Origin: a bacterium
Lineage (GTDB): Bacteria > Actinomycetota > Acidimicrobiia > Spongiisociales > Spongiisociaceae
Assembly (NCBI GenBank): GCA_028821265.1
Contig: JAPPGU010000085.1
Span: 1 to 64,000 of the forward strand
Direction of reading: 5' to 3'
Length of the DNA: 64,000 bases
The notes below the pieces were generated by a model. It was given only the letters and a program-made list of their open reading frames with translations, did no database searches and was not told the DNA's origin. Positions 1 to 64,000 of this stretch are shown one piece after another (position 1 is the first letter of the stretch; each line of letters starts with the position of its first letter). The position numbers and the translations under genes were made by a program.

Positions 1-280
1 TGGCCTGTTCCTCGGCCGGCTTGACGTAGTAGTAGATGTCGTCGAAGTCGATCTCGTCCAGCAGACCGCCGCCTCCCCACGTGGGCATGGGTCGCGCCTG
101 GAACCGGCGGTAGGCCTTGAGACGGAAGTTGAGCATCCAGTCCGGCTCACCCTTGATGAACGACATCTCGCGGATGATGTCCTCGGAGAGGCCCTTCTCG
201 GGCTTGAAAACGTAGTCGTCCTCGGGGTCGCTCCAGCCCAGCTTGTAGGCGCCGAGGTCGATATCAACTGTGGTCGTCAT
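1..280 (-). CDS. sufB: Fe-S cluster assembly protein SufB, N-terminal part
   Basis: Only the first 93 codons are inside the window; the gene runs off the left edge. It reads leftward from the ATG at 278-280, preceded by GGAGG about 7 bases upstream. The N-terminus (MTTTVDIDLGAYKLGW, then a GLSEDIIREMS stretch and an FRLKAYRRFQARPMPTWGG-type stretch) is typical of SufB, a subunit of the SufBCD scaffold that builds Fe-S clusters in the cytoplasm. The rest of a suf operon would be expected left of the window. It is divergent from dinB across 129 bases, which contain a 10-bp direct repeat CAAGGCCCGG (305-314 and 344-353) that might be regulatory. The family call is firm; the length cannot be judged. 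Confidence 0.9.
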   Translation of the reverse strand, partial: MTTTVDIDLGAYKLGWSDPEDDYVFKPEKGLSEDIIREMSFIKGEPDWMLNFRLKAYRRFQARPMPTWGGGGLLDEIDFDDIYYYVKPAEEQA

Positions 281-409
281 GGTGAGGCCTCCGCCACCGG
301 TGAACAAGGCCCGGTCGTTCAGATGGATATGTCCTGATGATACCAAGGCCCGGCCGGAACCTGGGCATGAAAAACTTCGCGAGGTTGAAGAGCCTAGTGT
401 TGGCCGCAC

Positions 410-1612
410 ATGGACGAGCCGCGCATCGCCGAGCCCATTCTCCATGTGGACATGGACGCCTTCTACGTGGAGGTGGAGAGGCTCGACAACCCCGGGCTTG
501 TGGGACAGCCGGTGGTCGTCGGTGGCGAGGGGCCGAGAGGAGTGGTCGCGTCCGCTTCCTACGAGGCCAGAGCAACCGGCGTTCGCTCGGCGATGCCGAT
601 GAGCACCGCCCGACGGACGTGTCCGGGACTGGTGATCGTGCCGCCCCGCCACCTACGCTACGGCGAGATCTCGGAGCGGGTCTTCTCGATTTTCCGGGAC
701 TTCACTCCCCTCGTGCAGGGGTTGTCGGTCGATGAGGCCTTCCTCGATGTACGCGGCCTGCGCCGGCATTACCCGAACAGCCGCACGGTGGCCGAGGCCA
801 TCCGGGCTCGGATCAGGAGTGAACTGCTCCTTCCGGCATCGGTGGGCGCGGCCACCTCCCTGTACCTGGCCAAGATGGCGTCCGGATACGCCAAGCCGGA
901 CGGCGTCCTAATCGTCACCGAGGGAAGCGAGAAGGCGTTCCTGGAACACCTGGACGTGCGGGAGTTGTGGGGGGTCGGCAAGTCCACCCGGGGCAAGCTC
1001 GCCTCGATGGGGATAGGCACCGTGGGTCAACTGGCCCGCGTGCCCCTTCCCCTCCTCCGCCGCCACCTGGGCGAGGCGACAGGGGCTCACCTCCACCGCC
1101 TGGCCAACGGAATCGACGAGCGGGTCGTAGAACCCCGCAGCGACGCCAAGTCGGTCTCGGTCGAGCAGACCTTCGAGCATGACATCTCGGGTACCGAGGC
1201 GCTGCGCTCCCACCTGTTGCGGCAGGCCGATCAGGTGGCGTGGAGGTTACGTCGGGCGGGACTCTCGGGACGCACGGTGTCTCTCAAACTCCGGTTTCCC
1301 GACTTCAGGACCATCACCCGCGCCGAGACACTGCCGTCCGCGACCGATGTGTCCAGGGATCTGTACCGGTCCTGCTGCCGCCTGCTGGACCGTGCCGGCG
1401 TGGGAGGCCGGCCCGTCCGGCTGCTCGGCGTCGCGGTCCGTGGCCTGCAACCCACCGAGGCGCCGCGTCAGCTGATGGCAGGCCAAGAGGAGCGCTGGGA
1501 AAACCTGGCGGAGACAGTGGACGACCTGAGAGTCCGTTTCGGTCGCCACGCCGTGGAGCCCGCCCGGCTTCGGAGTGGGGAATCCGATCCGCCCCACGAC
1601 GAAGGAGGCTGA
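410..1612 (+). CDS. dinB: DNA polymerase IV (Y-family translesion polymerase)
   Basis: Translesion DNA polymerase of 400 residues, full length for the family. The palm carries the metal-binding motif HVDMDAFYVEVE near residues 12-23 and SVDEAFLD near residues 104-111, so the catalytic acidic residues are intact. Thumb (LWGVGKSTRGKLASMGI) and little-finger (SVSVEQTFEHD) motifs follow in order. The place where relatives usually carry a QLxLF-like sliding-clamp peptide reads QLMAGQEERW, so clamp binding may be weakened. The ATG lies about 10 bases after a TAGTGT sequence, so the message may be leaderless. No SOS-box palindrome is visible upstream. It is convergent with gltD across a hairpin. Confidence 0.95.
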   Translation: MDEPRIAEPILHVDMDAFYVEVERLDNPGLVGQPVVVGGEGPRGVVASASYEARATGVRSAMPMSTARRTCPGLVIVPPRHLRYGEISERVFSIFRDFTPLVQGLSVDEAFLDVRGLRRHYPNSRTVAEAIRARIRSELLLPASVGAATSLYLAKMASGYAKPDGVLIVTEGSEKAFLEHLDVRELWGVGKSTRGKLASMGIGTVGQLARVPLPLLRRHLGEATGAHLHRLANGIDERVVEPRSDAKSVSVEQTFEHDISGTEALRSHLLRQADQVAWRLRRAGLSGRTVSLKLRFPDFRTITRAETLPSATDVSRDLYRSCCRLLDRAGVGGRPVRLLGVAVRGLQPTEAPRQLMAGQEERWENLAETVDDLRVRFGRHAVEPARLRSGESDPPHDEGG

Positions 1613-1621
1613 AGCGCCTGA

Positions 1622-1638
1622 AGCGCGCTAGGCGCGCT
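1622..1638. terminator. Hairpin between convergent dinB and gltD
   Basis: A perfect 7-bp stem AGCGCGC/GCGCGCT with a three-base loop sits between the stop codons of two convergent genes. There is no T-tract on either side, as is common in high-GC actinobacteria. It could end transcription from both directions or protect 3' ends; this is inference from position. Confidence 0.45.
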
Positions 1639-1658
1639 GGAATCCGAAGAAACCAGGG

Positions 1659-3122
1659 CTACCGCCAGGGGGTGTCGGTCGGCGTGACCGGCTCCGGAAG
1701 CATGGTCTCGCCCATGAGAAAGTGGTCCACCGCCGCCGCGCAGCTCCTGCCCTCGGCGATGGCCCACACGATCAGCGACTGGCCGCGGCCCATGTCACCG
1801 GCCACGAAGACCCCTTCGACATTCGTGGCCCATCGGTGGTCGCGGGCCACGTTCCCCCGGTCGGTCATCTCCACGCCCAGCTGCTCCAGCATCGGCGATC
1901 GATCCGGGCCGGCGAAACCCAGCGCCAGCAGCACCAGGTCCGCGCGATACTCCTCGGCTGAGTCGTCCACCTGCTCGAACGACAACCGGCCGTCAACCGA
2001 CCTCATGTCGACCCGATGAGTCCTGAGCGCGGTCACGTGTCCGGCGGGGTCGCCCACGAACTCCTCCGTATTGATGGCGAACTCGCGCTGCCCGCCCTCC
2101 TCGTGGGCGGCCGACACGCGGTACATGAGCGGCCAGGTCGGCCACGGCGTCGCATCGGCCCGTTGATCGGGAGGCCGGGGCATGATCTCGAACTGGTGCA
2201 CCGATGCGGCTCCCTGGCGGTGGGCGGTTCCCAGGCAGTCGGCGCCGGTGTCGCCGCCCCCGATGATGATGACCCGCTTGTCACGAGCGGAGATCGGGGT
2301 TGCGGACAGGTCACCCGCCTGTATCCGGTTGGACGGGGTCAGGTACTCCATCGCCTGGTGAATGCCCTCCAGGTCCCGGCCGGCGATCGGCAGGTCACGG
2401 GCCAGGGTGGCGCCACCGGCCAGGATCACGGCGTCGAACTCGTCCCGGAGCCGGTCTGCGGGCGGGTCGGCCCCGACATCGGCGTTCACCCGGAACCGGG
2501 TGCCCTCGGCTTCCATCTGGGCCACGCGCCGATCCAGGAACTGTTTCTCCATCTTGAAATCGGGAATGCCGTAGCGGAGCAGGCCGCCGATGCGGTCGTC
2601 CCGCTCGAACACGGTGACGGCATGACCGGCCCGGGTGAGCTGCTGCGCCGCAGCGAGCCCGGCCGGTCCGGATCCGACCACCGCCACGCTGTGGCCGGTC
2701 ACCGTGGTGGGCATCACCGGAGTGACCCACCCCTCGGCCCAGGCCTTCTCGACGATCTCAAGTTCGATCTGCTCGATGGTCACCGGGTCGGAGTTGATGC
2801 CGAGCACGCAGGCCGCCTCGCAGGGCGCCGGACACAACCGCCCGGTGAACTCCGGGAAGTTGTTGGTGGCGTGCAGCCGATCGATGGCCTGGCGCCAGTC
2901 GTCTCGGTAAACGAGATCGTTCCAGTCGGGAATCAGGTTGCCGAGCGGGCAGCCGCCGCTGCAGAAGGGGATACCGCAGTCCATGCACCGGGAGGCCTGA
3001 TCCCGGACCTGCGTGACCGGGAAGTCCTCGTAGACCTCGTTCCAGTCGAGCACCCGGAGCCCCACCGGGCGGCGCACCGGCATCCTGCGCCCGTGTGTGA
3101 GGAAGCCCCGGACATCACCCAT
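1659..3122 (-). CDS. gltD: Glutamate synthase small subunit
   Basis: NADPH-dependent glutamate synthase beta subunit, 487 residues from the ATG at 3120-3122. It passes electrons from NADPH through FAD and Fe-S clusters to GltB. The N-terminal part has the cysteine clusters [13 protein letters not shown] (near residue 47) and CPAPCEAAC. The FAD site [10 protein letters not shown] and the NADPH site GGGDTGADC follow in the usual order. An earlier in-frame start exists, but MGDVRGFL matches the family start and overlaps the end of gltB in ATGGGTGA, which indicates translational coupling. Start, length and motifs agree with other GltD proteins. Confidence 0.96.
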
Positions 3123-6100
3123 GAGCCGCTGCCATGATCGCATCGAGCACCGGCTCCCCGGCATCCTCGGCCTGCCGGACCGCTTCACGCACCCGCTTGT
3201 AGTCATCCGGCATCACCTTGACGAAGCGCCGCACCTCGCGCTCCCATCGGTCCAGTATCCGGGCGGCGACAGCGGAGTCCGTTTCCCGGAGATGGGCGGT
3301 CAGCGTGCTGCGCAGGAAGGCCAGATCGTCCTCACCCAGCGGGTCGAGCGACACCATCTCGGTGTTGACCTGGCCGGGGAAGGAGCCGTCCCGGTCGTAG
3401 ACGTAGGCGATCCCGCCCGACATGCCTGCGGCGAAGTTGCGGCCCGTACGGCCCAGGATCACCGCCCGCCCGCCGGTCATGTACTCGCATCCGTGGTCCC
3501 CGACCCCTTCCACCACGGCCACCGCTCCGGAGTTACGGACGCAGAAACGCTCCCCCACCACGCCCCGCAGGAACATCTCTCCTGAGGTCGCGCCGTAGAG
3601 GATCACGTTACCGGCGATGATGTTCTCCTCGGCCACCAGAGGGGCCTCCGGCGGGGGCGTGACCACGATACGACCTCCGGACAGGCCCTTGCCGACATAG
3701 TCGTTGGCGCTCCCGACGAGCCGCAGGGTGATGCCCCTGGTGAGGAAGGCGCCGAAGCTCATGCCGCCCATGCCGGTGAAGTTGACCGTGATGGAGTCGT
3801 CCGGGAGCCCGGCAGCTCCGTAGCGGCTGGTGACGTGGTAGCCGAGCAGGGTTCCCACCGCGCGGTTCACGTTGCGGACCGGCAGGTCCAGGGTCACCGG
3901 GGGACCGCCCGCCAGGGTCCCCTCCGCCAGCTGGATAAGGGTCTGGTCGAGGGCGTGGGCGAGGCCGTGATCCTGCTCGGTGGTCTGCCTCCTCGCCTGG
4001 CCGGCGGCCAGTTCGGGTACGTGGAAGATCGGGGTGAGATCGAGACCGTCGCTTTTCCAGTGGTCCACGGCGTCGCGCACGTCGAGCAACTCGGCATGGC
4101 CGATCGCCTCCTCCAGGCTGCGGAAGCCCAACTCGGCGAGCAGTTCCCTCACCTGCTCGGCTACGAAGCGCATGAAGTTGACGATGAAGCGAGCCCTGCC
4201 GTTGAAACGTTTGCGCAAGTCCGGGTTCTGGGTGGCTACCCCCACCGGGCAGGTGTCGAGGTGGCAGACCCGCATCATGATGCAACCGGAGACCACCAGG
4301 GGCGCGGTGGCGAAGCCGTACTCGTCGGCGCCCAGCAGCGCGGCGATCATCACGTCCCGGCCGGTCTTCAGCTGCCCGTCGGCCTGCACCACGATCCGGT
4401 CCCTGAGCCCGTTGAGCAGCAAGGTCTGCTGCGTCTCGGCGAGCCCGATCTCCCAGGGACCACCGGCGTGCTTGATGGAGGTCAGTGGGGAGGCTCCGGT
4501 CCCGCCGTCGTGCCCTGAGATGAGAACCACGTCGGCCTTCGCCTTGGCCACCCCGGCCGCCACGGTTCCGACGCCCATCTGGGCCACCAGCTTGACGTGG
4601 ATCCTGGCCTCCGGGTTGGAGTTCTTCAGGTCGTGGATGAGCTGCTTGATGTCCTCGATCGAGTAGATGTCGTGGTGGGGCGGGGGCGATATCAGCCCCA
4701 CCCCAGGTGTGGACATCCGGGTCTCCGCGATCCAGGGATAGACCTTGTAGCCGGGGAGCTGGCCCCCCTCCCCCGGCTTGGCTCCCTGGGCCATCTTGAT
4801 CTGGAGGTCGTCGGCGTTCACGAGGTACTCGGAGGTGACGCCGAACCGGCCCGAAGCCACCTGCTTGACCGCGCTGCGCCGCAGGTCACCGTTGGGGTCG
4901 GGGATGTTGCGGACCGGGTCCTCACCGCCCTCCCCGGTGTTGGACTTCCCGCCGATCCTGTTCATGGCGATGGCCAGCGTCTCGTGCGCCTCCTTCGAGA
5001 TGGACCCGTAGGACATGGCGCCGGTGGTGAACCGCTTCATGATCTCCGACGCCGGCTCCACCTCGTCGATGGGTACGGGAGTGCCTTCCCCGGTCTTGAA
5101 CCGGAAGAGTCCCCGGAGGGTGCCCAGCCGTTCCGCCTGCTCGTCCACGAGACGGGCGTACTCGTTGAACACGTCGTAGCGACCGGCCCGCGTCGAGTGC
5201 TGGAGCTTGTAGACCACCTCCGGGTTGAACAGGTGGTACTCCCCCTCCCGCCGCCACTGGTACTCGCCCCCTCCGTCCAGGTCGCGGTGGGCGGTCTCGC
5301 CGGGGTTGTCCGCGAACGCGCTGCGGTGCCGGTGGACGGCCTCGGCCGCGATCACATCGAGGCCGATACCCCCGATGCGGCTCACGGTCCCCGTGAAGTA
5401 GGGGTCGATGACCTCGGCCCCGACTCCCACCGCCTCGAAGATCTGTGCCCCGATGTACGAGGCGACGGTCGAGATACCCATCTTCGACATCACCTTCAGA
5501 ATTCCCTTGCTGGCCGCCTTCACGTAATTGGCATGGGCCTTGGCGAGGTCCATCCCGGCCAGGCCGTGACTTCCACCCTCGATCATGTGGTCGATGGCGG
5601 CGAATGCCATGTAGGGGTTGACTGCCGTGGCGCCGTACCCCAGCAGGAGGCACAGGTGGTGGACCTCCCTGGCGTCCCCGGTCTCGATGATCAGGCCGAT
5701 CCGAGTGCGGTTCCTGGTGCGGATCAGGTGGTGGTGAACGGCGGCCGTCGCGAGGAGCGACGGAATCGGGACCCGGTCCGGGCCCACGTCCCGGTCGGAC
5801 AGCACTATCGCCCACACGCCGGACTCGATCAGCCCGTCGACCTCCGCGCACACCCGTTCGAGGGCTTGGCGCAGGGAGTCGGCCCCACCGTCGGGGCTGA
5901 AGTGGCAGCTCACCACGGCGGCCTTCCCCCCGACCGCGGGAACCTCGTCCATCCGGAGGAGGGAGGCGAGCTGCCCGTTGTCGATCACGGGACTGTCGAG
6001 CTCGATCATGTTGCAAGAGCGGGGCCCCGGGCGGAACAGGTTGGACTCCGGTCCGATGGTCGTCCGCATCGAGGTCACCAACTCCTCCCGGATGGCGTCC

Positions 6101-7689
6101 AGCGGTGGGTTGGTCACCTGGGCGAAAAGCTGCTTGAAGTAGTCGAACAGGAGGCGGCTCCGCTCGGACAGCACCGCGGGCGGCGTGTCGGTGCCCATCG
6201 ATCCGAGCGCCTCCTCTCCTCCGGCGGCCATGGGAGCGATCAGCATCCTCAGGTCTTCGTGGGTGTAACCGAAGGCTCGGAGCCGCTCCAGTACCGGAAG
6301 GTCGTCGCTCTCATCGGCGATCGCCTCGGGAAGCTCCCGGAGCCGGACCAGGCCCTCCCCCAGCCAGGCGGCGTAGGGCCGGGCCGTCGCCAGCTCGCTC
6401 TTTATCTCCACGTCGCGGACGATGCGGCCCCTGGCGGTGTCCACCAGGAACATCCTCCCGGGGCGGAGCCGGCCCTTCTCCACGATGCGGGATTGGGGAA
6501 CGTCGGTGACGCCCACCTCCGAGGCCATCACCACCAGATCGTCATCGCTGACCCAGTAGCGGGAGGGACGCAGCCCGTTGCGATCGAGCACCGCGCCGAT
6601 CTGCCGCCCATCGGTGAATGCGATAGACGCCGGACCGTCCCAGGGTTCCATCAGCGAAGCGTGATAGCGGTAGAAGTCCCGCACCGCCGGGTCCATGGTC
6701 TCGTGCTTCTCCCACGGCTCGGGGATCATCATCAGGACCGCCTCGGGCAGCGAGTACCCGCCCATGTAGAGCAGCTCCAGCACCTCGTCGAAACCGGCCG
6801 TGTCGGAGACTCCCGGGGTGCAGACCGGGAATACCCGTTCGAGGTCCGGAATCAGGTCGGTGGCCAGCAGGCTCTCGCGCGCTCTCATGAAGTTGCGGTT
6901 GCCCTGGATGGTGTTGATCTCGCCGTTGTGGGCGATCATCCGGTAGGGATGGGCCAGAGGCCACATCGGGAATGTGTTGGTCGAGAACCGGGCGTGGACG
7001 AGAGCGATGGCGCTCTCGACCCGGTCGTCGTGCAGGTCGATGAAGAAGTCGGGCAGCTGCAACCCGGTGAGCATGCCCTTGTAGATGAGGGTCTTGCCGG
7101 ACAGGCTGGCGAAGTAGACACCCTCATGCATCGTGGGGGCCCCGCCGATCGCCTCCCGCGGCCCCAGGTCGCCCGGGCGCAGGCGCACCTCGTGCTCGAT
7201 CCGCTTGCGCACCACGTAGGCTCGCCGTTCCAGCGCCATCCCGGAAGCGCCCCGCCCGTCGATGAACACCTGCCTCATGGCCGGCATGGTCTTGCGGGCA
7301 TCACTCCCTATCACCGACGGATCGGTCTGCACCGCCCGCCACCCGAGCACCTCGAGACCTTCGTCGGCCACGATCCGCTCGACTTCCCGGATCCCCGCTC
7401 GGGTCAGATCCTCGCTATCGGGGAAGAAGGCGATGCCCGTGGCGTAGCGACCGGCTGGCGGCAGATCGAAGGGAACCGCGGCCCTCAGAAAACGATCGGG
7501 AACCTGCAGCAGGATGCCGGCGCCGTCGCCGGTGTCGGGATCGGACCCCGTCGCACCGCGATGTGTCATGCTCTCCGCCGCCCCCATCGCCAGGGCTACG
7601 AGATGGTGGCTGCGCCTCCCCTTCAGGTCCGCGACGAAGTTGACACCGCAGGCGTCGTGCTCGAATTCGCGCCGGTACAGGCCGGGCAT
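3115..7689 (-). CDS. gltB: Glutamate synthase large subunit
   Basis: Glutamine-dependent glutamate synthase alpha subunit, 1524 residues. It hydrolyses glutamine in an N-terminal amidotransferase domain and adds the ammonia to 2-oxoglutarate in a central FMN domain. The expected catalytic cysteine is C14 in HDACGVNF; the preceding 13 residues would be the removed propeptide. The FMN-barrel motifs ([21 protein letters not shown]) and the 3Fe-4S cysteines in [16 protein letters not shown] are present, followed by the C-terminal beta-helix repeats. I chose the ATG at 7687-7689 over one eight codons upstream because AAGGGG precedes it and the propeptide then has family length. It forms an operon with gltD. 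Confidence 0.97.
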
Positions 7690-7726
7690 CAAACCCCTTC
7701 TCCCCCGTCTCATCCTGATAACGAAT

Positions 7727-7791
7727 CCTCCGGCAGTGTCGGAGGGTGTTGGTCGGTCGGAGGCCGACCGGGACGGCGTCCTCGGGGGACG
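7727..7791 (-). promoter_or_regulatory. Three tandem hairpins in the gltBD leader
   Basis: Three perfect short stems lie in series in the gltB 5' leader: CCTCCG/CGGAGG (7727-7732, 7740-7745, loop 7), GGTCGG/CCGACC (7751-7756, 7764-7769, loop 7) and CGTCC/GGACG (7777-7781, 7787-7791, loop 5). On the minus-strand RNA the loop of the middle hairpin contains a second CCUCCG, so it could compete for the 3' arm of the gltB-proximal hairpin. GGATTCG occurs at both edges of the array. A regulatory leader for nitrogen assimilation is plausible; no known riboswitch class was recognised. Confidence 0.45.
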
Positions 7792-7803
7792 ACCGAATCC
7801 GTC

Positions 7804-7831
7804 ATGCTAGGCGGGTACCAATAAATGTCCA
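7804..7831 (-). promoter_or_regulatory. Possible gltBD promoter
   Basis: On the minus strand TGGACA (7826-7831) and TAGCAT (7804-7809) are separated by 16 bases, an acceptable -35/-10 pair. Transcription would start near 7797, so the leader would begin just before the three hairpins. This is a sequence match only. Confidence 0.3.
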
Positions 7832-7954
7832 GTTAGCCCACGGTAACGGAACCCTATAGTTGGGGCATCGCGGACCGGCCTTCCCCGTCTTTTCAGCACC
7901 CGCTACACCGGGCCGGGTACGGCCGGGATCTCCTGGACTGATAGTTTGGGGGTC

Positions 7955-8413
7955 ATGCCAGTGATAGTCGTGGGCGCCGACACACCAATCGGCCATGCCA
8001 TCGTCTCTACAGTCTGCCGTTCGGCCGCCGAGGTCCGGGCGTTCATCACCCATGATGCCGCCGCCGACCGCCTCAAGGAACGCGGTGTGAAGGTCGCCAT
8101 GGGGGACGTTTCCGACAGCTCGCACGTGGAAGCGGCGGCGCTCTATTGCTTCTGCGCGGTGCTGGTGACCGAAGCGGCCCACGACGACCGCGACCGGGCC
8201 TTCGCCGAGCACCCGGATGACGTCCTGGCCGGATGGGCCGAGGCAGCCCGCAACGCCGGGGTGCGGCGGGTGATCTGGGTGGCGGCGGAACACCGTGAGG
8301 AACCGTATCCGGAGTCCGTGGGCGAGGTGGCCACGGTGATCGTGGAAGGCGACCTGGAGGACGCGGCCCGAGCAGTGGGCGAACTCGAGGAGACGGAGAG
8401 TCTTAGTTGCTAG
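7955..8413 (+). CDS. Short NAD(P)-binding Rossmann protein
   Basis: A 152-residue protein beginning MPVIVVGADTPIGHAI, an N-terminal beta-alpha-beta dinucleotide site of the NmrA/NAD-dependent epimerase kind. Later segments (VKVAMGDVSDSSHV and AARNAGVRRVIWVAA) fit the first half of such enzymes. It is about half the length of a full family member and has no YxxxK catalytic motif, so it may bind a nucleotide without being a dehydrogenase. The ATG at 7955 follows GGGGGT; an ATG three codons upstream is less likely. The last residues SLSC and the TAG stop lie in the TAGTTG-rich edge of the element at 8403-8664, so the end of the gene may have been rewritten by that element. Confidence 0.7.
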   Translation: MPVIVVGADTPIGHAIVSTVCRSAAEVRAFITHDAAADRLKERGVKVAMGDVSDSSHVEAAALYCFCAVLVTEAAHDDRDRAFAEHPDDVLAGWAEAARNAGVRRVIWVAAEHREEPYPESVGEVATVIVEGDLEDAARAVGELEETESLSC

Positions 8414-8452
8414 TTGTTAGTTGTTGATCACACATCGTATAGGATATGGAAC

Positions 8453-8507
8453 GGCGGCACTGCTGGTGAGCTACCCAAGGGATGCTCTGCCGAACCAGCG
8501 TGCCGCC
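8453..8507. other. Long hairpin with one bulged base
   Basis: GGCGGCAC (8453-8460) pairs perfectly with GTGCCGCC (8500-8507), and GCTGG (8462-8466) with CCAGC (8495-8499), leaving one bulged T at 8461. The 13-bp stem closes a 28-base loop. It is the strongest secondary structure in the element. Confidence 0.5.
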
Positions 8508-8515
8508 ACTCCCGA

Positions 8516-8557
8516 TTGACTCTGCTACTACCGCCGCAGGCGACCTCACCGAGTCAA
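8516..8557. other. Second hairpin of the element
   Basis: TTGACTC (8516-8522) and GAGTCAA (8551-8557) form a perfect 7-bp stem around a 28-base loop. It follows the first hairpin after eight bases, and its loop has the same length as that of the first. Confidence 0.4.
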
Positions 8558-8677
8558 CACCTACTCTAGTCATGTCGCCATCCTCCGTGGTCCAGCTACA
8601 CAATCCCGTGTAATACTATCTTCACTGGTTAGTTCTAGTTCACTATGGACGAGCAACCAGCAACCCAACGAGTGGCA

Positions 8678-9787
8678 TCATCCAGCCAGTATTTCCCCCA
8701 CTGCCGCCGGGGCGTCGGGATGGGTGCTGGCATGCGGCGCGCACCGCAGCATCCCGTTCCGCTCGGTCAGCGAGAAACCCTCCTCGACCAGACGGGCGTA
8801 GGCGGCCTCTGACGACTCCCGGGCGGGGCTGAAGCTGACGATGCCGCTGCGCTCGGCATCCTTGCGCCAGGGACTCATTACTCGGGCGCCCGCCCGGCGA
8901 GCTTCTTCCTCCACGGCAATGGATCGGGCCAGGACTGCCGCCTCCACGTCCTCCATCGAGACGGTCAGCAGCGTTCGCAGCGACTCGCAGAGGGCTGCGA
9001 CCGCAGTGAAGCTCCCGCTCCCCATGACGAACCGGTCGGCACCCTCCAGCGGGGGATGCGGGAGCGGAGCGGCGGTGTCGAAGGGATCGACCACCCCGAG
9101 CCACCCCGTCAGGGCAGGGCGGAGCCGTCCCAGAGCCCGCTCGGATACGGCCAGCAGCCCGGCTCCTCCCCCGGCTCGGAGCCACTTGTGACCGCCCGCC
9201 ACCATCACATCCACGCCCTCCATGGAGAACGTGAGGGCGCCCAAGCCCTGGACCGCGTCGACCACCAGCAGCGCCGGGCCGGCGGCCTCCCGGATGGCCG
9301 GCAGGTCGCATCGGTAGCCGGTCCGGTAGTCAACATGGCTGAGCGCCACCGCCGTAGTGCCCGAATCGACCGCCTGCGCCACCAGGTCGGCCGTCAACCG
9401 GCCACCCGGAACCGGAAACGTCCTCAGGTCGATGCGTCCTGCCTCGGCGGCCCGCACCCAGGGATACAGGTTGGCCGGGAACTCGGTCTCCGGCACCACC
9501 ACCGTCCCGCCGGCCAGACCGTATGCGACCGCGAACAGGCCGGCGGAAGTGCTGGGAACCAGGGTCACCTGCTCGGGAGGGACGCCCATCAACCGGGCGC
9601 CGAGGCCGCGGGTCGTCTCGACCCGATCCATCACCATCGGCACCAGCTTTCCCCGGCTGCCCGACATGGCGTCGGCCATCTGCGCGAGGCCGGCCCGGGC
9701 AGGGATCGACATAGCGCCGATCGAGGCGAAGTCCATGAAACCGAACGGCTCGTCGAACTGGTCGAGAAAAGACTGCGGGAGCGCCAT
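8678..9787 (-). CDS. Class V aminotransferase-like PLP enzyme
   Basis: A 369-residue PLP enzyme of the cysteine desulfurase/class V aminotransferase fold. The probable Schiff-base lysine is in MVAGGHKWLRAG, the PLP-phosphate region in VPSTSAGLFAVAYG, and the ring-binding aspartate in LLVVDAVQGLG. It lacks the mobile cysteine loop of true cysteine desulfurases, so amino-group transfer, lyase or epimerase activity is likelier; the substrate cannot be read. I chose the ATG at 9785-9787 (MALPQSFLDQFDEPF), 20 codons inside the longest ORF. Its upstream region is shared with the divergent aconitase X genes, so a link to amino-acid or hydroxyproline catabolism is possible but unproven. A second class V enzyme lies at 26791-27963. 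Confidence 0.8.
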   Translation of the reverse strand: MALPQSFLDQFDEPFGFMDFASIGAMSIPARAGLAQMADAMSGSRGKLVPMVMDRVETTRGLGARLMGVPPEQVTLVPSTSAGLFAVAYGLAGGTVVVPETEFPANLYPWVRAAEAGRIDLRTFPVPGGRLTADLVAQAVDSGTTAVALSHVDYRTGYRCDLPAIREAAGPALLVVDAVQGLGALTFSMEGVDVMVAGGHKWLRAGGGAGLLAVSERALGRLRPALTGWLGVVDPFDTAAPLPHPPLEGADRFVMGSGSFTAVAALCESLRTLLTVSMEDVEAAVLARSIAVEEEARRAGARVMSPWRKDAERSGIVSFSPARESSEAAYARLVEEGFSLTERNGMLRCAPHASTHPDAPAAVGEILAG

Positions 9788-9807
9788 CGATTGCCGAGGG
9801 TAGTGCC

Positions 9808-9834
9808 GGCCGGGGCATCCGACGGTGCCCGGCC
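9808..9834. promoter_or_regulatory. Inverted repeat in a divergent promoter region
   Basis: GGCCGGGGCA (9808-9817) and TGCCCGGCC (9826-9834) form a 9-bp stem with one bulged G and an eight-base loop. It lies between the starts of the PLP enzyme and aconitase X genes and may be an operator for both. Confidence 0.35.
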
Positions 9835-9882
9835 ACGTCCCGACCAATACAATCCGCAGCCGGCGCCGACCATACGGACGAC

Positions 9883-11130
9883 ATGGATCCCTTCCTGACC
9901 GACAAGGACCAGGCCATGCTGCGGGGCGAGGGCAGCGAGGCCCAGGCTCTCGCCATGCGGGTCCTGGTGGGCCTGGCGCGCGCCACCGGCGCCCGCCGGA
10001 TGATCGACATCTCGGGCGCCCACATCGACGGCACGCTGTACCTCGGTCGGGCCAGCCTCGACTTCGCCACCCGGCTGCGGGACGGGGGTGGACGGGTGGC
10101 CGTACCCACCACCCTCAACGTCTCCTCGCTGGATCTGCTCCATCCCGATCTCTTCCGCGGGGACGACCCGACCCGGGAAGCCGCCCTGGCCATGACGAAG
10201 GCCTACCTCGACATGGGCGCCTCCCCCACCTGGACATGCGCCCCCTACCAGCTGGCGGATCGCCCCGGCTACGGCGATCGCGTGGCCTGGGGCGAGTCGA
10301 ACGCCATCGTGTTCGCCAACTCGGTGCTCGGCGCCCGGACACCCAGGTTCGGTGACTTCGCCGACATGGCCGCCGCCGTCACCGGACGGGCCCCGGAGTT
10401 CGGCCTCTACCTGGACAGGCACCGCCGCGCCCGCGTCCGGATCGATGTCTCGGGGATTGCAGAGAGGGCGCGGCTCACCGACGAGTTCTTCGCCGTGCTG
10501 GGAATACTGGTGGGACGGGAGGCCGGATCCGAGGTTCCAGCCGTCACCGGCATCGAGACGGCCACGGAGGACCAGCTCAAGGTACTGGGCGCGGGGGCGG
10601 CTACCTCGGGAGCGGTCGGCATGTTGCACGTGGTCGGGGTCACGCCCGAAGCTCCCACACTGGCGAGCGCCACCGGTGGTGTCTCACCACGCCGGGTGAG
10701 GGTCACCACGGACACGATCACCCGCGCCTACCAGGACCTGTCGAACACCGGTGCGGAGAACCTGCGCACGGTGAACCTGGGGACACCCCACTACTCGGCC
10801 CGCCAGATCGCCCGGCTCCAGGACCTGCTCGCCGGCCGCCGGATCCACCCGGACGTGACGCTCTACGTGAACACGGGAAGGGACGTGCTGGCTTCGTCCT
10901 CCGACATCGTGAAGCGCCTGGAGGAGGCCGGTGCGGTGTTCGTGGTGGACACCTGCACGTACGTGACCTCGATCCTCCCCGCCGGTGCCGGCGTCGCCAT
11001 GACCGACTCCGCCAAGTGGGCCTACTACGCGCCCGGCAACCTCGGCGTCGACGTGGTGTTCGGTTCAGCCTCCGACTGCGTGGCGTCGGCGGTCGCCGGC
11101 CGGGTGATCAGGGGGCGGCCGCCGTGGTGA
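9883..11130 (+). CDS. Aconitase X large (catalytic) subunit
   Basis: DUF521/AcnX catalytic chain of 415 residues, an aconitase-superfamily hydro-lyase. Characterised relatives dehydrate cis-3-hydroxy-L-proline in bacteria or mevalonate 5-phosphate in archaea. Support comes from MLRGEGSEAQALAMRVLVG at the N-terminus, PTTLNVSS, the TCAPYQ and WGESNAIVFANSVLGART segments (near residues 121 and 137), and VVDTCTYV near the C-terminus; cysteines are at the usual Fe-S positions. The swivelling small subunit is the next gene and overlaps it by four bases, so this is the two-chain form. No proline racemase, transporter or mevalonate gene is adjacent, so the substrate is open. Confidence 0.9.
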   Translation: MDPFLTDKDQAMLRGEGSEAQALAMRVLVGLARATGARRMIDISGAHIDGTLYLGRASLDFATRLRDGGGRVAVPTTLNVSSLDLLHPDLFRGDDPTREAALAMTKAYLDMGASPTWTCAPYQLADRPGYGDRVAWGESNAIVFANSVLGARTPRFGDFADMAAAVTGRAPEFGLYLDRHRRARVRIDVSGIAERARLTDEFFAVLGILVGREAGSEVPAVTGIETATEDQLKVLGAGAATSGAVGMLHVVGVTPEAPTLASATGGVSPRRVRVTTDTITRAYQDLSNTGAENLRTVNLGTPHYSARQIARLQDLLAGRRIHPDVTLYVNTGRDVLASSSDIVKRLEEAGAVFVVDTCTYVTSILPAGAGVAMTDSAKWAYYAPGNLGVDVVFGSASDCVASAVAGRVIRGRPPW

Positions 11131-11537
11131 GCATCGCAGCGACACCCCTCGTTCCGGGTATTGCCGAGGGCCCGAGCCTGGTTCTCGACCAACCCCTGAG
11201 CTGGTGGGGAGGGATCGATCCCCGCGACGGAACCATCATCGACGCCCACCATCCCCAGCACGGGCAGCCGACAGCCGGCCGGGTTCTGATCCTTCCCGGC
11301 GGGCGGGGATCATCTGGCGGTTCCGCGGTACTGGCCGAGTCCGTGCGCCTCATGACCGCGCCCGCCGGGCTGGTGCTCGGGGATGTCGACCCCATCCTGG
11401 TGGTGGGGCTGATAGTGGCCGGGGAGCTATATCCGGACCGGAGTTGCCCGCTGGTGGTGGCCCGCGCAGGCTACGACCTGCTGGTCTCGGGCCGCACCAC
11501 TCGAATCAGCACCGACGGAGGGATCGAGCAGTTCTGA
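11127..11537 (+). CDS. Aconitase X small (swivel) subunit
   Basis: DUF126 protein of 136 residues that forms the mobile lid domain of aconitase X. The GTG at 11127 overlaps the stop of the large subunit in GTGA, pointing to coupled translation. Family features are an N-terminal GIAEGPSLVLDQPLSWWGG, VLILPGGRGSSGGSAVLAE and a C-terminal GYDLLVSGRTTRI. Residue composition and order match the swivel chain throughout. A longer ORF in this frame exists upstream but lies inside the large-subunit gene and is not used. Confidence 0.9.
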   Translation: MSIAATPLVPGIAEGPSLVLDQPLSWWGGIDPRDGTIIDAHHPQHGQPTAGRVLILPGGRGSSGGSAVLAESVRLMTAPAGLVLGDVDPILVVGLIVAGELYPDRSCPLVVARAGYDLLVSGRTTRISTDGGIEQF

Positions 11538-11558
11538 TCCCCGCTCCGGCAGACGATC

Positions 11559-12029
11559 TCAGCTACCGCGCGCCCGCGGCGCCCGGCGGGCCCGCTCCAG
11601 GACCCGGAAGGGGATCCGGAAGACCTCGTCATCCTCGACATAGATCGGAAAGGAGTAGCCGCCGGGCCTGGGGAACACCAGGTTGTTGAACGTGAAGGCC
11701 CGGGTCATCCCCATTTCGGCTCCGGGCAGACGCCTGACCGGTGGACGGACCTGGACCGTGCGGGAGAACCGGGTGTTACCGAGGAGGCTCCGGCCGTCCT
11801 CGTTCATGAGGTCCACCGACAGCTTGAAGGAGTCCGCGAAGGGCCAGGGGACGCGCAGCCGGATTCCTACTCCTATCGAGGGATGGCGAGCCGGAAAGGA
11901 CTCCACGTAGAGCAACTCCCAACCCCCACCCAGGATGTAGAGCTTGCCACCAACCGCCTGGACCGCGTCGGCCACCATGGCGAACTCCACAGTCGGCTTG
12001 GGATCGAGCGACGCCTCCAACGAATCCAT
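11559..12029 (-). CDS. Conserved protein resembling DUF6941
   Basis: A 156-residue soluble protein without signal peptide or membrane segment. The start PTVEFAMVADAVQAVGGKLYILGGG, split here as PTVEFAMVADAVQ and GGKLYILGGG, resembles a small actinobacterial family annotated DUF6941 whose function is unknown. The middle holds VGIRLRVPWPFADSF and the end EDDEVFRIPFRVLERA, a predicted beta-rich fold. The family assignment is from memory and needs a profile search. It converges on the aconitase X pair with 21 bases between stops and is divergent from the secreted protease gene. Confidence 0.6.
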   Translation of the reverse strand: MDSLEASLDPKPTVEFAMVADAVQAVGGKLYILGGGWELLYVESFPARHPSIGVGIRLRVPWPFADSFKLSVDLMNEDGRSLLGNTRFSRTVQVRPPVRRLPGAEMGMTRAFTFNNLVFPRPGGYSFPIYVEDDEVFRIPFRVLERARRAPRARGS

Positions 12030-12143
12030 CGCCTTCTACTCTAGAACGGTGCTCAAGAGGTCCGTACAAATAGGTTTGCCAGCCGGTCCACAACTCTCGC
12101 ACCAGATACCCGTTCACACCTCGCCGGCCGGATTCCGACGGGA

Positions 12144-12842
12144 GTGCTCCTCCTGGTCGTGAGCCGCCTCGCCCTCGGTCTGATACTGCTCATGGTCGCG
12201 TGTGGAGCGCCGGAACCGTCCATCGCTACCGACCCGTTCGATGCGATCGCCCAGCTGCGCGGTCGGGTCTGCCATCAGGACATGGTCGGCTCAGCGGTGG
12301 TCATCGACCGCCACTACCTGGTGACGGCGGCGCACAACGTGGCCGGCTCGGAAGGCGGCCTGACCGTGACCTTCGAGGACGGCTCGGAGCATGCCGCCAC
12401 GCTGGTCGGCATCGACTTCGATCGAGACCTGGCCCTGCTGCGAGCGCCCTCCGTGGACCGGCCCATCCTCACCGTGGCCCGAGCCGTCGCCGGAGAGGAT
12501 GGACGCCTGATCCGGCTCCGCGCCGGTCAGGAACGCGCCGAGGTCCTGTTCGCCGACGCCGACCTGATCGTCGCCGTGGGCCGCAACATCTACGACGAAG
12601 AGACCTCCGTACGCCGGGACAACGTCCGGGTTCGCGCCCACTCGGGGGCCGGTTACTCGGGTGGGCCGCTGCTCAACGATCACAACGAGATGATCGGAGT
12701 GGTCTATGCCTCCGCCCGGCTCGATGAGATGACCTACGCCACCGCTTCGCAGGAAATCGACATCTTCCTCGAGGCGATCGACTCCACCACCGAATCCCCC
12801 TCGGGACGCTGCCCGCGGGCCGGTCCGGGGGCCGACCGTTAG
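12144..12842 (+). CDS. Secreted or lipid-anchored trypsin-like serine protease
   Basis: Chymotrypsin-fold protease of 232 residues. The triad is visible: His in VTAAHNV, Asp in DFDRDLALLR and Ser in GAGYSGGPLL. The residue two before the catalytic serine is Tyr rather than the usual Asp or Asn (GYSGG for GDSGG). The N-terminus is a short hydrophobic signal ending LMVACGAPE, a probable lipobox, so the enzyme is likely anchored outside the membrane. It lacks a PDZ domain and so is not a full DegP. The start may be the ATG at 12144 or the GTG at 12159. An MFS gene follows after 12 bases. Substrate unknown. Confidence 0.82.
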   Translation: MLLLVVSRLALGLILLMVACGAPEPSIATDPFDAIAQLRGRVCHQDMVGSAVVIDRHYLVTAAHNVAGSEGGLTVTFEDGSEHAATLVGIDFDRDLALLRAPSVDRPILTVARAVAGEDGRLIRLRAGQERAEVLFADADLIVAVGRNIYDEETSVRRDNVRVRAHSGAGYSGGPLLNDHNEMIGVVYASARLDEMTYATASQEIDIFLEAIDSTTESPSGRCPRAGPGADR

Positions 12843-12854
12843 GATGGTCGGCGC

Positions 12855-14015
12855 GTGTCCACCCGCCTCCCCTCCGCCTACCGGCTCCCCCGGTTAATCC
12901 TTCTCTGCTACATCGCTTCTCTGGCTACGGGCATCGGCGTCATCTTCTCGCTCCTGGCCGTCATCCAGGACCGGTTCGGGTTTCCCACCTGGTCCTTGGG
13001 CCTGCTCGCCGGCATACCCTTCGCGATGACCCTGTTCGGCAACATCTGGCTGACCCCACTGGCCGACCGGGGCTGGGAGCGGCGGCTCATCATGCTGGGA
13101 TGCCTTCTCCTAGTTATGTCTCTGCTCTGGATGGTCTTCGCGGTGGAGCTCTGGCAGTGGGTTGCGGCGCGGGCGCTCATGGGCGTCGCGGAGGGTATCT
13201 CGGTGGGAGCGGCGCGCCGGGTGATGCTGAGCTGGACTCCGGACCGCCACGGACAGGCACTGAGCTCGCTGATGGTGGCGATGCTGGCCGGGATCCTGAT
13301 CGGGCCCGTGCTCGGGGGGGTGCTGAACGAGTTCGGCCCAGCTCTGCCGTTCCTGGTACCCGCCGGGGCGGCAGTGGTAGTGCTGCTGGCCCTGCCGGCG
13401 GTCCGGCCCGGAGAGTTCGAACGACCGACCGTGAGGCTATCCCGACGCAGCCTGACCGCCCTGCCGGGCTTCCTCTCCGGGCTGCTGCTGGCGGCCTCCA
13501 ACTGGCTCTACATAGGCGTCATCGACGCCATCTGGTCCCGGTACATGACCGACCTCGGTGCCCGCCCCTGGCTGATAGGACTCGGATACCTGGTGATCGC
13601 CCTGCCCGCCATCGTGCTCACCCCCATCAGCGGCCGGCTCTCGGACCGTGTGAACCCGATCCGCCTCGCCCTGGTGGCGGCGGTAGTCGGACTCCCCCTC
13701 CTGGCCGGCTACGGGTTGGTGTCGGCAGTGCTCACCCTCCTTGTGGTAGGCGCACTTCACTCGGCCTGCTGGGCCTTCGTGACCCTCCCCGGTCAGGCCG
13801 CCGTGGCCAGGGCCGCGCCATCCAGCCAGGCCGCCGAAGCGCAGGGCCTCGTTGAGGCGTACGGGTTCGTCCTGGCCGCGATCGGGGCATTCGCCGCCGC
13901 ACCTATATACGAGGCCGGCGGCCCGAGGTCCCTCTTCCTGATAACCACGGCCGCCGTGGCGCTCACCCCGCTGGCGGTGTTCCTGCGCCGGTCCAAGTGG
14001 AGGAACGCCTTCTGA
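12855..14015 (+). CDS. MFS transporter
   Basis: Major facilitator carrier of 386 residues with about 12 hydrophobic segments. The conserved loop after helix 2 reads LADRGWERR, a variant of the family's GxLaDrxGrr motif, and the corresponding loop in the second half reads GRLSDRVNP. Such proteins in actinobacteria are usually efflux pumps or uptake carriers for small metabolites. It starts at a GTG 12 bases after the protease gene, so the two are probably co-transcribed. Substrate cannot be inferred. Confidence 0.85.
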   Translation: MSTRLPSAYRLPRLILLCYIASLATGIGVIFSLLAVIQDRFGFPTWSLGLLAGIPFAMTLFGNIWLTPLADRGWERRLIMLGCLLLVMSLLWMVFAVELWQWVAARALMGVAEGISVGAARRVMLSWTPDRHGQALSSLMVAMLAGILIGPVLGGVLNEFGPALPFLVPAGAAVVVLLALPAVRPGEFERPTVRLSRRSLTALPGFLSGLLLAASNWLYIGVIDAIWSRYMTDLGARPWLIGLGYLVIALPAIVLTPISGRLSDRVNPIRLALVAAVVGLPLLAGYGLVSAVLTLLVVGALHSACWAFVTLPGQAAVARAAPSSQAAEAQGLVEAYGFVLAAIGAFAAAPIYEAGGPRSLFLITTAAVALTPLAVFLRRSKWRNAF

Positions 14016-14058
14016 CAACCGGGCACAGGCGGTGCGGTATCCTCCCCGCTTCTGTTCG

Positions 14059-14161
14059 AGGAGGGTGCTGAAAGAGACGGGGGTTGGTTGGCCCTCAATG
14101 GCTTTGAACTGGGGTTTCGTTGCCGACCATCGGGCGACTGGACATTTTTCAGTACCCTCCT
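14059..14161. other. 103-bp element closed by a 17-bp stem
   Basis: Bases 14059-14075 pair with 14145-14161 over 17 positions, 15 Watson-Crick and two G-U in the plus-strand RNA. Inside, TGGTTGGC (14085-14092) pairs with GCCGACCA (14122-14129) over eight positions with one G-U, and smaller stems can form within that. It lies between the MFS stop and the dehydrogenase start, ending about 30 bases before the TTG. It could be a structured leader RNA, a 3'-end structure or a tiny inverted-repeat element; no known RNA class was recognised and no target duplication is evident. Confidence 0.5.
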
Positions 14162-14192
14162 GGCAAGTGCCTGCGCGTCGAGGAAGGAAGAC

Positions 14193-15173
14193 TTGGGTTA
14201 CCGGATCTGGTTCGAGCGGAGGGTGACGCCGGCACTGATGCCGTTCGTGCCCCACTCCGTCGACATGCTGGGTCCGGGACGAGTTGACGACCCTCAGGCG
14301 GGAATCTCGACCGCCCAGGCCGCCATCGCCGCCCGGCTCGATTACGACGACACCCTCTTCGATCGGGCTCCCGAACTGCTGGGGGTGTTACGCACCGGTA
14401 TCGGCTACGACGCCGTCGACCTGGAAGCCGCCACCCGCCGTGGCATCGCGGCCTGCAACGTCCCGCAGGGCCCGACCGTGCCCACTGCCGAGCACTCCGT
14501 GGCACTCCTCCTGGCCACCGCCAAGGAGCTCGTACGGTCGAGCGGCCGGCTCAGGGAGAGCACGGGCAACTACTACTCAAGGCACAGAGCGATGGAACTG
14601 GACGGGAAGACCCTGGGCCTGGTGGGATACGGGCGGATCGCCCAAAGGGTCGGGACTGTCGGGCTTGCCCTGGGAATGAGAGTCCTGGCCCACGACCCTT
14701 ACTTACCGGACGATGCGTTTCCGCCTGGTGTGGAGCGGGCGAGGACGCTGGAGGAACTCCTGGGCCGGAGCGATGCCGTCTCGGTCCATATCCCGATGAG
14801 CGCCGGCAACCACAGGATGTTCAACGCCGGTACCTTCGCTGCCATGAAGAAAGGGGCCTTGTTCGTGAACGCCGCCCGCGGAGGACTGGTCGACCACGAT
14901 GCCCTGATCGAGGCACTTGACAGCGGGCACCTGTCGGGTGCCGGGCTGGACGTCACCGATCCCGAGCCCCTCCACCCCGACCATCCGTTGCTCCACCGCA
15001 CAGACGTGATAGTGACGCCCCACGTGGCCTCGGCTACCCCTGAGGCCCGGGAGCGCATGTTCAGCATGGCCGTACGCCAGGCTCTCATGGTGCTGGACGG
15101 GCAACGACCGCCCCATCTCCTCAATCCGGACGCCTGGCCCGGCGTACTCAGCCGTCTCGGCGGCACCCGATGA
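14193..15173 (+). CDS. D-isomer-specific 2-hydroxyacid dehydrogenase
   Basis: NAD-dependent 2-hydroxyacid dehydrogenase of 326 residues, of the phosphoglycerate dehydrogenase/hydroxypyruvate reductase group. The Rossmann site reads GLVGYGRIAQRVG; the catalytic Arg is in NAARGGLVD, Glu in DVTDPEPLHP and His in VTPHVASAT. The ORF is open to an ATG at 14088, but that stretch lies in the structured element and has no family similarity. The TTG at 14193 is preceded by AGGAAGGA and gives GYRIWFERRVTPALMPF, so I start there. The short-chain dehydrogenase gene follows 19 bases later, which suggests two oxidation steps in one catabolic route. Substrate unknown. Confidence 0.85.
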   Translation: MGYRIWFERRVTPALMPFVPHSVDMLGPGRVDDPQAGISTAQAAIAARLDYDDTLFDRAPELLGVLRTGIGYDAVDLEAATRRGIAACNVPQGPTVPTAEHSVALLLATAKELVRSSGRLRESTGNYYSRHRAMELDGKTLGLVGYGRIAQRVGTVGLALGMRVLAHDPYLPDDAFPPGVERARTLEELLGRSDAVSVHIPMSAGNHRMFNAGTFAAMKKGALFVNAARGGLVDHDALIEALDSGHLSGAGLDVTDPEPLHPDHPLLHRTDVIVTPHVASATPEARERMFSMAVRQALMVLDGQRPPHLLNPDAWPGVLSRLGGTR

Positions 15174-15192
15174 AGCGAAACCAGGAGGCGTA

Positions 15193-15996
15193 GTGGGACG
15201 ATTCGGCGGCAAGGTCGCGCTGGTTACCGGTAGCACCCAGGGCCTGGGCGAGGCGATCGCTGTCCGGTTGGTGGACGAAGGCCTGGCGGGGCTGGTGGTG
15301 ACCGGTCGGAACGAGGAGAGAGGTGCCGCGGTTGCCGCCCGCCTGAACGGCGCCGGGTGCCGCACGGTGTTCGCGGCCACCGACCTGGCCGATCCTGCCG
15401 AGGTCGGCAACCTGATCGACATGACCGACCGGGAGTTCGGGCGGATCGACGTTCTGGTCAACGCGGCCGGCGACACGCAACGCGGCACGGTCGAGGACAC
15501 CACCGTCGAGCTGTTCGATCACCTCATGGCGGTCAACCTCCGAGCCCCGTTCCTGCTGATGCAGGGCGCTATCCGCCTGATGCGCCGCGAGGGCATCGAA
15601 GGTTCGATCGTGAACATCGCCTCGGTGGCGGCCCACGGCGGTGGTCCCTACCTGACGATCTACTCCACCACCAAAGGCGCCCTGGTGACCCTCACCAAGA
15701 ACGTCGCCAACTCGGTGCTCTGGGACCGGATCCGGGTCAACGTGCTGAACATCGGTTGGACGGACACCCCCGGCGAGCACGCCGTCAGGACCAGCTTCCA
15801 TGGCGACGACCAGCGATGGCTCGAGAAAGCCGAGGCCGACCAGCCCTTCGGGAGGCTTCTCAAGACCGCCGAGGTTGCCGGGGCGGTGGCGTTCCTCGCA
15901 TCCGACGAGTCGGGCATGATGACCGGAGCGGCGGTCGACTTCGGCCAGATCGTGGTCGGATGCACGGCGGTCCAGCATCCGCCTCCCGACGACTGA
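15193..15996 (+). CDS. Short-chain dehydrogenase/reductase
   Basis: Classical SDR of 267 residues. The cofactor site is TGSTQGLGEA near residue 13, the NNAG-type motif is VNAAGDT, the catalytic Ser lies in NIASVAAHG and the Tyr/Lys pair in YSTTKGALV. The GTG start at 15193 follows AGGAGG at the right distance. It is the second gene of the dehydrogenase pair; the substrate is probably a sugar acid or polyol-like hydroxy compound, which is inference. The C-terminus is ordinary for the family. Confidence 0.9.
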   Translation: MGRFGGKVALVTGSTQGLGEAIAVRLVDEGLAGLVVTGRNEERGAAVAARLNGAGCRTVFAATDLADPAEVGNLIDMTDREFGRIDVLVNAAGDTQRGTVEDTTVELFDHLMAVNLRAPFLLMQGAIRLMRREGIEGSIVNIASVAAHGGGPYLTIYSTTKGALVTLTKNVANSVLWDRIRVNVLNIGWTDTPGEHAVRTSFHGDDQRWLEKAEADQPFGRLLKTAEVAGAVAFLASDESGMMTGAAVDFGQIVVGCTAVQHPPPDD

Positions 15997-16027
15997 CGCG
16001 ACCGGAGCATCCGGCCACAGGACCGTC

Positions 16028-16438
16028 CTACAGGCTGAAGAGTGGCGAACCGAGTTGCCAACCCATACCGACGCCCGCCGCCGACAGCGCGAAGATCATC
16101 AGGCCGGCGCCGGCCATGGAGACGTTCTTCATGAACATGGCCATCTCGCGCTGCAGGTCGCTCCCCTCGTCCGTCCAGAAGTGGTGGACCAGCAACGCGG
16201 TGAGCAGGCAGTAGACGGCCAGCCCGAGCGCGGCCAGATCCATCCAGACGCCCAACATGACGCCCAGCCCGCCCGCGGCGATCAGCACACCCGAGAGCCG
16301 GATGACTATCCCGCTGGAGGGTGCGTCCCTCGACTCCGCATACCCGGAAGACCCCTCCGCGTCGGCCAGGTGTCCGATGCCGGCCCCGATGAAGATCAGC
16401 GAGAAGAGGATCCGACCGATCAGTATCAATGCTTCCAC
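16028..16438 (-). CDS. DoxX family membrane protein
   Basis: Small membrane protein of 136 residues with four hydrophobic segments and the DoxX-type start LILIGRILFSLIFIGAGIGHL. Between helices it has a polar loop and later GVWMDLAALGLAVYCLLTALLVHHFW, split as GVWMDLAALGLAVYCL and LTALLVHHFW, with the HHFW typical of the family. The GTG at 16436-16438 is preceded by AAGGAGGT and is clearly better than the upstream ATG of the long ORF. Related proteins act in redox or sulfur-linked membrane complexes; no partner is adjacent. It is divergent from the DNA methyltransferase. Confidence 0.85.
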   Translation of the reverse strand: MEALILIGRILFSLIFIGAGIGHLADAEGSSGYAESRDAPSSGIVIRLSGVLIAAGGLGVMLGVWMDLAALGLAVYCLLTALLVHHFWTDEGSDLQREMAMFMKNVSMAGAGLMIFALSAAGVGMGWQLGSPLFSL

Positions 16439-16526
16439 CTGGACCTCCTTCTGCGGACCCAACGCTTCGATGCCGGTTATCACGATAGAGGCCGAGCGGT
16501 ACACTCGACGGGGACCGAACCGGGGA

Positions 16527-17489
16527 ATGTCAGGCAGGATGGAGCGACCGCGAAAGGGCACAGCTACCTCGGCCTTCGGTTCGGGCCGGCGCGAGGGTCA
16601 CGACTCCTCGGCCTTCTACGATCGCTTCCCGGCGCCCGGCATCTCCGATGACGACCGGGTGGAGCCTGCGCCAGGCTTCGACCAGCCCCGGGCCATCCTG
16701 GGCGACAGCCGCGACATGCACCACCTCCCCGAGAATTGCGTGGCCCTCGTGGTCACGTCACCTCCCTACTTCGTGGGGAAGGAGTACGAGCAGGCGGTGG
16801 CCGGACGCCGGGTGCCCGAGTCGTACATGGACTACCTGGGCCTACTGCGGGAGGTGTTCGCCGAATGCGTGCGGGTACTGGAACCGGGGGGGCGGATGGC
16901 CGTCAACGTGGCGAACCTGGGACGCAAGCCCTACCGGAGCCTCAGCGCGGACGTGACCGGCATCCTCCAGGACGATCTGGGCCTCCTGCTGAGAGGCGAG
17001 ATCATCTGGACCAAGGCCAGGGGCGCGGGCGGATCCTGCGCGTGGGGATCGTGGTGCAGCCCCGCCAACCCGGTGCTCAGGGACCTGACCGAGCGGGTGG
17101 TGGTGGCCAGCAAGGGCCGGTTCGACCGTGCCCTATCACGTGCTCAACGGCAGGCCGCATGCCTTCCCCACCGACCCACGATCACCCCCGAGGAATTCAT
17201 GGAGGCGACGCTGGACGTCTGGGAGATCCCGCCCGCCCACGCCGGCCGGATCGGCCATCCCGCTCCCTTCCCCGAGAAGCTTCCGGCCCGGCTGATCCAG
17301 CTCTATACCTACGAGGACGACCTGGTGCTCGACCCGTTCATGGGTTCGGGAACCACCCTGGTGGCCGCAGCCGCCTCCAACCGCCGGGGCGTCGGCTACG
17401 ACACCGATCCGGCCTATGTGGAGTTGGCCAGAACCCGCCTCGCCAACCTCGAGCAGCCGACTTCGCCACCGATCCCGACCTCCGGTTGA
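16527..17489 (+). CDS. Orphan DNA methyltransferase, probably cytosine-N4
   Basis: Site-specific DNA methyltransferase of about 320 residues in the beta-class order: catalytic motif IV TSPPYF comes first (near residue 74) and the AdoMet-binding motif DPFMGSGTT comes last (near residue 270). TSPP rather than DPPY at the catalytic site favours cytosine-N4 over adenine-N6 methylation. The middle has LEPGGRMAVNVANLGRKP and a EFMEATLDVWEIPP segment. Start may be 16527 or 16539. No restriction endonuclease lies beside it, so it probably acts as a regulatory or housekeeping methylase. Recognition sequence unknown. Confidence 0.85.
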   Translation: MSGRMERPRKGTATSAFGSGRREGHDSSAFYDRFPAPGISDDDRVEPAPGFDQPRAILGDSRDMHHLPENCVALVVTSPPYFVGKEYEQAVAGRRVPESYMDYLGLLREVFAECVRVLEPGGRMAVNVANLGRKPYRSLSADVTGILQDDLGLLLRGEIIWTKARGAGGSCAWGSWCSPANPVLRDLTERVVVASKGRFDRALSRAQRQAACLPHRPTITPEEFMEATLDVWEIPPAHAGRIGHPAPFPEKLPARLIQLYTYEDDLVLDPFMGSGTTLVAAAASNRRGVGYDTDPAYVELARTRLANLEQPTSPPIPTSG

Positions 17490-17496
17490 ACGGTCC

Positions 17497-18414
17497 GTGG
17501 ACCGTCGCCCGCTCTACGCCGCCACGGCATCCATCGTGGGATACAGCATCGGTCCCGTGCTGGTCCAGGTTTCGGGCGCGGCGGCGCCGGTTTTCGCGTT
17601 CTGGCGGGGCTGGCTCACGATCCTGGCCATCGTGGCCGGGTCGGCTGTGCTGCGGCGCTTCAGCTTGCGCTGGCCCAAGGGGCGGGAGTGGTGGCCACCC
17701 GTGGTGGCGGGCTGCCTGAACGGCGCATCGACGATGGCCTTCATCCAGGCCGTCAAGTTGACATCGGTGGCCGGCACATCGCTCATCCTCCTGCTCAATC
17801 CGGTGCTCATCGCGCTCTGGGCGATCCCCCTGTTCGGCGAGCGGCCCGGGATCCGGTTCCGCCTCTGGACGCTGGTGGCCGTGATCGGAGCTTCCGTGGT
17901 CGTTCTGGGCGGCTCGTCAGGACCGAGCGGGGACCCGGTGGGCGTAGCTCTGGCGATCCTCTCGGTACTGCTTCTGTCCACGCAGTTCGTGGTGACCAAG
18001 GTGGGCCGGAGGACGCTCGACACCGTCCCCCTGCACGTTGCCACGGTCTTTTCCGGCGCGGTCTTCGTGACCATGTTCGGTCTCGTCACCGGTCACGACT
18101 TCGGCGAGATGACCCGGACCGACTTCCTTTGCGTGCTCGGCGTGGTGGCCCTGCCAAGCACCACGAGCGCCTTGCTCCTGACGTGGTCCCTCCGCTGGCT
18201 CCCCGCCAACATCCCTCCCCTCATCCACCTGCCGATCCCGTTCTTCGCCGGTGCGATCGCGTGGGTGTTCCTGGGAGAGATGATGACCCTGAGCCACCTC
18301 CTCGGCGGCGGCGTCACGGTGGTCGGTGTGGCGGCCGCCCTTCTCAGCCGATCAGGCCGGAGGTTGCTCGACGCCGGCTCCGTTCCCGGCCCACCCGCCG
18401 AACCGGCCCCCTAG
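17497..18414 (+). CDS. EamA-family (DMT) transporter
   Basis: Drug/metabolite transporter of 305 residues with ten predicted membrane helices in two EamA repeats. Typical segments are MAFIQAVKLTSVAGTSLIL in the first half and FFAGAIAWVFLGEMMTL in the second, the latter matching the conserved end of EamA domains. The GTG at 17497 lies eight bases after the methyltransferase stop, so the two are co-transcribed. Substrate unknown; it is one of six such carriers in the window. Confidence 0.88.
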   Translation: MDRRPLYAATASIVGYSIGPVLVQVSGAAAPVFAFWRGWLTILAIVAGSAVLRRFSLRWPKGREWWPPVVAGCLNGASTMAFIQAVKLTSVAGTSLILLLNPVLIALWAIPLFGERPGIRFRLWTLVAVIGASVVVLGGSSGPSGDPVGVALAILSVLLLSTQFVVTKVGRRTLDTVPLHVATVFSGAVFVTMFGLVTGHDFGEMTRTDFLCVLGVVALPSTTSALLLTWSLRWLPANIPPLIHLPIPFFAGAIAWVFLGEMMTLSHLLGGGVTVVGVAAALLSRSGRRLLDAGSVPGPPAEPAP

Positions 18415-18437
18415 CTGCCAACCGCGGTAAGCCGGAG

Positions 18438-18881
18438 CTACCCGTCCTCGCGAGGAGGACGTCTGAGGCGTTTGGTCACGGACCGGCGCCGCTTGGCCTC
18501 GAGCCGCTTCCGGTGGGCTGACCGGCCGGGCTTGGTGGCTCGCCGGACCGGTGGCTCCGGCGCCAGGGCGCTGTCGAGCAACGCAGCCATCCGGCGCAGT
18601 GCCTCCTGGCGGTTCCGCCACTGCGAACGGTGCTCATCCGCCACCACCCGTAGCGTTCCCGATACCATCCTCGCCCCCAGGCGACCCTCGATCCGCCGTT
18701 TTTCTCCGTCGGTGAAGGAGGGGGATCCGGTGATGGACAGGGTGAGACCGACCCTCGTGTTCGAGCGGTTGGCGTGCTGGCCTCCGGGACCCGAAGCCGG
18801 ACCGAAGTCCCATCGGAACTCCCGGGCCGGCACGACCGGACCGTGCCGGAGCCGCAGGTCACGTTTGGATTCCGCCGCCAT
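18438..18881 (-). CDS. arfB: ArfB-like peptidyl-tRNA hydrolase for stalled ribosomes
   Basis: Release-factor-like protein of 147 residues. The GGQ catalytic motif is in SGPGGQHANRSNTRV near residue 31, and the C-terminus is a basic tail (HRKRLEAKRRRSVTKRLRR) of the type that enters the empty mRNA channel. This architecture, without a stop-codon recognition domain, belongs to ArfB/YaeJ, which rescues non-stop ribosomes. The ATG at 18879-18881 overlaps the upstream ATG of menA on the other strand. Longer ORF versions lack family similarity. Confidence 0.9.
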   Translation of the reverse strand: MAAESKRDLRLRHGPVVPAREFRWDFGPASGPGGQHANRSNTRVGLTLSITGSPSFTDGEKRRIEGRLGARMVSGTLRVVADEHRSQWRNRQEALRRMAALLDSALAPEPPVRRATKPGRSAHRKRLEAKRRRSVTKRLRRPPREDG

Positions 18882-18900
18882 GCTGCACGAAACTACCCGC

Positions 18901-19788
18901 ATGGACGCCGTACCTCCCAAACCTTGGGTGATGGCCGCTCGGCCCCGGACGCTGTGGGCCGCCGTGGCGCCGGTGATGGTGGGTAGCGGGTTGGCCGCAG
19001 GTGACCGGGTCTTCCGCCTGGATGCCCTGGCGGCCACCCTCGTCTGCGCTCTCGCCCTCCAGATCGCCGCCAACTTCGCCAACGACGCCTCCGACGCCCA
19101 CCGGGGCGCGGATCCCGAGACCCGGATCGGGCCGACCCGGGTGGTGGCCGCGGGCCTGCTCCCGGTCCGCCGGGTGTGGGCCGGCGTGGCGGTCATGTTC
19201 GGCATCGCCGCGCTGTGCGGCGTCTACATCGCCGCCATCACCAGTTGGGGCGTGATAGTGGTGGGTGTCGTCGCCCTCGTCGCCACCGTGACCTACACGG
19301 GTGGTCCGTCCCCTTATGGGTACCGCGGCATGGGGGAGGTATCGGTGTTCGTGTTCTTCGGGCTGGTCGCCACGGTCGGAAGCCGCTACGCCCACGACGC
19401 CACCATGCCCGCCGAGGCGTGGTGGCTGGCCGTCCCGGTCGGCTTCACGTGTTCCGCCATCCTGGTGGCCAACAACATCCGCGACATCGATACCGACTCG
19501 ATGGTCGGCAAACGGACCATGGCGGTCATCCTCGGCCGGCGCCGAGCCGAGGTGTTCTTCATGGCGCTGGTAGGCGGCGCCTTCGCGGTGGCAGCCGTAG
19601 GGGCCCTAGTCGGTATGACCCCCCGTTGGACCGCCCTGGCACTGCTGGCCGCTCCCCTGGCCGTGCCGTTGATCCGCACCATCCGATCCGCCTCCGACGG
19701 CCCCGCCCTCATCCGGGTGCTCGAGGGAACCGCCCGGCTCCATCTATTCGTAGGGGTCGGTCTCGCCATCGGCGCCGCCATCGGCTGA
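18901..19788 (+). CDS. menA: 1,4-dihydroxy-2-naphthoate prenyltransferase
   Basis: UbiA-superfamily membrane enzyme of 295 residues that attaches the prenyl chain in menaquinone synthesis. Both aspartate motifs are present: NDASDAHRGAD (first, near residue 61) and DIDTDSMVGKRT (second). It has about eight hydrophobic segments and begins with PWVMAARPRTLWAAVAPV, a family hallmark. Starts at 18880 and 18901 are possible; the second gives the usual N-terminus. Only 19 bases separate it from arfB on the opposite strand, so at least one message is probably leaderless. Other menaquinone genes are not in the window. Confidence 0.92.
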   Translation: MDAVPPKPWVMAARPRTLWAAVAPVMVGSGLAAGDRVFRLDALAATLVCALALQIAANFANDASDAHRGADPETRIGPTRVVAAGLLPVRRVWAGVAVMFGIAALCGVYIAAITSWGVIVVGVVALVATVTYTGGPSPYGYRGMGEVSVFVFFGLVATVGSRYAHDATMPAEAWWLAVPVGFTCSAILVANNIRDIDTDSMVGKRTMAVILGRRRAEVFFMALVGGAFAVAAVGALVGMTPRWTALALLAAPLAVPLIRTIRSASDGPALIRVLEGTARLHLFVGVGLAIGAAIG

Positions 19789-19808
19789 TCAGCCCGGCGC
19801 ACCCCGAG

Positions 19809-21434
19809 TCAGGCGAGTAGGCACTCCCGGGCCACGCTACGCGCCTCATCCAGGGTTGTGACTATCCGATCGCCAGGTACTTCCCGCAGGACGTCCAGCG
19901 CCTCCAAGGTCTTGGCCACCGAATCAGGCTGCGCCATGATCACGCACGAAGTGTCGGACCTCGTGGCAACGTCGATGAGCTGTGCGATCATCATGGCGGC
20001 GCTGTCGTCGATGTAGGTCGTGTCCGAGAAGTCGAAGATGACGACCTCATGGTCCCCGATCTCGGACCCGATCACGCTCACCAGCCTGTTGGCGGACGAG
20101 ACGGTGAAGCTGCCCCTGAGGGCCACCATCCCGACCCGGGCTTCGAACCGATCGGAGGTTCGCACCACATCGCTGTCCTCGCCGAAGAAGGTCCGGTCGA
20201 GCAGCGGCACCGAGATGACGCTGTCCAGTTCCAGGCGCTCCAGCTGGCGGGCGTGCGCCAGGCCGCCGGCGATCAGTCCGATCGCCACCGCCGTGATCAG
20301 GTCCACCGAGACCGTGAGGACCAGGGTCACCAACATCACCACCAGGTGTTGGGAACGCAGGCGGTGGATCCGGAGCAGCAGCCGGCGGTCCATGATGTCC
20401 CAGCCGACCTTCGCCAGCACGCCCGCGAGGGCGGCCAGCGGGATGGGCTCGGCGAACCGCCCCAGCCCGAGGACCACGGCCAGCACGAACAGTGCCCTCA
20501 GCGCGCCGGACACCCGGGTCGACCCGCCGGAGCGGATGTTGATGACCGTCCCCATGGTGGCCCCGGCGCCGGGCAGCGCTCCGAACAGCCCCGCCACCAT
20601 GTTGCCGATTCCCTGGCCGATCATCTCCCGGTCGGGGTTGTGCTTCCGGCCGGTGAGGGAGTCCGCCACCAGCGACGTCAGCAGGCTGTCCACCGAGCCC
20701 AGCAGGGCCAGGATCAGCGCCGGCTGGAGGGCGGTCACCAGGAATGCGGCCGCCGGCATCTCCCACGCCAGACCCGGCAGTCCGGTGGGGATCTCCCCTA
20801 TCACCGGCGCGTCCGAGAGCCACAGGACGCCCAGGAGGGTGCCGGTGATCAGCGCCACGAGGGGACCGGGCGCGTACCGGGACAAACGCCCGGGCCAGAG
20901 GAACCCGACCGCGAGCGTCACGACCGCGATGACCACCGCGCTGGGGTTGACGTTGCTAAGGGCATCCGGCAGGGCCCGGACAGCACCGATGGCGCCTCCC
21001 GAGGCCGAGTCCGCACCCAGAAACGGCATCAACTGCAGGATGATGACGATGACGCCGATGCCCGACATGAAGCCGGACACGACCACATGGGGCGTGTAGG
21101 CGACGAACCGGCCGATCCTCGACAGACCCAGCAGTATCTGGAACAGACCCGCCATCAGGACCACCGTCAGCGCTTCAGGGAGGGTGTCGGCATGGGTGGT
21201 GAGGACCACGGCCATCGCCACCGCCATCGGCGCGGTCGGGCCGGAGATCTGGGACGGCGTCCCTCCGAAGACCGCGGCGAAGAAGCCCACCGCGATCGCG
21301 CCGTAGAGCCCGGCGGCAGCTCCCATGCCCGAGGCGATACCGAAACCCAGCGACACCGGCAGGGCCACCACCATGGAGGTGAGACCGCCGAAGAAGTCCC
21401 CCCGGAGGGTGTCGATATCGTATTTCACTGTCAT
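19809..21434 (-). CDS. SulP-family anion transporter with STAS domain
   Basis: Membrane transporter of 541 residues. The first 400 or so residues hold the SulP helices, with GLYGAIAVGFFAAVFGG, SGPTAPMAVAMAVVL and LPGAGATMGTV segments; residues from about 425 form a cytoplasmic STAS domain with VVIFDFSDTTYIDDSAAMM. It begins at an ATG that overlaps the stop of the carbonic anhydrase gene in ATGA. SulP proteins carry sulfate, bicarbonate or dicarboxylates; coupling to carbonic anhydrase points to bicarbonate here, by inference. It converges with menA, 20 bases apart. Confidence 0.92.
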   Translation of the reverse strand: MTVKYDIDTLRGDFFGGLTSMVVALPVSLGFGIASGMGAAAGLYGAIAVGFFAAVFGGTPSQISGPTAPMAVAMAVVLTTHADTLPEALTVVLMAGLFQILLGLSRIGRFVAYTPHVVVSGFMSGIGVIVIILQLMPFLGADSASGGAIGAVRALPDALSNVNPSAVVIAVVTLAVGFLWPGRLSRYAPGPLVALITGTLLGVLWLSDAPVIGEIPTGLPGLAWEMPAAAFLVTALQPALILALLGSVDSLLTSLVADSLTGRKHNPDREMIGQGIGNMVAGLFGALPGAGATMGTVINIRSGGSTRVSGALRALFVLAVVLGLGRFAEPIPLAALAGVLAKVGWDIMDRRLLLRIHRLRSQHLVVMLVTLVLTVSVDLITAVAIGLIAGGLAHARQLERLELDSVISVPLLDRTFFGEDSDVVRTSDRFEARVGMVALRGSFTVSSANRLVSVIGSEIGDHEVVIFDFSDTTYIDDSAAMMIAQLIDVATRSDTSCVIMAQPDSVAKTLEALDVLREVPGDRIVTTLDEARSVARECLLA

Positions 21435-22108
21435 TGCGCGCTGTCGAGTCGCAAGGGGCCGCCGGCGGTCTGGCGGCACAGCGGCCTCAGCCGGCCACTG
21501 TCGATGCGGTAGACCAAGCCATGGATCTCCAGGTCCGAACCGGCGCGCCAGGCGTCGCGCACGACGTCGATGGCGGCGACCTTGCGCACCTGATCGACCA
21601 CGCTCAACTCGCACAACCGCTGTGCCAGTGGCTCACCCTGCAGGTCAGCCAGGTCTGATCGGTATGCACGCGTCACCGGGTAGAGATTATCGAGCCAGTC
21701 CCCGGCAGGGCCGCCAAGTTTCCCGTTCAAGAAGGCATCCACTCCGGCGCAACCGTAATGGCCGCAGACGACCACGCGTCGGACGCTGAGGACCTCCACC
21801 GCGAACTGGAGCACGGACAGAAGGCTGCGGTCTGAAGGGATGACCAGGTTGGCGACATTGCGGTGAACGAGCATGTCCCCCGGCGAGAGGTCCATGATCA
21901 GGTTGGGCGACACCCGGCTGTCCGAGCAACCGATCCAAAGCATCTCCGGCTGCTGCCCCTTGGCCAAGAGCCGGAACAGTCCCGGGTCTGCCCGGATCTG
22001 CCGTTCCGCCCAGGCGCGGTTTCGCTCGAGTATGTAATCGATGTCGATGAGGACGACCTCCTGAACCGACCCGGAATCGTAACCAACACGGCCCCTCCAT
22101 CCGACCAA
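21431..22108 (-). CDS. Beta-class carbonic anhydrase
   Basis: Interconverts CO2 and bicarbonate. The zinc ligands and the Asp-Arg dyad are in CSDSRVSPN and VVVCGHYGCAGVDAFL. From the TTG at 22106-22108 the protein is 225 residues, normal for the family. No ATG or GTG suits the expected N-terminus (LIDIDYILERNRAWAERQ), although AGGAGG lies just before that point; the alternative ATG at 22181-22183 would run into the antitoxin gene. The start is therefore uncertain. It is followed by the SulP gene with a four-base overlap, forming an inorganic-carbon pair. Confidence 0.9.
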   Translation of the reverse strand: MVGWRGRVGYDSGSVQEVVLIDIDYILERNRAWAERQIRADPGLFRLLAKGQQPEMLWIGCSDSRVSPNLIMDLSPGDMLVHRNVANLVIPSDRSLLSVLQFAVEVLSVRRVVVCGHYGCAGVDAFLNGKLGGPAGDWLDNLYPVTRAYRSDLADLQGEPLAQRLCELSVVDQVRKVAAIDVVRDAWRAGSDLEIHGLVYRIDSGRLRPLCRQTAGGPLRLDSAQ

Positions 22109-22135
22109 GGCATAGCGGTCGGCGCCGTGGTAATA

Positions 22136-22153
22136 TGTAGGAACGTTGATACA
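22136..22153 (+). promoter_or_regulatory. Candidate Phd operator palindrome
   Basis: TGTAGGAACGTTGATACA is an 18-bp imperfect palindrome, symmetric at 14 positions (TGTA, central AACGTT, TACA). It overlaps a TAATAT sequence (22131-22136) that could be a -10 box and lies 20 bases before the antitoxin start. Autoregulation by the Phd-type antitoxin would be expected at such a site. Confidence 0.4.
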
Positions 22154-22173
22154 CCAGGGAAAGGTGGGTCGAG

Positions 22174-22437
22174 GTGTCGGCACCTGCGCGCAGCATGAGC
22201 AGTCGGGAGTTCAATCAGGCAACCGGCGAGGCGAAGCGAGCGGCCCGGAGCGGCCCCGTATATGTCACGGATCGCGGGCGCCCATCCCATGTGTTGTTGA
22301 GTTACGAGCTCTACCGGGAACTGACCCTGGACCGACCTCACTTCGCCGACATACTGTGCCGAACGTCAGGCATCGGGGAGGTCGAGGTGGAGTTCCCGAG
22401 ACTTGACGATCTGGCGAGGCCAGCCACCTTCGAATGA
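22174..22437 (+). CDS. Type II antitoxin, Phd/YefM family
   Basis: Antitoxin of 87 residues (80 if the ATG at 22195 is used). The core MSSREFNQATGEAKRAA followed by GPVYVTDRGRPSHVLLSYE is typical of Phd/YefM antitoxins: an N-terminal DNA-binding and dimerisation domain, then a flexible toxin-neutralising tail. The stop codon overlaps the toxin start in ATGA, which is usual for these modules. The palindrome at 22136-22153 is the likely self-regulated operator. It is divergent from the carbonic anhydrase operon. Confidence 0.9.
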   Translation: MSAPARSMSSREFNQATGEAKRAARSGPVYVTDRGRPSHVLLSYELYRELTLDRPHFADILCRTSGIGEVEVEFPRLDDLARPATFE

Positions 22438-22883
22438 TGTACCTACTCGACACGGTTGTCGTCTCCGAGACCCGCAAGATCCGCTCCGGCAGAGCCGATC
22501 CCGGTGTTGCGTCCTGGGTGGCCCGCGTCGACCACGACCTGGCCTACATTTCGGCCATCACCATCCAGGAACTCGAACTCGGTGTGTTGCTGGCCGAACG
22601 TCGCGACCCGACGTCGGGCGCAGTCCTGCGGCACTGGCTCGACAACGATGTGTACGAGGCCTTCGACGGCCGCATTCTGCCGGTGGATGCCACGGTGGCA
22701 CGCGCGGCCGCTTCGCTACATGTACCGGATCCGGCGCCCGTGAGCGACGCTCTCATCGGCGCCACCGCCATAGCAAACAACATGGTCCTGGCGACCCGCA
22801 ACACCAGGGACTTCGGGCGGTTCCGTGGGCTCGAGGTCCTGAACCCGTGGGAGTTCAGCCGTCCAGACAGAGAGCGTCTATGA
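22434..22883 (+). CDS. VapC/FitB-like PIN-domain toxin
   Basis: PIN-domain ribonuclease of 149 residues. The acidic metal-binding residues can be seen in MMYLLDTVVVSE, ITIQELELG, SDALIGATA and TRNTRDFGRF in the proper order, so the active site looks intact. VapC-type toxins cut tRNA or rRNA and are blocked by the neighbouring antitoxin. The ATG at 22434 overlaps the antitoxin stop; the next codon is also ATG. Its last 29 bases overlap the 3' end of the MazE-like gene on the other strand. Confidence 0.9.
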   Translation: MMYLLDTVVVSETRKIRSGRADPGVASWVARVDHDLAYISAITIQELELGVLLAERRDPTSGAVLRHWLDNDVYEAFDGRILPVDATVARAAASLHVPDPAPVSDALIGATAIANNMVLATRNTRDFGRFRGLEVLNPWEFSRPDRERL

Positions 22884-23073
22884 ACGCTTGGTCGTCCTCA
22901 GCACGGTCGCTGGCGGCCACCGCCGCCGACTGCCGGTGCGCATCTGGCGCGAAGGACGGAGCGCGTACGTCCATCACCGACATCTGGATCCGGCGCATGC
23001 CCTGCTCACGTATCCCCTTGCGGTAGTCACGAACCCGGCGCGTGCTCGTCGTCTCGTTCTCTTGCGCTGTCAT
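22855..23073 (-). CDS. Orphan MazE-like antitoxin (DUF3018 type)
   Basis: A 72-residue protein with TSTRRVRDYRKGIREQGMRR, then VMDVRAPSFAPDAHRQS, AVAASDRAEDDQAFIDAL. This order (RVRxYR, DxRAPxFxxxAxRQS, EDQAFID) is that of antitoxin MazE-family proteins encoded just before mazF. Here the gene ends in LCLDG and no toxin follows: the bases downstream on its strand are the vapC gene in antisense. The toxin therefore seems to have been lost or displaced. The ATG at 23071-23073 and a TTG three codons upstream are alternative starts; TATAAC upstream could be a -10 box. Confidence 0.75.
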   Translation of the reverse strand: MTAQENETTSTRRVRDYRKGIREQGMRRIQMSVMDVRAPSFAPDAHRQSAAVAASDRAEDDQAFIDALCLDG

Positions 23074-23119
23074 TGAATCCAAGTTATATGAAACAGCGCG
23101 GGTATGACCACGTCCACCG

Positions 23120-23950
23120 TTACGAGAAAGTCGTGAGCGCGTCTGCTATCTCGGACGCGACCAGATCGGGGCGTTCCATCGGGACCAGGTGGTTCTGGCC
23201 CGCCAGGTAGGTGGTGGTGGCGTTGGGAAGCGCCTCGGGCAGCAGCGCCAGGGCGGGTCCCAACTCGCCGGCCCCGTCGGTGATTACGAGCCGCACCGGA
23301 GTGGTCAGTTCGTCGAGGCGGGCGAACGCCCCGCATTCGGAGCCGGCGGCAAACACGTCCGCCTCGACCTCTCGGCGGCAGCGCAGCGCGACCCCTTCGG
23401 GTACTTCACGGAAGCCGTGGTCCACGTAGGCCCCGAACGCGTCAGGGTGCCAGCGCTGGAACAGCGGCTTGGCCAGGTAGCTCTCGATGAGCTCGTCCCG
23501 GGAGCCGAAGACCGAACGCCTTCGGGCCGCTCCCTGCGCCAGCGATAGTTCCGGGGTGCGCACGAAGGGCGGCGGGATGAGGATCGGCTCGACCAGCACC
23601 AGCCCGGTGAAGGTACCGGGGCGCAGGAATTCCGTCATCACCAGCACGGTCCCGCCCATCGAATGGCCCACGCCCACCAGCGATTCCGGCAGCCGTCCGG
23701 CGCGGTCCAGGTCACCGACCAGTTCGACCAGGTCTCTCCCGAGCGTCCACCACGACGCCGGCAACTCCAGTGCCGGCGCCCGTCCGTGGCCGCGGACGTC
23801 CCATGCCAGCGCAGGAGTCTGAACGCCTAGATCGCGGAGGCTCGACACCACGGGTCGCCAGATCTCCTTGCAGAATCCGGTGGCGTGGGCCAGCAGGAGT
23901 AGCACATCGGCCGCGCCGCCATGCCACTCCAGGGCTTCCTGATTGGCCAA
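23120..23950 (-). CDS. Alpha/beta hydrolase
   Basis: Alpha/beta hydrolase of 276 residues. The nucleophile elbow is GVGHSMGGTVLV, the acid is probably Asp in VITDGAGELG and the His is in AGQNHLVPME. An early LLAHATGFCKEIW and WDVRGHG complete the family pattern. The long ORF in this frame runs far into aceE, but similarity starts only after the aceE stop; the TTG at 23948-23950 gives a sensible N-terminus. It lies 11 bases after aceE and is probably in the same transcript. Ester or lactone hydrolysis is likely; the substrate is unknown. Confidence 0.82.
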   Translation of the reverse strand: MANQEALEWHGGAADVLLLLAHATGFCKEIWRPVVSSLRDLGVQTPALAWDVRGHGRAPALELPASWWTLGRDLVELVGDLDRAGRLPESLVGVGHSMGGTVLVMTEFLRPGTFTGLVLVEPILIPPPFVRTPELSLAQGAARRRSVFGSRDELIESYLAKPLFQRWHPDAFGAYVDHGFREVPEGVALRCRREVEADVFAAGSECGAFARLDELTTPVRLVITDGAGELGPALALLPEALPNATTTYLAGQNHLVPMERPDLVASEIADALTTFS

Positions 23951-23961
23951 CCTGGGTCTCT

Positions 23962-26652
23962 CTAGTGGTCTGCGCGCCAGGGCTCGACCGCATCCGGGTC
24001 GACGCCGTAGCGGTCGATCGCTTCCGCCACCGTCCCAGGATCGACCCCTCCCTCCCCTGCCAGCTGTGAAAGGACTGCTACTACCACGTTCGGGCCGTTC
24101 ACCTCGTAGAACCGACGGAGGTCCTGGCGGGCATCCGAGCGTCCGAAACCGTCCGTTCCCAGCGATGTGTAGGGACCGGGAATCCAGCGGGAGACCTGAT
24201 CGGGAACCGCCCGCATGTAGTCTGTCACCGCCACCACCGGCCCGTTGAGCCGCTCGGTGACCAGCGGGGTTCGGGGCGTCCGGTCGGGATGGAGACGGTT
24301 CCACCGCTCCACCGCGATCGCATCGTCCCGCAGCCGGCCGTAGGAGGTCACGCTCCATAGCTCTGCCCCCACCCCGTAGCGCTCCGCCAACTCCTCGCGG
24401 GCCCACCGGGCGGCGCTGTGGCTCGGCCCGGAGAACAGGATCGTCGCCTGGTGCGCCGTCCCCTCGGGCACTCCGGTAAACCGGTACATCCCGTCGACGA
24501 TCCCTTCCCTCGCGCCGTCGGGCATGGGCGGCTGGGCGTAGTTCTCGTTGTAGATGGTGATGTAGAAGATGACGTCGTCCTGATCGATGCACATGCGGTG
24601 GAGGCCGTGTTCGACGATGACCGCTAACTCGTAGGCGAACGCCGGGTCGTAGCTGACCACCGCCGGGTTGGTGGAGGCCAGGATCAGGCTGTGCCCGTCC
24701 TGATGCTGGAGGCCCTCCCCCGCCAGGGTCGTCCGGCCGGCGGTCCCGCCCATCAAAAAGCCCCGAGCCCGGGCGTCGGCAGCCTGCCAGATGAGATCCC
24801 CCACCCGCTGGAACCCGAACATCGAGTAGAAGGTGAAGAAGGGAACGGTCATCACCCCGCGGTCGGCGTAGGAGGTGCCCGAAGCGATGAAGCTGCACAT
24901 CGACCCCGCCTCGGTGATGCCTTCCTCCAGGATCTGGCCGTCCTGGGACTCCTTGTAGGAAAGGAGCAGGGCGGCGTCGATCGGCTCGTACTTCTGCCCT
25001 CCGGACGCGTAGATCTTCAGTTCCCGGAACAGCCCGTCCATGCCGAAGGTGCGGGCCTCGTCCGGGACGATGGGCACCACCCGCTCCCCGAACCTCTCAT
25101 CCCTGGCCAGGCCCCTGAGCAACCGCACGAAGGCCATGGTGGTGGATGCCTCGTGGGCGCCCGTTCCCGCATGGAACTCGTCGTAGATGGAGGGGTCGGG
25201 CAACTCGATCCGCCGCCTGGCGCGCACCGTCCGGTAGGGCAGCATCCCGTTGAGCGCTTTCCGCCGGTCCATCATGTACTGGTACTCGGGAGCATCCCTC
25301 GCGAACCGGCAGTACGGGAGCTCCCGGCCGTCCTCCAGCAACTCCGCCGGGATGTCCTCCTGGAGGTTGATGCGCTCTCGGAGCCGGCGGAACTGCTCGT
25401 TGGACATCTTCTTGATCTGGTGGGTGGCGTTGCGCCCCTCGATGTCCGGTCCGAGCGTCCAGCCCTTGATGGTCTTGGCGAGGATCACGGTGGGGGCGCC
25501 GGTCTGCTCGGTGGCGGCCTTGTAGGCGGCGTAGAGCTTCTTGTAGTCGTGGCCCCCCCGGGGCAGCTTCTCGAGCTGGCGGTCGGTCAGGTGCTCCACC
25601 ATGCGCCGCAACCGGGGATCGGGCCCGAAGAACTCCTCCCGGATACTGGCGCCGGGTAGCGACTTCAGCCGCTGGTAGGCGCCGTCGACGGTCTCGTTCA
25701 TCCTCTTGACGAGCACGCCGTCCACGTCGTTGGCGATGAGCCCGTCCCAGCCCCACCCCCAGATCACCTTGATCACGTTCCAGCCCGCGCCCCGGAACAC
25801 CGCCTCGAGTTCCTGGATGATCTTGCCGTTGCCGCGCACCGGACCGTCCAAGCGCTGCAGGTTGCAGTTGACCACCCAGATCAGGTTGTCCAGCTGCTCC
25901 CGGGCGGCTAGCGAGATGGAACCGAGCGTCTCCGGCTCGTCGCATTCCCCGTCGCCGAGGAAGCACCACACCCGTGACTCGCCGGTGTCGTCGAGACCCC
26001 GGTTGTGGAGGTAGCGGTTGAAACGGGCCTGGTAGATGGAGGCGATCGGTCCGAGACCCATCGAGACGGTCGGGTACTCCCAGAAGTCGGGCATGAGCCG
26101 GGGGTGCGGGTAGGACGACAGGCCCTTCGGCGAGAGCTCGCGGCGGAAGTTGTCCAGATGCTCCTCATCGAGGCGCCGCTCCAGGAAGGCCCGGGCATAG
26201 ATGCCGGGTGCGGCATGGCCTTGTATGTACACGTGGTCACCCGGCTGCCCCTCCGCCTTGCCCCGGAAGAAGTGGTTGAAGCCGACCTCGTACTGCGCCG
26301 CCGACGATGCGAACGTGGAGAGGTGCCCACCGATCCCCTCGACAGCCTTGTTGGCCTTGACCACCATCACCGCCGCGTTCCAGCGGATGAAACGCCTGAT
26401 CCGCTTCTCCAGGTACTCGTCGCCGGGGAACCAGGCCTGCTCCTCGGCCGGGATGGTGTTGACGTAGGGCGTGGAGACGGTGGGTGGGTACCTGACTCCC
26501 ATATGGCGGGCACGGTTGAGCAGGGCACGAACCAGGAAGCGGGCCCGAGCCTCCCCCCGGAACTGGACTACCGCTTCCAGGGAGTCGATCCACTCCTGGG
26601 TCTCCTCCGGATCTATGTCGGGTAGCTGTCGGAAGAACCCGTCGATCTTCAA
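23962..26652 (-). CDS. aceE: Pyruvate dehydrogenase E1, homodimeric type
   Basis: Thiamine-diphosphate E1 enzyme of 896 residues that decarboxylates pyruvate and acetylates E2. The diphosphate motif is GDGECDEPE through NCNLQRLDG near residues 226-257. The N-terminal RYPPTVSTPYVNTIP and GHAAPGIYARAFLERR and the C-terminal SLGTDGFGRSDAR are hallmarks of the single-chain AceE form common in actinobacteria and proteobacteria. It seems to start at a TTG (26650-26652). The E2 and E3 genes are not adjacent, as in many actinobacteria. A hydrolase gene follows in the same direction. Confidence 0.96.
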   Translation of the reverse strand: MKIDGFFRQLPDIDPEETQEWIDSLEAVVQFRGEARARFLVRALLNRARHMGVRYPPTVSTPYVNTIPAEEQAWFPGDEYLEKRIRRFIRWNAAVMVVKANKAVEGIGGHLSTFASSAAQYEVGFNHFFRGKAEGQPGDHVYIQGHAAPGIYARAFLERRLDEEHLDNFRRELSPKGLSSYPHPRLMPDFWEYPTVSMGLGPIASIYQARFNRYLHNRGLDDTGESRVWCFLGDGECDEPETLGSISLAAREQLDNLIWVVNCNLQRLDGPVRGNGKIIQELEAVFRGAGWNVIKVIWGWGWDGLIANDVDGVLVKRMNETVDGAYQRLKSLPGASIREEFFGPDPRLRRMVEHLTDRQLEKLPRGGHDYKKLYAAYKAATEQTGAPTVILAKTIKGWTLGPDIEGRNATHQIKKMSNEQFRRLRERINLQEDIPAELLEDGRELPYCRFARDAPEYQYMMDRRKALNGMLPYRTVRARRRIELPDPSIYDEFHAGTGAHEASTTMAFVRLLRGLARDERFGERVVPIVPDEARTFGMDGLFRELKIYASGGQKYEPIDAALLLSYKESQDGQILEEGITEAGSMCSFIASGTSYADRGVMTVPFFTFYSMFGFQRVGDLIWQAADARARGFLMGGTAGRTTLAGEGLQHQDGHSLILASTNPAVVSYDPAFAYELAVIVEHGLHRMCIDQDDVIFYITIYNENYAQPPMPDGAREGIVDGMYRFTGVPEGTAHQATILFSGPSHSAARWAREELAERYGVGAELWSVTSYGRLRDDAIAVERWNRLHPDRTPRTPLVTERLNGPVVAVTDYMRAVPDQVSRWIPGPYTSLGTDGFGRSDARQDLRRFYEVNGPNVVVAVLSQLAGEGGVDPGTVAEAIDRYGVDPDAVEPWRADH

Positions 26653-26738
26653 ACGTTCACGCTCCCTTCACCGTCCCGCGACTCCTCCAACTCTATCGGG
26701 GTCGGAGCGATGTATGGACCGGTATCCGGGCTCCGGAG

Positions 26739-26767
26739 CGGGACGTGGCCGTCTTGGAGGCGTCCCG
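26739..26767. promoter_or_regulatory. Inverted repeat between aceE and a PLP-enzyme gene
   Basis: CGGGACG (26739-26745) and CGTCCCG (26761-26767) are perfect 7-bp arms around a 15-base spacer in the divergent promoter region. It may be an operator or a leader hairpin of either gene; 24 bases separate it from the plus-strand ATG. Confidence 0.3.
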
Positions 26768-26790
26768 AAGGGGCGGGTAGCGTGCCGACC

Positions 26791-27963
26791 ATGAGTTTCT
26801 GGCGTCTGGATCCCGATGTGATCCACCTCAATCACGGGTCCTTCGGGGCCACACCCGCGCCCGCCCTGGAGGAGCAACAGCGCCTCCGGGACGCCATGGA
26901 GTCCAACCCCACCAGATGGTTCCTGGCGGACTACCAGCCTGCTCTGGACGAGGCCCGATCGAAGGTGGCTGACTTCGTGGGAGCGGACCCGGCCGGGCTG
27001 GGGTTCGTCAACAACGCCACGGAAGGAGTGAACTCCGTGCTCCGGTCGCTGGAGGCCGACCTGAAGCCCGGCGACGAGATCGTGGTGACCGACCACGAGT
27101 ACAACGCCTGCCGCAACGCGGCTGTGGTGACGGCGGCCCGCACGGGGGCCCGGGTGGTGCCCGCCGCCATCCCCTTCCCGCTCCAGTCGGCCCGGGAGGT
27201 AACCGACAGCATCCTCGCGATGGTCACCGAGCGGACCCGCCTTCTGATGGTCGACGCGGTCACTTCTCCTACCGCCCTGGTGTTCCCGTTGGAGGAGATC
27301 GTGGCGGCGCTGGAACCGGACGTCCAGGTGTTGGTGGATGCGGCGCACGCGCCCGGCATGATCGACTTCGACGTGACCGCGCTGGGCGCCTCCTACGTCA
27401 CCGCCAACTGCCATAAGTGGATGTGCGCCCCCAAGGGCTCCGCCATCCTGTACGTGCGGGAGGACCGCCGGGAACGCATCTACCCGGCGGTGATCAGCCA
27501 CGGCTACAACGGGGGCTGGCCGGCGGAAGGCGGGCATCTCCACACCCAGTTCGATTGGACCGGCACCGACGACCCGACTTCCTGGCTTGCCACTCCGGTC
27601 GCTCTGGAGGCGATGGCGGGGCTCCACCCGGACGGCTGGGCCGGCATCAGGCGCTCCAACCGGGAGTTGTGCCTCACAGGGCGGGACATGCTGGTCGAGT
27701 TTCTGGGTACCGAGGCGCCCGCGCCGGATTCGATGATCGGAGCGATCGCCTCGGTACCGCTTCCCCGCACCCTTCCGCAGGGCGGAACCATCTTCAACCC
27801 TTTGATGATGACCCTGCGAGATCGCTGGAACATCGAGGTGATGGTGATGAGTTGGCCGGATCCCTCCGCCAGCCTGCTTCGCATCTCCACCCAGCAGTAC
27901 AACTCGTTAGAGGATCTCGAGCGGCTGGTCGAGGCCGTCGCCACGGAATTGGGCAAGTGCTGA
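26791..27963 (+). CDS. Class V aminotransferase, isopenicillin-N epimerase-like
   Basis: PLP enzyme of 390 residues. The start MSFWRLDPDVIHLNHGSFG matches the isopenicillin-N epimerase-like branch of class V enzymes. NNATEGVNSVLRSL contacts the cofactor phosphate, VLVDAAHAPG supplies the ring-binding Asp and VTANCHKWMCAPKG carries the Schiff-base Lys. Characterised relatives include epimerases, desulfurases and ergothioneine-type C-S lyases, so the reaction cannot be read from sequence. The ATG at 26791 is favoured over longer versions that lack similarity. It is divergent from aceE. Confidence 0.85.
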   Translation: MSFWRLDPDVIHLNHGSFGATPAPALEEQQRLRDAMESNPTRWFLADYQPALDEARSKVADFVGADPAGLGFVNNATEGVNSVLRSLEADLKPGDEIVVTDHEYNACRNAAVVTAARTGARVVPAAIPFPLQSAREVTDSILAMVTERTRLLMVDAVTSPTALVFPLEEIVAALEPDVQVLVDAAHAPGMIDFDVTALGASYVTANCHKWMCAPKGSAILYVREDRRERIYPAVISHGYNGGWPAEGGHLHTQFDWTGTDDPTSWLATPVALEAMAGLHPDGWAGIRRSNRELCLTGRDMLVEFLGTEAPAPDSMIGAIASVPLPRTLPQGGTIFNPLMMTLRDRWNIEVMVMSWPDPSASLLRISTQQYNSLEDLERLVEAVATELGKC

Positions 27964-27995
27964 GGCGGTAACCGTAGGCCTCGCTGACAAAAGCA

Positions 27996-28013
27996 GACCG
28001 GCGGTCGCCGGAC
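27996..28013. terminator. Hairpin between convergent genes
   Basis: CCGGC (27998-28002) and GCCGG (28007-28011) form a short GC stem with a four-base loop, with a G-C pair outside one mismatch. It lies between two convergent stop codons 65 bases apart. No T-tract; a weak candidate. Confidence 0.3.
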
Positions 28014-28028
28014 TGAGCCTTCCGTGGT

Positions 28029-28910
28029 TCAGGACCTTTCGAGAGCCGGTGCCACCCCTCGCCGGATCACCATCGTCACCGCGCCCAGGACCACGATCCC
28101 GCCGACCACCACCCAGATGGTCGGTCGTTCGTCCAGCAGGAGCCAGCCGATGAGCGCGGAGAGGGGCGGCGTGGCGTAGAGGGCCGACGACACGACGGCG
28201 GCCGGAGCGCCCACCATCGCCCGCGCCCACAGGACGAAGCCCAGGGCCGAGCCGCACACGCCCAGGAAGATGAAGGAGAGCAACGCATCCCACGGGGCGC
28301 CGGCGACCCGGCCCGGAGCGCTGAGCAGCAGCGGCAGCGAGGTGACGGCGCCTACCCACATCGACCAGGTGGCCACCTGAAGCGGGGTGTAGCGGGCGAC
28401 CAGGGACTTGGCGAGAACGTTGTACAGCGCGTGGGCGAGGGCGGCGACCAGCAGCAGGAGGCTGGAGATGCCGAGATCGAGGCCGCCGCCCTGACCGAGG
28501 ATCACCAGCGCCGCCCCGGCACACGCGAGCAGGAGGCCCGACCATCCCCAAGCCGTCAGGCGCTCCCCGATCATCGGGCCCGACAGCAACGCTACGAATA
28601 TCGGGGTCAGCGCGATCAGGATGGCGGCCGAGGCCGCCTCCACGACCTGGAGGCCGACATAGAGGATGGCCAGATAGAAGGTCATGCCGACCAACCCGGC
28701 GATGACGACCCGCAGCCGGTCCCCGCGCTCGGGAAGGCCGACTCGGCGGGGCAGGGCGATGACCGACAGGGCCAAGGCGGCGGCCACCAAGCGGAGCCCC
28801 GAAAGATGGAACGGGTCGAAGTGGCGTAGACCCACCCTGGCGACCGGGTATGAGAACGACCAGATCAGGATGGTGGCGAATGCAGCCACCATGGCAGCCC
28901 GGTAAGCCAT
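28029..28910 (-). CDS. EamA-family (DMT) transporter
   Basis: Transporter of 293 residues with ten hydrophobic segments and two EamA repeats. The start MAYRAAMVAAFATILIWSFS, then VARVGLRHFDP, and in the second repeat SSALYATPPLSALIGWLLLD are typical. The C-terminal helix is followed by a short basic tail. It stands alone between convergent neighbours upstream and the Mca-like gene 37 bases away on the same strand, from which it could receive read-through. Substrate unknown. Confidence 0.88.
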   Translation of the reverse strand: MAYRAAMVAAFATILIWSFSYPVARVGLRHFDPFHLSGLRLVAAALALSVIALPRRVGLPERGDRLRVVIAGLVGMTFYLAILYVGLQVVEAASAAILIALTPIFVALLSGPMIGERLTAWGWSGLLLACAGAALVILGQGGGLDLGISSLLLLVAALAHALYNVLAKSLVARYTPLQVATWSMWVGAVTSLPLLLSAPGRVAGAPWDALLSFIFLGVCGSALGFVLWARAMVGAPAAVVSSALYATPPLSALIGWLLLDERPTIWVVVGGIVVLGAVTMVIRRGVAPALERS

Positions 28911-28947
28911 ACCAGGCCAGGCTAACCGGCCGTCATCCGACCTCCGC

Positions 28948-29793
28948 TTAGCGGAGACCGTCGAAGAGGTCGACCTCCCGGAAGGGTGCGTCCACCCTGG
29001 AGTGGAGCCGCTGGAAGGCTTCGACGCCCAGCACGTTCGGTACGTCCTTCTCGGGAACCTGGAGCATGAACCAGTCTTCGGGAATCTGGGTACGGTGGGC
29101 TCGCAGCGCGGCGACCTTCCGTTCTATCCAGGGCCTGACGTCGACCAGGGTGGTGATGTCCTCGTCAGGGGTGCCCCAACCCTCCGATTCCTTTGCTTCC
29201 TCTTCGGTGATCAGACCCGCCTCGAGCCGGGCCTGGATCATCGCGTGCACGCGGGAGCGGGGCCAGGTGCTCATGTAGAGCTTGGACGGACTCCAGACAT
29301 CGTCATCCTCCTCGAGCGGGAACCGGCGGGTGTCCTCGGCCCCGAAGTAGGCGGCCATGCCGACCCGGTGAACCTGGATGTGATCAGGATGCCCGTAGCC
29401 GCCGAACGGGTCGTAGATGGTCATCACCTCCGGCCGGTGCCGACGGATCAGATGGATAAGGCGGCCGGTGGCCTCCGGGAAGTCTGCCTGCCAGAAGCAG
29501 TCCGGGTGCTCGTTGGGATCGGATCCCATCATTCCCGAGTCCCGGTATCCGAGGAAGTGGTGCTGGGCGATTCCCAGAACGGCAACCGACTCTGCCATCT
29601 CCCGAGCCCGCACCTCGGCCAGGCGGGGACGTATTTCATCCGGATTGTCGTAGTTGTGCACTTCACCCTCGCACCCGTCGGTGGCGGTGACCACCACCGC
29701 ATGCTCTCCGGCCTCCGCATACCGCGCCAGGACGCCTCCCGTCGAAGTGGCCTCATCGTCTGGATGGGCATGGAAGGCGAGCAGCCCGGGCAT
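28948..29793 (-). CDS. mca: Mycothiol S-conjugate amidase-like deacetylase (PIG-L family)
   Basis: Zinc-dependent PIG-L/LmbE-family deacetylase of 281 residues. The metal motifs are FHAHPDDEAT at the N-terminus and GHPDHIQVH near residue 147. Length and the sequence FLGYRDSGMMGS fit Mca, which cleaves mycothiol S-conjugates during detoxification, better than MshB, but the two are hard to separate by eye. The ATG at 29791-29793 (MPGLLAFHAHPDDEA) is preferred to a start 24 codons upstream. Together with the mycothione reductase at 34113-35474 it indicates a mycothiol-using organism. Confidence 0.85.
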   Translation of the reverse strand: MPGLLAFHAHPDDEATSTGGVLARYAEAGEHAVVVTATDGCEGEVHNYDNPDEIRPRLAEVRAREMAESVAVLGIAQHHFLGYRDSGMMGSDPNEHPDCFWQADFPEATGRLIHLIRRHRPEVMTIYDPFGGYGHPDHIQVHRVGMAAYFGAEDTRRFPLEEDDDVWSPSKLYMSTWPRSRVHAMIQARLEAGLITEEEAKESEGWGTPDEDITTLVDVRPWIERKVAALRAHRTQIPEDWFMLQVPEKDVPNVLGVEAFQRLHSRVDAPFREVDLFDGLR

Positions 29794-29941
29794 GCGGAGT
29801 CTCCGGTGGTTCGGCGGGGGTATTCCGACCGGCAAGGATAGATGGATCGGACGGGACCCACGCACCGACCTCAGTTGTTCGACAGATGACCGGCCCAGCA
29901 GGCGGATCCGGTGCTCGCAAACCGACCGAGGGGGACTACCT

Positions 29942-29973
29942 CAACTAGCTGGAGTCCCGTAGTTGGAGTCCCG
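29942..29973. repeat. 14-bp tandem duplication with inverted repeat
   Basis: TAGCTGGAGTCCCG (29946-29959) is followed at once by TAGTTGGAGTCCCG (29960-29973). CAACTA (29942-29947) and TAGTTG (29960-29965) can also form a hairpin. The block lies upstream of mca and downstream of the small membrane ORFs, so it could be part of the mca promoter or a 3' end. Confidence 0.45.
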
Positions 29974-29987
29974 CCCCACCCCTCGAA

Positions 29988-30104
29988 TCAGACCGCGAAG
30001 GGGTCGTTCAAGAACCACACGACCACCAGCACGAGCCAGACGACCACTCCCACGACGAACAGCACTGCCGTGATTACCGAAACGATGGTGCCGGCCCTGG
30101 CCAA
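29988..30104 (-). CDS. Possible 38-residue single-pass membrane protein
   Basis: A short ORF from a TTG at 30102-30104 encodes RAGTIVSVITAVLFVVGV, a continuous hydrophobic helix, and ends VVVWFLNDPFAV. The pattern (helix plus a short polar C-terminus) looks like a real small membrane protein. It overlaps the end of the preceding membrane ORF by 31 bases, which suggests coupling. No ATG or GTG start is available and no clear ribosome-binding site was seen, so the assignment is tentative. Confidence 0.4.
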   Translation of the reverse strand: MARAGTIVSVITAVLFVVGVVVWLVLVVVWFLNDPFAV

Positions 30105-30319
30105 CCTGTGGTGTCTCGGCGCGTTTTTCCGGCCCGAATGGACAGGAGCAGGCCTGTCACCCAGAGTATCGCCCCGGTCACCAGCAGCGGGACGACGATG
30201 TCACCGGCGGTGTTGAGCAGAGCCGGCACTGTCATGGTGAGGATCAACAGCACCTCGACCAGCAAGACGGAAATCGAACAGACGAACCCGGCGATCGCCC
30301 AGCGGTCCCCTCGGGTCAT
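30074..30319 (-). CDS. Small two-helix membrane protein
   Basis: An 81-residue protein from the ATG at 30317-30319. Two hydrophobic segments are visible, AIAGFVCSISVLLVEVLLIL and VVPLLVTGAILWVTGLLLSI, followed by a basic polar tail. No family was recognised. It overlaps the smaller membrane ORF downstream, and together they may form a tiny operon. Codon use is like that of the neighbouring GC-rich genes. Function unknown. Confidence 0.5.
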   Translation of the reverse strand: MTRGDRWAIAGFVCSISVLLVEVLLILTMTVPALLNTAGDIVVPLLVTGAILWVTGLLLSIRAGKTRRDTTGWPGPAPSFR

Positions 30320-30391
30320 TACTGATCGAACTCCCGTAGCCTCATCGGCCACCTCGTGCCGGGGTCGCGAAAACAGCGGTCACCAGTGGCT

Positions 30392-31468
30392 CTACTCCGT
30401 CGCCGGCCAGAACGTCACACCGCTGAGCCACTTCCCTTCGCCGGCAATCTCGATGATTTCCCACTCGTTCCCGTCCTGGCTGGTGAGGGCTATTGCTGTC
30501 GTGTAATCCACCCCGTACTCATGGTATGTCTCGCTCTGGCCGACCACGACGAAGGTCCCGTTGCCATACGTGACATCCGACAGAGATTGAGCCTCACCCG
30601 AGTATGCAAGGGTCCAGTTGATACCATCCGGGCTCGTGATGATCGAACTTTGATTCCTTTTCTCCGCAGCGCTGTATCTATCACCGACGGCAACAAACAC
30701 TCCACTGCCGTGGGCTACTCCCCTCAAGAAGGTCGGCCGAGGAGCATTGGATACTGCTGACGTCCATTCAATACCATCGGAACTAAAGAATATGGAGCTG
30801 ATCCCTCCGGTAATCACAAACAAGCCATCACCGTAGCCAATACCGAACAACTGCCTTGGCGCCTCAAACGCGCCACGCTCCCAGCCAATACCGTCTCGGC
30901 TCGTGGCGACCAGATTGGTTCCCGCGACGACGAACCGTCCATCGCCATAGGTAATCGCTCGTAATCCTCCCGGAGGCCTTCGGTCTACGGGAGACCAATT
31001 CACACCATCGCGGCTCGTCGCTACTACCGCCCCCAAGCCGGAAACGGGATCAAATACCTCCCCCACAGCCACAAACACACCATCACCGTACGCCACGTCA
31101 TATGCACCCTTGAGGAGTCCGTCGCCAGGATTGACCACCATCCATTCGGCGCCGTCGGTGGTAACAACGGCGTGACCTTCGGGTCCCAATGCGACAGCCC
31201 TACCACCTCCGTAGGCCACGCTGGTGAGAGCGAGAGTGTTCTCCCGCTCCGTCCACCTAATGCCGTCGCCACTCGTCACGACTCCAGACCCCACCGCCAC
31301 AAAGAACGGAGGCGCGTCCGGGGCGATCCCATCCACGGTCCCGGCAGATCCGGCCACCTCTCCAGGCGCCTCATCGCGGACACCCCCATCACCACAGACC
31401 ACGAGCGCTACCGAGCTGAGAGCTACCAACCAACTGATCAGAAACCGTTCTCCCATGCGTTGACGCAT
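30392..31468 (-). CDS. Exported seven-repeat beta-propeller lipoprotein
   Basis: A 358-residue exported protein. The N-terminus MGERFLISWLVALSSVALVVC is split as MGERFLISWLV and ALSSVALVVCG, a signal with a possible lipobox. The rest is seven repeats, each with a Y/H-G-x-G-x-F-V-x-x-G strand and an Asp-box-like SxDGxxW turn (TSGDGIRW, VTTDGAEW, TSRDGVNW, TSRDGIGW, SSDGIEW, TSPDGINW, TSQDGNEW), which suggests a seven-bladed propeller of the BNR/sialidase-like fold. No catalytic sialidase residues were identified, so binding is likelier than hydrolysis. The second half is visibly richer in A/T than its neighbours, a sign of transfer or relaxed selection. The start may also be at 31456. Confidence 0.75.
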   Translation of the reverse strand: MRQRMGERFLISWLVALSSVALVVCGDGGVRDEAPGEVAGSAGTVDGIAPDAPPFFVAVGSGVVTSGDGIRWTERENTLALTSVAYGGGRAVALGPEGHAVVTTDGAEWMVVNPGDGLLKGAYDVAYGDGVFVAVGEVFDPVSGLGAVVATSRDGVNWSPVDRRPPGGLRAITYGDGRFVVAGTNLVATSRDGIGWERGAFEAPRQLFGIGYGDGLFVITGGISSIFFSSDGIEWTSAVSNAPRPTFLRGVAHGSGVFVAVGDRYSAAEKRNQSSIITSPDGINWTLAYSGEAQSLSDVTYGNGTFVVVGQSETYHEYGVDYTTAIALTSQDGNEWEIIEIAGEGKWLSGVTFWPATE

Positions 31469-31566
31469 GAACCGCCCTGTCCTCCGAGCTACCCCGAGAG
31501 CCCGGAAGGTCTTCATCAAGGCACACCCTCGGGCTGTCGACATCGAGATGGATCCATCAGATGCCT

Positions 31567-32574
31567 CTAGCCGCCTATGTAGCTCATTTCTATCTTGGGT
31601 AGGTCTACGGTGGCTTCGGAGCGGATCTCCGAGTAGCGATCGTCCCGGGCCTCCCAGATCCCGTGGATGGTGCGGATTATCTCCTCCTCGTCCGCTCCCG
31701 ATCGCAGGACCTTGCGGAAGTCGGTGCCCTTGACGGCGAAGAGGCAGGTGTAGAGCATTCCCTCCGCCGAGATCCGGGCTCTCGTACACGTTGCGCAGAA
31801 GGGCTGGGTGACCGAAGCGATGAAGCCGACTTCGCCGGCGCCGTCCACGTACCGCCAGCGGTTGGCCACCTCGCCCCGGTAGTTGGGAGCCACCGGCTCG
31901 ATCGGGAACTCGGCGTCGATGGCCCGGACCAGTTCGGCGGCCGGTACCACGTCGTCCATCCGCCAGCCGTTGGTAGCGCCCACGTCCATGTACTCGATGA
32001 AGCGGAGAATGTGACCGGTGCCCCGGAAGTGGCGCGCCATGTCCACCACCCCACCGTCGTTCACTCCCCTTTTCACCACCGCATTCACCTTGACGGGCAG
32101 GCCCGCCCGGGATGCCGTCTCGATCCCGTCCAGCACGGCCGCCACCGGGAAGCCCACGTCGTTCATCGCCATGAAGGTGGCATCGTCCAGGGAGTCGAGC
32201 GAGACCGTGACCCGGGCCAACCCGGCCGATACCAACGCCTCGGCCTTGCGGGCCAGCAGCGAGCCGTTGGTGGTGAGGGTCACCTCGCATCCGGTGGCGC
32301 CGGCGAGCATGGCGATCAGCCGCTCGATGCCCCTGCGCAGGAGGGGCTCGCCGCCGGTGAGCCGTATCTTCTCCACCCCCAGCCGCTCGAAAGCACGGGC
32401 CAGGGTGACTATCTCCTCGAAGCTGAGCAGCAGGTCTCGCTTCAGGAACACGTACTCCCGGTTGAAGATCTCGGCCGGCATGCAATAGCGGCACCGGAAA
32501 TTGCATCTGTCGGTCACCGAGAGCCGCAGGTCACGAACGGGACGCCGCCTGGTATCCACCACTACTGGAGTCAT
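31567..32574 (-). CDS. moaA: GTP 3',8-cyclase (molybdopterin synthesis)
   Basis: Radical-SAM enzyme of 335 residues that converts GTP to 3',8-cyclo-GTP, the first step of molybdenum cofactor synthesis. The N-terminal cluster motif is CNFRCRYC near residue 24, and the C-terminal cluster motif is [19 protein letters not shown]. The protein ends in GG, as MoaA proteins do for activity. [11 protein letters not shown] and TLTTNG are also typical. It starts at the ATG at 32572-32574. No other moa gene lies in the window. A 14-bp palindrome lies 20 bases upstream. Confidence 0.95.
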
Positions 32575-32594
32575 CGCGGCCAGCCTAATGGTGG

Positions 32595-32608
32595 CCCGGA
32601 ATTCCGGG
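32595..32608. promoter_or_regulatory. Perfect palindrome upstream of moaA
   Basis: CCCGGAATTCCGGG is a perfect 14-bp palindrome beginning 20 bases upstream of the moaA ATG and about 100 bases before the divergent pilin-like genes. It is a candidate operator, or a small hairpin in the moaA leader. No molybdenum-cofactor riboswitch pattern was recognised. Confidence 0.4.
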
Positions 32609-32710
32609 ACATCTCCAGCCGGACAGCCCTATATGGTTCAGAATGAGAAAAAAGGTCTCGGATTACTCCGGCAGGTCAGCATTGTTTTGCGCTAGGTTGA
32701 CCGCCGATCC

Positions 32711-33163
32711 ATGTCGTTCAAGATGCCAAATCGTAACTACCGCTGCTTTGCGACCGGCCGCCGGCACCGGAGGCGTTCTAACGCCCGGTTGCTCGGCGAC
32801 CAGTCCGGCGCCGCTGTCATCGAGACCCTCATGGCGATGGGCATGGCCCTGATCACGGCTGCCTTCCTGATGAACGGCCTGCTGATGCTCTACACCCGCG
32901 CGGTGATCCAGCACGCCGCCGATTCGGGAGCTCGGGCCGGTGCCCTCTCCGGCGGAACCGGGCCGATCTGCGAGGACACCGCCGAAGGCATCATCTCCGG
33001 CCTGGCCAATCTCTACCAGGACTCCACCGACGTGGACTGCGACCGCGGGGAGGCCCTCACCACAGCCGCGATCACCGCCCGGCTCCGGCCCGTCTTCCCA
33101 TCCCTAGGACCCTCCTGGAGCTTCACCATGCAGGCCACCAGCGTCACCGAGCCGGTCCCGTGA
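32711..33163 (+). CDS. TadE-like pilus-assembly protein 1
   Basis: A 150-residue protein with a basic N-terminus and then DQSGAAVIETLMAMGMALIT, the TadE-type start of a membrane helix with Glu five residues after Gly (SGAAVIE). A periplasmic domain with cysteines (ICEDTA, DVDCDRGE) follows. TadE proteins are minor pseudopilins of Flp/Tad pili. It is the first of three overlapping genes. An ATG four codons later is an alternative start. No CpaA-type peptidase, secretin or TadA ATPase is nearby. Confidence 0.75.
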   Translation: MSFKMPNRNYRCFATGRRHRRRSNARLLGDQSGAAVIETLMAMGMALITAAFLMNGLLMLYTRAVIQHAADSGARAGALSGGTGPICEDTAEGIISGLANLYQDSTDVDCDRGEALTTAAITARLRPVFPSLGPSWSFTMQATSVTEPVP

Positions 33164-33609
33164 TCCACGTCACGCGCCTCCCTTCGCGGATGGTGGACGA
33201 ACGCGGCACTGGCGCCATCGACCTGGTGCTGGTGTCGGCCTTCATCCTGATCCCGTTCGCCATGCTGCTGCTCAGCTTCCCCATCCGGATGGAATACCGG
33301 GCCATGGCCGACGCCGCCGCCAGGGAAGCGGTACGAGCCTGCGCCACCGCCTTCGACCCGGAGACGGGACAGGACCGGGCCGAGGCTGTGGCCCGCCAGA
33401 TCCTGGCCGAGCGGAGCCTGGGTCCGGGTGAGACCGACCTCTCGATCGACTGCCGGACCTCCTGGGCTCCGGGAGGCGTGGTGAGCGCCCGCGTGTCGCT
33501 GAACGTGCCGGCTATCGACGTGATGGGAACCTGGACGGTGGGATCGTGGACCGTCACCAGTAGCTACCGGGAGCAGATGGAGCCCTACCGGAGCATCCCG
33601 CGCCCATGA
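33160..33609 (+). CDS. TadE-like pilus-assembly protein 2
   Basis: A 149-residue protein starting at a GTG that overlaps the previous stop in GTGA. The N-terminal DERGTGAIDLVLVSAFILIP is a TadE-like helix with Asp where Glu is usual. The exported part (SIDCRTSWAPGGVVSARVSL) is beta-rich. It is a second minor-pilin-like protein in the same operon. Exact role unknown; the order small-pilin, small-pilin, TadG-like is common in actinobacterial tad clusters. Confidence 0.72.
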   Translation: MIHVTRLPSRMVDERGTGAIDLVLVSAFILIPFAMLLLSFPIRMEYRAMADAAAREAVRACATAFDPETGQDRAEAVARQILAERSLGPGETDLSIDCRTSWAPGGVVSARVSLNVPAIDVMGTWTVGSWTVTSSYREQMEPYRSIPRP

Positions 33610-34049
33610 GGCGCGTGGCGAAGGCCGGCCGGCCCGGACCGGCCGGCGATCGAGGCGCCGTCGTGCTGTGGAGCCTGGGACTGCTGCTGATGCTGTTGTT
33701 CGCGGGCGGTCTGGCCCTCGACCTGTGGCGGGTGCTCTCCCGGCACGGCACCCTGGCCGGCATCGCCTACAAGTCGGCCGTAGCGGGGGCCGCCCAGGTG
33801 GTCGAGTCCGACCTGTACCAGAACAGGGTGGTGCTGGATCCGGATCTCGCCGAGGAGGCTGCTCGCCGGTTCGCCGAGGACCAGCCGGACTGGGACGACT
33901 CGATGAACCTCTCCCCCGAAGCGAGCGAGTCGGAGATAGTGGTGGAGTTGACCGAGACGGTCCCGCTGACGCTCATGCGAGTGTTCGCTCCCGCCGGTGG
34001 GATACCGGTCACCGTGACCGCCCGCGCCTCGCCGGCCGAGTTCGAGTGA
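33606..34049 (+). CDS. TadG-like membrane protein
   Basis: A 147-residue protein whose start overlaps the previous gene in ATGA. GDRGAVVLWSLGLLLMLLFA followed by GGLALDLWRVL is the Flp-pilus TadG-type N-terminal helix, while the large TadG exported domain is absent: only about 95 residues follow. These include AGAAQVVESDLY and ELTETVPLTLMRVF. It closes the three-gene set. Mycothione reductase follows 63 bases later and is probably a separate unit. Confidence 0.68.
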   Translation: MRRVAKAGRPGPAGDRGAVVLWSLGLLLMLLFAGGLALDLWRVLSRHGTLAGIAYKSAVAGAAQVVESDLYQNRVVLDPDLAEEAARRFAEDQPDWDDSMNLSPEASESEIVVELTETVPLTLMRVFAPAGGIPVTVTARASPAEFE

Positions 34050-34112
34050 ATCCGGCCGTGCTGCCGGGTCGCCGCGTCTACATTGGCATCTACCCGGAGA
34101 GATGAGGACAAC

Positions 34113-35474
34113 GTGCGCAGTTTCGACCTACTGGTAATCGGCGCAGGCTCGGGCAATTCGGTGATCGGACCCGAACACGACCACTGGGACATCGCCATGG
34201 TGGAGCACGGCCCGTTCGGCGGGACCTGTCTCAACGTGGGATGCCTCCCGTCCAAGATGTTCGTCTACACGGCCGAGGTCGCCGAGCTAGCCGCGGATGG
34301 CGAGCGGCTGGGCCTTCACACCAGCTTCAACGGCGCCGACTGGCCCGCCGTGAGGGATCGTGTCTTCGGGCGAATCGACCCGATCGCCCAGGCGGGCCGT
34401 GACTACCGGGACGGGCTGCCCAACGTCACCGTCTACCCCGTCACCGGACGCTTCGTCGCCCCCAGGCAACTGGCGGTCGGCGACGAGGTGATAACGGCCG
34501 ACCGGGTCGTGCTGGCGGCGGGCGCCCGAGCCGTGGTTCCGCCCGTGCCCGGCCTGGAAGGCGTCGGCTACCACACCTCCGACACGATCATGCGCCTGGA
34601 GCGGCTACCCGAGCGCCTGGTGGTGATCGGCGCCGGCTACATCGCCGCCGAACTGGGGGGTGTCATGGGGGCGCTTGGGTCCAGGGTGACGTTCCTGCTG
34701 CGGGGAGACAGCTTCCTACGAAGGGAGGACGAGGAGATCAGTCGCCGCTTCACCGAGTCCTACACGCGCCGTTTCGACGTGCGTACCCACACCCGGATTC
34801 TCGGGGCTCGCCGGGAAGGTGACGAGGTGGTGTTGCAGATAGCGGACCGCGATGGGGTCACCAGGGACCTGCGGGGTGACGAGCTGCTGGTGGCGACAGG
34901 GCGGAAGCCCAATTCGGACCTGGTGGACGCGGCCGCCGGCGGGCTCGCCGTGGCAGACCGGGGCCAGGTGATCACCGACGACCACCTCCGGACCAACGTG
35001 GACGGTGTGTGGGCACTGGGCGACATCACCAACCCCATCCAGCTCAAGCACGTGGCCAACCACGAAGCCAGGGTGGTGCGCCACAACCTGACCAATTCGG
35101 ACTCCCCGATAGCCGTGGATCACCGCTTCATCCCCCATGCCGTGTTCGGCCATCCGCAGATCGCCGCGGTGGGGTTGACCGAACGCGAGTGCCGGGAACA
35201 GGGCCTCCCATACGTGTCTCATGTCCAGCCCTATTCGGCTGCCGGCTACGGATGGGCCCTGGAGGACACCGAGAGCGTCGCCAAAGTCATCGCCCACCGC
35301 GACACGCGCCGGCTGCTCGGGGGCCATATCATCGGCCCCCAGGCCTCCACCCTCATCCAGCAGCTGATCCAGGGAATGCACTTCGACCTGACCGTCGACC
35401 AGATGGCCCGGGACCAGTACTACATCCACCCGGCCCTACCGGAGGTGGTGGAGCAAGCACTCCTCGAGCTCTAG
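34113..35474 (+). CDS. mtr: Mycothione reductase
   Basis: FAD-dependent disulfide reductase of 453 residues that regenerates mycothiol from mycothione with NADPH. VIGAGSGNSV at the FAD site is characteristic of this branch, and the redox cysteines are in GGTCLNVGCLPSKM. GAGYIAAELGG is the NADPH site, and the C-terminal QYYIHPALPEVVEQ carries the catalytic His. I use the GTG at 34113 after a GAGGA site; the in-frame ATG at 34083 gives a non-homologous tail. A hairpin 20 bases after the stop may be its terminator. Confidence 0.93.
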   Translation: MRSFDLLVIGAGSGNSVIGPEHDHWDIAMVEHGPFGGTCLNVGCLPSKMFVYTAEVAELAADGERLGLHTSFNGADWPAVRDRVFGRIDPIAQAGRDYRDGLPNVTVYPVTGRFVAPRQLAVGDEVITADRVVLAAGARAVVPPVPGLEGVGYHTSDTIMRLERLPERLVVIGAGYIAAELGGVMGALGSRVTFLLRGDSFLRREDEEISRRFTESYTRRFDVRTHTRILGARREGDEVVLQIADRDGVTRDLRGDELLVATGRKPNSDLVDAAAGGLAVADRGQVITDDHLRTNVDGVWALGDITNPIQLKHVANHEARVVRHNLTNSDSPIAVDHRFIPHAVFGHPQIAAVGLTERECREQGLPYVSHVQPYSAAGYGWALEDTESVAKVIAHRDTRRLLGGHIIGPQASTLIQQLIQGMHFDLTVDQMARDQYYIHPALPEVVEQALLEL

Positions 35475-35493
35475 GGTGGAATGTCAGGGAGTG

Positions 35494-35529
35494 CCGGCCC
35501 CACCTCCACTCGTGCGGGTCCGGGGCCGG
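35494..35529 (+). terminator. GC-rich hairpin after mtr
   Basis: CCGGCCCC (35494-35501) pairs with GGGGCCGG (35522-35529) over eight perfect pairs with a 20-base loop, 20 bases after the mtr stop. There is no T-tract, but the position fits a transcript end. Confidence 0.45.
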
Positions 35530-35569
35530 GTCGGCATCGCCCAGGGTCGGCGCGCTACCCTCATCGGTC

Positions 35570-35592
35570 GAGGCTCATGATCTCGGAGCCTC
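35570..35592 (+). promoter_or_regulatory. Perfect 7-bp hairpin in the sthA leader
   Basis: GAGGCTC (35570-35576) and GAGCCTC (35586-35592) are perfect inverted arms around a nine-base loop, ending 61 bases before the sthA ATG. It could be an operator or a leader hairpin. Confidence 0.4.
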
Positions 35593-35653
35593 AGACCTCA
35601 CAAGCAGATGGCGAACCTGGTCCCGCGGGCTCGGGTGAGCGAAAGGATCGGCA

Positions 35654-37060
35654 ATGCCGGGCTATGACTACGACCTAGCGATCATCGGATCGGGGCCGGC
35701 AGGTCAGCGGACCGCCATCCAGGCGGCCGAGCTCGGCAAACGCACCGTCATCCTCGAGAAGGAGCCCCGCGTCGGCGGCATCAACATCTACGCCGGCACG
35801 GTGAGCAAGACCATGCGGGATGCGGTCCTCTACCTCACGGGCTACCGGGAGCGCAACATCTACGGCCAGTCCTACGCCGTGAAGCAGAACATCACGATGG
35901 ACGACCTGATGGTTCGGACCCGCTACGTGATCCAGCAGCAGTCGGACATCCTGCAGAGCCAACTCGCCACCAACCGGGTGGAGACGATCATCGGCGAGGG
36001 CTCTTTCGTCGACAGCCACACCCTGAAGGTACGATCCGAGGAGAACCGGACCGAACGGACCATCACCGCCGACAAGGTGGTGATCGCGGTCGGTTCCTAC
36101 TCCACCGAGCCCCCGGTCGTCTACGCCGACGGGAGGCTGGTCTTCGTGAGCGATCACATGCTCAGCTTGCCGAAGCTGCCCCGGACGCTGACCATCGTCG
36201 GCGCGGGCGCCATCGGCTTGGAATACACCAGCACCTTCGCCGCCCTCGGCATCCGGGTGACCCTCGTGGACCGGAACCACCGCCTGCTCACCTTCGCCGA
36301 CGAGGAACTCGCCGACACGCTCGCCTACCACATGCGACAGACGGGCGTGACCCTGCGCCTGACCGAGGTGGTGTTCGACATCGACTACATGAGGGACGAG
36401 GTGGGTGACCGGGTGCGGGTACAGCTCGAGAGCGGCAAGCAGATCATCAGCGACGCCGTCATGTACTGCGTGGGACGGACGGGCTGTACGGCTTCGCTCA
36501 ACCTCGAGGCGATCGGGCTGGAAGCGGACGCACGCGGCCGCCTCAGCGTCGACGAGAACTACCAGACCAGCGTCGAGGGCGTCTACGCGGTGGGTGGGGT
36601 GATCGGGTTCCCCGACCTGGTCTCGACCTCCCGCATGCAGGGGCGCCTGGCCGCCCGCCATGCGTTCGGGATCGAGCGCGAGGACTTCCAGGACCTCCTC
36701 CCCTACACCATCAAGACCATTCCCGAGGTGGCCATGGTGGGCAAGACCGAGGACCAGCTCAACGAGGAAGGCGTCCCCTTCGAGGTGGGCAAGGCTCGCT
36801 ACCGAGAGACGGAGAGCAGCCTGATGCGAGGCGACGACGTCGGATTCCTCAAGCTGCTGTTCCATCTGAAGACCCGGCAGATCCTCGGGGTGCACATCGT
36901 GGGCGAGAACGCCGCCGAACTGATCCACATCGGCCAGGCTGTCATCGCCTACGACGGAACCATCGACTACTTCGTGGAGTCGGTCATCGGCTATCCCACC
37001 CTTGCCGAGGCATACACCACCGCGGCTCTGGACGGGATCAGACGGCTGGGCGGGTATTAG
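35654..37060 (+). CDS. sthA: Soluble pyridine nucleotide transhydrogenase
   Basis: Flavoprotein of 468 residues that moves hydride between NADPH and NAD. The FAD site is IIGSGPAGQR, the second nucleotide site VGAGAIGLEY and the C-terminal interface GYPTLAEAYTTAALDG. Where disulfide reductases have the redox cysteine pair, this protein reads GGINIYAGTVSKTMRD, with no cysteine at all; that matches SthA, which does not use a disulfide. It stands next to mycothione reductase, a paralogue of the same fold, and the pair may link NADPH balance to thiol reduction. A strong terminator-like hairpin follows. Confidence 0.93.
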   Translation: MPGYDYDLAIIGSGPAGQRTAIQAAELGKRTVILEKEPRVGGINIYAGTVSKTMRDAVLYLTGYRERNIYGQSYAVKQNITMDDLMVRTRYVIQQQSDILQSQLATNRVETIIGEGSFVDSHTLKVRSEENRTERTITADKVVIAVGSYSTEPPVVYADGRLVFVSDHMLSLPKLPRTLTIVGAGAIGLEYTSTFAALGIRVTLVDRNHRLLTFADEELADTLAYHMRQTGVTLRLTEVVFDIDYMRDEVGDRVRVQLESGKQIISDAVMYCVGRTGCTASLNLEAIGLEADARGRLSVDENYQTSVEGVYAVGGVIGFPDLVSTSRMQGRLAARHAFGIEREDFQDLLPYTIKTIPEVAMVGKTEDQLNEEGVPFEVGKARYRETESSLMRGDDVGFLKLLFHLKTRQILGVHIVGENAAELIHIGQAVIAYDGTIDYFVESVIGYPTLAEAYTTAALDGIRRLGGY

Positions 37061-37081
37061 CGCCGACCCATCGGCCCCGGA

Positions 37082-37116
37082 CCGCGGGGAATCGGGCTAA
37101 CTCGTTCCTCCCGCGG
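37082..37116 (+). terminator. Hairpin after sthA
   Basis: CCGCGGG (37082-37088) and CCCGCGG (37110-37116) are perfect 7-bp arms, and GAA/TTC can extend the stem past a two-base bulge. It begins 21 bases after the sthA stop. The 267-base gap to the convergent ABC genes holds this hairpin, the one at 37299-37327, a weak stem at 37120-37136 and no convincing gene. Confidence 0.45.
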
Positions 37117-37298
37117 CAGACGCCGACGTATGGCGTTGCTTGGCCCCCGCCCTACCACCCGGAGCCGTGGACATGCCGGGTCTCTTAGAACAGCGGCAGG
37201 GCCGGAGGCGTCGAGTCCCGCAATCAGTGGCCAGTATCACCAGCGGACGGCATCACACCAAACCGCCATCCGGGAGGGATCGGTCGTGCCGCGCTTGG

Positions 37299-37327
37299 AC
37301 GGTCCCACCGGAGGCCGGGCGGACCGT
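37299..37327 (-). terminator. Hairpin after the ABC permease gene
   Basis: ACGGTCC (37299-37305) and GGACCGT (37321-37327) form a perfect 7-bp stem directly next to the permease stop codon at 37328-37330. It is a good terminator candidate for the minus-strand ABC operon, though without a T-tract. Confidence 0.45.
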
Positions 37328-38131
37328 TCAGCTCTTCTTGGCCACCCGGACGTAGCGGCGTACCGCCAGGGGCGCGAAGACGGCGATGATCAGGCAGGCC
37401 CAGAACACGGTGTAGACAACCGGGTTCTGCAGGGGCCAGGACGCCGGTTCGGGGGCTCCCGGCGGGATGTTCCCGAACAACTCCCTGACCGCCTGGACCA
37501 GGGACGAGATCGGGTTCCACTCGGCGAACACCCTCAGCACCGAAGGGAGGCTCTCGGCCGGCACGAAGGTGTTGGCGATGAACGTCATCGGGAAGATCAC
37601 GATGAAGGAGGCGTTGTTGAGCACCTCCGGGCTGGGCACCGACAGGCCGAGCAGGGCCATTATCCAGGAGACGGAGTAGGCGAACAGGAGCAGCAGCAGG
37701 AAGCCGGCCAGAGCGTCGAGCAGGCTTCCCCTGACGCGCCATCCCACGATGAGTCCGGCTGTCGCCATGACGGTCAGCGTGATGATGTTGTAGACCACAT
37801 CGCTGGCGGTCCGTCCGAACACCACCGCCGCCCGCGACATGGGCAGTGAACGGAACCTGTCGATGATGCCCTTCTGCATGTCCTCGGCGAGGCCGGCGCC
37901 GGTGAAGGTGGCGCCGAACACCACGGTCTGTCCGAAGATCCCGGCCATGAGGAACTCCCGGTAGGACCCGCCCGGGATGTCGATGGCGCTTCCGAACACG
38001 TAGGCGAACAGCAGGACGAACATGATCGGTGAGAGCAGCACGAACACCAGCACGTCGGGCACCCGCTTGAGCTTGATGAGGTTGCGGCGGGCGATGACCA
38101 GGCCGTCGCCGAGGGCTGACAGGAAGTTCAT
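37328..38131 (-). CDS. ABC-2 type permease, DrrB-like
   Basis: Membrane permease of 267 residues with six hydrophobic segments. RSLPMSRAAVVFGRTASDVV, YVFGSAIDIPGGSYREFLMA and MTFIANTFVPAESLPSVLR mark the DrrB/ABC-2 family. It is the second gene of a two-gene exporter operon; its ATG overlaps the ATPase stop in ATGA. With DrrA-like ATPases these permeases expel hydrophobic compounds such as antibiotics or lipids. No biosynthetic cluster is adjacent, so a drug or lipid exporter is equally possible. Confidence 0.9.
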   Translation of the reverse strand: MNFLSALGDGLVIARRNLIKLKRVPDVLVFVLLSPIMFVLLFAYVFGSAIDIPGGSYREFLMAGIFGQTVVFGATFTGAGLAEDMQKGIIDRFRSLPMSRAAVVFGRTASDVVYNIITLTVMATAGLIVGWRVRGSLLDALAGFLLLLLFAYSVSWIMALLGLSVPSPEVLNNASFIVIFPMTFIANTFVPAESLPSVLRVFAEWNPISSLVQAVRELFGNIPPGAPEPASWPLQNPVVYTVFWACLIIAVFAPLAVRRYVRVAKKS

Positions 38132-39126
38132 CGCGATCCCCTTCCCCTCCGGCCCGGCTTGGCAGGCGGCGGCGTTTCCTCGCCGGACTCCGCGGAAGCA
38201 CCGGTCAGCGCCAGGAACACGTCGTCGAGAGTCGGACGGCGGAGCACCACCTCGCTGATCCGGACCCGGTGACTCTCGAAGGCCTCCAGCACCCCGGCCA
38301 GCTCTCTGGTGCCGCCCGACACGGGCGCGACCACCGTGCGGGACCGTTCGTCGCCCTGCAGCTCTCCAACCGCCGCCCGACCCAGTATCTCGTGGGCCGC
38401 AGGTAGGTCATCCCGGTTGGTCACCTTGACCGCGATTCGCTCGCCGCCCACCATGTCTTTCAATTCGTCAACCGTGCCATGGGCAATGGTCTTGCCCTTG
38501 TCGATGACCAGGACGTCATCGGCCAGCCGGTCGGCTTCCTCCAGGTACTGGGTGGTGAGGAGCAGCGTGGCTCCCTGATCGACCAGGGTGCGGATCAGCC
38601 CCCACAGCTCCCTGCGGCTGATGAGGTCCAGGCCGGTTGTGGGCTCGTCCAGGAACAGCACCGGCGACTCCGCCACCAGCGCCCCGGCCAGGTCGAGTCG
38701 CCGCCTCATGCCTCCCGAGTAGGTCTTGACGGGCCGGTCGGCTGCGTCGGCCAGATCGAACCTGTCCAGGAGCTCCCGGGCCCGGGACCTCGCCTTCTTC
38801 CGGCCGAGGTGGTAGAGACACCCGATCATGTCCAGGTTCTCGAAGCCGGTCAGGTCCTGGTCGACCGCGGCGTACTGGCCGGAGAGGCCGATCAGCTTGC
38901 GGACCTCCGCCGGATCGCTCAGCACGTCGATACCCGCCACCGTGGCGGCGCCCTCGTCGGGCTCGATCAGGGTGGTGAGGACCGATACCGCGGTGGTCTT
39001 GCCGGCCCCGTTCGGCCCGAGCAGGGCGACGATGGTCCCCTCCCGCACCGACAGGTCCAGGCCGTCGAGGGCCACCACCTCCCCGTAACGCTTGACCAGT
39101 CCGGTCGCGTGGATGATCTCTTTCAT
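38128..39126 (-). CDS. ABC exporter ATPase, DrrA-like
   Basis: ATP-binding subunit of 332 residues. Walker A is GPNGAGKTTAVS, the signature is YSGGMRRRLDLAG, Walker B is VLFLDEPTTGLD and the switch His is in LLLTTQYLEEADRLAD, where Gln replaces His (TTQY), as is normal in DrrA-type ATPases. A C-terminal domain of about 100 residues (ERIAVKVTNRDDLPAAHEI) belongs to the drug-resistance ATPase subfamily. It pairs with the next gene. The upstream palindrome at 39197-39215 is a candidate regulator site. Confidence 0.93.
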   Translation of the reverse strand: MKEIIHATGLVKRYGEVVALDGLDLSVREGTIVALLGPNGAGKTTAVSVLTTLIEPDEGAATVAGIDVLSDPAEVRKLIGLSGQYAAVDQDLTGFENLDMIGCLYHLGRKKARSRARELLDRFDLADAADRPVKTYSGGMRRRLDLAGALVAESPVLFLDEPTTGLDLISRRELWGLIRTLVDQGATLLLTTQYLEEADRLADDVLVIDKGKTIAHGTVDELKDMVGGERIAVKVTNRDDLPAAHEILGRAAVGELQGDERSRTVVAPVSGGTRELAGVLEAFESHRVRISEVVLRRPTLDDVFLALTGASAESGEETPPPAKPGRRGRGSR

Positions 39127-39196
39127 CGCTCAATGTCCTGTCGACTACCGGCGAGACCGCGCGGCATCAGGCCCGGCCCTTGATTCTCGGTGGTGT

Positions 39197-39215
39197 GTCT
39201 GTGAAATGGACAGAC
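39197..39215. promoter_or_regulatory. Candidate operator upstream of the DrrAB-like genes
   Basis: GTCTGT-N7-ACAGAC is a perfect 6-bp inverted repeat within 19 bp, about 70 bases upstream of the ATPase start. Exporters of this family are often controlled by TetR or MarR repressors that bind such sites, but no regulator gene is adjacent. Confidence 0.35.
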
Positions 39216-39302
39216 CACTGGCAGCACGGACGACGAGCCCAAATGCCTTCTACGACCACCAACAGGCGAGAGTAGTACGGGAGCCGGGCTATCCGGCCCG
39301 CT

Positions 39303-39809
39303 TCACTCCTCGTCCGCTCCGGCGCGTCCGCCCAGCTCGGCCTCGATCAGCGCCAGGCCGACCTCGTTGCCCTCCAGGCGACCGATACGCTCGCGTATCC
39401 CGGAGACCAACGCCTCCTCCTCCACCTGCTCCACCAGGAAGCCCTGCAGAAACGGCAGGCTCTCCAGGTCGCCCAACTCGGTCGCCAGCCGGTAGAGGTT
39501 CCGTATCCTCCCGGTTACGAACTGTTCGTGCCGCAGGGCCTCCTCGAACACGTGTAGAGGGCTGTCGAACTTGGAGACAGGAGCGTCGATGGCGCCTATC
39601 TCCACCCGCCCGTCCCGGTCCACGACGTAGTCGATGAACATCCGGGCGTGGCCGGCCTCCTCCTCGGACTGCGCGGCCATCCACGAGGCCATGCCGGGAC
39701 GTTCGTCCGCCTCGAAGTAGGCAGCCATCTGGAGGTAGGCGAGAGACGCGCTGAGCTCGCAGGTGATCTGATCGTTGAGTGCCCTCTCCATCCGTTCGGC
39801 TAGTGCCAT
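39303..39809 (-). CDS. Ferritin
   Basis: Iron-storage ferritin of 168 residues from the ATG at 39807-39809. The ferroxidase residues are visible: E18 in ITCELSASLAY, E51/H54 in EEEAGHARMF and a later E in LVEQVEEEA. The sequence MALAERMERALNDQITCEL, then RHEQFVTGRIRNLYRLA, is typical of actinobacterial ferritins. It lacks the haem-binding Met of bacterioferritin as far as I can judge. It is a single gene with its own promoter region, between the ABC operon and the B3/B4 protein. Confidence 0.93.
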   Translation of the reverse strand: MALAERMERALNDQITCELSASLAYLQMAAYFEADERPGMASWMAAQSEEEAGHARMFIDYVVDRDGRVEIGAIDAPVSKFDSPLHVFEEALRHEQFVTGRIRNLYRLATELGDLESLPFLQGFLVEQVEEEALVSGIRERIGRLEGNEVGLALIEAELGGRAGADEE

Positions 39810-39901
39810 CGTGCGCTCCGTTCGATGCTGGTGTACACCGAATGCTACCGAGTGAGGCGGCGCTTGAGGACGCACCGGCCTGCTCGGGCGGTACACGCTT
39901 C

Positions 39902-40612
39902 CTAGTGGTCAGGCTCGTACCGTGGCCGGGATGGCGAGAGCCGTGCCGACTCGATCCGGGCCTGCGGCTGGTGGGCCTCGAGGAGTGCCACCAGATCGCG
40001 GGTGGCGGAAGCAACGTCCTCCTCGGCGCCCTCGTGATGACCCTCCACGGTGTACAGGGCCTCCACCGTGTCCGGACCGGTGGCGCTCTGAGCGCTCTGC
40101 CGCCAGCACCAGCGGCGCGCCGACACCGTGCCCACCCGGTCTACGAAGATGACCTCTCCCACCTCGGGCGAGGTGGTCCTGGAACTGCCCAGATCGTTGA
40201 AACGCTCGTCTCCCTGGGCAAAGCGAACGGTGGTCGACCCCGCAACCCGTTCCTGATCCATCGCCGCGACCGGCAACCCGTACCGGATCGACACCAGGTT
40301 GGCGATGTCCACCAGGCAGTTGATCGACGGGATGTCACCCGCCTTGGTGAGGCGCCGGATCAACGCTTCGGCGGCGTTGCGGTACCGGGTCGGCTGCACA
40401 CCGAAGGCCGAGAAGGTCCTCCTCCAGGCGACGATCGAGGGGACCTCCGAAATGGGCGTACCGCGGAATCGGTCCAGCGAGACAGCCTGCTGCTGCTGGA
40501 AAGCCTTCCGGAGAGCGTCGGGACTCGGGCCGTTGACCAACCCGTCGGCATGGACGACGCCGGCTCGGATGGTCGGGAACCTGGCCGGCACCTCATGGTC
40601 GTACGAGAACAT
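39902..40612 (-). CDS. Stand-alone B3/B4 domain protein
   Basis: A 236-residue soluble protein of the B3/B4 fold found in the editing region of phenylalanyl-tRNA synthetase beta chains. Features include RKAFQQQQAVSLDRF, VPSIVAWRRTFSAFGVQPTR, then RLTKAGDIPSINCLVDIANL and VSARRWCWRQSAQS. Free-standing versions are thought to be editing-like or tRNA-related, but their role is not established. The ATG at 40610-40612 is chosen; longer versions lie inside the permease region. It follows the permease gene by 44 bases on the same strand and may be read through. Confidence 0.85.
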   Translation of the reverse strand: MFSYDHEVPARFPTIRAGVVHADGLVNGPSPDALRKAFQQQQAVSLDRFRGTPISEVPSIVAWRRTFSAFGVQPTRYRNAAEALIRRLTKAGDIPSINCLVDIANLVSIRYGLPVAAMDQERVAGSTTVRFAQGDERFNDLGSSRTTSPEVGEVIFVDRVGTVSARRWCWRQSAQSATGPDTVEALYTVEGHHEGAEEDVASATRDLVALLEAHQPQARIESARLSPSRPRYEPDH

Positions 40613-40656
40613 CGCTTTGGAGGATACGAGACGGGATGGGGCCGCCGACGGATCAG

Positions 40657-41592
40657 CTAGCGCAGGCCGCGCACGAATGGTCTGGCGAGTGCGGCCGGCT
40701 GGACGAACCGTTTGGTGATGAAGTACATGACGACCAGCGTGAGGAGATAGGGAAGAGCCGCCAGGAGCTGGGCGTTCACCTGGTAGCCCAGCACCGGCAC
40801 GGCCAGGCGGAAGGCATCCGCCATCCCGAACAGGAGCGCGCCTATCAGCGTGCCCCGCAGCGTCCACCCACCGAAGTAGACGGCGGCGATGGCGATGAAG
40901 CCCCGGCCGCCGACCACGCCGACGTCGAAGCTTCCCACCTGACCCAGGATCAGGAACGCTCCTCCCAGGCCGGAAAGGACTCCGCCGTAGTAGATGGCTT
41001 GGCGGCGGCGGCCGTTGACGTCCACCCCGGAGACGTCGGCGGCCTGGGGATTCTCGCCCGCGGACCTCACCTCCAAACCCCACCGAGTCCGGTAGAGCAG
41101 CCACCAGGTCAGCGGAATCAGCCCGTACAGCAGGTACGTGGGCCAGGTCTGGCTGAACAGCGCCTGACCGATCACGGGTATGCGCGACAGGAGCGGGATG
41201 GTGACCACCCCGGCCCGCCCTCCGAGGGGGCCGACCGTCGCGTCCAGGAACCCGGCCAGGCCCAGCACGAGAACGTTGACCGTGATTCCCACCACGAACT
41301 GATCGGCGGTGAGCCGGTGGCTCATGTTGGCCGCCACCATCGCCACCGTCGCCCCGGCCACCGCTCCCGCCGCCAGGCCGAGGACGGGTGATCCGGACAG
41401 GTCGTAGGCCATCGTCCCGCCCAACGCGCCCGCCAGCAGTGAGCCTTCCACCGAGATGTTGATGGTTCCCGCCTTCTCGGCCACCAACTCGCCCAGCGCG
41501 GCGAAGGCCAGGAACACCCCGAGCCTCACCGCGCTCCCGTACATGGCGGGACTGGTGAAGATGTCCCCCAGGGCGCCGAGTATGTCGTTCAT
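40657..41592 (-). CDS. BMP-type ABC transporter permease 2
   Basis: Inner-membrane permease of 311 residues with about ten hydrophobic segments. ELVAEKAGTINISVEGSLLA is the signature of the second permease in nucleoside-type (BmpA/PnrA) importers, followed by RSAGENPQAADVSGVDV and IYYGGVLSGLGGAFLIL. The ATG at 41590-41592 overlaps the stop of permease 1. It is the last gene of the transport part of the operon that starts at 48817. The substrate need not be a nucleoside; see the linked sugar-type enzymes. Confidence 0.93.
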   Translation of the reverse strand: MNDILGALGDIFTSPAMYGSAVRLGVFLAFAALGELVAEKAGTINISVEGSLLAGALGGTMAYDLSGSPVLGLAAGAVAGATVAMVAANMSHRLTADQFVVGITVNVLVLGLAGFLDATVGPLGGRAGVVTIPLLSRIPVIGQALFSQTWPTYLLYGLIPLTWWLLYRTRWGLEVRSAGENPQAADVSGVDVNGRRRQAIYYGGVLSGLGGAFLILGQVGSFDVGVVGGRGFIAIAAVYFGGWTLRGTLIGALLFGMADAFRLAVPVLGYQVNAQLLAALPYLLTLVVMYFITKRFVQPAALARPFVRGLR

Positions 41593-42719
41593 ACCGGCTC
41601 CGTTACCTGGGCCGCGATCGAGACCCGGCGGCGATCCCGCATGAACTCCACGGCCGGAGGGACCAGCAGGGCCAGCACCAGCAGGGCCTGCACCACGTCG
41701 ACCACGGTGCGGTCCACCCCGGTGGCGGCCAGAAACCCGGACCCGGTTCGGAGAGCGGCGAACAGGATCGCCACCGGGATGCAGAGGAGTGGTCGGTTGC
41801 GCGCCAGCAGGGCAACGAGCAGTCCCTGCCATCCGATCTCGTTGGAGAATCCCGCGGTCAGCCGGGCGCTCGACGCCCCGGCCGCCAGCATCAGGGCCCC
41901 TGCCAGGCCGGCCGCGGCGCCGGAGATGAAGAGAGCCGTGGCCCCGGCCCGCCCGAAGGACACTCCCGCCTGCTGAGCCACCCTCGGATTGCTTCCCAGC
42001 ATCCTGAGCTTGAACCCGAACACGGTTCGGGTCAGGACGAATGCCGCCAGCCCGGCGCCCAGCAGGGCCAGGAAGAATCCGATAGTGACCTCGTTGCCCC
42101 AGACCGTCAGGACCGGCAGGCGTACGGAGCCGGGCAGAGCGGCGCTCGTCACGGCCTGGCTGGGCCGGTTCGGGTCGAGATCCCGCAGGAACCAGTCGGT
42201 GGTGATGGCGAAACCGACTATCTGGAAGGCCACGAACACCAGGAGCAGAGTGGAGATGACCTCCGGGACCCCCCGGCGGAACCTCATCAGGGCCGCCACG
42301 CCGGCGTAGAGACCCCCGGCCACCGCCCCGAGGGCCAGCCCGCCCACGAGAAGGAGAGGGCCCGTTCCGGCCACCCTGGTGCCGATGAGGGCCATCGCCA
42401 GCGCACCCATCAGAAGCTGGCCCTCCTGCCCGATGTTGAAGAAGCCCGCCCTGACCCCCACCACCATGCCGAGGGAAACCAGCAGGATGGGCGTGGCGAC
42501 CGCCAGCGTCTCTCCCCACCGTCCGGGGGCCAGGAAGGCGCCTTCCGCCAGTGCGCCGGCAACGCTGCCCCAGGCGTTCCCGGAGACCGCAACCAGCCCC
42601 GCCGAGATCACCAGCGCGAACCCGACGCTCACCACGTACAGCAACAGCATGTACAGACCCCCGTCCTGTCCCCCGAGACCGGGATCGTCGGTGGGTGGTG
42701 CCCCAGGATCGGTGCTCAA
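41589..42719 (-). CDS. BMP-type ABC transporter permease 1
   Basis: Permease of 376 residues with a polar N-terminus and then about ten hydrophobic segments. MVVGVRAGFFNIGQEGQLLM is the conserved element of the first permease of this importer class, and LRMLGSNPRVAQQAGVS the later one. It starts at a TTG (42717-42719) that overlaps the ATPase stop in TTGA, so translation is coupled. With permease 2 it forms the membrane channel. Confidence 0.92.
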   Translation of the reverse strand: MSTDPGAPPTDDPGLGGQDGGLYMLLLYVVSVGFALVISAGLVAVSGNAWGSVAGALAEGAFLAPGRWGETLAVATPILLVSLGMVVGVRAGFFNIGQEGQLLMGALAMALIGTRVAGTGPLLLVGGLALGAVAGGLYAGVAALMRFRRGVPEVISTLLLVFVAFQIVGFAITTDWFLRDLDPNRPSQAVTSAALPGSVRLPVLTVWGNEVTIGFFLALLGAGLAAFVLTRTVFGFKLRMLGSNPRVAQQAGVSFGRAGATALFISGAAAGLAGALMLAAGASSARLTAGFSNEIGWQGLLVALLARNRPLLCIPVAILFAALRTGSGFLAATGVDRTVVDVVQALLVLALLVPPAVEFMRDRRRVSIAAQVTEPV

Positions 42720-44326
42720 GAGGCCTTCTCCTCCTCGTCCGTCCCCCCCATCAGCAAGCCCAACCGGGACAGGTCGAACTCATCACGCGACATCTCGCCC
42801 ACGATGCTTCCGCGATGGAGCACCACCAGCCGGTCGGCCAGCGACAGTATCTCGCGGAGGTCGGTCGAGAGCAGCAGCACCCCGATTCCCCGGTCCGCAG
42901 CCTGCCTGATCCGATCGGCCACGTATTCGATCGCCCCGACATCGAGGCCTCTGGTGGGCTGGTGGGCCACCATGACCTCAGGGGAGGCGGACAGGGCACG
43001 AGCGATCACCGTCCGCTGCTGGTTCCCGCCCGACAGGTCACCGAGCGAGGCATCGGGTCCGGACGTCCGGATGTCGTACTCGTCGATCAGCCGGAGGGCG
43101 TGGCGCCTGATGGCGTCCAGGCGGAGCAAGCCCCAGCGTCGCATCCTGCGCATGGAAGGGATCATCAGGTTCTCGGCCACGGTCATGTCCAGCACGCATC
43201 CGGCCCGATGGCGATCGGCCGGCACGACCGCTATGCCGGCCCTGGTCATGGCCCCGGCCACACCGGTCGGAACCGTCCGGCCATTGACGTGGACCGTTCC
43301 GTCATCGAGGCGCAGTAGACCGCCCAGCAGATCGGCGAGGGCGGTCTGGCCGTTTCCCTCCACGCCCGCCACCCCGACTATCTCGCCCGCGCCCACGGTG
43401 AGCGACAGGCCGTCCAGCAGCACTCGCCCGTCAGCGCCCTTCACCGACGCTCTCTCAACTTGCAGGACCGGAACCGTCCGCGCGCCCGTCTCGACGGCCC
43501 GGTCGGGTCCTTCGCCGTCCATCGGGTCGGCCTCGAGCAGATCCCGGGCAACCTGATCCCGCTCGAAAGCGGCCGTGACCGTACGGAGCGGTACGGGACG
43601 ACCCACCATCGCCCGGGCCAGCGAGGGAACCCGCGCCTCGGCGGTCAGCAGGCGATCCACCACCCTCCCCTCCCGCATCACCGTGATCCGGTCGGTGGCC
43701 CGCAGTATCTCGTCGAGCTTGTGGCTGACCAGCGCCACCGCCCAGCCCTGGGTCCGCACGCCGGTCAGTAGGACGTCGAACAGGTACTGGGATTCGGCCG
43801 GCGTCAGCGCCGACGTCGGCTCGTCAAGGATGATCGTGCGGGGCCGGCGCCCCAGGCACTTGATTATCTCGACCCTCTGGCGGATTCCGGCCGACAGGTC
43901 GCGCACGGTGGCGTCGGGATCGACCGACAGGCCGTAGCGCCAGGAAATCCTGCGGACCCGGGCCCTGGTCCGGCCGGGATCCAGGGGCCCGACCTCGCCG
44001 AGGGCGACGTTCTCCCACACCGTGAGCGCGTCGACCAGGCTGTAGTGCTGGTGCACCATGCCGATCCCGAGCCGGACCGCATCGGACGGATCCGCGATGC
44101 GGGTCGCCTGGCCGTCGATCCTGATCACCCCCTGGTCGGGATCCACCAGGCCGAAGATCATGCGCATGAGGGTGGACTTGCCGGCGCCGTTCTCCCCGAG
44201 AATGCCGTGTATCTCGCCCGCCCGGAGGGCCAGATCGACCTCCTCACAGGCGACCACCGAACCGAAGTGCTTGGTGAGGCCGTCCACCTCGAGTACCGGG
44301 TGCTCGAACCCGAAGTCTTCGATCAT
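42716..44326 (-). CDS. BMP-type ABC importer ATPase with two nucleotide-binding domains
   Basis: A 536-residue protein with two ABC domains. The first has Walker A GENGAGKSTLMR, signature LSAGIRQRVEI and Walker B IILDEPTSALT. The second has a degenerate Walker A (GVEGNGQTALADLL), a clear signature LSGGNQQRTVIARA and MVAHQPTRGLD. This asymmetry is the rule in ribose- and BMP-type importers. It begins at the ATG at 44324-44326 after GGGAGG. It is separated from the binding-protein gene by 305 bases that include a hairpin but belongs to the same directional cluster. Confidence 0.94.
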   Translation of the reverse strand: MIEDFGFEHPVLEVDGLTKHFGSVVACEEVDLALRAGEIHGILGENGAGKSTLMRMIFGLVDPDQGVIRIDGQATRIADPSDAVRLGIGMVHQHYSLVDALTVWENVALGEVGPLDPGRTRARVRRISWRYGLSVDPDATVRDLSAGIRQRVEIIKCLGRRPRTIILDEPTSALTPAESQYLFDVLLTGVRTQGWAVALVSHKLDEILRATDRITVMREGRVVDRLLTAEARVPSLARAMVGRPVPLRTVTAAFERDQVARDLLEADPMDGEGPDRAVETGARTVPVLQVERASVKGADGRVLLDGLSLTVGAGEIVGVAGVEGNGQTALADLLGGLLRLDDGTVHVNGRTVPTGVAGAMTRAGIAVVPADRHRAGCVLDMTVAENLMIPSMRRMRRWGLLRLDAIRRHALRLIDEYDIRTSGPDASLGDLSGGNQQRTVIARALSASPEVMVAHQPTRGLDVGAIEYVADRIRQAADRGIGVLLLSTDLREILSLADRLVVLHRGSIVGEMSRDEFDLSRLGLLMGGTDEEEKAS

Positions 44327-44631
44327 CCGGCCTCCCGGCGGAGACGGCGACAACCCGGAGCGGCGGAACTTGTCACACCCCCTCGGCATACTCGAATCGC
44401 TAAACACCTGCGCTGCCGGGAGCTATGACGTCGGCGCGGCAGCAGGTCAAGACTTCGGAGTTGACGCCACCGGCCCGACTGGTGGAGCGCGCCCCGAAAC
44501 CGGCGTGGTGGAGGCGGGGGTGGGCCCAGCGGGTGGCGGCGTTGTCCGCGATTTTCGCGTTCTCGGATGGAACCGGCCAGCGGTTGGATCAGGCCACGCG
44601 CCGTACAGAACAGGTGGACCGGAGCCGGCAC
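44327..44631 (-). other. 305-base gap inside the BMP operon
   Basis: No gene with a credible start or codon pattern was found between the binding-protein stop and the ATPase start. An 80-codon plus-strand ORF here has no family features. The only clear structure is the hairpin at 44406-44447. The gap may hold an internal promoter or an RNA-processing site that sets transporter levels below those of the binding protein. Confidence 0.5.
44406..44447 (-). promoter_or_regulatory. Intra-operon hairpin before the ATPase gene
   Basis: ACCTGCGCTGCC (44406-44417) pairs with GGCAGCAGGT (44438-44447) over ten pairs with a two-base bulge and a 20-base loop. It lies 185 bases after the binding-protein stop and 80 bases before the ATPase start. 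Such structures between binding protein and channel genes often stabilise the upstream message; that is inference here. Confidence 0.45.
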
Positions 44632-45711
44632 TCAGAAGCCGTATGCCTCGGCGAGGATCCTTGAGATCTCCTCCTCGAACTGGCCGGCCCCGATCCGGGC
44701 ATTCAGATCGGCGAGCGCCTGATCCTGCTCGGGCGTTCCGTCGCACAGGTTGGCCCCCACCTCGGGATCGACTCCCACTGTGAAGCGCCGTGCGCCCCCT
44801 TCCACCGCGGTGCCTGCGATGATCTCGTCGAAGATCGGCGTCAGGAAGTCGCCGGCGTCGAACATCACCTCTATGTCGTAGTCCAGGTCTTGTCGCTCGC
44901 ATCCTCTGGACGAACCGGCGGTCATGACGATCAGCCCGTCCTCGTTGGCGAGACGGGTGATCGGCTCGTGGGCGCCGCCCAGGAACGGGTAGACCGCCCC
45001 CACGCCCTCGGCAGCCGCGGCGTTGTAGGCCTCGGTGGCTCCGGCGGTGTTGTTGAAGTCGAAGGGGAAGTTGCCGGTGGGCACGTAGATGGCGTCGAAC
45101 GACTCGTCCACCAGATGAAGACCGAGCCGGAAGGCCAGGAAGGACTCCACCTCGAAGTTGAGATCGCAGCATCCAAGGAACACCGCCAGGTCGGCGTCAC
45201 GAGCATCCAGCAGCAAACCGGTCGCGTATCCGGCCGAGATGCCCAGTTCGGCCCCGCTGTCGGCACTCCGCAGCAGGCCGGGAGTGTCCTGGTAACCGGA
45301 CCCGCAGTTGCAGTACCAGAAGATCTCCTCATGCTCCAGGAACAGGTCCTCGTTGCCATCCGCCAGGTTGCTCGAGCCGATGGCGATGATGTCCGCCCCC
45401 TGGGCAACCACGTTGTTCAACTCGGCCCGCGCGTCGGCCGGGGCGACCTGATCCACGATGAGCGGCGCCTCGTACCCCGCCGCCGCCGAGATCTCCTCCA
45501 CCCGCTCGACCAGGGCCTGGTAGTAGGCGCCATCGTCTCGGGAGCCCTCGGTGACCACCGCGATGCGGACCGATCCGTCGCCGTTGAAGTCGGCCGCACC
45601 CCACTCGGTCGAAGGCGTCTCTCCGGAGCCGTCCCCGTTGTCAGCGCAGGCCGACGCAACCGCTATGAGCGCCAGGAAGCCGAGCACGGGCCAGGCCCGG
45701 AAGCCCTTCAT
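44632..45711 (-). CDS. BMP-family substrate-binding lipoprotein
   Basis: Exported substrate-binding protein of 359 residues. The signal ends LALIAVASACADNGDG, a good lipobox, so the mature protein is lipid-anchored at Cys. VRIAVVTEGSRDDGAYYQAL and AQGADIIAIGSSNLADGNE follow the BMP/PnrA pattern. The mature domain is unusually rich in cysteine (YCNCGSG, GCCDLNF, RGCERQD, NLCDG), possibly disulfide-bonded. Its start overlaps the aldolase stop in ATGA. It should deliver the operon's substrate to the two permeases. Confidence 0.88.
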   Translation of the reverse strand: MKGFRAWPVLGFLALIAVASACADNGDGSGETPSTEWGAADFNGDGSVRIAVVTEGSRDDGAYYQALVERVEEISAAAGYEAPLIVDQVAPADARAELNNVVAQGADIIAIGSSNLADGNEDLFLEHEEIFWYCNCGSGYQDTPGLLRSADSGAELGISAGYATGLLLDARDADLAVFLGCCDLNFEVESFLAFRLGLHLVDESFDAIYVPTGNFPFDFNNTAGATEAYNAAAAEGVGAVYPFLGGAHEPITRLANEDGLIVMTAGSSRGCERQDLDYDIEVMFDAGDFLTPIFDEIIAGTAVEGGARRFTVGVDPEVGANLCDGTPEQDQALADLNARIGAGQFEEEISRILAEAYGF

Positions 45712-46493
45712 GAGCCCCGCCCGGAACCGTGGACGGCTCGGCCGAGGCGCCGGACCATCTCCCCGGGGTCGGACGCTCCCCAGACGTTGCGCCCGAAGCA
45801 GACGCCCGACGCTCCCGCCGCCACCACGCCCGCCGCGTACGCGACCACCTCGTCCTCGCTGTCCCTCTTGGGACCGCCCAGCACGAACAGCGGCGCCTCG
45901 CATCCTTCCACCACCTCGCCGAGATCCTCCACCTGCGCCGGAGCCATGGTCTTGATGCCATCGGCCCCGATCTCCACGCAGATGCGGGCGCTTCGAGCGA
46001 TGTTCTCCGTGTCCCATGGCACCTCCTGACTCCACCCTCCGGGGATGGACTCGGCCAGTACCGGCATGCCGATCCGCTCGCACTCCCCCACCAGAGCAGC
46101 CAGCCGGCGCAGCGAACGCTTCTCCTCTCGCGAACCCGGGTAGACCATCAGGATGACCGCGTCCGCTCCGATCATCGCCGCCTGCTCGGCTCGATACATG
46201 AGCGAGAGGCCGTCACCGTCCGTGTTCCGGTCGAGGTGGGTAGCCGCACCGTCCATGCGGAGAATCAGACCGCACTCCGCGAAGGTCGCGGGGTAGCGGC
46301 GGGCAATCTGCCAGGTGACCAGGATGCCGTCGGGTCGCCCCTCGGCCACCGCCTCGACCACGTCCAGGGCCGGGCCGGCTCCCGTGGCCAGCTGCATGTC
46401 GATGGCGACCAGCAGCGCGCGCCCGTCCCCGCCGACGAAGCGGCGGGTACGCCGGGTCTTGCCGGCGCCTACCGCCGAGGCCACGGACGCCAT
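45708..46493 (-). CDS. Class I aldolase, DeoC/LacD/LsrF-like
   Basis: A 261-residue (beta/alpha)8 aldolase. LLVAIDMQLATGAGP is at the N-terminus, DAVILMVYPGSREEKRSLR follows, and the probable Schiff-base lysine lies in IGADGIKTMAP near residue 176, with LFVLGGPKRDSEDEV and FGRNVWGASDP at the C-terminus. The family contains fructose-bisphosphate, tagatose-bisphosphate and AI-2-phosphate (LsrF) enzymes. Position after a kinase suggests that it cleaves or rearranges the phosphorylated product. It begins three bases after the kinase stop. Confidence 0.82.
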   Translation of the reverse strand: MASVASAVGAGKTRRTRRFVGGDGRALLVAIDMQLATGAGPALDVVEAVAEGRPDGILVTWQIARRYPATFAECGLILRMDGAATHLDRNTDGDGLSLMYRAEQAAMIGADAVILMVYPGSREEKRSLRRLAALVGECERIGMPVLAESIPGGWSQEVPWDTENIARSARICVEIGADGIKTMAPAQVEDLGEVVEGCEAPLFVLGGPKRDSEDEVVAYAAGVVAAGASGVCFGRNVWGASDPGEMVRRLGRAVHGSGRGS

Positions 46494-46496
46494 GCC

Positions 46497-47798
46497 TCAG
46501 ACCCCCTGCCGGAGCCGGCGGGCGGCCGCATCACCCAGCGCGATGAAGCGCTCCAGCCCCTCTTCGTAGGCTGTGACGATGTCCGGCTCGAACGTGGTGA
46601 ACGCCGGCGCCGGCCAGTCTCCTGCTTGCCCCTCGCCCGGCCGGGGCCACCACCCGACGGCGGATCCTGCAGCCAGGGCCGCTCCGTAGGCCGCCATCTC
46701 GGGACAACTCGGGACATCGACCGGCACGCCCAGCACCGATGCCTTGATGGAAACCCACAGACTGCTACGCGACGGGGCACCCGAACTCACCATCCGGTTC
46801 ATGGTAATGCCGTGCCGGGCAAGGTCACGGGCGATGTGAGCCAAGCCGTACGCGGAGGCCTCCATGACGGCGCGCGCCACCACGCCCTGGTCGGAGGCCG
46901 CACCGAGCCCGTGGATCTCGGCCCGCAGTTCCGGTACCCAGCGGGGCGCCCTCTCCCCCTCGAGAAACGGTAGGACCATCACCCCGCCCGAGCCCGGTTT
47001 GACCGCGGCGGCCGCCTCGATCAGGTCGGGAACCGTCCGGCCGGTCATCGAGGACCACCAATCCAGCATGGCGCCGTGGGAGGCCGCCGGGCCACCGACC
47101 AGGTAGACACCGGGGACGTGACCGGGGATACCGTGCTCGGAGACCGACGGGTCGTCGCCTCGGGTGGCGGCAACGCCGAGACCCCCTGTCCGGCCACCCG
47201 GGTCGAAGCCCTTGCCGGGCCGGTCGATGGCAGCGGCCCAGGCGGTGAGGAAGGCGTCGTTGGCGCCGGGAGCCAGCACGATCCCCCCAGGCAACCCGGA
47301 TTCCCCCGCCGTGACCCCTGCGGCCGACCCGACCGGGATCGGATCTCCGAACCCCTCCAGCGGTTGCTGGCCCGGCCAAACCGCCTGGGTGCCGGGTGAA
47401 CCACCGAGTTCGGCCACCAGGTAATCCCACATCTGGCGGGGCCGGTCGGCGCCTCCGAACAGCCTCGACATCTCCTCCGCCTGCGCCAGATGCTGGCCGG
47501 CAAAGTCGGAAGAAGCGCCGGCCGGGTGCTGGTAGGTAAGTGCCCGCCGCGCCGACGCCATCACGGTGGTGGGCCCCTGGCCGCCGATCCCGAGCGCCAC
47601 AGGCGGACCGGCATCCAGTTGCTCAACGGCTCGAACCAGCCCCTCCAGCCACCGGAAGGGGTCCGCCTCGCCCCGGGGGAGATGCATCGGAGCGAACCAT
47701 GCCTCGGAGCCGGCCAGGACCCTCCCGGCTCGGTCGAGGGCTACCGCTCTAACCGCGCCGGTCCCGATGTCCACACCGACGACAACCTGGCCTGCCAT
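46497..47798 (-). CDS. FGGY-family carbohydrate kinase
   Basis: Sugar kinase-like protein of 433 residues. VVVGVDIGTGAVRAVALD is the N-terminal ATPase motif, and the probable catalytic Asp lies in LAPGANDAFL; the second phosphate motif is in LVGGPAASHGAMLDW and the adenosine region in MVSSGAPSRSSLW. It is about 60 residues shorter than usual, and the ILWxDxR region of sugar-binding domains is replaced by MASARRALTYQHPAGASSD, so the substrate is probably atypical. Its ATG overlaps the dehydrogenase stop in TGATG. It likely phosphorylates the oxidised substrate before the aldolase acts. Confidence 0.82.
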   Translation of the reverse strand: MAGQVVVGVDIGTGAVRAVALDRAGRVLAGSEAWFAPMHLPRGEADPFRWLEGLVRAVEQLDAGPPVALGIGGQGPTTVMASARRALTYQHPAGASSDFAGQHLAQAEEMSRLFGGADRPRQMWDYLVAELGGSPGTQAVWPGQQPLEGFGDPIPVGSAAGVTAGESGLPGGIVLAPGANDAFLTAWAAAIDRPGKGFDPGGRTGGLGVAATRGDDPSVSEHGIPGHVPGVYLVGGPAASHGAMLDWWSSMTGRTVPDLIEAAAAVKPGSGGVMVLPFLEGERAPRWVPELRAEIHGLGAASDQGVVARAVMEASAYGLAHIARDLARHGITMNRMVSSGAPSRSSLWVSIKASVLGVPVDVPSCPEMAAYGAALAAGSAVGWWPRPGEGQAGDWPAPAFTTFEPDIVTAYEEGLERFIALGDAAARRLRQGV

Positions 47799-48817
47799 CA
47801 GCCCGGCCCGTTCTCTACAAACACCCGGTAGGTGGGCTGTGAGGTTACGAGGGTGAGGGCGTCGTGCGCCCGGGTCAACGGGAACCGGGCCGTTACCAGG
47901 CGGTTGAGGTCATCGGCGATGACGCCCGAGCGGATGACGGCCGCCGCCCGCTTCCAATCCTCGGGCTCCTGGCTGTACACGCCCACGATCGATATCTCGT
48001 CGCGGTGAGCCCGCTCAGCGGCCACGCCGACCGTGGCCTCCGGGTCGAAGGTGCTATACAGGACGACCGAACCGCCCGGCGCCACCATCTCGACCGCGAG
48101 GTCTAGACCCCCCATGGCGGTCACGAACACCACGTCCTGGAGGCCACCGACCTGGCGGGCTGCACCCGGCCGCGCCACCCAGTCGGCGCCGGCCTCATCG
48201 GCTTCCCGGCGCCTCTCCTCCGATATGTCCACCACACCGACGGCCGAGGCGCCCTCGATGCGGACCAGAGCCATATGGAGCCGGCCCATGAACCCCCCAC
48301 CGATGATGGCCACCCGCTCCCCGGCCATGAAACCGGCCCTACGCAAGGAGTGAACCGTGCAGGCGATGGGCTCGCCCATGGCGGCATGGAGTATGGGGGC
48401 GTTCCCGACCGGGTAGGTCGACTTGGCGTCGACCGAGATGGTCTCGACCAACCCCCCGAAGCTGAACGTCCCGTCCGACAGGGAGCGACCCTGGCGGTAC
48501 CGGCAGAGGGCGGTCCGGCCCCGCCGGCACGGTCCGCAGGTCAGGCATCGCGTCAGCAGATCGACCGTCACGGCCTCCCCGATCTGCGGGGAACCCTCCA
48601 GGGCGTCCACGGCGGAGCCCACCTCCACCACCACCCCGGATATCTCGTGACCGGGGGAGACGGGGTACCAACGCTTGTCGCCGGCGAACAGTCTCCTCTC
48701 GAAGGTGCAGACACCGCAGGCGGCCAACTCGACCAGCACCTGATCGGGACCGGGGGCTGGGCATGGCTCGTTGCGAAGCTCCACCTGGCCGGGTCCTGTG
48801 ATGACTGCGGCTTTCAC
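47798..48817 (-). CDS. Zinc-dependent polyol/alcohol dehydrogenase
   Basis: Medium-chain dehydrogenase of 339 residues from the GTG at 48815-48817. Catalytic zinc ligands are in CGVCTFE and PGHEISG; the four structural cysteines are in CLTCGPCRRGRTALC. The NAD site reads AIIGGGFMGRLHMAL. The sorbitol or threonine dehydrogenase group is closest. It is the first gene of the operon, which suggests that a secondary alcohol is oxidised to a ketose before phosphorylation. The longest ORF starts 32 codons upstream without similarity. Confidence 0.9.
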   Translation of the reverse strand: MKAAVITGPGQVELRNEPCPAPGPDQVLVELAACGVCTFERRLFAGDKRWYPVSPGHEISGVVVEVGSAVDALEGSPQIGEAVTVDLLTRCLTCGPCRRGRTALCRYRQGRSLSDGTFSFGGLVETISVDAKSTYPVGNAPILHAAMGEPIACTVHSLRRAGFMAGERVAIIGGGFMGRLHMALVRIEGASAVGVVDISEERRREADEAGADWVARPGAARQVGGLQDVVFVTAMGGLDLAVEMVAPGGSVVLYSTFDPEATVGVAAERAHRDEISIVGVYSQEPEDWKRAAAVIRSGVIADDLNRLVTARFPLTRAHDALTLVTSQPTYRVFVENGPG

Positions 48818-48997
48818 CGGGACCTTTCCGGTCGCTGGGACGGGACGCCTTATCGGCGCCGGGACGGGATACCGACCGGATGGTAGCCCTGATTGTTCAT
48901 GTCCCCAGCACACGGGCGCGGATCACGCCGCTTCAACCACATGATCTGCGAAGCGGCCACCATCGCCCGGCGGTTGACTTCACGCCCGACCGCACGA

Positions 48998-49024
48998 TGG
49001 GGCTGTCAAATGGCTATAGCCCCA
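48998..49024. terminator. Hairpin between an EamA gene and the sugar operon
   Basis: TGGGGCT (48998-49004) and AGCCCCA (49018-49024) form a perfect 7-bp stem with a 13-base loop. On the minus strand it is 84 bases after the EamA stop and 181 bases before the dehydrogenase start. It is the only clear structure in this 291-base gap, where no gene was recognised. Confidence 0.4.
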
Positions 49025-49108
49025 GGTCAGGAGCACGGAGCACCTATGGGCATCACCCGCACAAACCCCCATCCACGAACAATCGGGGCTAACCGGCGGG
49101 ACCGGGAT

Positions 49109-50026
49109 TCACGCCCCGCGCCGGCGAGCTTCCCGGATGCGGACCAGGTCGGTCACCACCACGCCGGAAAGCACCAGCACCCCGCCCAGCAGGATGCCCG
49201 GTTGGACCTGCTCGTCCAGGAGCAGGACTCCGGCACTGACAGCCACCAGTGGGATCAGATAGGAGATGACCGACGAGAAGACCACCGGGACATGGCGGAT
49301 CAGGAAGTAGTAGAGGCTGAGCGGAAGGAACATCCCGACGGTGCCGGTGTAGAGAATCGCCAGAAGGCCCGTGGTGCTATGGCCGAACGGAGCACCATCG
49401 ACCGCCAGCCCCACCGCCCACTGGGCGACGCTCCCCACCGCCAGCTGAACCCCGGTGACACCGAGCACCGAGTATTGCCCGGCATAGCGCTTGGCATAGA
49501 CGCCGGCGAACGAGATGCAGACCACGCTGGTCAGGGCCATCACGCCCGCCATGACCGGATCGCCGCCATCGGTGATCCCCGAGTCCCCGATGAGGATGAG
49601 AGCCGCTATTCCAAATAAGCCGAGCAACAGGCCGAACGTGGTTCCCACGTTGAGGCGCTCTTCGGCCAGCATGAAGTGAGCCACCAGGGCGGTTCCCAGC
49701 GGGATCAGGGAGTTCACCAGGGTGACGAACCCGGCGGAAGCGTTGGCCAGCGCTAGGTACCTGGCCTGCTGGGGCAGCAGCACCGCCAAAAGGGCCAGCA
49801 CCAGACCGATCCGAAGCTCGGCCGGACCCACCAGGTTCCGGCGGCGCATGAGGCCGATCATCAGCCAGACCGACACGGCGGCGACCATAGACCCCCCGGC
49901 AGCCATCGTCGAGGGGCCGATTCCCTCGGCGATACCGACCCTTCCGGCGATCGGAGCGGTGCCCCATCCCAGGCTGATGATCCCGATGATCACCCAGATC
50001 CGTTGGTTGGTGATCCGCAGGCTCAC
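49109..50026 (-). CDS. EamA-family (DMT) transporter with structured leader
   Basis: Transporter of 305 residues with ten hydrophobic segments. The N-terminal WVIIGIISLGWGTAPIAGRV and the second-half SSVISYLIPLVAVSAGVLLL are EamA hallmarks, and GFVTLVNSLIPLGTALVAHF ends the first repeat. It starts at a GTG (50024-50026). The leader contains the nested stems at 50041-50123 whose base ends 14 bases before the start codon, so folding could block the ribosome site. If so, the structure would sense the exported compound; the ligand is unknown. Confidence 0.88.
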   Translation of the reverse strand: MSLRITNQRIWVIIGIISLGWGTAPIAGRVGIAEGIGPSTMAAGGSMVAAVSVWLMIGLMRRRNLVGPAELRIGLVLALLAVLLPQQARYLALANASAGFVTLVNSLIPLGTALVAHFMLAEERLNVGTTFGLLLGLFGIAALILIGDSGITDGGDPVMAGVMALTSVVCISFAGVYAKRYAGQYSVLGVTGVQLAVGSVAQWAVGLAVDGAPFGHSTTGLLAILYTGTVGMFLPLSLYYFLIRHVPVVFSSVISYLIPLVAVSAGVLLLDEQVQPGILLGGVLVLSGVVVTDLVRIREARRRGA

Positions 50027-50040
50027 CTCGCCATCCTAGG

Positions 50041-50140
50041 AAGTACGGAGCAACGTCCCGAAGGCCCGACACGTGGTGCCAGAATCCGGTCTTGGGAATG
50101 TCGGGCCGGCAATCCCCGTACTTGTCAGCACGTTCCCAAG
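50041..50140 (-). promoter_or_regulatory. Candidate riboswitch-like leader with pseudoknot
   Basis: Two perfect nested stems are present: AAGTACGG/CCGTACTT (50041-50048, 50116-50123) outside and GGCCCGACA/TGTCGGGCC (50063-50071, 50099-50107) inside. CTTGGGAA in the inner loop (50091-50098) is perfectly complementary to TTCCCAAG outside the stems (50133-50140), so a pseudoknot can form. On the minus-strand message the structure abuts the EamA start codon. No known riboswitch consensus was recognised in either orientation. Confidence 0.5.
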
Positions 50141-50192
50141 AGGAGCGCGGCCGGTCCGGACTATTCGGGACCACTGTCGAGGCATAGGCATG

Positions 50193-50219
50193 TGGACGCC
50201 ATGTGCAGGCTGATACAGT
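50193..50219 (+). promoter_or_regulatory. Weak promoter candidate for the acyl-CoA synthetase
   Basis: TGGACG (50193-50198) and TACAGT (50214-50219) are separated by 15 bases, a poor but possible pair. If used, the plus transcript would start after the structured region at 50041-50140, which would leave that structure to the minus strand. Confidence 0.2.
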
Positions 50220-50256
50220 GAAACCGCGACGAATTCGTGTAATGCAAGGAGCCCGA

Positions 50257-51900
50257 ATGCCCGATCCGGCGTATGCGAGCGGCGACCGGTCGACACCCTT
50301 GTTACAGGAGACCATCGGCCGGAACCTGGAATCGACCGTTGCCCGGTTCCCCGACCGGGATGCCCTCATCTCGGCGCACCAGGGCATCCGCCAGACCTAC
50401 CGAGCCTTCAACGACTCGGTGGATCTGCTTGCCATGGGGTTGCTCCGGCTCGGACTGGAAACCGGCGACCGGGTCGGCATCTGGAGTCCCAACTGCGCGG
50501 AGTGGGTATGGCTCCAGTACGCCACCGCGAAGGCCGGGGTGATCCTCGTCAACATCAACCCCGCCTACCGGACCCACGAACTCCGCTACGCACTGGCCCA
50601 GTCCGGCTGCCGGGTGCTGGTCGCCGCGCAGACCCATCAGTCCTCGAATTACCGGGAGATGGTGGCCAAGGTGGAGGACGAGTTGCCCGACCTGGAGCGG
50701 GTGATCTTCTTCGGCACGCCCGAATGGGACGACCTCATGGCCCCGTCGGAGGACGGTATGGACGGCGCCCTGGCCGATCGGAAGGCCGGGCTGCATCATG
50801 ACGACGCCATCAACATCCAGTACACGTCGGGCACCACCGGGTTCCCGAAGGGCGCCACGCTCAGCCACGCCAACATCCTCAACAACGGTTTCTTCGTGGG
50901 CCAATCCTGCGCCTACACGGAAGAGGACCGGGTCTGCATCCCCGTCCCCCTCTATCACTGCTTCGGGATGGTGCTCGGAACGCTGGCATGCACTACCCAC
51001 GGCGCCGCCATCGTGCTGCCGGGCGCCGGTTTCGATCCGGACCAGGTCCTCACCGCGATCCAGCAGGAGCACTGCACCAGCGTCTACGGAGTCCCGACGA
51101 TGTTCATCGCAGAACTCGCCCATCCCGACCTGGAGACCTTCGACCTGTCCTCGCTCCGCACCGGGATCATGGCCGGATCCCCCTGCCCGGTGGAGGTGAT
51201 GAAGCAGGTGATATCCGACATGAACATGACCGACGTCACGATCGCCTACGGCATGACCGAGACCTCCCCTACGTCCACCCAGACGAAGACCACCGACTCG
51301 ATAGAGAGACGGGTGTCCACCGTGGGCCGGGTGCATCCCCACGTCGAGATCAAGATCATCGACCCCGAGACCGGCGAGACCGTGGAGCGGGGACAGGACG
51401 GCGAGCTCTGTACCCGCGGTTACTCGATCATGTTGGGGTACTGGAACGACCCGCAGCGAACCGAGGAGTCCATCGACGCCGACGGGTGGATGCACTCCGG
51501 TGACCTCGCCACGATGGACCCGGACGGTTACATGAACATCGTGGGCCGGATCAAGGACATGATCATCCGCGGCGGCGAGAACATCTACCCGAGGGAGATC
51601 GAGGAGTACCTGTACGGCCATCCCGCCATCGAGGACGTGCAGGTGATCGGCGTACCGGACGTCAAGTACGGCGAGCAGGTCATGGCGTGGGTGAAACTGC
51701 GGGAGGGCGCCGAGGCGACCGCACAGGACATCAGAGACTTCTGCCGGGGCCGGATCGCCCACTTCAAGGTCCCGCAATACGTGAAGTTCGTTGACAGCTT
51801 CCCGATGACGGTTACCGGCAAGATCCGCAAGGTCGAGATGCGCGAGGCATCCATCGCCGAACTCGGACTGGAGGGCGCGGCCCGGATCGAGTCCGCCTGA
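50257..51900 (+). CDS. AMP-forming acyl-CoA synthetase
   Basis: Adenylate-forming enzyme of 547 residues that activates a fatty acid with ATP and CoA. The P-loop is [13 protein letters not shown], motif A5 is [10 protein letters not shown], the hinge region [20 protein letters not shown] is split as [13 protein letters not shown] and YMNIVGR, and the catalytic Lys is in TVTGKIRK. The length and [15 protein letters not shown] favour medium-chain acyl substrates. AAGGAG at 50246-50251 sets the ATG at 50257 as start. A hairpin directly after the stop is a likely terminator. Confidence 0.94.
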
Positions 51901-51902
51901 GC

Positions 51903-51918
51903 CACGGGTCATCCCGTG
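51903..51918 (+). terminator. Tetraloop hairpin after the acyl-CoA synthetase
   Basis: CACGGG (51903-51908) and CCCGTG (51913-51918) form a perfect 6-bp stem with a TCAT loop, two bases after the stop codon. No T-tract, as elsewhere in this genome. Confidence 0.45.
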
Positions 51919-52037
51919 CTGCCACGGGCGGGTAGCCTCCGGGGTACGGCCCGGCCTCGCCGCCGATCGCCGCTCCAGGGTCATCCGCCTCGGCGACCCC
52001 TGCGAAACCAGGCACACGGAACAGGATCGTTCGACCG

Positions 52038-53057
52038 GTGAACCCGAACACCAAGGGGATGTTGTGGGCTGTGTCCGCGGTCCTGACCGGCTCCTGGTTA
52101 CCTCTGTTCTACCTCTACACCCACGTCAGCAACGACCCATTCGTGTGGCGATCGTGGCTGCTGGTCTTCCAGGTCGTCATGCTCATCCCGGTGTTCTTCC
52201 TGGTCCCGGCCGAGAACAAGCGCTGGATAGAGAACACCCGGCGGCTGCTGTTCTACTGGGGAGACGGCGGGGAGCCCGTCAAGGTGCGGAACGCGCAGGA
52301 CATGCTTCGAGCCCCGGTCCTGTGGATGGCGATCTGCTTCGCCCTCGACCTGGCCTTCTGGGTATGGGCCGCCACGCTGATCGATCCGCTGGTGGTGACC
52401 ATCATCTTCCAGCTGATGCTGATCGGGATGGTCTGGATGGCGGCCCGGCTGGGCAGGAAGATCTCCGGCGGGCAGCGATCGTCCCCGCACGTCATCGGTG
52501 GCAAGCACTGGACGCTCATGTTCTTCTCGTTCCTGGGCGCCGCGCTGGTCATCTGGTCGGAGACGGCCGCGGTAAGCACCCTCAACTGGCTGGGTATAGC
52601 CGTGGCGTTCATGGGCACCGCGACCGCAGTCGGAAGCCTATGGGGAACCGTTTCGATCGGACGCATGATGGGGTGGCCGACCCGCAATCCCCACGACCTG
52701 GTCTGGAACGCCACATTCGCGGCGGTAGCCGGACGGGCACTCGCCCTACCACTGACCCTGGTGGGAAGCTTCCTGTTCTTCCCGCCGTCCGGCGACAGTT
52801 TCGACGTCACGTGGAACATGGTGGGCCTCCTGACCGCGACCGGAGTGTTCAATGCGGCCGGCGCCCTCAGCCACCGGTACTCCCTTTACGTGACCTCGAG
52901 CCTGAGCGTCCAGAGGATCATGTTCTTCTCGCCGGTCTTCCAGATGCTCTGGCTGTGGCTGTTCGCCGATGTCTCCATAGCCAACCCCCAGGCCCTCCTG
53001 GTCGGGACCGGGATCGTGCTCCTCTCCAACCTCGGCTGGCAGCGGGAGCAGTTGTGA
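52038..53057 (+). CDS. EamA-like ten-helix membrane protein
   Basis: Membrane protein of 339 residues starting at a GTG. Ten hydrophobic segments can be counted, as in EamA carriers, with MLWAVSAVLTGSWLPLFYLY first and SLSVQRIMFFSPVFQMLWLW near the end. The two halves are less clearly repeated than in the other EamA proteins here, and the loops are longer, so it may be a divergent branch. It lies downstream of the acyl-CoA synthetase but beyond a hairpin, so is probably a separate unit. Substrate unknown. Confidence 0.75.
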   Translation: MNPNTKGMLWAVSAVLTGSWLPLFYLYTHVSNDPFVWRSWLLVFQVVMLIPVFFLVPAENKRWIENTRRLLFYWGDGGEPVKVRNAQDMLRAPVLWMAICFALDLAFWVWAATLIDPLVVTIIFQLMLIGMVWMAARLGRKISGGQRSSPHVIGGKHWTLMFFSFLGAALVIWSETAAVSTLNWLGIAVAFMGTATAVGSLWGTVSIGRMMGWPTRNPHDLVWNATFAAVAGRALALPLTLVGSFLFFPPSGDSFDVTWNMVGLLTATGVFNAAGALSHRYSLYVTSSLSVQRIMFFSPVFQMLWLWLFADVSIANPQALLVGTGIVLLSNLGWQREQL

Positions 53058-53094
53058 GACCCGGACCGGATTAGCCAGGCAGGAGCCGGCCGGT

Positions 53095-53382
53095 TCAGCC
53101 GGAAGCGGACTCCGTCTCGGCTTCTGCTTCGATCTCAGACTCGCCGTGCGTTTCGGTTGCGGCCTCTACCGGATCGGGCTCGGCCCCGCTCTCGCGGCGG
53201 CGGAAGAGAGAGCTCAGCATCGAGACCCCCACCAGCACCATCGCCAGGGGTAGGAGCCACCGGACAGTGGCGAATCGGCTGAACTCATCGCTGAGCTCGG
53301 CGGGGACCACCAACCCGACCGCGAGCAGGATCAGCACCACCCCGAACCCGAGCGAGAACACGTTGAAAGGGTGGCGTTTCAT
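53095..53382 (-). CDS. Small membrane protein with acidic tail
   Basis: A 95-residue protein with two hydrophobic segments (NVFSLGFGVVLILLAVGLVV and RWLLPLAMVLVGVSMLSSLF) and a strongly acidic C-terminus (EAATETHGESEIEAEAETES). No family was recognised. Its start overlaps the PspC/LiaF-like gene in ATGA, so it is translated with it and may help in the same envelope-stress response. The acidic tail probably faces the cytoplasm, but this cannot be shown. Confidence 0.65.
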   Translation of the reverse strand: MKRHPFNVFSLGFGVVLILLAVGLVVPAELSDEFSRFATVRWLLPLAMVLVGVSMLSSLFRRRESGAEPDPVEAATETHGESEIEAEAETESASG

Positions 53383-54599
53383 CGGCTGTCCCCCACGGTC
53401 ACCGTTGTCGATGGCCTTGGCGCTCCGGGCAACGTCCGGACCTCGATCTCACCCAGCCCCACGCTGGCATCGAGGATGATCATTCCGTGGGCGCCCTCCC
53501 AGACATAGTCGGACGTTATTCCGATCCCTTGCCTGGAGGTGCTGCCAAGATGGTCCCAGGTGCGTATCGACCCGATCCCTACCCGTCCGGACACGTCGGC
53601 CGCGACATCCTGGGGCAGGTAGACGATCAGTTCACCGATGCCGACCTCGGCCTTGACTCGGACCACCCTGCCCGTGAAGTCGACCTGCCTCATGTCGACC
53701 AGCAGACTCCCGACACCGAGACGGTAGGCATCGGGGATCTGCTCCACTCCGGCCGGACGGTGGTATCCGTCTCCGGCGGACGTGCTGAACTCAGCCGTGT
53801 CCGATGACAACGACACCAGCACCACCGGTCCGTTATCGGTCGTCCTGAACTCGACCTTGTCGGACACGAGCGACACCAGCACCACGGGCACGAGCACGAT
53901 GCCCAGGGCAACCAGACCGCCGATCCGCCCGAACCAGGCGCCTACCACCAGCCCGAGACCCACCACCGCTACCAGCAACGCCATGTAGTGGCGGAAAGCC
54001 GGATTGAACCCGGGTACCACGCCGTCGAGGAACCCGAGTAATCCCAGCGAGATCAAGGCGGCTCCGACCGTCACGCGACCGAGGTGGGACTTATCCCGCG
54101 GCGGCGCCGGCACGGGACCGGCGGGCAAGGAGGAGGGAGGGCCGGCCCCAGGCTCTTCGACCTGGTCGGCAGGCGCCGCCTGCGGGACACTTGCGGAATC
54201 CGGGCTCTGCTGTTCCGGCGCGCTCAGGTCGCCGCGGTACAGCAATACTCCGATCCCCAGGAGGACGAGGGCAAACACAAGCTCGCCCCTCACCCACCTG
54301 GTCTCGGCGAGCAGCACGATCGCCGCGAGCCCGATGAGGATGACGCCCACCCACCGGCGCGCCGAGGGTCGGCCGGACCATCCCCGGACGATCGACTCGG
54401 TCTCGCCTTCATCCGGGATCAGGATCCAGCCTGCCGCGTAGAGGAAGATGCCGACGCCACCGACGGTCACGAGGACGATGAAGGCCACCCGGACGATCCA
54501 AGCCTCGATGCCGAGGCGGTGGGCGATTCCGAGCGCCACCCCTGCAATCCAGCGACCCTCGCCGGGTCTGCGGAGCGATGGGTGGCTGCTGTTCGTCAT
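53379..54599 (-). CDS. PspC-domain protein with LiaF-like C-terminus
   Basis: A 406-residue membrane protein. An N-terminal PspC domain reads GRWIAGVALGIAHRLGIEAW and VTVGGVGIFLYAAGWILIPD. A second group of helices follows, then a soluble C-terminal part (VGSLLVDMRQVDFTGRVVRV, VDVSGRVGIGSIRTWDHLG-like segments) resembling the DUF2154/LiaF domain. LiaF-type proteins restrain a partner sensor kinase until the membrane is damaged. It is divergent from exactly such a kinase, 169 bases away. ATG at 54599 is chosen among three nearby ATGs. Confidence 0.82.
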   Translation of the reverse strand: MTNSSHPSLRRPGEGRWIAGVALGIAHRLGIEAWIVRVAFIVLVTVGGVGIFLYAAGWILIPDEGETESIVRGWSGRPSARRWVGVILIGLAAIVLLAETRWVRGELVFALVLLGIGVLLYRGDLSAPEQQSPDSASVPQAAPADQVEEPGAGPPSSLPAGPVPAPPRDKSHLGRVTVGAALISLGLLGFLDGVVPGFNPAFRHYMALLVAVVGLGLVVGAWFGRIGGLVALGIVLVPVVLVSLVSDKVEFRTTDNGPVVLVSLSSDTAEFSTSAGDGYHRPAGVEQIPDAYRLGVGSLLVDMRQVDFTGRVVRVKAEVGIGELIVYLPQDVAADVSGRVGIGSIRTWDHLGSTSRQGIGITSDYVWEGAHGMIILDASVGLGEIEVRTLPGAPRPSTTVTVGDSR

Positions 54600-54655
54600 A
54601 CCCATATCATCCATCATTCCGGACCCTGAGTCTGTGGGGTATCACCCTGAAACAT

Positions 54656-54681
54656 CCCCCAGACCGGCCGCCGGCCGGGGG
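54656..54681. promoter_or_regulatory. Compound GC palindrome between stress genes
   Basis: CCCCC (54656-54660) and GGGGG (54677-54681) flank CCGG (54664-54667) and CCGG (54671-54674), giving a nested hairpin or operator in the divergent promoter region of the LiaF-like and kinase genes. Confidence 0.35.
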
Positions 54682-54688
54682 TATATCT

Positions 54689-54715
54689 CCGGTTCCGGGC
54701 CCGAACGGCAACCGG
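54689..54715. promoter_or_regulatory. CCGGTT-N15-AACCGG inverted repeat
   Basis: Perfect 6-bp arms at 54689-54694 and 54710-54715 flank a spacer that contains GGGCCC. It lies 53 bases before the kinase ATG at 54769. A LuxR-type regulator site is plausible, since the regulator gene is in the downstream operon. Confidence 0.35.
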
Positions 54716-54768
54716 ACGATGCCAACATAAGCCTCATGCGAAGCCATACCGCACGAGAGGCCACGGCA

Positions 54769-55917
54769 ATGCCGGCACGGCGGGAACGGAACCGCCTGGT
54801 GGCCGGCGTGGCCGGAGGGATCGCCGACCAACTAGGCATCCCCGATCTCTATGTCCGCGCCGCCTTCCTGGTTCTCGCGCTCGTATGGGGACTGGGAATA
54901 CTCCTCTACCTGGTGCTGTGGGCGCTGACCCTGGACAAGACCGCCCGCCAGGATCCTGCTCCGGAGGCGGACGGGGAGCGGCGGGCGGCTTACGTCCTGA
55001 TGTTCATCGGCTCGCTGCTGCTGCTCCGCAGCCTGGGGATCTGGAGCGGAGACGGTTGGGTCTGGCCCGGACTGGCACTGAGCTTCGGCATCGCCTTCCT
55101 GATGGACAGGGGTGACATCGATCCCCGCTCGGCCATCCTGGGACTGTTCGATCCGCAGAGCGGAAGGTTCCGGGCGCGCACGGTGATCGGGATCGTGCTG
55201 GCGCTTGCCGGGGTGTCGATCCTCGCCAACGTGGCGGCTCCTGCCGTCGGAACCGTACTGCTGGCGGTGCTGATCACCGGAGTCGGCATGGTCGTGCTCT
55301 TCGGACCGTGGGTATGGAAACTAGGAGCAGATCTGGGGGCCGAACGCCGGAAGCGTATCCGCCAGGAGGAACGGGCCGACATGGCCGCCCACCTCCACGA
55401 CTCGGTACTCCAGACGCTGGCCCTCATCCAGCGGACCGACGACTCGCGAAGGATGGTGACGCTGGCCCGGGTCCAGGAGAGGGAGCTACGACGCTGGCTC
55501 TACGACACGAGCCCGGCCGACGGCCCGGAGCTGCTCTCGGCCGCGCTGCAGGAGGAAGCCGATCGTGTCGAGCACACGTTCGACGTTCGGGTCCAACTGG
55601 TCACGGTGGGGGACCGCCCCGTGGATGATGACGTCAGGGCGATCATCGCGGCCACAGGCGAGTCGCTGAACAACGCCGCCCGGCACTCGGGCACCGATCG
55701 GATCTCCGTCTACTCCGAGGTGGGTACGGACGCAACGGACGTCTGGATCTCCGACCACGGCGTCGGTTTCGACCCCACCGCGGTGGCCGGAGACCGGCAC
55801 GGAATCACCGCGTCCATTATCGGGCGGATGGAAGGCAAGGGCGGCACCGCCACCATCTCGTCGGCGCCGGGTGAAGGCACCGAGGTCCATCTGTATCTGG
55901 GAGGAGAGCCACGATGA
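54769..55917 (+). CDS. PspC-domain sensor histidine kinase
   Basis: A 382-residue sensor kinase. The N-terminal PspC domain reads ERNRLVAGVAGGIADQLG, followed by about four more hydrophobic segments. The phospho-acceptor His is in MAAHLHDSVLQTLALI near residue 210 (HisKA_3 type), and the ATPase part has an N-box at AIIAATGESLNNAARHSG and a G-box at ISDHGVGFDP and GEGTEVHLYL. An ATG at 54736 is an alternative start. Its stop overlaps the regulator start in ATGA. With the LiaF-like protein it resembles the envelope-stress LiaFSR logic. Confidence 0.9.
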   Translation: MPARRERNRLVAGVAGGIADQLGIPDLYVRAAFLVLALVWGLGILLYLVLWALTLDKTARQDPAPEADGERRAAYVLMFIGSLLLLRSLGIWSGDGWVWPGLALSFGIAFLMDRGDIDPRSAILGLFDPQSGRFRARTVIGIVLALAGVSILANVAAPAVGTVLLAVLITGVGMVVLFGPWVWKLGADLGAERRKRIRQEERADMAAHLHDSVLQTLALIQRTDDSRRMVTLARVQERELRRWLYDTSPADGPELLSAALQEEADRVEHTFDVRVQLVTVGDRPVDDDVRAIIAATGESLNNAARHSGTDRISVYSEVGTDATDVWISDHGVGFDPTAVAGDRHGITASIIGRMEGKGGTATISSAPGEGTEVHLYLGGEPR

Positions 55918-56552
55918 TCCGCGTCTTTCTGGTGGATGACCACCGGCTTTTCCTCTCCGGAGTCAGGACGGAACTGTCCGATCCGCGCGACATCGAACTC
56001 ATCGGCTCCGCCGGCGATGTGGACGATGCCATCGACGCCCTGCGGCTCGATCCTCCCGACGTGGCGCTGGTGGATGTCCACATGCCGGGAGGCGGAGGCC
56101 TCGCGATCCTGGAGAACGTGCTCCAGACCCATCCGCAGGTGAAGTTCCTCGCCCTGTCCGTGTCGGACGCGGCCGAGGACGTCATCGCCATGATCAGGGC
56201 CGGGGCCCGTGGATACGTCACCAAGTCGATCCGCCCGGAGGCTCTGGTCGACGCGATCAGGCGGGTCCATGCGGGCGATGCGGTCTTCTCCCCCATGCTG
56301 GCCGGATTCGTGCTGGACACCTTCGCCGCCACCATCCCCGTTCCGGAGGATCCCGAACTGGATCAGCTGACCACCCGTGAGCAGGAGGTACTGCGCCTGA
56401 TCGCCCGCGGCTTCTCCTACAAGCAGGTGGCGCACCGGCTGTACATCAGCCACAAGACGGTCGAGTCCCACGTTTCGGCGGTGCTCAGGAAACTCCAGCT
56501 AAGCAACCGCTACGAGCTCGCCAACTGGGCGAGCCGGAGGAGGATCGTCTAG
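55914..56552 (+). CDS. NarL/LuxR-type response regulator
   Basis: A 212-residue response regulator. The receiver domain has the acidic pair in FLVDDHRLF, the phospho-acceptor Asp in VALVDVHMPGGGG near residue 53 and Lys in GYVTKSIRPE. The C-terminal helix-turn-helix begins LTTREQEVLRLIARGFSYKQ and continues VAHRLYISHKTVESHVS. It is coupled to the upstream kinase by a four-base overlap and probably controls the divergent PspC/LiaF-like genes. Confidence 0.94.
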   Translation: MIRVFLVDDHRLFLSGVRTELSDPRDIELIGSAGDVDDAIDALRLDPPDVALVDVHMPGGGGLAILENVLQTHPQVKFLALSVSDAAEDVIAMIRAGARGYVTKSIRPEALVDAIRRVHAGDAVFSPMLAGFVLDTFAATIPVPEDPELDQLTTREQEVLRLIARGFSYKQVAHRLYISHKTVESHVSAVLRKLQLSNRYELANWASRRRIV

Positions 56553-56571
56553 CCCTGGGCCAGGTCCCATA

Positions 56572-56667
56572 CCAAAGGCCCGTCGTGGTGGGTGCCGCAC
56601 CCCCGCCCATCGCGGTAACGTTGCGGTCTTGAATCCCTGGATGTGACCGCGTACCGGGAGCCTTTGG
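56572..56667. repeat. Long-range inverted repeat reaching a start codon
   Basis: CCAAAGGC (56572-56579) and GCCTTTGG (56660-56667) are perfect 8-bp complements 80 bases apart. The second arm begins in the presumed ribosome site GGGAG and ends three bases before the hydrolase ATG, so pairing could hide the start region. Confidence 0.35.
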
Positions 56668-56670
56668 CCG

Positions 56671-57618
56671 ATGACCGATATACCTTCAGAAGCACCCGCC
56701 GAGGTACTGGCCTTCAACGAATGGGTGGCCGACCAGACGCGGCACGCGCCACCTGTGTGGGAAGTGGGCGCCGCGGCGGGCCGCCAGGCCAGGGAGGAGG
56801 GCAGGTCATTGATCGGTCCTCCCCGTCTCTCGCCGCGAGCCTCGGTCCGCACCATCGACGGGCCCGGCGGGCCCATCCGGCTGCGGGTCATCCACCCGGA
56901 GGGAAGGGCGGCCCGGGGGGTATTCCTGCACATCCACGGGGGAGGATGGGTGTGGGGCGGACCCCACCATCACGACCCTCAGATGACGGCTCTCGCGGAC
57001 GCAACCGGTCTGATCTCGGTGTCCACCTCCTACCGCCTGGCGCCCGAGCATCCCCACCCGGCCGGTCCCGACGACTGCGAGGCCGCGGCCCTCTGGCTCC
57101 ACCGGAATGCTGTCGACGCATTCGGGCACGAGCTGGTCGCGATCGGCGGGGAGTCGGCGGGCGGGCACCTCACCGCCGTCACCTGCCTGCGGCTGCGGGA
57201 CCGCTACGGCCTGACCCCCTTCCGGGCGGCGCTGCTCACCTACGGGGCCTTCGACCTGCGCGGGACACCGTCGATGAGAGCCTTCGGCGACCAGCCACTG
57301 ATCCTGAACACGTCCTCCATCGACTGGTTCGTGGAGTTGTTCACCGGAGACCGGGACCTCGAGGACCCCGACATCTCCCCCATCTGGGCCGATCTCGGTG
57401 GAATGCCGCCGGCGCTGTTCACCGTGGGCACCCTCGACCCGCTGCTGGACGACTCGCTGTTCATGGCCGCCCGCTGGAAGGCCGCCGGCAACCCCGCCCG
57501 GCTCGACCTCTGGCCCGGCGGCCTGCACGCCTTCGACCTGTACGACAACGCCTACGGGAATGCCGCCCGGGACAGGATGCACGAATACCTCACCGCGGTT
57601 CTCGATGAGGCTCGGTAG
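56671..57618 (+). CDS. Alpha/beta hydrolase, hormone-sensitive-lipase type
   Basis: Esterase/lipase of 315 residues. The oxyanion motif is HIHGGGWVWGG near residue 90, the nucleophile is in AIGGESAGGHL, the acid in VGTLDPLLDDS and the His in WPGGLHAFD. STSYRLAPEHPHPAGPDD is another family mark. It has no signal peptide, so acts in the cytoplasm on small acyl esters. The ATG at 56671 is preferred; a longer ORF in another frame is a shadow. It is a single gene upstream of the nitroreductase. Confidence 0.92.
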   Translation: MTDIPSEAPAEVLAFNEWVADQTRHAPPVWEVGAAAGRQAREEGRSLIGPPRLSPRASVRTIDGPGGPIRLRVIHPEGRAARGVFLHIHGGGWVWGGPHHHDPQMTALADATGLISVSTSYRLAPEHPHPAGPDDCEAAALWLHRNAVDAFGHELVAIGGESAGGHLTAVTCLRLRDRYGLTPFRAALLTYGAFDLRGTPSMRAFGDQPLILNTSSIDWFVELFTGDRDLEDPDISPIWADLGGMPPALFTVGTLDPLLDDSLFMAARWKAAGNPARLDLWPGGLHAFDLYDNAYGNAARDRMHEYLTAVLDEAR

Positions 57619-57685
57619 CCGTCTCTACGGATCTTCACCCGGCCACCTCCCAACCCAAGGCTCCTGGCGCGCTGGACCTCGCTCT

Positions 57686-57698
57686 CAACCTAAGGTTG
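57686..57698 (+). promoter_or_regulatory. CAACCT-A-AGGTTG palindrome before the nitroreductase
   Basis: Perfect 6-bp arms flank one central base, 39 bases upstream of the nitroreductase GTG. Compact palindromes like this are typical operators of redox- or drug-sensing regulators such as MerR or MarR types. No such regulator is adjacent. Confidence 0.35.
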
Positions 57699-57737
57699 CG
57701 GGTGCTGGGGGCGTAGAGCGACCGAGAGGAGGAAGAC

Positions 57738-58388
57738 GTGGACGTATTAGAGGCGATGCGGACGCAGCGCAGCGTCAAGCGTTTCAAGCCGGACCCGGTG
57801 TCCGACCACGACATCCGCACCATCCTGACCGCGGCCACCTGGGCACCCAACGGCCACAACGCTCAGCCATGGGAGTTCATCGTGGTCAAGGACGCGGAAC
57901 TCAAGAAGCGACTCGCCGACCTCTACCGGGAGGGCCTGCAGTTCCTGCTGGACCACCCTCTCCGCCAAGGTCGTACGGAGGTCGACGAGCGCACCTTCGA
58001 GAAGACCATGATCAGGAAGTCGGTCTACCTGCGCGACCACCTCGAGAAGAGTCCGGTGCTCATCGTCGTGGCCATGAACCTCGACAAGCACAACCTGCCC
58101 CGATACGGGGTCCTCAAGGCCATCCGCACCGAGGCGGTCTACACATCCATCATGCCCTGCGTCCAGAACCTGATGCTGGCGGCCCGTGACCTCGGCCTCG
58201 GTACCTGCCTCACCACGGCCCTCAACATCCTCGAGGAGGACGCCAAGATCGCGCTCGGGATGCCGGAGGAGACCCAGATCATCGCCCTGATCCCGCTCGG
58301 GTATCCCGCCGACGACTTCAAGCCCGTCACCAGGATCCCGGCCGCGGAGTTCACCCACTGGGATGGCTGGCAAGGACGGGACGACTAG
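57738..58388 (+). CDS. Nitroreductase-family flavoprotein
   Basis: FMN-dependent oxidoreductase of 216 residues. The start MDVLEAMRTQRSVKRFKPD and WAPNGHNAQPWEF are the usual FMN-binding regions; AARDLGLGTCLTTALN and ALIPLGYPADDFKP complete the pattern. It starts at a GTG after GAGGAGGA. Members reduce nitro groups, quinones or act as dehalogenases or as synthesis enzymes; the reaction is not evident. It converges with the EamA pair, 27 bases apart. Confidence 0.9.
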   Translation: MDVLEAMRTQRSVKRFKPDPVSDHDIRTILTAATWAPNGHNAQPWEFIVVKDAELKKRLADLYREGLQFLLDHPLRQGRTEVDERTFEKTMIRKSVYLRDHLEKSPVLIVVAMNLDKHNLPRYGVLKAIRTEAVYTSIMPCVQNLMLAARDLGLGTCLTTALNILEEDAKIALGMPEETQIIALIPLGYPADDFKPVTRIPAAEFTHWDGWQGRDD

Positions 58389-58415
58389 CCACCAGCAACG
58401 TGGCCATAACCCCTG

Positions 58416-59339
58416 TTAGGCCTCGCGGCGGCTGGCTAGCCACGCGCCGAACAGCACCACCCCCGTACCGGCCCATTGGAGCGGGACCACCACCTCCGAA
58501 CGGAAGGCCACTCCCAGCACTATGGCGACGAGCGGCAGGAAGTAGATCGCCACCCCCCCACGGGTGGGACCCACCCGTCCCACGAAGGAGGCCATGATCA
58601 CGTACGCCACACCGGTGTTCAGCACTCCCAGCACGATCACCGCGAGCGCCGGCCCGATCCTCCATTGCGAGCCGGCCAGGCCGGCCAGGCCGAAGGGCGC
58701 GGTGGCGACTGCCCCCACTCCGATCGCCCTCATCATCACGGCGGGAGCCCCGTAGCGCTGCTGGAGCGGTACCGCCAGGTTGAGGGATATGCCGTACAGG
58801 AAGGTGGCGAGGACCACCAGGAAGACCCCCCACGCGCCTACGGTCGAGTCACGGATAGCAGGGATGCTGATGATGATCGCGCCGGCGAAGCCGAGGATGA
58901 CGCCGACCGCAATACGGCGCCGCGGCAGGGAACGCATCAGCACGATCGCGGTGCAGGTGCTGAAGATCGGCACCAGGGCGTTCAGCATGCCCGCGAGAGC
59001 CGAATCTATGTGCTGCTGGGCGATCGGGAACAGGAGGAAGGGCACGGCGACCCAGGTGAACCCCAGTATCACCACGCGGGGATAGTCCCTCCGTTCGATC
59101 CTCCTCCGGGCCACCGGTAGGGCCACCAGCACCAGGAAGCCCAGCGTCACCCTCACCCAGCTGATGGTCGGCGGCGCCAGCGACTCCAGTCCGATCTCGA
59201 TGAGCAGGTATGACGAACCCCAGATGAGGGCCACCCCGGTAAGCAGTGCCCACTCGACCGGTCCGAACGGTCCGAGCTGCGATCCATGGGTGGTGAACGA
59301 CAAGGGTCTACGACCGGAACTGTGGGAACGGGAGGGCAT
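58416..59339 (-). CDS. EamA-family transporter, tandem copy A
   Basis: Transporter of 307 residues with ten hydrophobic segments. GPVEWALLTGVALIWGSSYL opens the first EamA repeat and RVGPTRGGVAIYFLPLVAIV the conserved part of the second. It is clearly a duplicate of the next gene upstream: many segments match, including QQHIDSALAGM and VPLQQRYGAPAV. The two stand head to tail with 66 bases between them and are probably co-transcribed. Substrate unknown. Confidence 0.9.
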   Translation of the reverse strand: MPSRSHSSGRRPLSFTTHGSQLGPFGPVEWALLTGVALIWGSSYLLIEIGLESLAPPTISWVRVTLGFLVLVALPVARRRIERRDYPRVVILGFTWVAVPFLLFPIAQQHIDSALAGMLNALVPIFSTCTAIVLMRSLPRRRIAVGVILGFAGAIIISIPAIRDSTVGAWGVFLVVLATFLYGISLNLAVPLQQRYGAPAVMMRAIGVGAVATAPFGLAGLAGSQWRIGPALAVIVLGVLNTGVAYVIMASFVGRVGPTRGGVAIYFLPLVAIVLGVAFRSEVVVPLQWAGTGVVLFGAWLASRREA

Positions 59340-59405
59340 GAGAGGAACGAGGGTACCGGGCCGGGCCTGGGCGGGATCCCGCCCGCTACTGTGCAGCGAT
59401 CCCGG

Positions 59406-60329
59406 TCAGGACTCGCGCCGGCTGGTCAACCAGGCGCCCGACAGCACCACCGCCGTTCCGATCCACTGGATCGGGAGCACGATCTCGGAGCGGAAAACCG
59501 TGCCGAGCAGGATGGCGACGATCGGTATGAAGTAGATCGCCACGCCCCCACGGGTCGGACCCACCCGCCCGGCGAACAGCACCATGAGCAGGAAACCCAC
59601 CCCGGTGTTCACGACTCCCAGCACCGTGACCGCCACCACCGGCCCCGTCTCCCAGGCTGAGTCCCCCAAGCCGGCGATGGCGAAGGGAGCGACCACGACC
59701 GACGATATACCCATGGCACGCGACATCAGCGCCGCAGCCCCGTACCGCTGCTGCAGGGGCACCGCCTGGGTGAGTCCCAGTCCGTAGAAGGCCGCAGCCA
59801 CCACGGCCAACCAGACTCCCCACGCGGCCGCCGGCGATTCCGACGCGGCGGGAAGCCCGAGGCTGATCGCCCCCACCAGCCCGAGCAGGAGTCCCGACAC
59901 CTGGCGCATGCCGGGTAGCGTCCGCAGGAACACCATGGCGATGGAAGCGGCGAAGATCGGGATGAGGGAATTGATCATTCCCGCCAGGGCGGAGTCGATG
60001 TGCTGCTGCGAGATCGGACTGAGCAGGAACGGAAAGCTGGTCCACACCAGCGCGAGAGCCGTGATCCTCGGCCAATCCGCCCGGTCGACGGGGCGGCGGG
60101 CGGCAGGGAGGCAGGTCATCACCAGGAAGCCCAGGGTCAACCTGACCCAGGTGACCACTGCCGGCGCCAGGGAGTCGAGCCCGATCTCGATGAGCAGGTA
60201 TGACGATCCCCAGATGAGGGCCACACCGGTGAGCAGAGCCCACTCGACCGGTCCGAAGGCGCCGGGCTGCGATCCCCGCGCCGTGGAGAAGATGGGAGGC
60301 CGGCCCGATCGGCCGGGAGAGGAGGGCAT
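59406..60329 (-). CDS. EamA-family transporter, tandem copy B
   Basis: Transporter of 307 residues, paralogous to the previous entry over its whole length and of equal size. Identical or nearly identical stretches include GPVEWALLTGVALIWGSSYL, QQHIDSALAGM, VPLQQRYGA and RVGPTRGGVAIYF, while other helices have diverged. The region coding for the first helix is much more alike at the DNA level than the rest. It is first in the pair and divergent from the YeiH-type gene. Confidence 0.9.
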   Translation of the reverse strand: MPSSPGRSGRPPIFSTARGSQPGAFGPVEWALLTGVALIWGSSYLLIEIGLDSLAPAVVTWVRLTLGFLVMTCLPAARRPVDRADWPRITALALVWTSFPFLLSPISQQHIDSALAGMINSLIPIFAASIAMVFLRTLPGMRQVSGLLLGLVGAISLGLPAASESPAAAWGVWLAVVAAAFYGLGLTQAVPLQQRYGAAALMSRAMGISSVVVAPFAIAGLGDSAWETGPVVAVTVLGVVNTGVGFLLMVLFAGRVGPTRGGVAIYFIPIVAILLGTVFRSEIVLPIQWIGTAVVLSGAWLTSRRES

Positions 60330-60359
60330 CGAGGAGCGAGGGTAGCCTTGCTTTCCGGC

Positions 60360-60374
60360 GCCGCCTGCGGCGGC
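60360..60374. promoter_or_regulatory. Hairpin in the YeiH-type gene leader
   Basis: GCCGCC (60360-60365) and GGCGGC (60369-60374) are perfect arms with a three-base loop, 26 bases before the plus-strand ATG and 30 bases from the divergent EamA start. Confidence 0.3.
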
Positions 60375-60400
60375 CGCGTGCAGTTAGGAGGCAACGCCCG

Positions 60401-61678
60401 ATGACCGATTCCCGGGACGGCTCGGCCGGGCTCGCTTCGGAGGATTGGGTGTCGGTCTGGCAGGGCTGGGTTCTCATACTCCTGGTCCTGGTGGGGGTCA
60501 GACCGGCCATCCCGGACTTCTCATGGAACGCCGGGCGGATAGCGGGTGCCTTCTCGTGGGGCGACATAGCCGCCGCCGTGCTGACCGGGCTCCTGCTGCT
60601 GGCGGTATCGGCCGCAGGGATCCGCGTGATGGGAAAGAGCACGCGGGAGTATCTGATCGGCTTCCCGGCCGTGTTCGTCCTCGCCTGGGCAGCCCGGCTG
60701 GTGGCCGGGAACGGCGCTCTGAAGCAATGGGGCATCAGCTACGTGATCGTGGCGCTGGCCGCCGGTCTGGTCATCTCCAACCTGGGGACCGTCCCGGCCT
60801 GGATGCGCGAGGCAATCCGCACCGAGTACTACATCAAGACGGGACTGGTGATCCTCGGGACCAGCATCGTCTTCGGAGAGATACTCCAGGCCGGCCTGCT
60901 CGGCGTGGCCCAGGCCCTGCTCGTAGTCGTGGTGGTGTGGTACCTCTGTTACCGCATCGCGAGGCGCCTTCGGGTGGACGACGAGTTCTCGACCATGCTG
61001 GCTTCGGCGGTTTCGATCTGCGGGGTGTCGGCGGCCATCGCCACGTGCGGCGCCATCGCCGGAGACCGGAAGAAGCTCTCCTACGTAACTTCGCTGGTCC
61101 TCATCGTGGCGGTGCCGATGACGGTTCTCATGCCCTGGGTCGTGGAGCTTCTCGGCATCCCCGCCATCGTGGGAGGCGCCTGGCTGGGCGGGACCATCGA
61201 CACATCGGGAGCGGTTGTCGCGGCCGGCGAGATACTCGGGGACTCAGCTCTGAACGCCGCTGTGATCGTCAAGTTCTCCCAGAACGCCCTGCTGGGCGTG
61301 GCAGCCTTCGCCATCTCGCTCTGGTGGGCATTCCGGGGCAGTGAGGAGAGTGGTACGAGACCGACGGCCCGGGTGATCTGGGATCGGTTCCCCAAGTTCG
61401 TACTGGGATTCATCACCGCGTCGCTGCTGTTCTCGTTCGTCCTCGGCGCCGATCTGGTGGACTCGACCGGCGCGCTCATGAAAGAGATACGCACCTGGTG
61501 GTTCGCGCTCGCCTTCCTGTGCATCGGTCTCGAGACCCGCTTCCGCGACCTGGTGTCGATGGACCAGGGCCGCCCGGCCGCCGCCTTCCTGCTCGGACAG
61601 GGCGCCAACATCATCTGGACGCTGCTGGTGGCCACCATCCTGTTCGGGGGAGCGATCTTCGCCGTTCCCGACCTCTGA
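60401..61678 (+). CDS. YeiH-family putative sulfate/anion exporter
   Basis: Membrane protein of 425 residues with about eleven helices. NWGISYVIVALAAGLVISN-type text appears as QWGISYVIVALAAGLVISNL, and DDEFSTMLASAVSICGVSAA with IATCGAIAGDRKK is the conserved core of UPF0324/YeiH, as is GGTIDTSGAVVAAGEILGD. The family is annotated as putative sulfate exporters, mostly by inference. A LysR regulator follows on the same strand, as with yeiH/yeiE in enterobacteria. ATG preceded by AGGAGG. Confidence 0.9.
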   Translation: MTDSRDGSAGLASEDWVSVWQGWVLILLVLVGVRPAIPDFSWNAGRIAGAFSWGDIAAAVLTGLLLLAVSAAGIRVMGKSTREYLIGFPAVFVLAWAARLVAGNGALKQWGISYVIVALAAGLVISNLGTVPAWMREAIRTEYYIKTGLVILGTSIVFGEILQAGLLGVAQALLVVVVVWYLCYRIARRLRVDDEFSTMLASAVSICGVSAAIATCGAIAGDRKKLSYVTSLVLIVAVPMTVLMPWVVELLGIPAIVGGAWLGGTIDTSGAVVAAGEILGDSALNAAVIVKFSQNALLGVAAFAISLWWAFRGSEESGTRPTARVIWDRFPKFVLGFITASLLFSFVLGADLVDSTGALMKEIRTWWFALAFLCIGLETRFRDLVSMDQGRPAAAFLLGQGANIIWTLLVATILFGGAIFAVPDL

Positions 61679-61765
61679 ACGGAGTGACGGGAGGGGAATC
61701 CGATCTCTCGACCGCCAAGGTAGGCCTCCGGGCGCCGATTGCATCCACGCCGGGGTTCGGCCAGC

Positions 61766-62683
61766 ATGGACGGTATGGCAGAGTTCCGTCACTTCCGTGC
61801 CTTCGTGGAGATCGCCGCCAGGGGTAGCTTCACGGCCGGCGCCGACGCGCTGCGCCTCACCCAGTCCACCATCAGCGAACAGATCGCCGCCCTCGAGAAG
61901 GAACTCGGCACGCGCCTGTTCGAGCGGGGCCGCCACGGCGCCCATCTGACGGATTCCGGCCGGCGCCTGCTCGAACCCGCCCAGCGGCTCCTCAGGATGG
62001 CCGCAGACATCGAGCGGCAGGCCCCGATGGGCGAGGAGGGAGGACCCGTCCTGCGGGTCGGCGCCACGATGGGACCCCTGTTCGTACACCTACCCGAGGT
62101 GGTGCACTCGCTCCAGCAGGAGGAAGCCGGACTGACGGTTCTGCTCCGGGACATTCCGACCGCCGAGGCCCTCCTCCAGATCGGACTCGGGGAACTCGAC
62201 CTGGGCATACTGAGCGTCCTCGACCGGTCCTTCCACAGCGCTCTCGGGACCGGTATCGAGTCCGTGGTCCTCGCCGAGGAAGACTGGGTGATACTCGCTC
62301 CGACCGACCACGAACTGGCCGGGCACAGTGCTGTGCCGCTGGATCGGATCCGCAACGAGCCCCTGATCCTGTTCCCCAGGCCGTACGCCCTCCGGACGGT
62401 CATCGACGAGGCCTTCGCCCGAGCCGGGATCAGCGTCGAACCCACCATCGAGACCGGCTGGCTCGCTACCGCCGTCCGCTGCGTGGAACTGGGCCTGGGG
62501 ATCAGCCTCGTCCCGAGAGCCGTGACGATGGCGCAGGAAGCCGGTATCGCGGTGCTCGACATCGACGAGCCGGTGATACCGAGGCGGGTACTGATCGCCC
62601 TCTACCGCTCCGACTCGGTCCGTGCCGACCTGATCGAACGGTTCCTTGCCCTGCTGCAACGCCACCCACCGTTCGGTAGTTAG
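61766..62683 (+). CDS. LysR-family transcriptional regulator
   Basis: A 305-residue LysR regulator. The winged helix-turn-helix spans ARGSFTAGADALRLTQSTIS and EQIAALEKELGTRLFERG, and the ligand-binding domain follows with GATMGPLFVHLPEVV and LGISLVPRAVT. The ATG at 61766 is chosen over a TTG at 61739. Position after the YeiH-type gene suggests that it controls that gene; the effector could be an anion or sulfur compound. A perfect hairpin follows its stop. Confidence 0.92.
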   Translation: MDGMAEFRHFRAFVEIAARGSFTAGADALRLTQSTISEQIAALEKELGTRLFERGRHGAHLTDSGRRLLEPAQRLLRMAADIERQAPMGEEGGPVLRVGATMGPLFVHLPEVVHSLQQEEAGLTVLLRDIPTAEALLQIGLGELDLGILSVLDRSFHSALGTGIESVVLAEEDWVILAPTDHELAGHSAVPLDRIRNEPLILFPRPYALRTVIDEAFARAGISVEPTIETGWLATAVRCVELGLGISLVPRAVTMAQEAGIAVLDIDEPVIPRRVLIALYRSDSVRADLIERFLALLQRHPPFGS

Positions 62684-62733
62684 CGGTTTGTGAACAGGTC
62701 AGGGCCGATCAGCTAGGCCGCTGTCACAGGCCG

Positions 62734-62757
62734 GGGCACCCGTGATAGCCGGTGCCC
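62734..62757. terminator. Hairpin between convergent lysR and small-protein genes
   Basis: GGGCACC (62734-62740) and GGTGCCC (62751-62757) are perfect 7-bp arms around a ten-base loop, located between two convergent genes. It is a good bidirectional terminator candidate; no T-tract is present. Confidence 0.5.
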
Positions 62758-62761
62758 TCGA

Positions 62762-63061
62762 TCACGTCGTATGCGACATCGAATACGGGCGGATCAGCCC
62801 ACACTGCGCAAACGACAGGATCCGAGGATGGCGCCGTAGTCCCACCCCCGGAACCTGCCAGGAAGCTGCGGCCGGCTCATCAGCCGTGAGCGGGCCAACC
62901 CACAGAGCAGTGTCACCCTCTTCGAGACCGTCCACCGACGATGCCCACAGGACCACCGACGAACCGTCCGGCTGCAGCGTGTAGGTGACCCCTCGGGGGT
63001 GACCGTCGAAGAAGCTGGGGAGTTCCCCACCGACCGACGGGCCGACTACGCCGGCCCGCAT
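62762..63061 (-). CDS. Hypothetical protein, perhaps the body of a split exported protein
   Basis: A 99-residue ORF from the ATG at 63059-63061. GELPSFFDGHPRGVTYTLQP and GSSVVLWASSVDGLEEGDTA look like an extracytoplasmic beta-rich domain, but the ORF has no signal peptide. The ORF just upstream (63064-63162) encodes a signal-like peptide in another frame and stops two bases before this start. Past a GGGGG run the last 25 residues look unlike the rest, and another frame offers GWDYGAILGSCRLRSVG. A frameshifted single protein is therefore possible. No family recognised. Confidence 0.5.
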   Translation of the reverse strand: MRAGVVGPSVGGELPSFFDGHPRGVTYTLQPDGSSVVLWASSVDGLEEGDTALWVGPLTADEPAAASWQVPGVGLRRHPRILSFAQCGLIRPYSMSHTT

Positions 63062-63063
63062 GA

Positions 63064-63162
63064 TCACTCGCTCCGTTCGCGCCGGCTGCTGGCCGCGACC
63101 GCCACCGCACTGCCAACCAACGCAGCGACCAAGGTCGCCGTCAGGATCTTCTTGCGTGTCAT
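63064..63162 (-). CDS. 32-residue signal-like peptide
   Basis: An ORF with a strong ribosome site (AAGGAGGT at 63168-63175) starts at the ATG at 63160-63162. It encodes MTRKKILTATLVAALVGSAV, then AVAASSRRERSE: a short basic start, one hydrophobic stretch and an AxA-type cleavage site. Alone it would be only a signal peptide. It may be a leader gene or the N-terminus of the downstream protein, cut off by a frameshift. The strong start argues that it is translated. Confidence 0.55.
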   Translation of the reverse strand: MTRKKILTATLVAALVGSAVAVAASSRRERSE

Positions 63163-63196
63163 CGGAACCTCCTTTCCATCGGTTACCACGATATAG

Positions 63197-63202
63197 AGTA
63201 TA
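63197..63202 (-). promoter_or_regulatory. -10 box candidate for the signal-like ORF
   Basis: On the minus strand TATACT lies 35 bases upstream of the strong AAGGAGGT-linked start. This is an unusually A/T-rich patch in this genome. No convincing -35 box was found. Confidence 0.35.
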
Positions 63203-63264
63203 GGCTAATCGGATGGATAGGTGATGGCTTGTTGGAGAGTTTCTGGTTGTCGGCGCGGAAATGT

Positions 63265-64000
63265 TTAACGGAACAGCTTGTATGTGCCGGCCAGGTACTC
63301 GGCGTACTTCAGAGGCATCACCAGCGGATCCAGTACCGCCAAGGCAGGGACCTGATCGGCTACCCGGCCGAGCATCCCGGACCACAGGGAGCAGGCGAAG
63401 AACACCGAGGCCGCCCCATCCTCCGCCACCGCTCGCCTGGCCTGCTCGACTCCGTCCTCGACGAGCGCCCGCTCCATCTCCGCCATGACGATATCGAACA
63501 GCTTCCCGACGTCGGTGGAGAACAGCCTCTCGGCGGTCTCGGGATCCGGGTGGGAGAAGTCCGCCATCCGGACGTTCACCGCGCCGGGGGCGAAACCGTG
63601 GGCAACGGCCCGCGGCGCCCAGGTGTCGATCTTGTACCCGCTGGCGATGATGGTCAACGGCCCCATCGCCGGAGCGGTGTGGGATAGCGCCTCGAACGGC
63701 CCGGTGACCGGGATGCCGACCAGACGCTTGGCCTCCCGGACCAGCGGATCGGAGGTGCACGCCGTGGCGACCACGTCGAACCCGTCCCTCTCGGCTGCAA
63801 CCACGGCCTGGAAGAACTCGTCCCGCCACACGTCGGTCTCCGGGACGAACGGCGTCTCGGGCAGACCGGGCAGGTGGCGCACCCCGATCTCGGTACCAGG
63901 ACCCGCAGCAGGCCCGAGAACCTCGAGCGTCCACTGGTTGTACATGTCCGTGCCCATCGGATGGATGAACAAGATTCGGGCCGGCAGGGTCGCCTCCCCT
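63265..64000 (-). CDS. Aspartate/glutamate racemase-family protein, 5' end at window edge
   Basis: A protein of at least 235 residues of the Asp/Glu/hydantoin racemase superfamily. The two catalytic cysteines are in ATACTSDPLV and FFACSLWSGM. FIHPMGTDMYNQWTLEVLG at the N-terminus is consistent with a family start. The frame remains open to the window end (PARILFIHPMG), where no ATG is seen; a TTG at 63970-63972 or a CTG at 63985-63987 after GGAGG are possible starts, or it begins outside. The amino acid or hydantoin substrate cannot be told. Confidence 0.8.
   Translation of the reverse strand, partial: GEATLPARILFIHPMGTDMYNQWTLEVLGPAAGPGTEIGVRHLPGLPETPFVPETDVWRDEFFQAVVAAERDGFDVVATACTSDPLVREAKRLVGIPVTGPFEALSHTAPAMGPLTIIASGYKIDTWAPRAVAHGFAPGAVNVRMADFSHPDPETAERLFSTDVGKLFDIVMAEMERALVEDGVEQARRAVAEDGAASVFFACSLWSGMLGRVADQVPALAVLDPLVMPLKYAEYLAGTYKLFR

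Follow-up and report, generated by a model that had tools for sequence, protein, structure and literature searches.

A probable miniature inverted-repeat element with IS1182-type ends beside a 2-hydroxyacid dehydrogenase gene of Acidimicrobiia

The hairpin that lies upstream of a D-isomer 2-hydroxyacid dehydrogenase gene in an Acidimicrobiia contig is very probably a non-autonomous miniature inverted-repeat element (MITE) of about 103 bp with IS1182-type ends that is moved in trans; the explanation as a whole is given a probability of roughly 0.85. The dehydrogenase is a chance neighbour of the insertion, and a sensing function is unnecessary to explain the hairpin. An earlier sequence-only reading of the window, i.e. 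the whole stretch of 64,000 nucleotides that was analysed (assembly GCA_028821265.1, contig JAPPGU010000085.1, positions 1 to 64,000), had proposed a leader RNA sensing a hydroxyacid or sugar acid, a small RNA or a miniature inverted-repeat element. The last of these is supported here, the small RNA is not, and the leader RNA is contradicted by the loci of relatives. A false riboswitch lead is thereby removed and an abundant small mobile element of uncultured Acidimicrobiia is named, copies of which would otherwise go on being flagged as candidate structured RNAs in genome scans of the clade.

In the proposed mechanism, the stem is the fold of the two terminal inverted repeats, AGGAGGGTGCTGAAAAAG with CTTTTTCAGTACCCTCCT (nearly the consensus), and a transposase acting in trans, probably of the IS1182 type and active in the past or at present, would recognise the terminal ends together with the subterminal GTTGGCCCG repeat. 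Insertion occurs at CTAG/TA-like sites, often TAG stop codons or short spacers, usually with a 2-bp TA duplication, as comparison of filled and empty alleles shows. At the dehydrogenase, a strong mRNA hairpin is predicted if the promoter lies upstream of the element.

The hairpin and its copies

The features of the window that are referred to below are as follows.

14059 to 14161, plus strand: miniature inverted-repeat element, 103-bp copy; homologous copies share these end bases
14059 to 14075, plus strand: left terminal inverted repeat AGGAGGGTGCTGAAAGA, the 5' arm; family consensus CTAGGAGGGTGCTGAAAAAG
14087 to 14095, plus strand: left half of the conserved inner inverted repeat, consensus GTTGGCCCG, from copy alignments with pairing counted
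14131 to 14138, plus strand: right half of the inner inverted repeat, consensus CGGGCCAAC, from copy alignments
14145 to 14161, plus strand: right terminal inverted repeat TTTTTCAGTACCCTCCT, the 3' arm; family consensus TTTTTCAGTACCCTCCTAG
7809 to 7901, minus strand: degenerate further copy of the 103-bp element (69% identity), with TAG after its right end
12855 to 14015, plus strand: upstream MFS transporter gene (Pfam), context only
14193 to 15173, plus strand: D-isomer 2-hydroxyacid dehydrogenase gene (Pfam), context, with a TTG start after GAGGAAGGAAG

The 17-bp stem formed by 14059-14075 and 14145-14161 had been described from the letters alone, and it is indeed free of mismatches in the plus-strand RNA. 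The plus strand reaches a minimum free energy of -48.2 kcal/mol, whereas its shuffles average -33.9 (s.d. 3.5); the z score is -4.04, and none of 200 shuffles folded as well. The minus strand of the 103-nt element folds less well (z -2.34) because two plus-strand wobble pairs turn into A.C mismatches. The covariance-model match to this copy extends from 14058 to 14162 and scores 99 bits. A further inner stem of 8 bp, proposed between 14085-14092 and 14122-14129, can form in the window copy but is not the conserved inner repeat of the family; the latter, GTTGGCCCG/CGGGCCAAC, is not intact here, having lost one base and undergone two changes, and its right half (14131-14138) accounts for the lost base and one of the changes. 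From the end of the element to the dehydrogenase TTG at 14193, a distance previously put at about 30 bases, 31 nt were measured. An SDR is a further Pfam-named neighbour, alongside the MFS transporter and the dehydrogenase. A promoter and terminator scan of 13000-15500 returned no sites.

The genome of origin (G000) is a 2.6 Mb MAG in 87 contigs with a completeness of 84.56%, in which the element occupies 27 places at E ≤ 1e-6, the window copy included. That several copies genome-wide would point to a mobile repeat had been stated beforehand, and the 26 further copies therefore favour the miniature inverted-repeat option. The better alignments within this genome span from stem end to stem end, the boundaries of the repeat being those of the stem. 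Each of the nine other genomes of the genus holds at least 12-43 matches at E ≤ 1 among the best 40 candidates scored per genome. A covariance model built from 55 copies and applied to the best 28 candidates per genome, so that copy numbers are lower bounds, gave matches in 13 of the order's 138 genomes; all 13 belong to a single family, and by genus these were 10/10 in g1, 1/1 in g2 (two weaker matches), 2/2 in g3 and 0/2 in g4. When 84,980 species genomes were scanned with a pattern, 38 stretches were found in six MAGs, five of them named Acidimicrobiia bacterium and one named bacterium (isolate APA_bin_98).

Between GG and CC the unit measures 96-111 bp, mostly 99-101, with terminal repeats of 17-19 bp. 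The element is thus short, carries terminal inverted repeats and has no coding capacity, and its many dispersed copies have defined ends, all of which are properties of a MITE. From 97 unique copies, 83 were of full length with flanks and 82 of these had parsable ends. Divergence was measured on 69 non-redundant copies, rows at 92% or more identity having been dropped; a unit length of 97-104 was found in 64 of the 69, and 55 of these were taken as alignment rows while nine were not. No recent burst is seen, since among the non-orthologous copies kept under this cut-off (rows ≥92% dropped) none exceeds about 91% identity to another. A derivative of about 68 bp was observed at L037 (about 2688-2756), from which the whole loop has gone and in which the outer and inner inverted repeats are retained.

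Other repeats were met in the same genomes. A second dispersed repeat, about 165 bp long and more abundant, has GTGGTCTGTCTG/CAGACAGACCAC(TAG) as its ends and is present at L125:3972-4136, L040 (about 1126-1300), L037 (about 2800-2965) and L109. Matches to it are numerous in all of G009, G014, G012 and G010, and no Rfam family reached its gathering score on it. In L040 and L144 it lies directly against the 103-bp element, and its end was seen at the L033 site in G012. A third repeat-like stretch, in the left flank of L035 (joined query 1560-1690), contains GAGGCAGACGTGTGTTTCGACCAGG and has many matches at 72-92% identity in the same four genomes (G009, G014, G012 and G010).

Insertion sites and empty alleles

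None of the nine other members of the genus has the element in its orthologous dehydrogenase spacer, an outcome that the earlier reading had named as refuting its proposal and that here counts against a leader RNA; at this site the element is restricted to the lineage of the window. The end of the upstream MFS gene is recognisable in seven of the nine empty spacers; G011 provides the spacer only and G007 is strongly diverged. The start region of the dehydrogenase is conserved in relatives without the element. The junction in the window is altered or ambiguous, TTCGA[N]GCAAG in the empty form becoming TTCGA[...]TGGCAAG in the filled form, and the net insertion corresponds to 14060-14161 or an equivalent register. 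Directly before it, at 14030-14058, lies GGTATCCTC.CCGCTTCTGTTCGA, which most members of the genus have kept upstream of the dehydrogenase. This conserved stretch may hold the promoter, in which case the element would open the mRNA leader in the window strain only. In a separate comparison of G009 (L067) with window positions 14160-15173, the dehydrogenase was 99% identical and the end of the upstream MFS gene clearly less so; this drop in identity is suggestive of a recombination breakpoint close to where the element inserted.

Empty alleles were sought for 23 copies of G000 and for the window copy, partial or poorly matching copies being left out; for the 23, joined flanks were used as queries against four relatives only (G009, G014, G012 and G010). 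An element-free allele was found in a relative for 20 of the 24 sites, namely the window site and 19 of the 23 others (L028, L029, L030, L031, L032, L034, L037, L038 and L042; L036, L039, L041, L043, L044, L045, L046, L047, L049 and L052). No clean empty allele was obtained from the four relatives for L033, L035, L040 and L048. Nine of the 20 comparisons of filled and empty alleles display a clean 2-bp duplication, which is TA at L029 (with three nucleotides lost on the left), L030, L037, L039, L041, L044, L046 and L052, and GA at L047, where GA stands on both sides and in the empty allele. The duplication is altered or ambiguous in the other 11, the window copy among them. Insertion polymorphism and target-site duplication, as in a MITE, are thus both observed.

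In the flanks of the 82 full copies, the left side has A at -1 in 75, T at -2 in 49 and C at -3 in 46, and the right side has T at +1 in 66, A at +2 in 60 and G at +3 in 53. The junction consensus is therefore (C)TA before the element and TA(G) after it, with CTAG/TA favoured. CTAG at both ends fits a 4-bp duplication, and the non-CTAG sites L031, L037 and L047 fit one of 2 bp; the duplication listed for ISPse1 (IS1182) is 4 bp. Blunt insertion without duplication, prompted by L042 and the window copy, was considered and rejected, as a 2-bp duplication is the better fit for L047 and the eight TA sites.

With respect to genes, 74 copies were placed: 34 between tandem genes, 13 between divergent and six between convergent genes, and 21 overlapping a called frame. 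Against tandem genes, 24 copies are in the opposite and ten in the same orientation, a count in which the copies are not independent. The stop-side distance is -1 or 0 in 15 of 46 cases (simple gene caller, orthologues included), and TAG stop codons are therefore frequent targets.

Conservation of the stem

Non-orthologous copies differ more in the loop (39.8%) than in the outer (15.3%) or inner (19.0%) stem. In 17 orthologous pairs, which were assigned by flank similarity and of which L120/L036 could be spurious, the outer stem carries 44 changes over 574 positions, the inner stem 20 over 306 and the loop 34 over 572, giving a divergence of 7.7% for the (outer) stem versus 5.9% for the loop. 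Because the stem and loop of orthologous copies diverge alike, unlike those of unrelated copies, the stem is probably kept for mobility and not as an RNA at each site. The pattern is read as one in which the repeats would be selected as long as the element can move and would drift once it has been inserted.

Pairing was counted on a hand-named structure, because consensus folding of the copy alignments (RNAalifold included) gave almost no structure. In 55 copies, 90.1% of pairs were intact and ten pairs had double changes, compared with a shuffle mean of 4.8 (none of 500 shuffles had as many) and with 4-9 in slid structures; the covariation signal is weak and ambiguous. The G.T and A.C states of the stem are equally common (44 versus 45).

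These data also bear on whether the MITE has been domesticated, its hairpin having gained a general role after insertion, be it in attenuation at gene ends, in stabilising transcripts or in their processing by RNase III. The clustering at stop codons (15 of 46 stop-side distances at -1 to 0) would suit such a role, and Correia and ERIC elements are reported to act on transcripts in this manner (PMC10969869, PMC3049150). However, the CTAG/TA target itself yields the clustering, and neither the stem divergence of orthologous copies, which is not below that of the loop, nor the 44:45 ratio of wobble to A.C states points to retention of the fold, so that domestication appears unlikely.

The likely mobiliser and comparison with known systems

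The element-type end motif is GGAGGGTGCTGA. The IS1182 end CTAGGAGGCTGCTGA (L169, L175) differs from CTAGGAGGGTGCTGA of the element by one mismatch in 15, the similarity being only about 15 bases long. DUF772 transposases are present in 21 of the 138 genomes of the order, and inverted CTAGGAG-type ends 1.4-2.0 kb apart (at most four mismatches in 15) were found at 12 of 29 DUF772 loci examined, against a mean of 0.35 and a maximum of two in shuffled loci. About ten of the 12 end pairs look true, and those at L159 and L178 look accidental. It is the pairing of ends that carries the evidence for IS1182, because the density of single ends at DUF772 loci (0.635 per kb) is only modestly above that of the control (0.408 per kb). 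The three proteins tested, from L118, L169 and L171, all score above the NCBIfam IS1182 cut-off, and the nearest IS1182 element with matching ends is that of L118 in G002, of the same family (CTAGGAGGGTGGTGT). The match between the ends of the element and those of IS1182 elements in related bacteria makes an IS1182-type transposase the likeliest mobiliser, past or present. Judged by these ends, IS1182 would also be the likeliest origin of the element.

Within the genus, DUF772, DDE_3 and Y1 transposases were each found in none of ten genomes (the own MAG being 84.6% complete), and DDE_Tnp_1 matches in three of the ten had no element-like ends. An autonomous partner carrying the ends of the element in the same genome, which is usual but not obligatory for a MITE, was not found in the genus.

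Derivation from a TA-duplicating transposon of the IS630/Tc1-mariner type, the origin suggested for RUP, would suit the 2-bp TA duplication, the TA/CTAG target and the length of about 103 bp; this origin is nevertheless improbable given that DDE_3 is lacking in all ten genus genomes (the control was positive in three of 14) and that the ends match IS1182 elements of the order. There is a similarly slim chance that an unrecognised enzyme, of neither IS1182, IS630 nor Y1 type, maintains the family and that hairpins aimed at CTAG/TAG stop codons, and so spread to gene ends, shape transcript ends genome-wide, alongside at least one other CTAG-ending repeat family. Very unlikely is a REP-like or IS200/IS605-type single-stranded hairpin element mobilised by a Y1 (RAYT-like) transposase: the repeat is palindromic and extragenic, and the junctions at L036, L042 and the window look blunt or imprecise, but Y1_Tnp is missing from ten of ten genus genomes (control positive in five of 14), most clean junctions have a TA duplication and both ends match IS1182. 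The riboswitch-like leader RNA controlling the dehydrogenase is scarcely credible, as its strong plus-strand fold 31 nt from the start codon and a conserved wobble pair that suits the plus RNA better than the minus are set against nine of nine orthologous loci at which close relatives lack the stem altogether, dozens of copies beside unrelated genes and the absence of stem constraint in orthologous copies. No known RNA class was recognised in Rfam either, where nothing exceeded the gathering score for the whole window, for 13980-14260 at E up to 10 or for five copy loci.

Best read as an IS1182-type MITE, the element offers many empty and filled sites at which the spread of a small element without a visible partner transposase can be studied. 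A literature search on miniature inverted-repeat or repeat elements in an Acidimicrobiia or sponge context returned no described element, and the family therefore appears to be undescribed. It appears to be a new family of a well known kind, IS1182-linked MITEs being already in print.

RUP of Streptococcus pneumoniae is associated with TA duplication. It is 107 bp long with IS630-Spn1-like ends and resembles the present element in size, in high copy number and in a transposase thought to be supplied in trans (PMC3049150); it differs in its IS630 partner, whereas DDE_3 is absent from the Acidimicrobiia genus (0/10). The Correia/NEMIS elements of Neisseria, likened here by description, are associated with promoter, IHF-site and RNase III functions. 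They are likewise abundant intergenic MITEs, and RNase III is reported to cleave their transcript at the inverted repeats (PMC10969869). The MITEs of Methanosarcina acetivorans with ISMac2 (IS1182) ends are, compared by description, likewise IS1182-linked; they are 160-169 bp long, are present in 7-14 copies with inverted repeats of 25-26, and differ in being archaeal and in having direct repeats of 4 or 0 (PMC3852290). MITEPye1 of Paracoccus yeei is an IS1182-associated MITE with a reported Mfold value of -47.93 (PMC11578231). Its chromosomal copies number 1-3 per genome and some strains have intact IS1182 partners, whereas the Acidimicrobiia element has tens of copies and a partner was not found in the genus; compared by description, MITEPye1 is like it in being short, non-autonomous and intergenic, with IS1182-like terminal inverted repeats, direct repeats and a long stem-loop.
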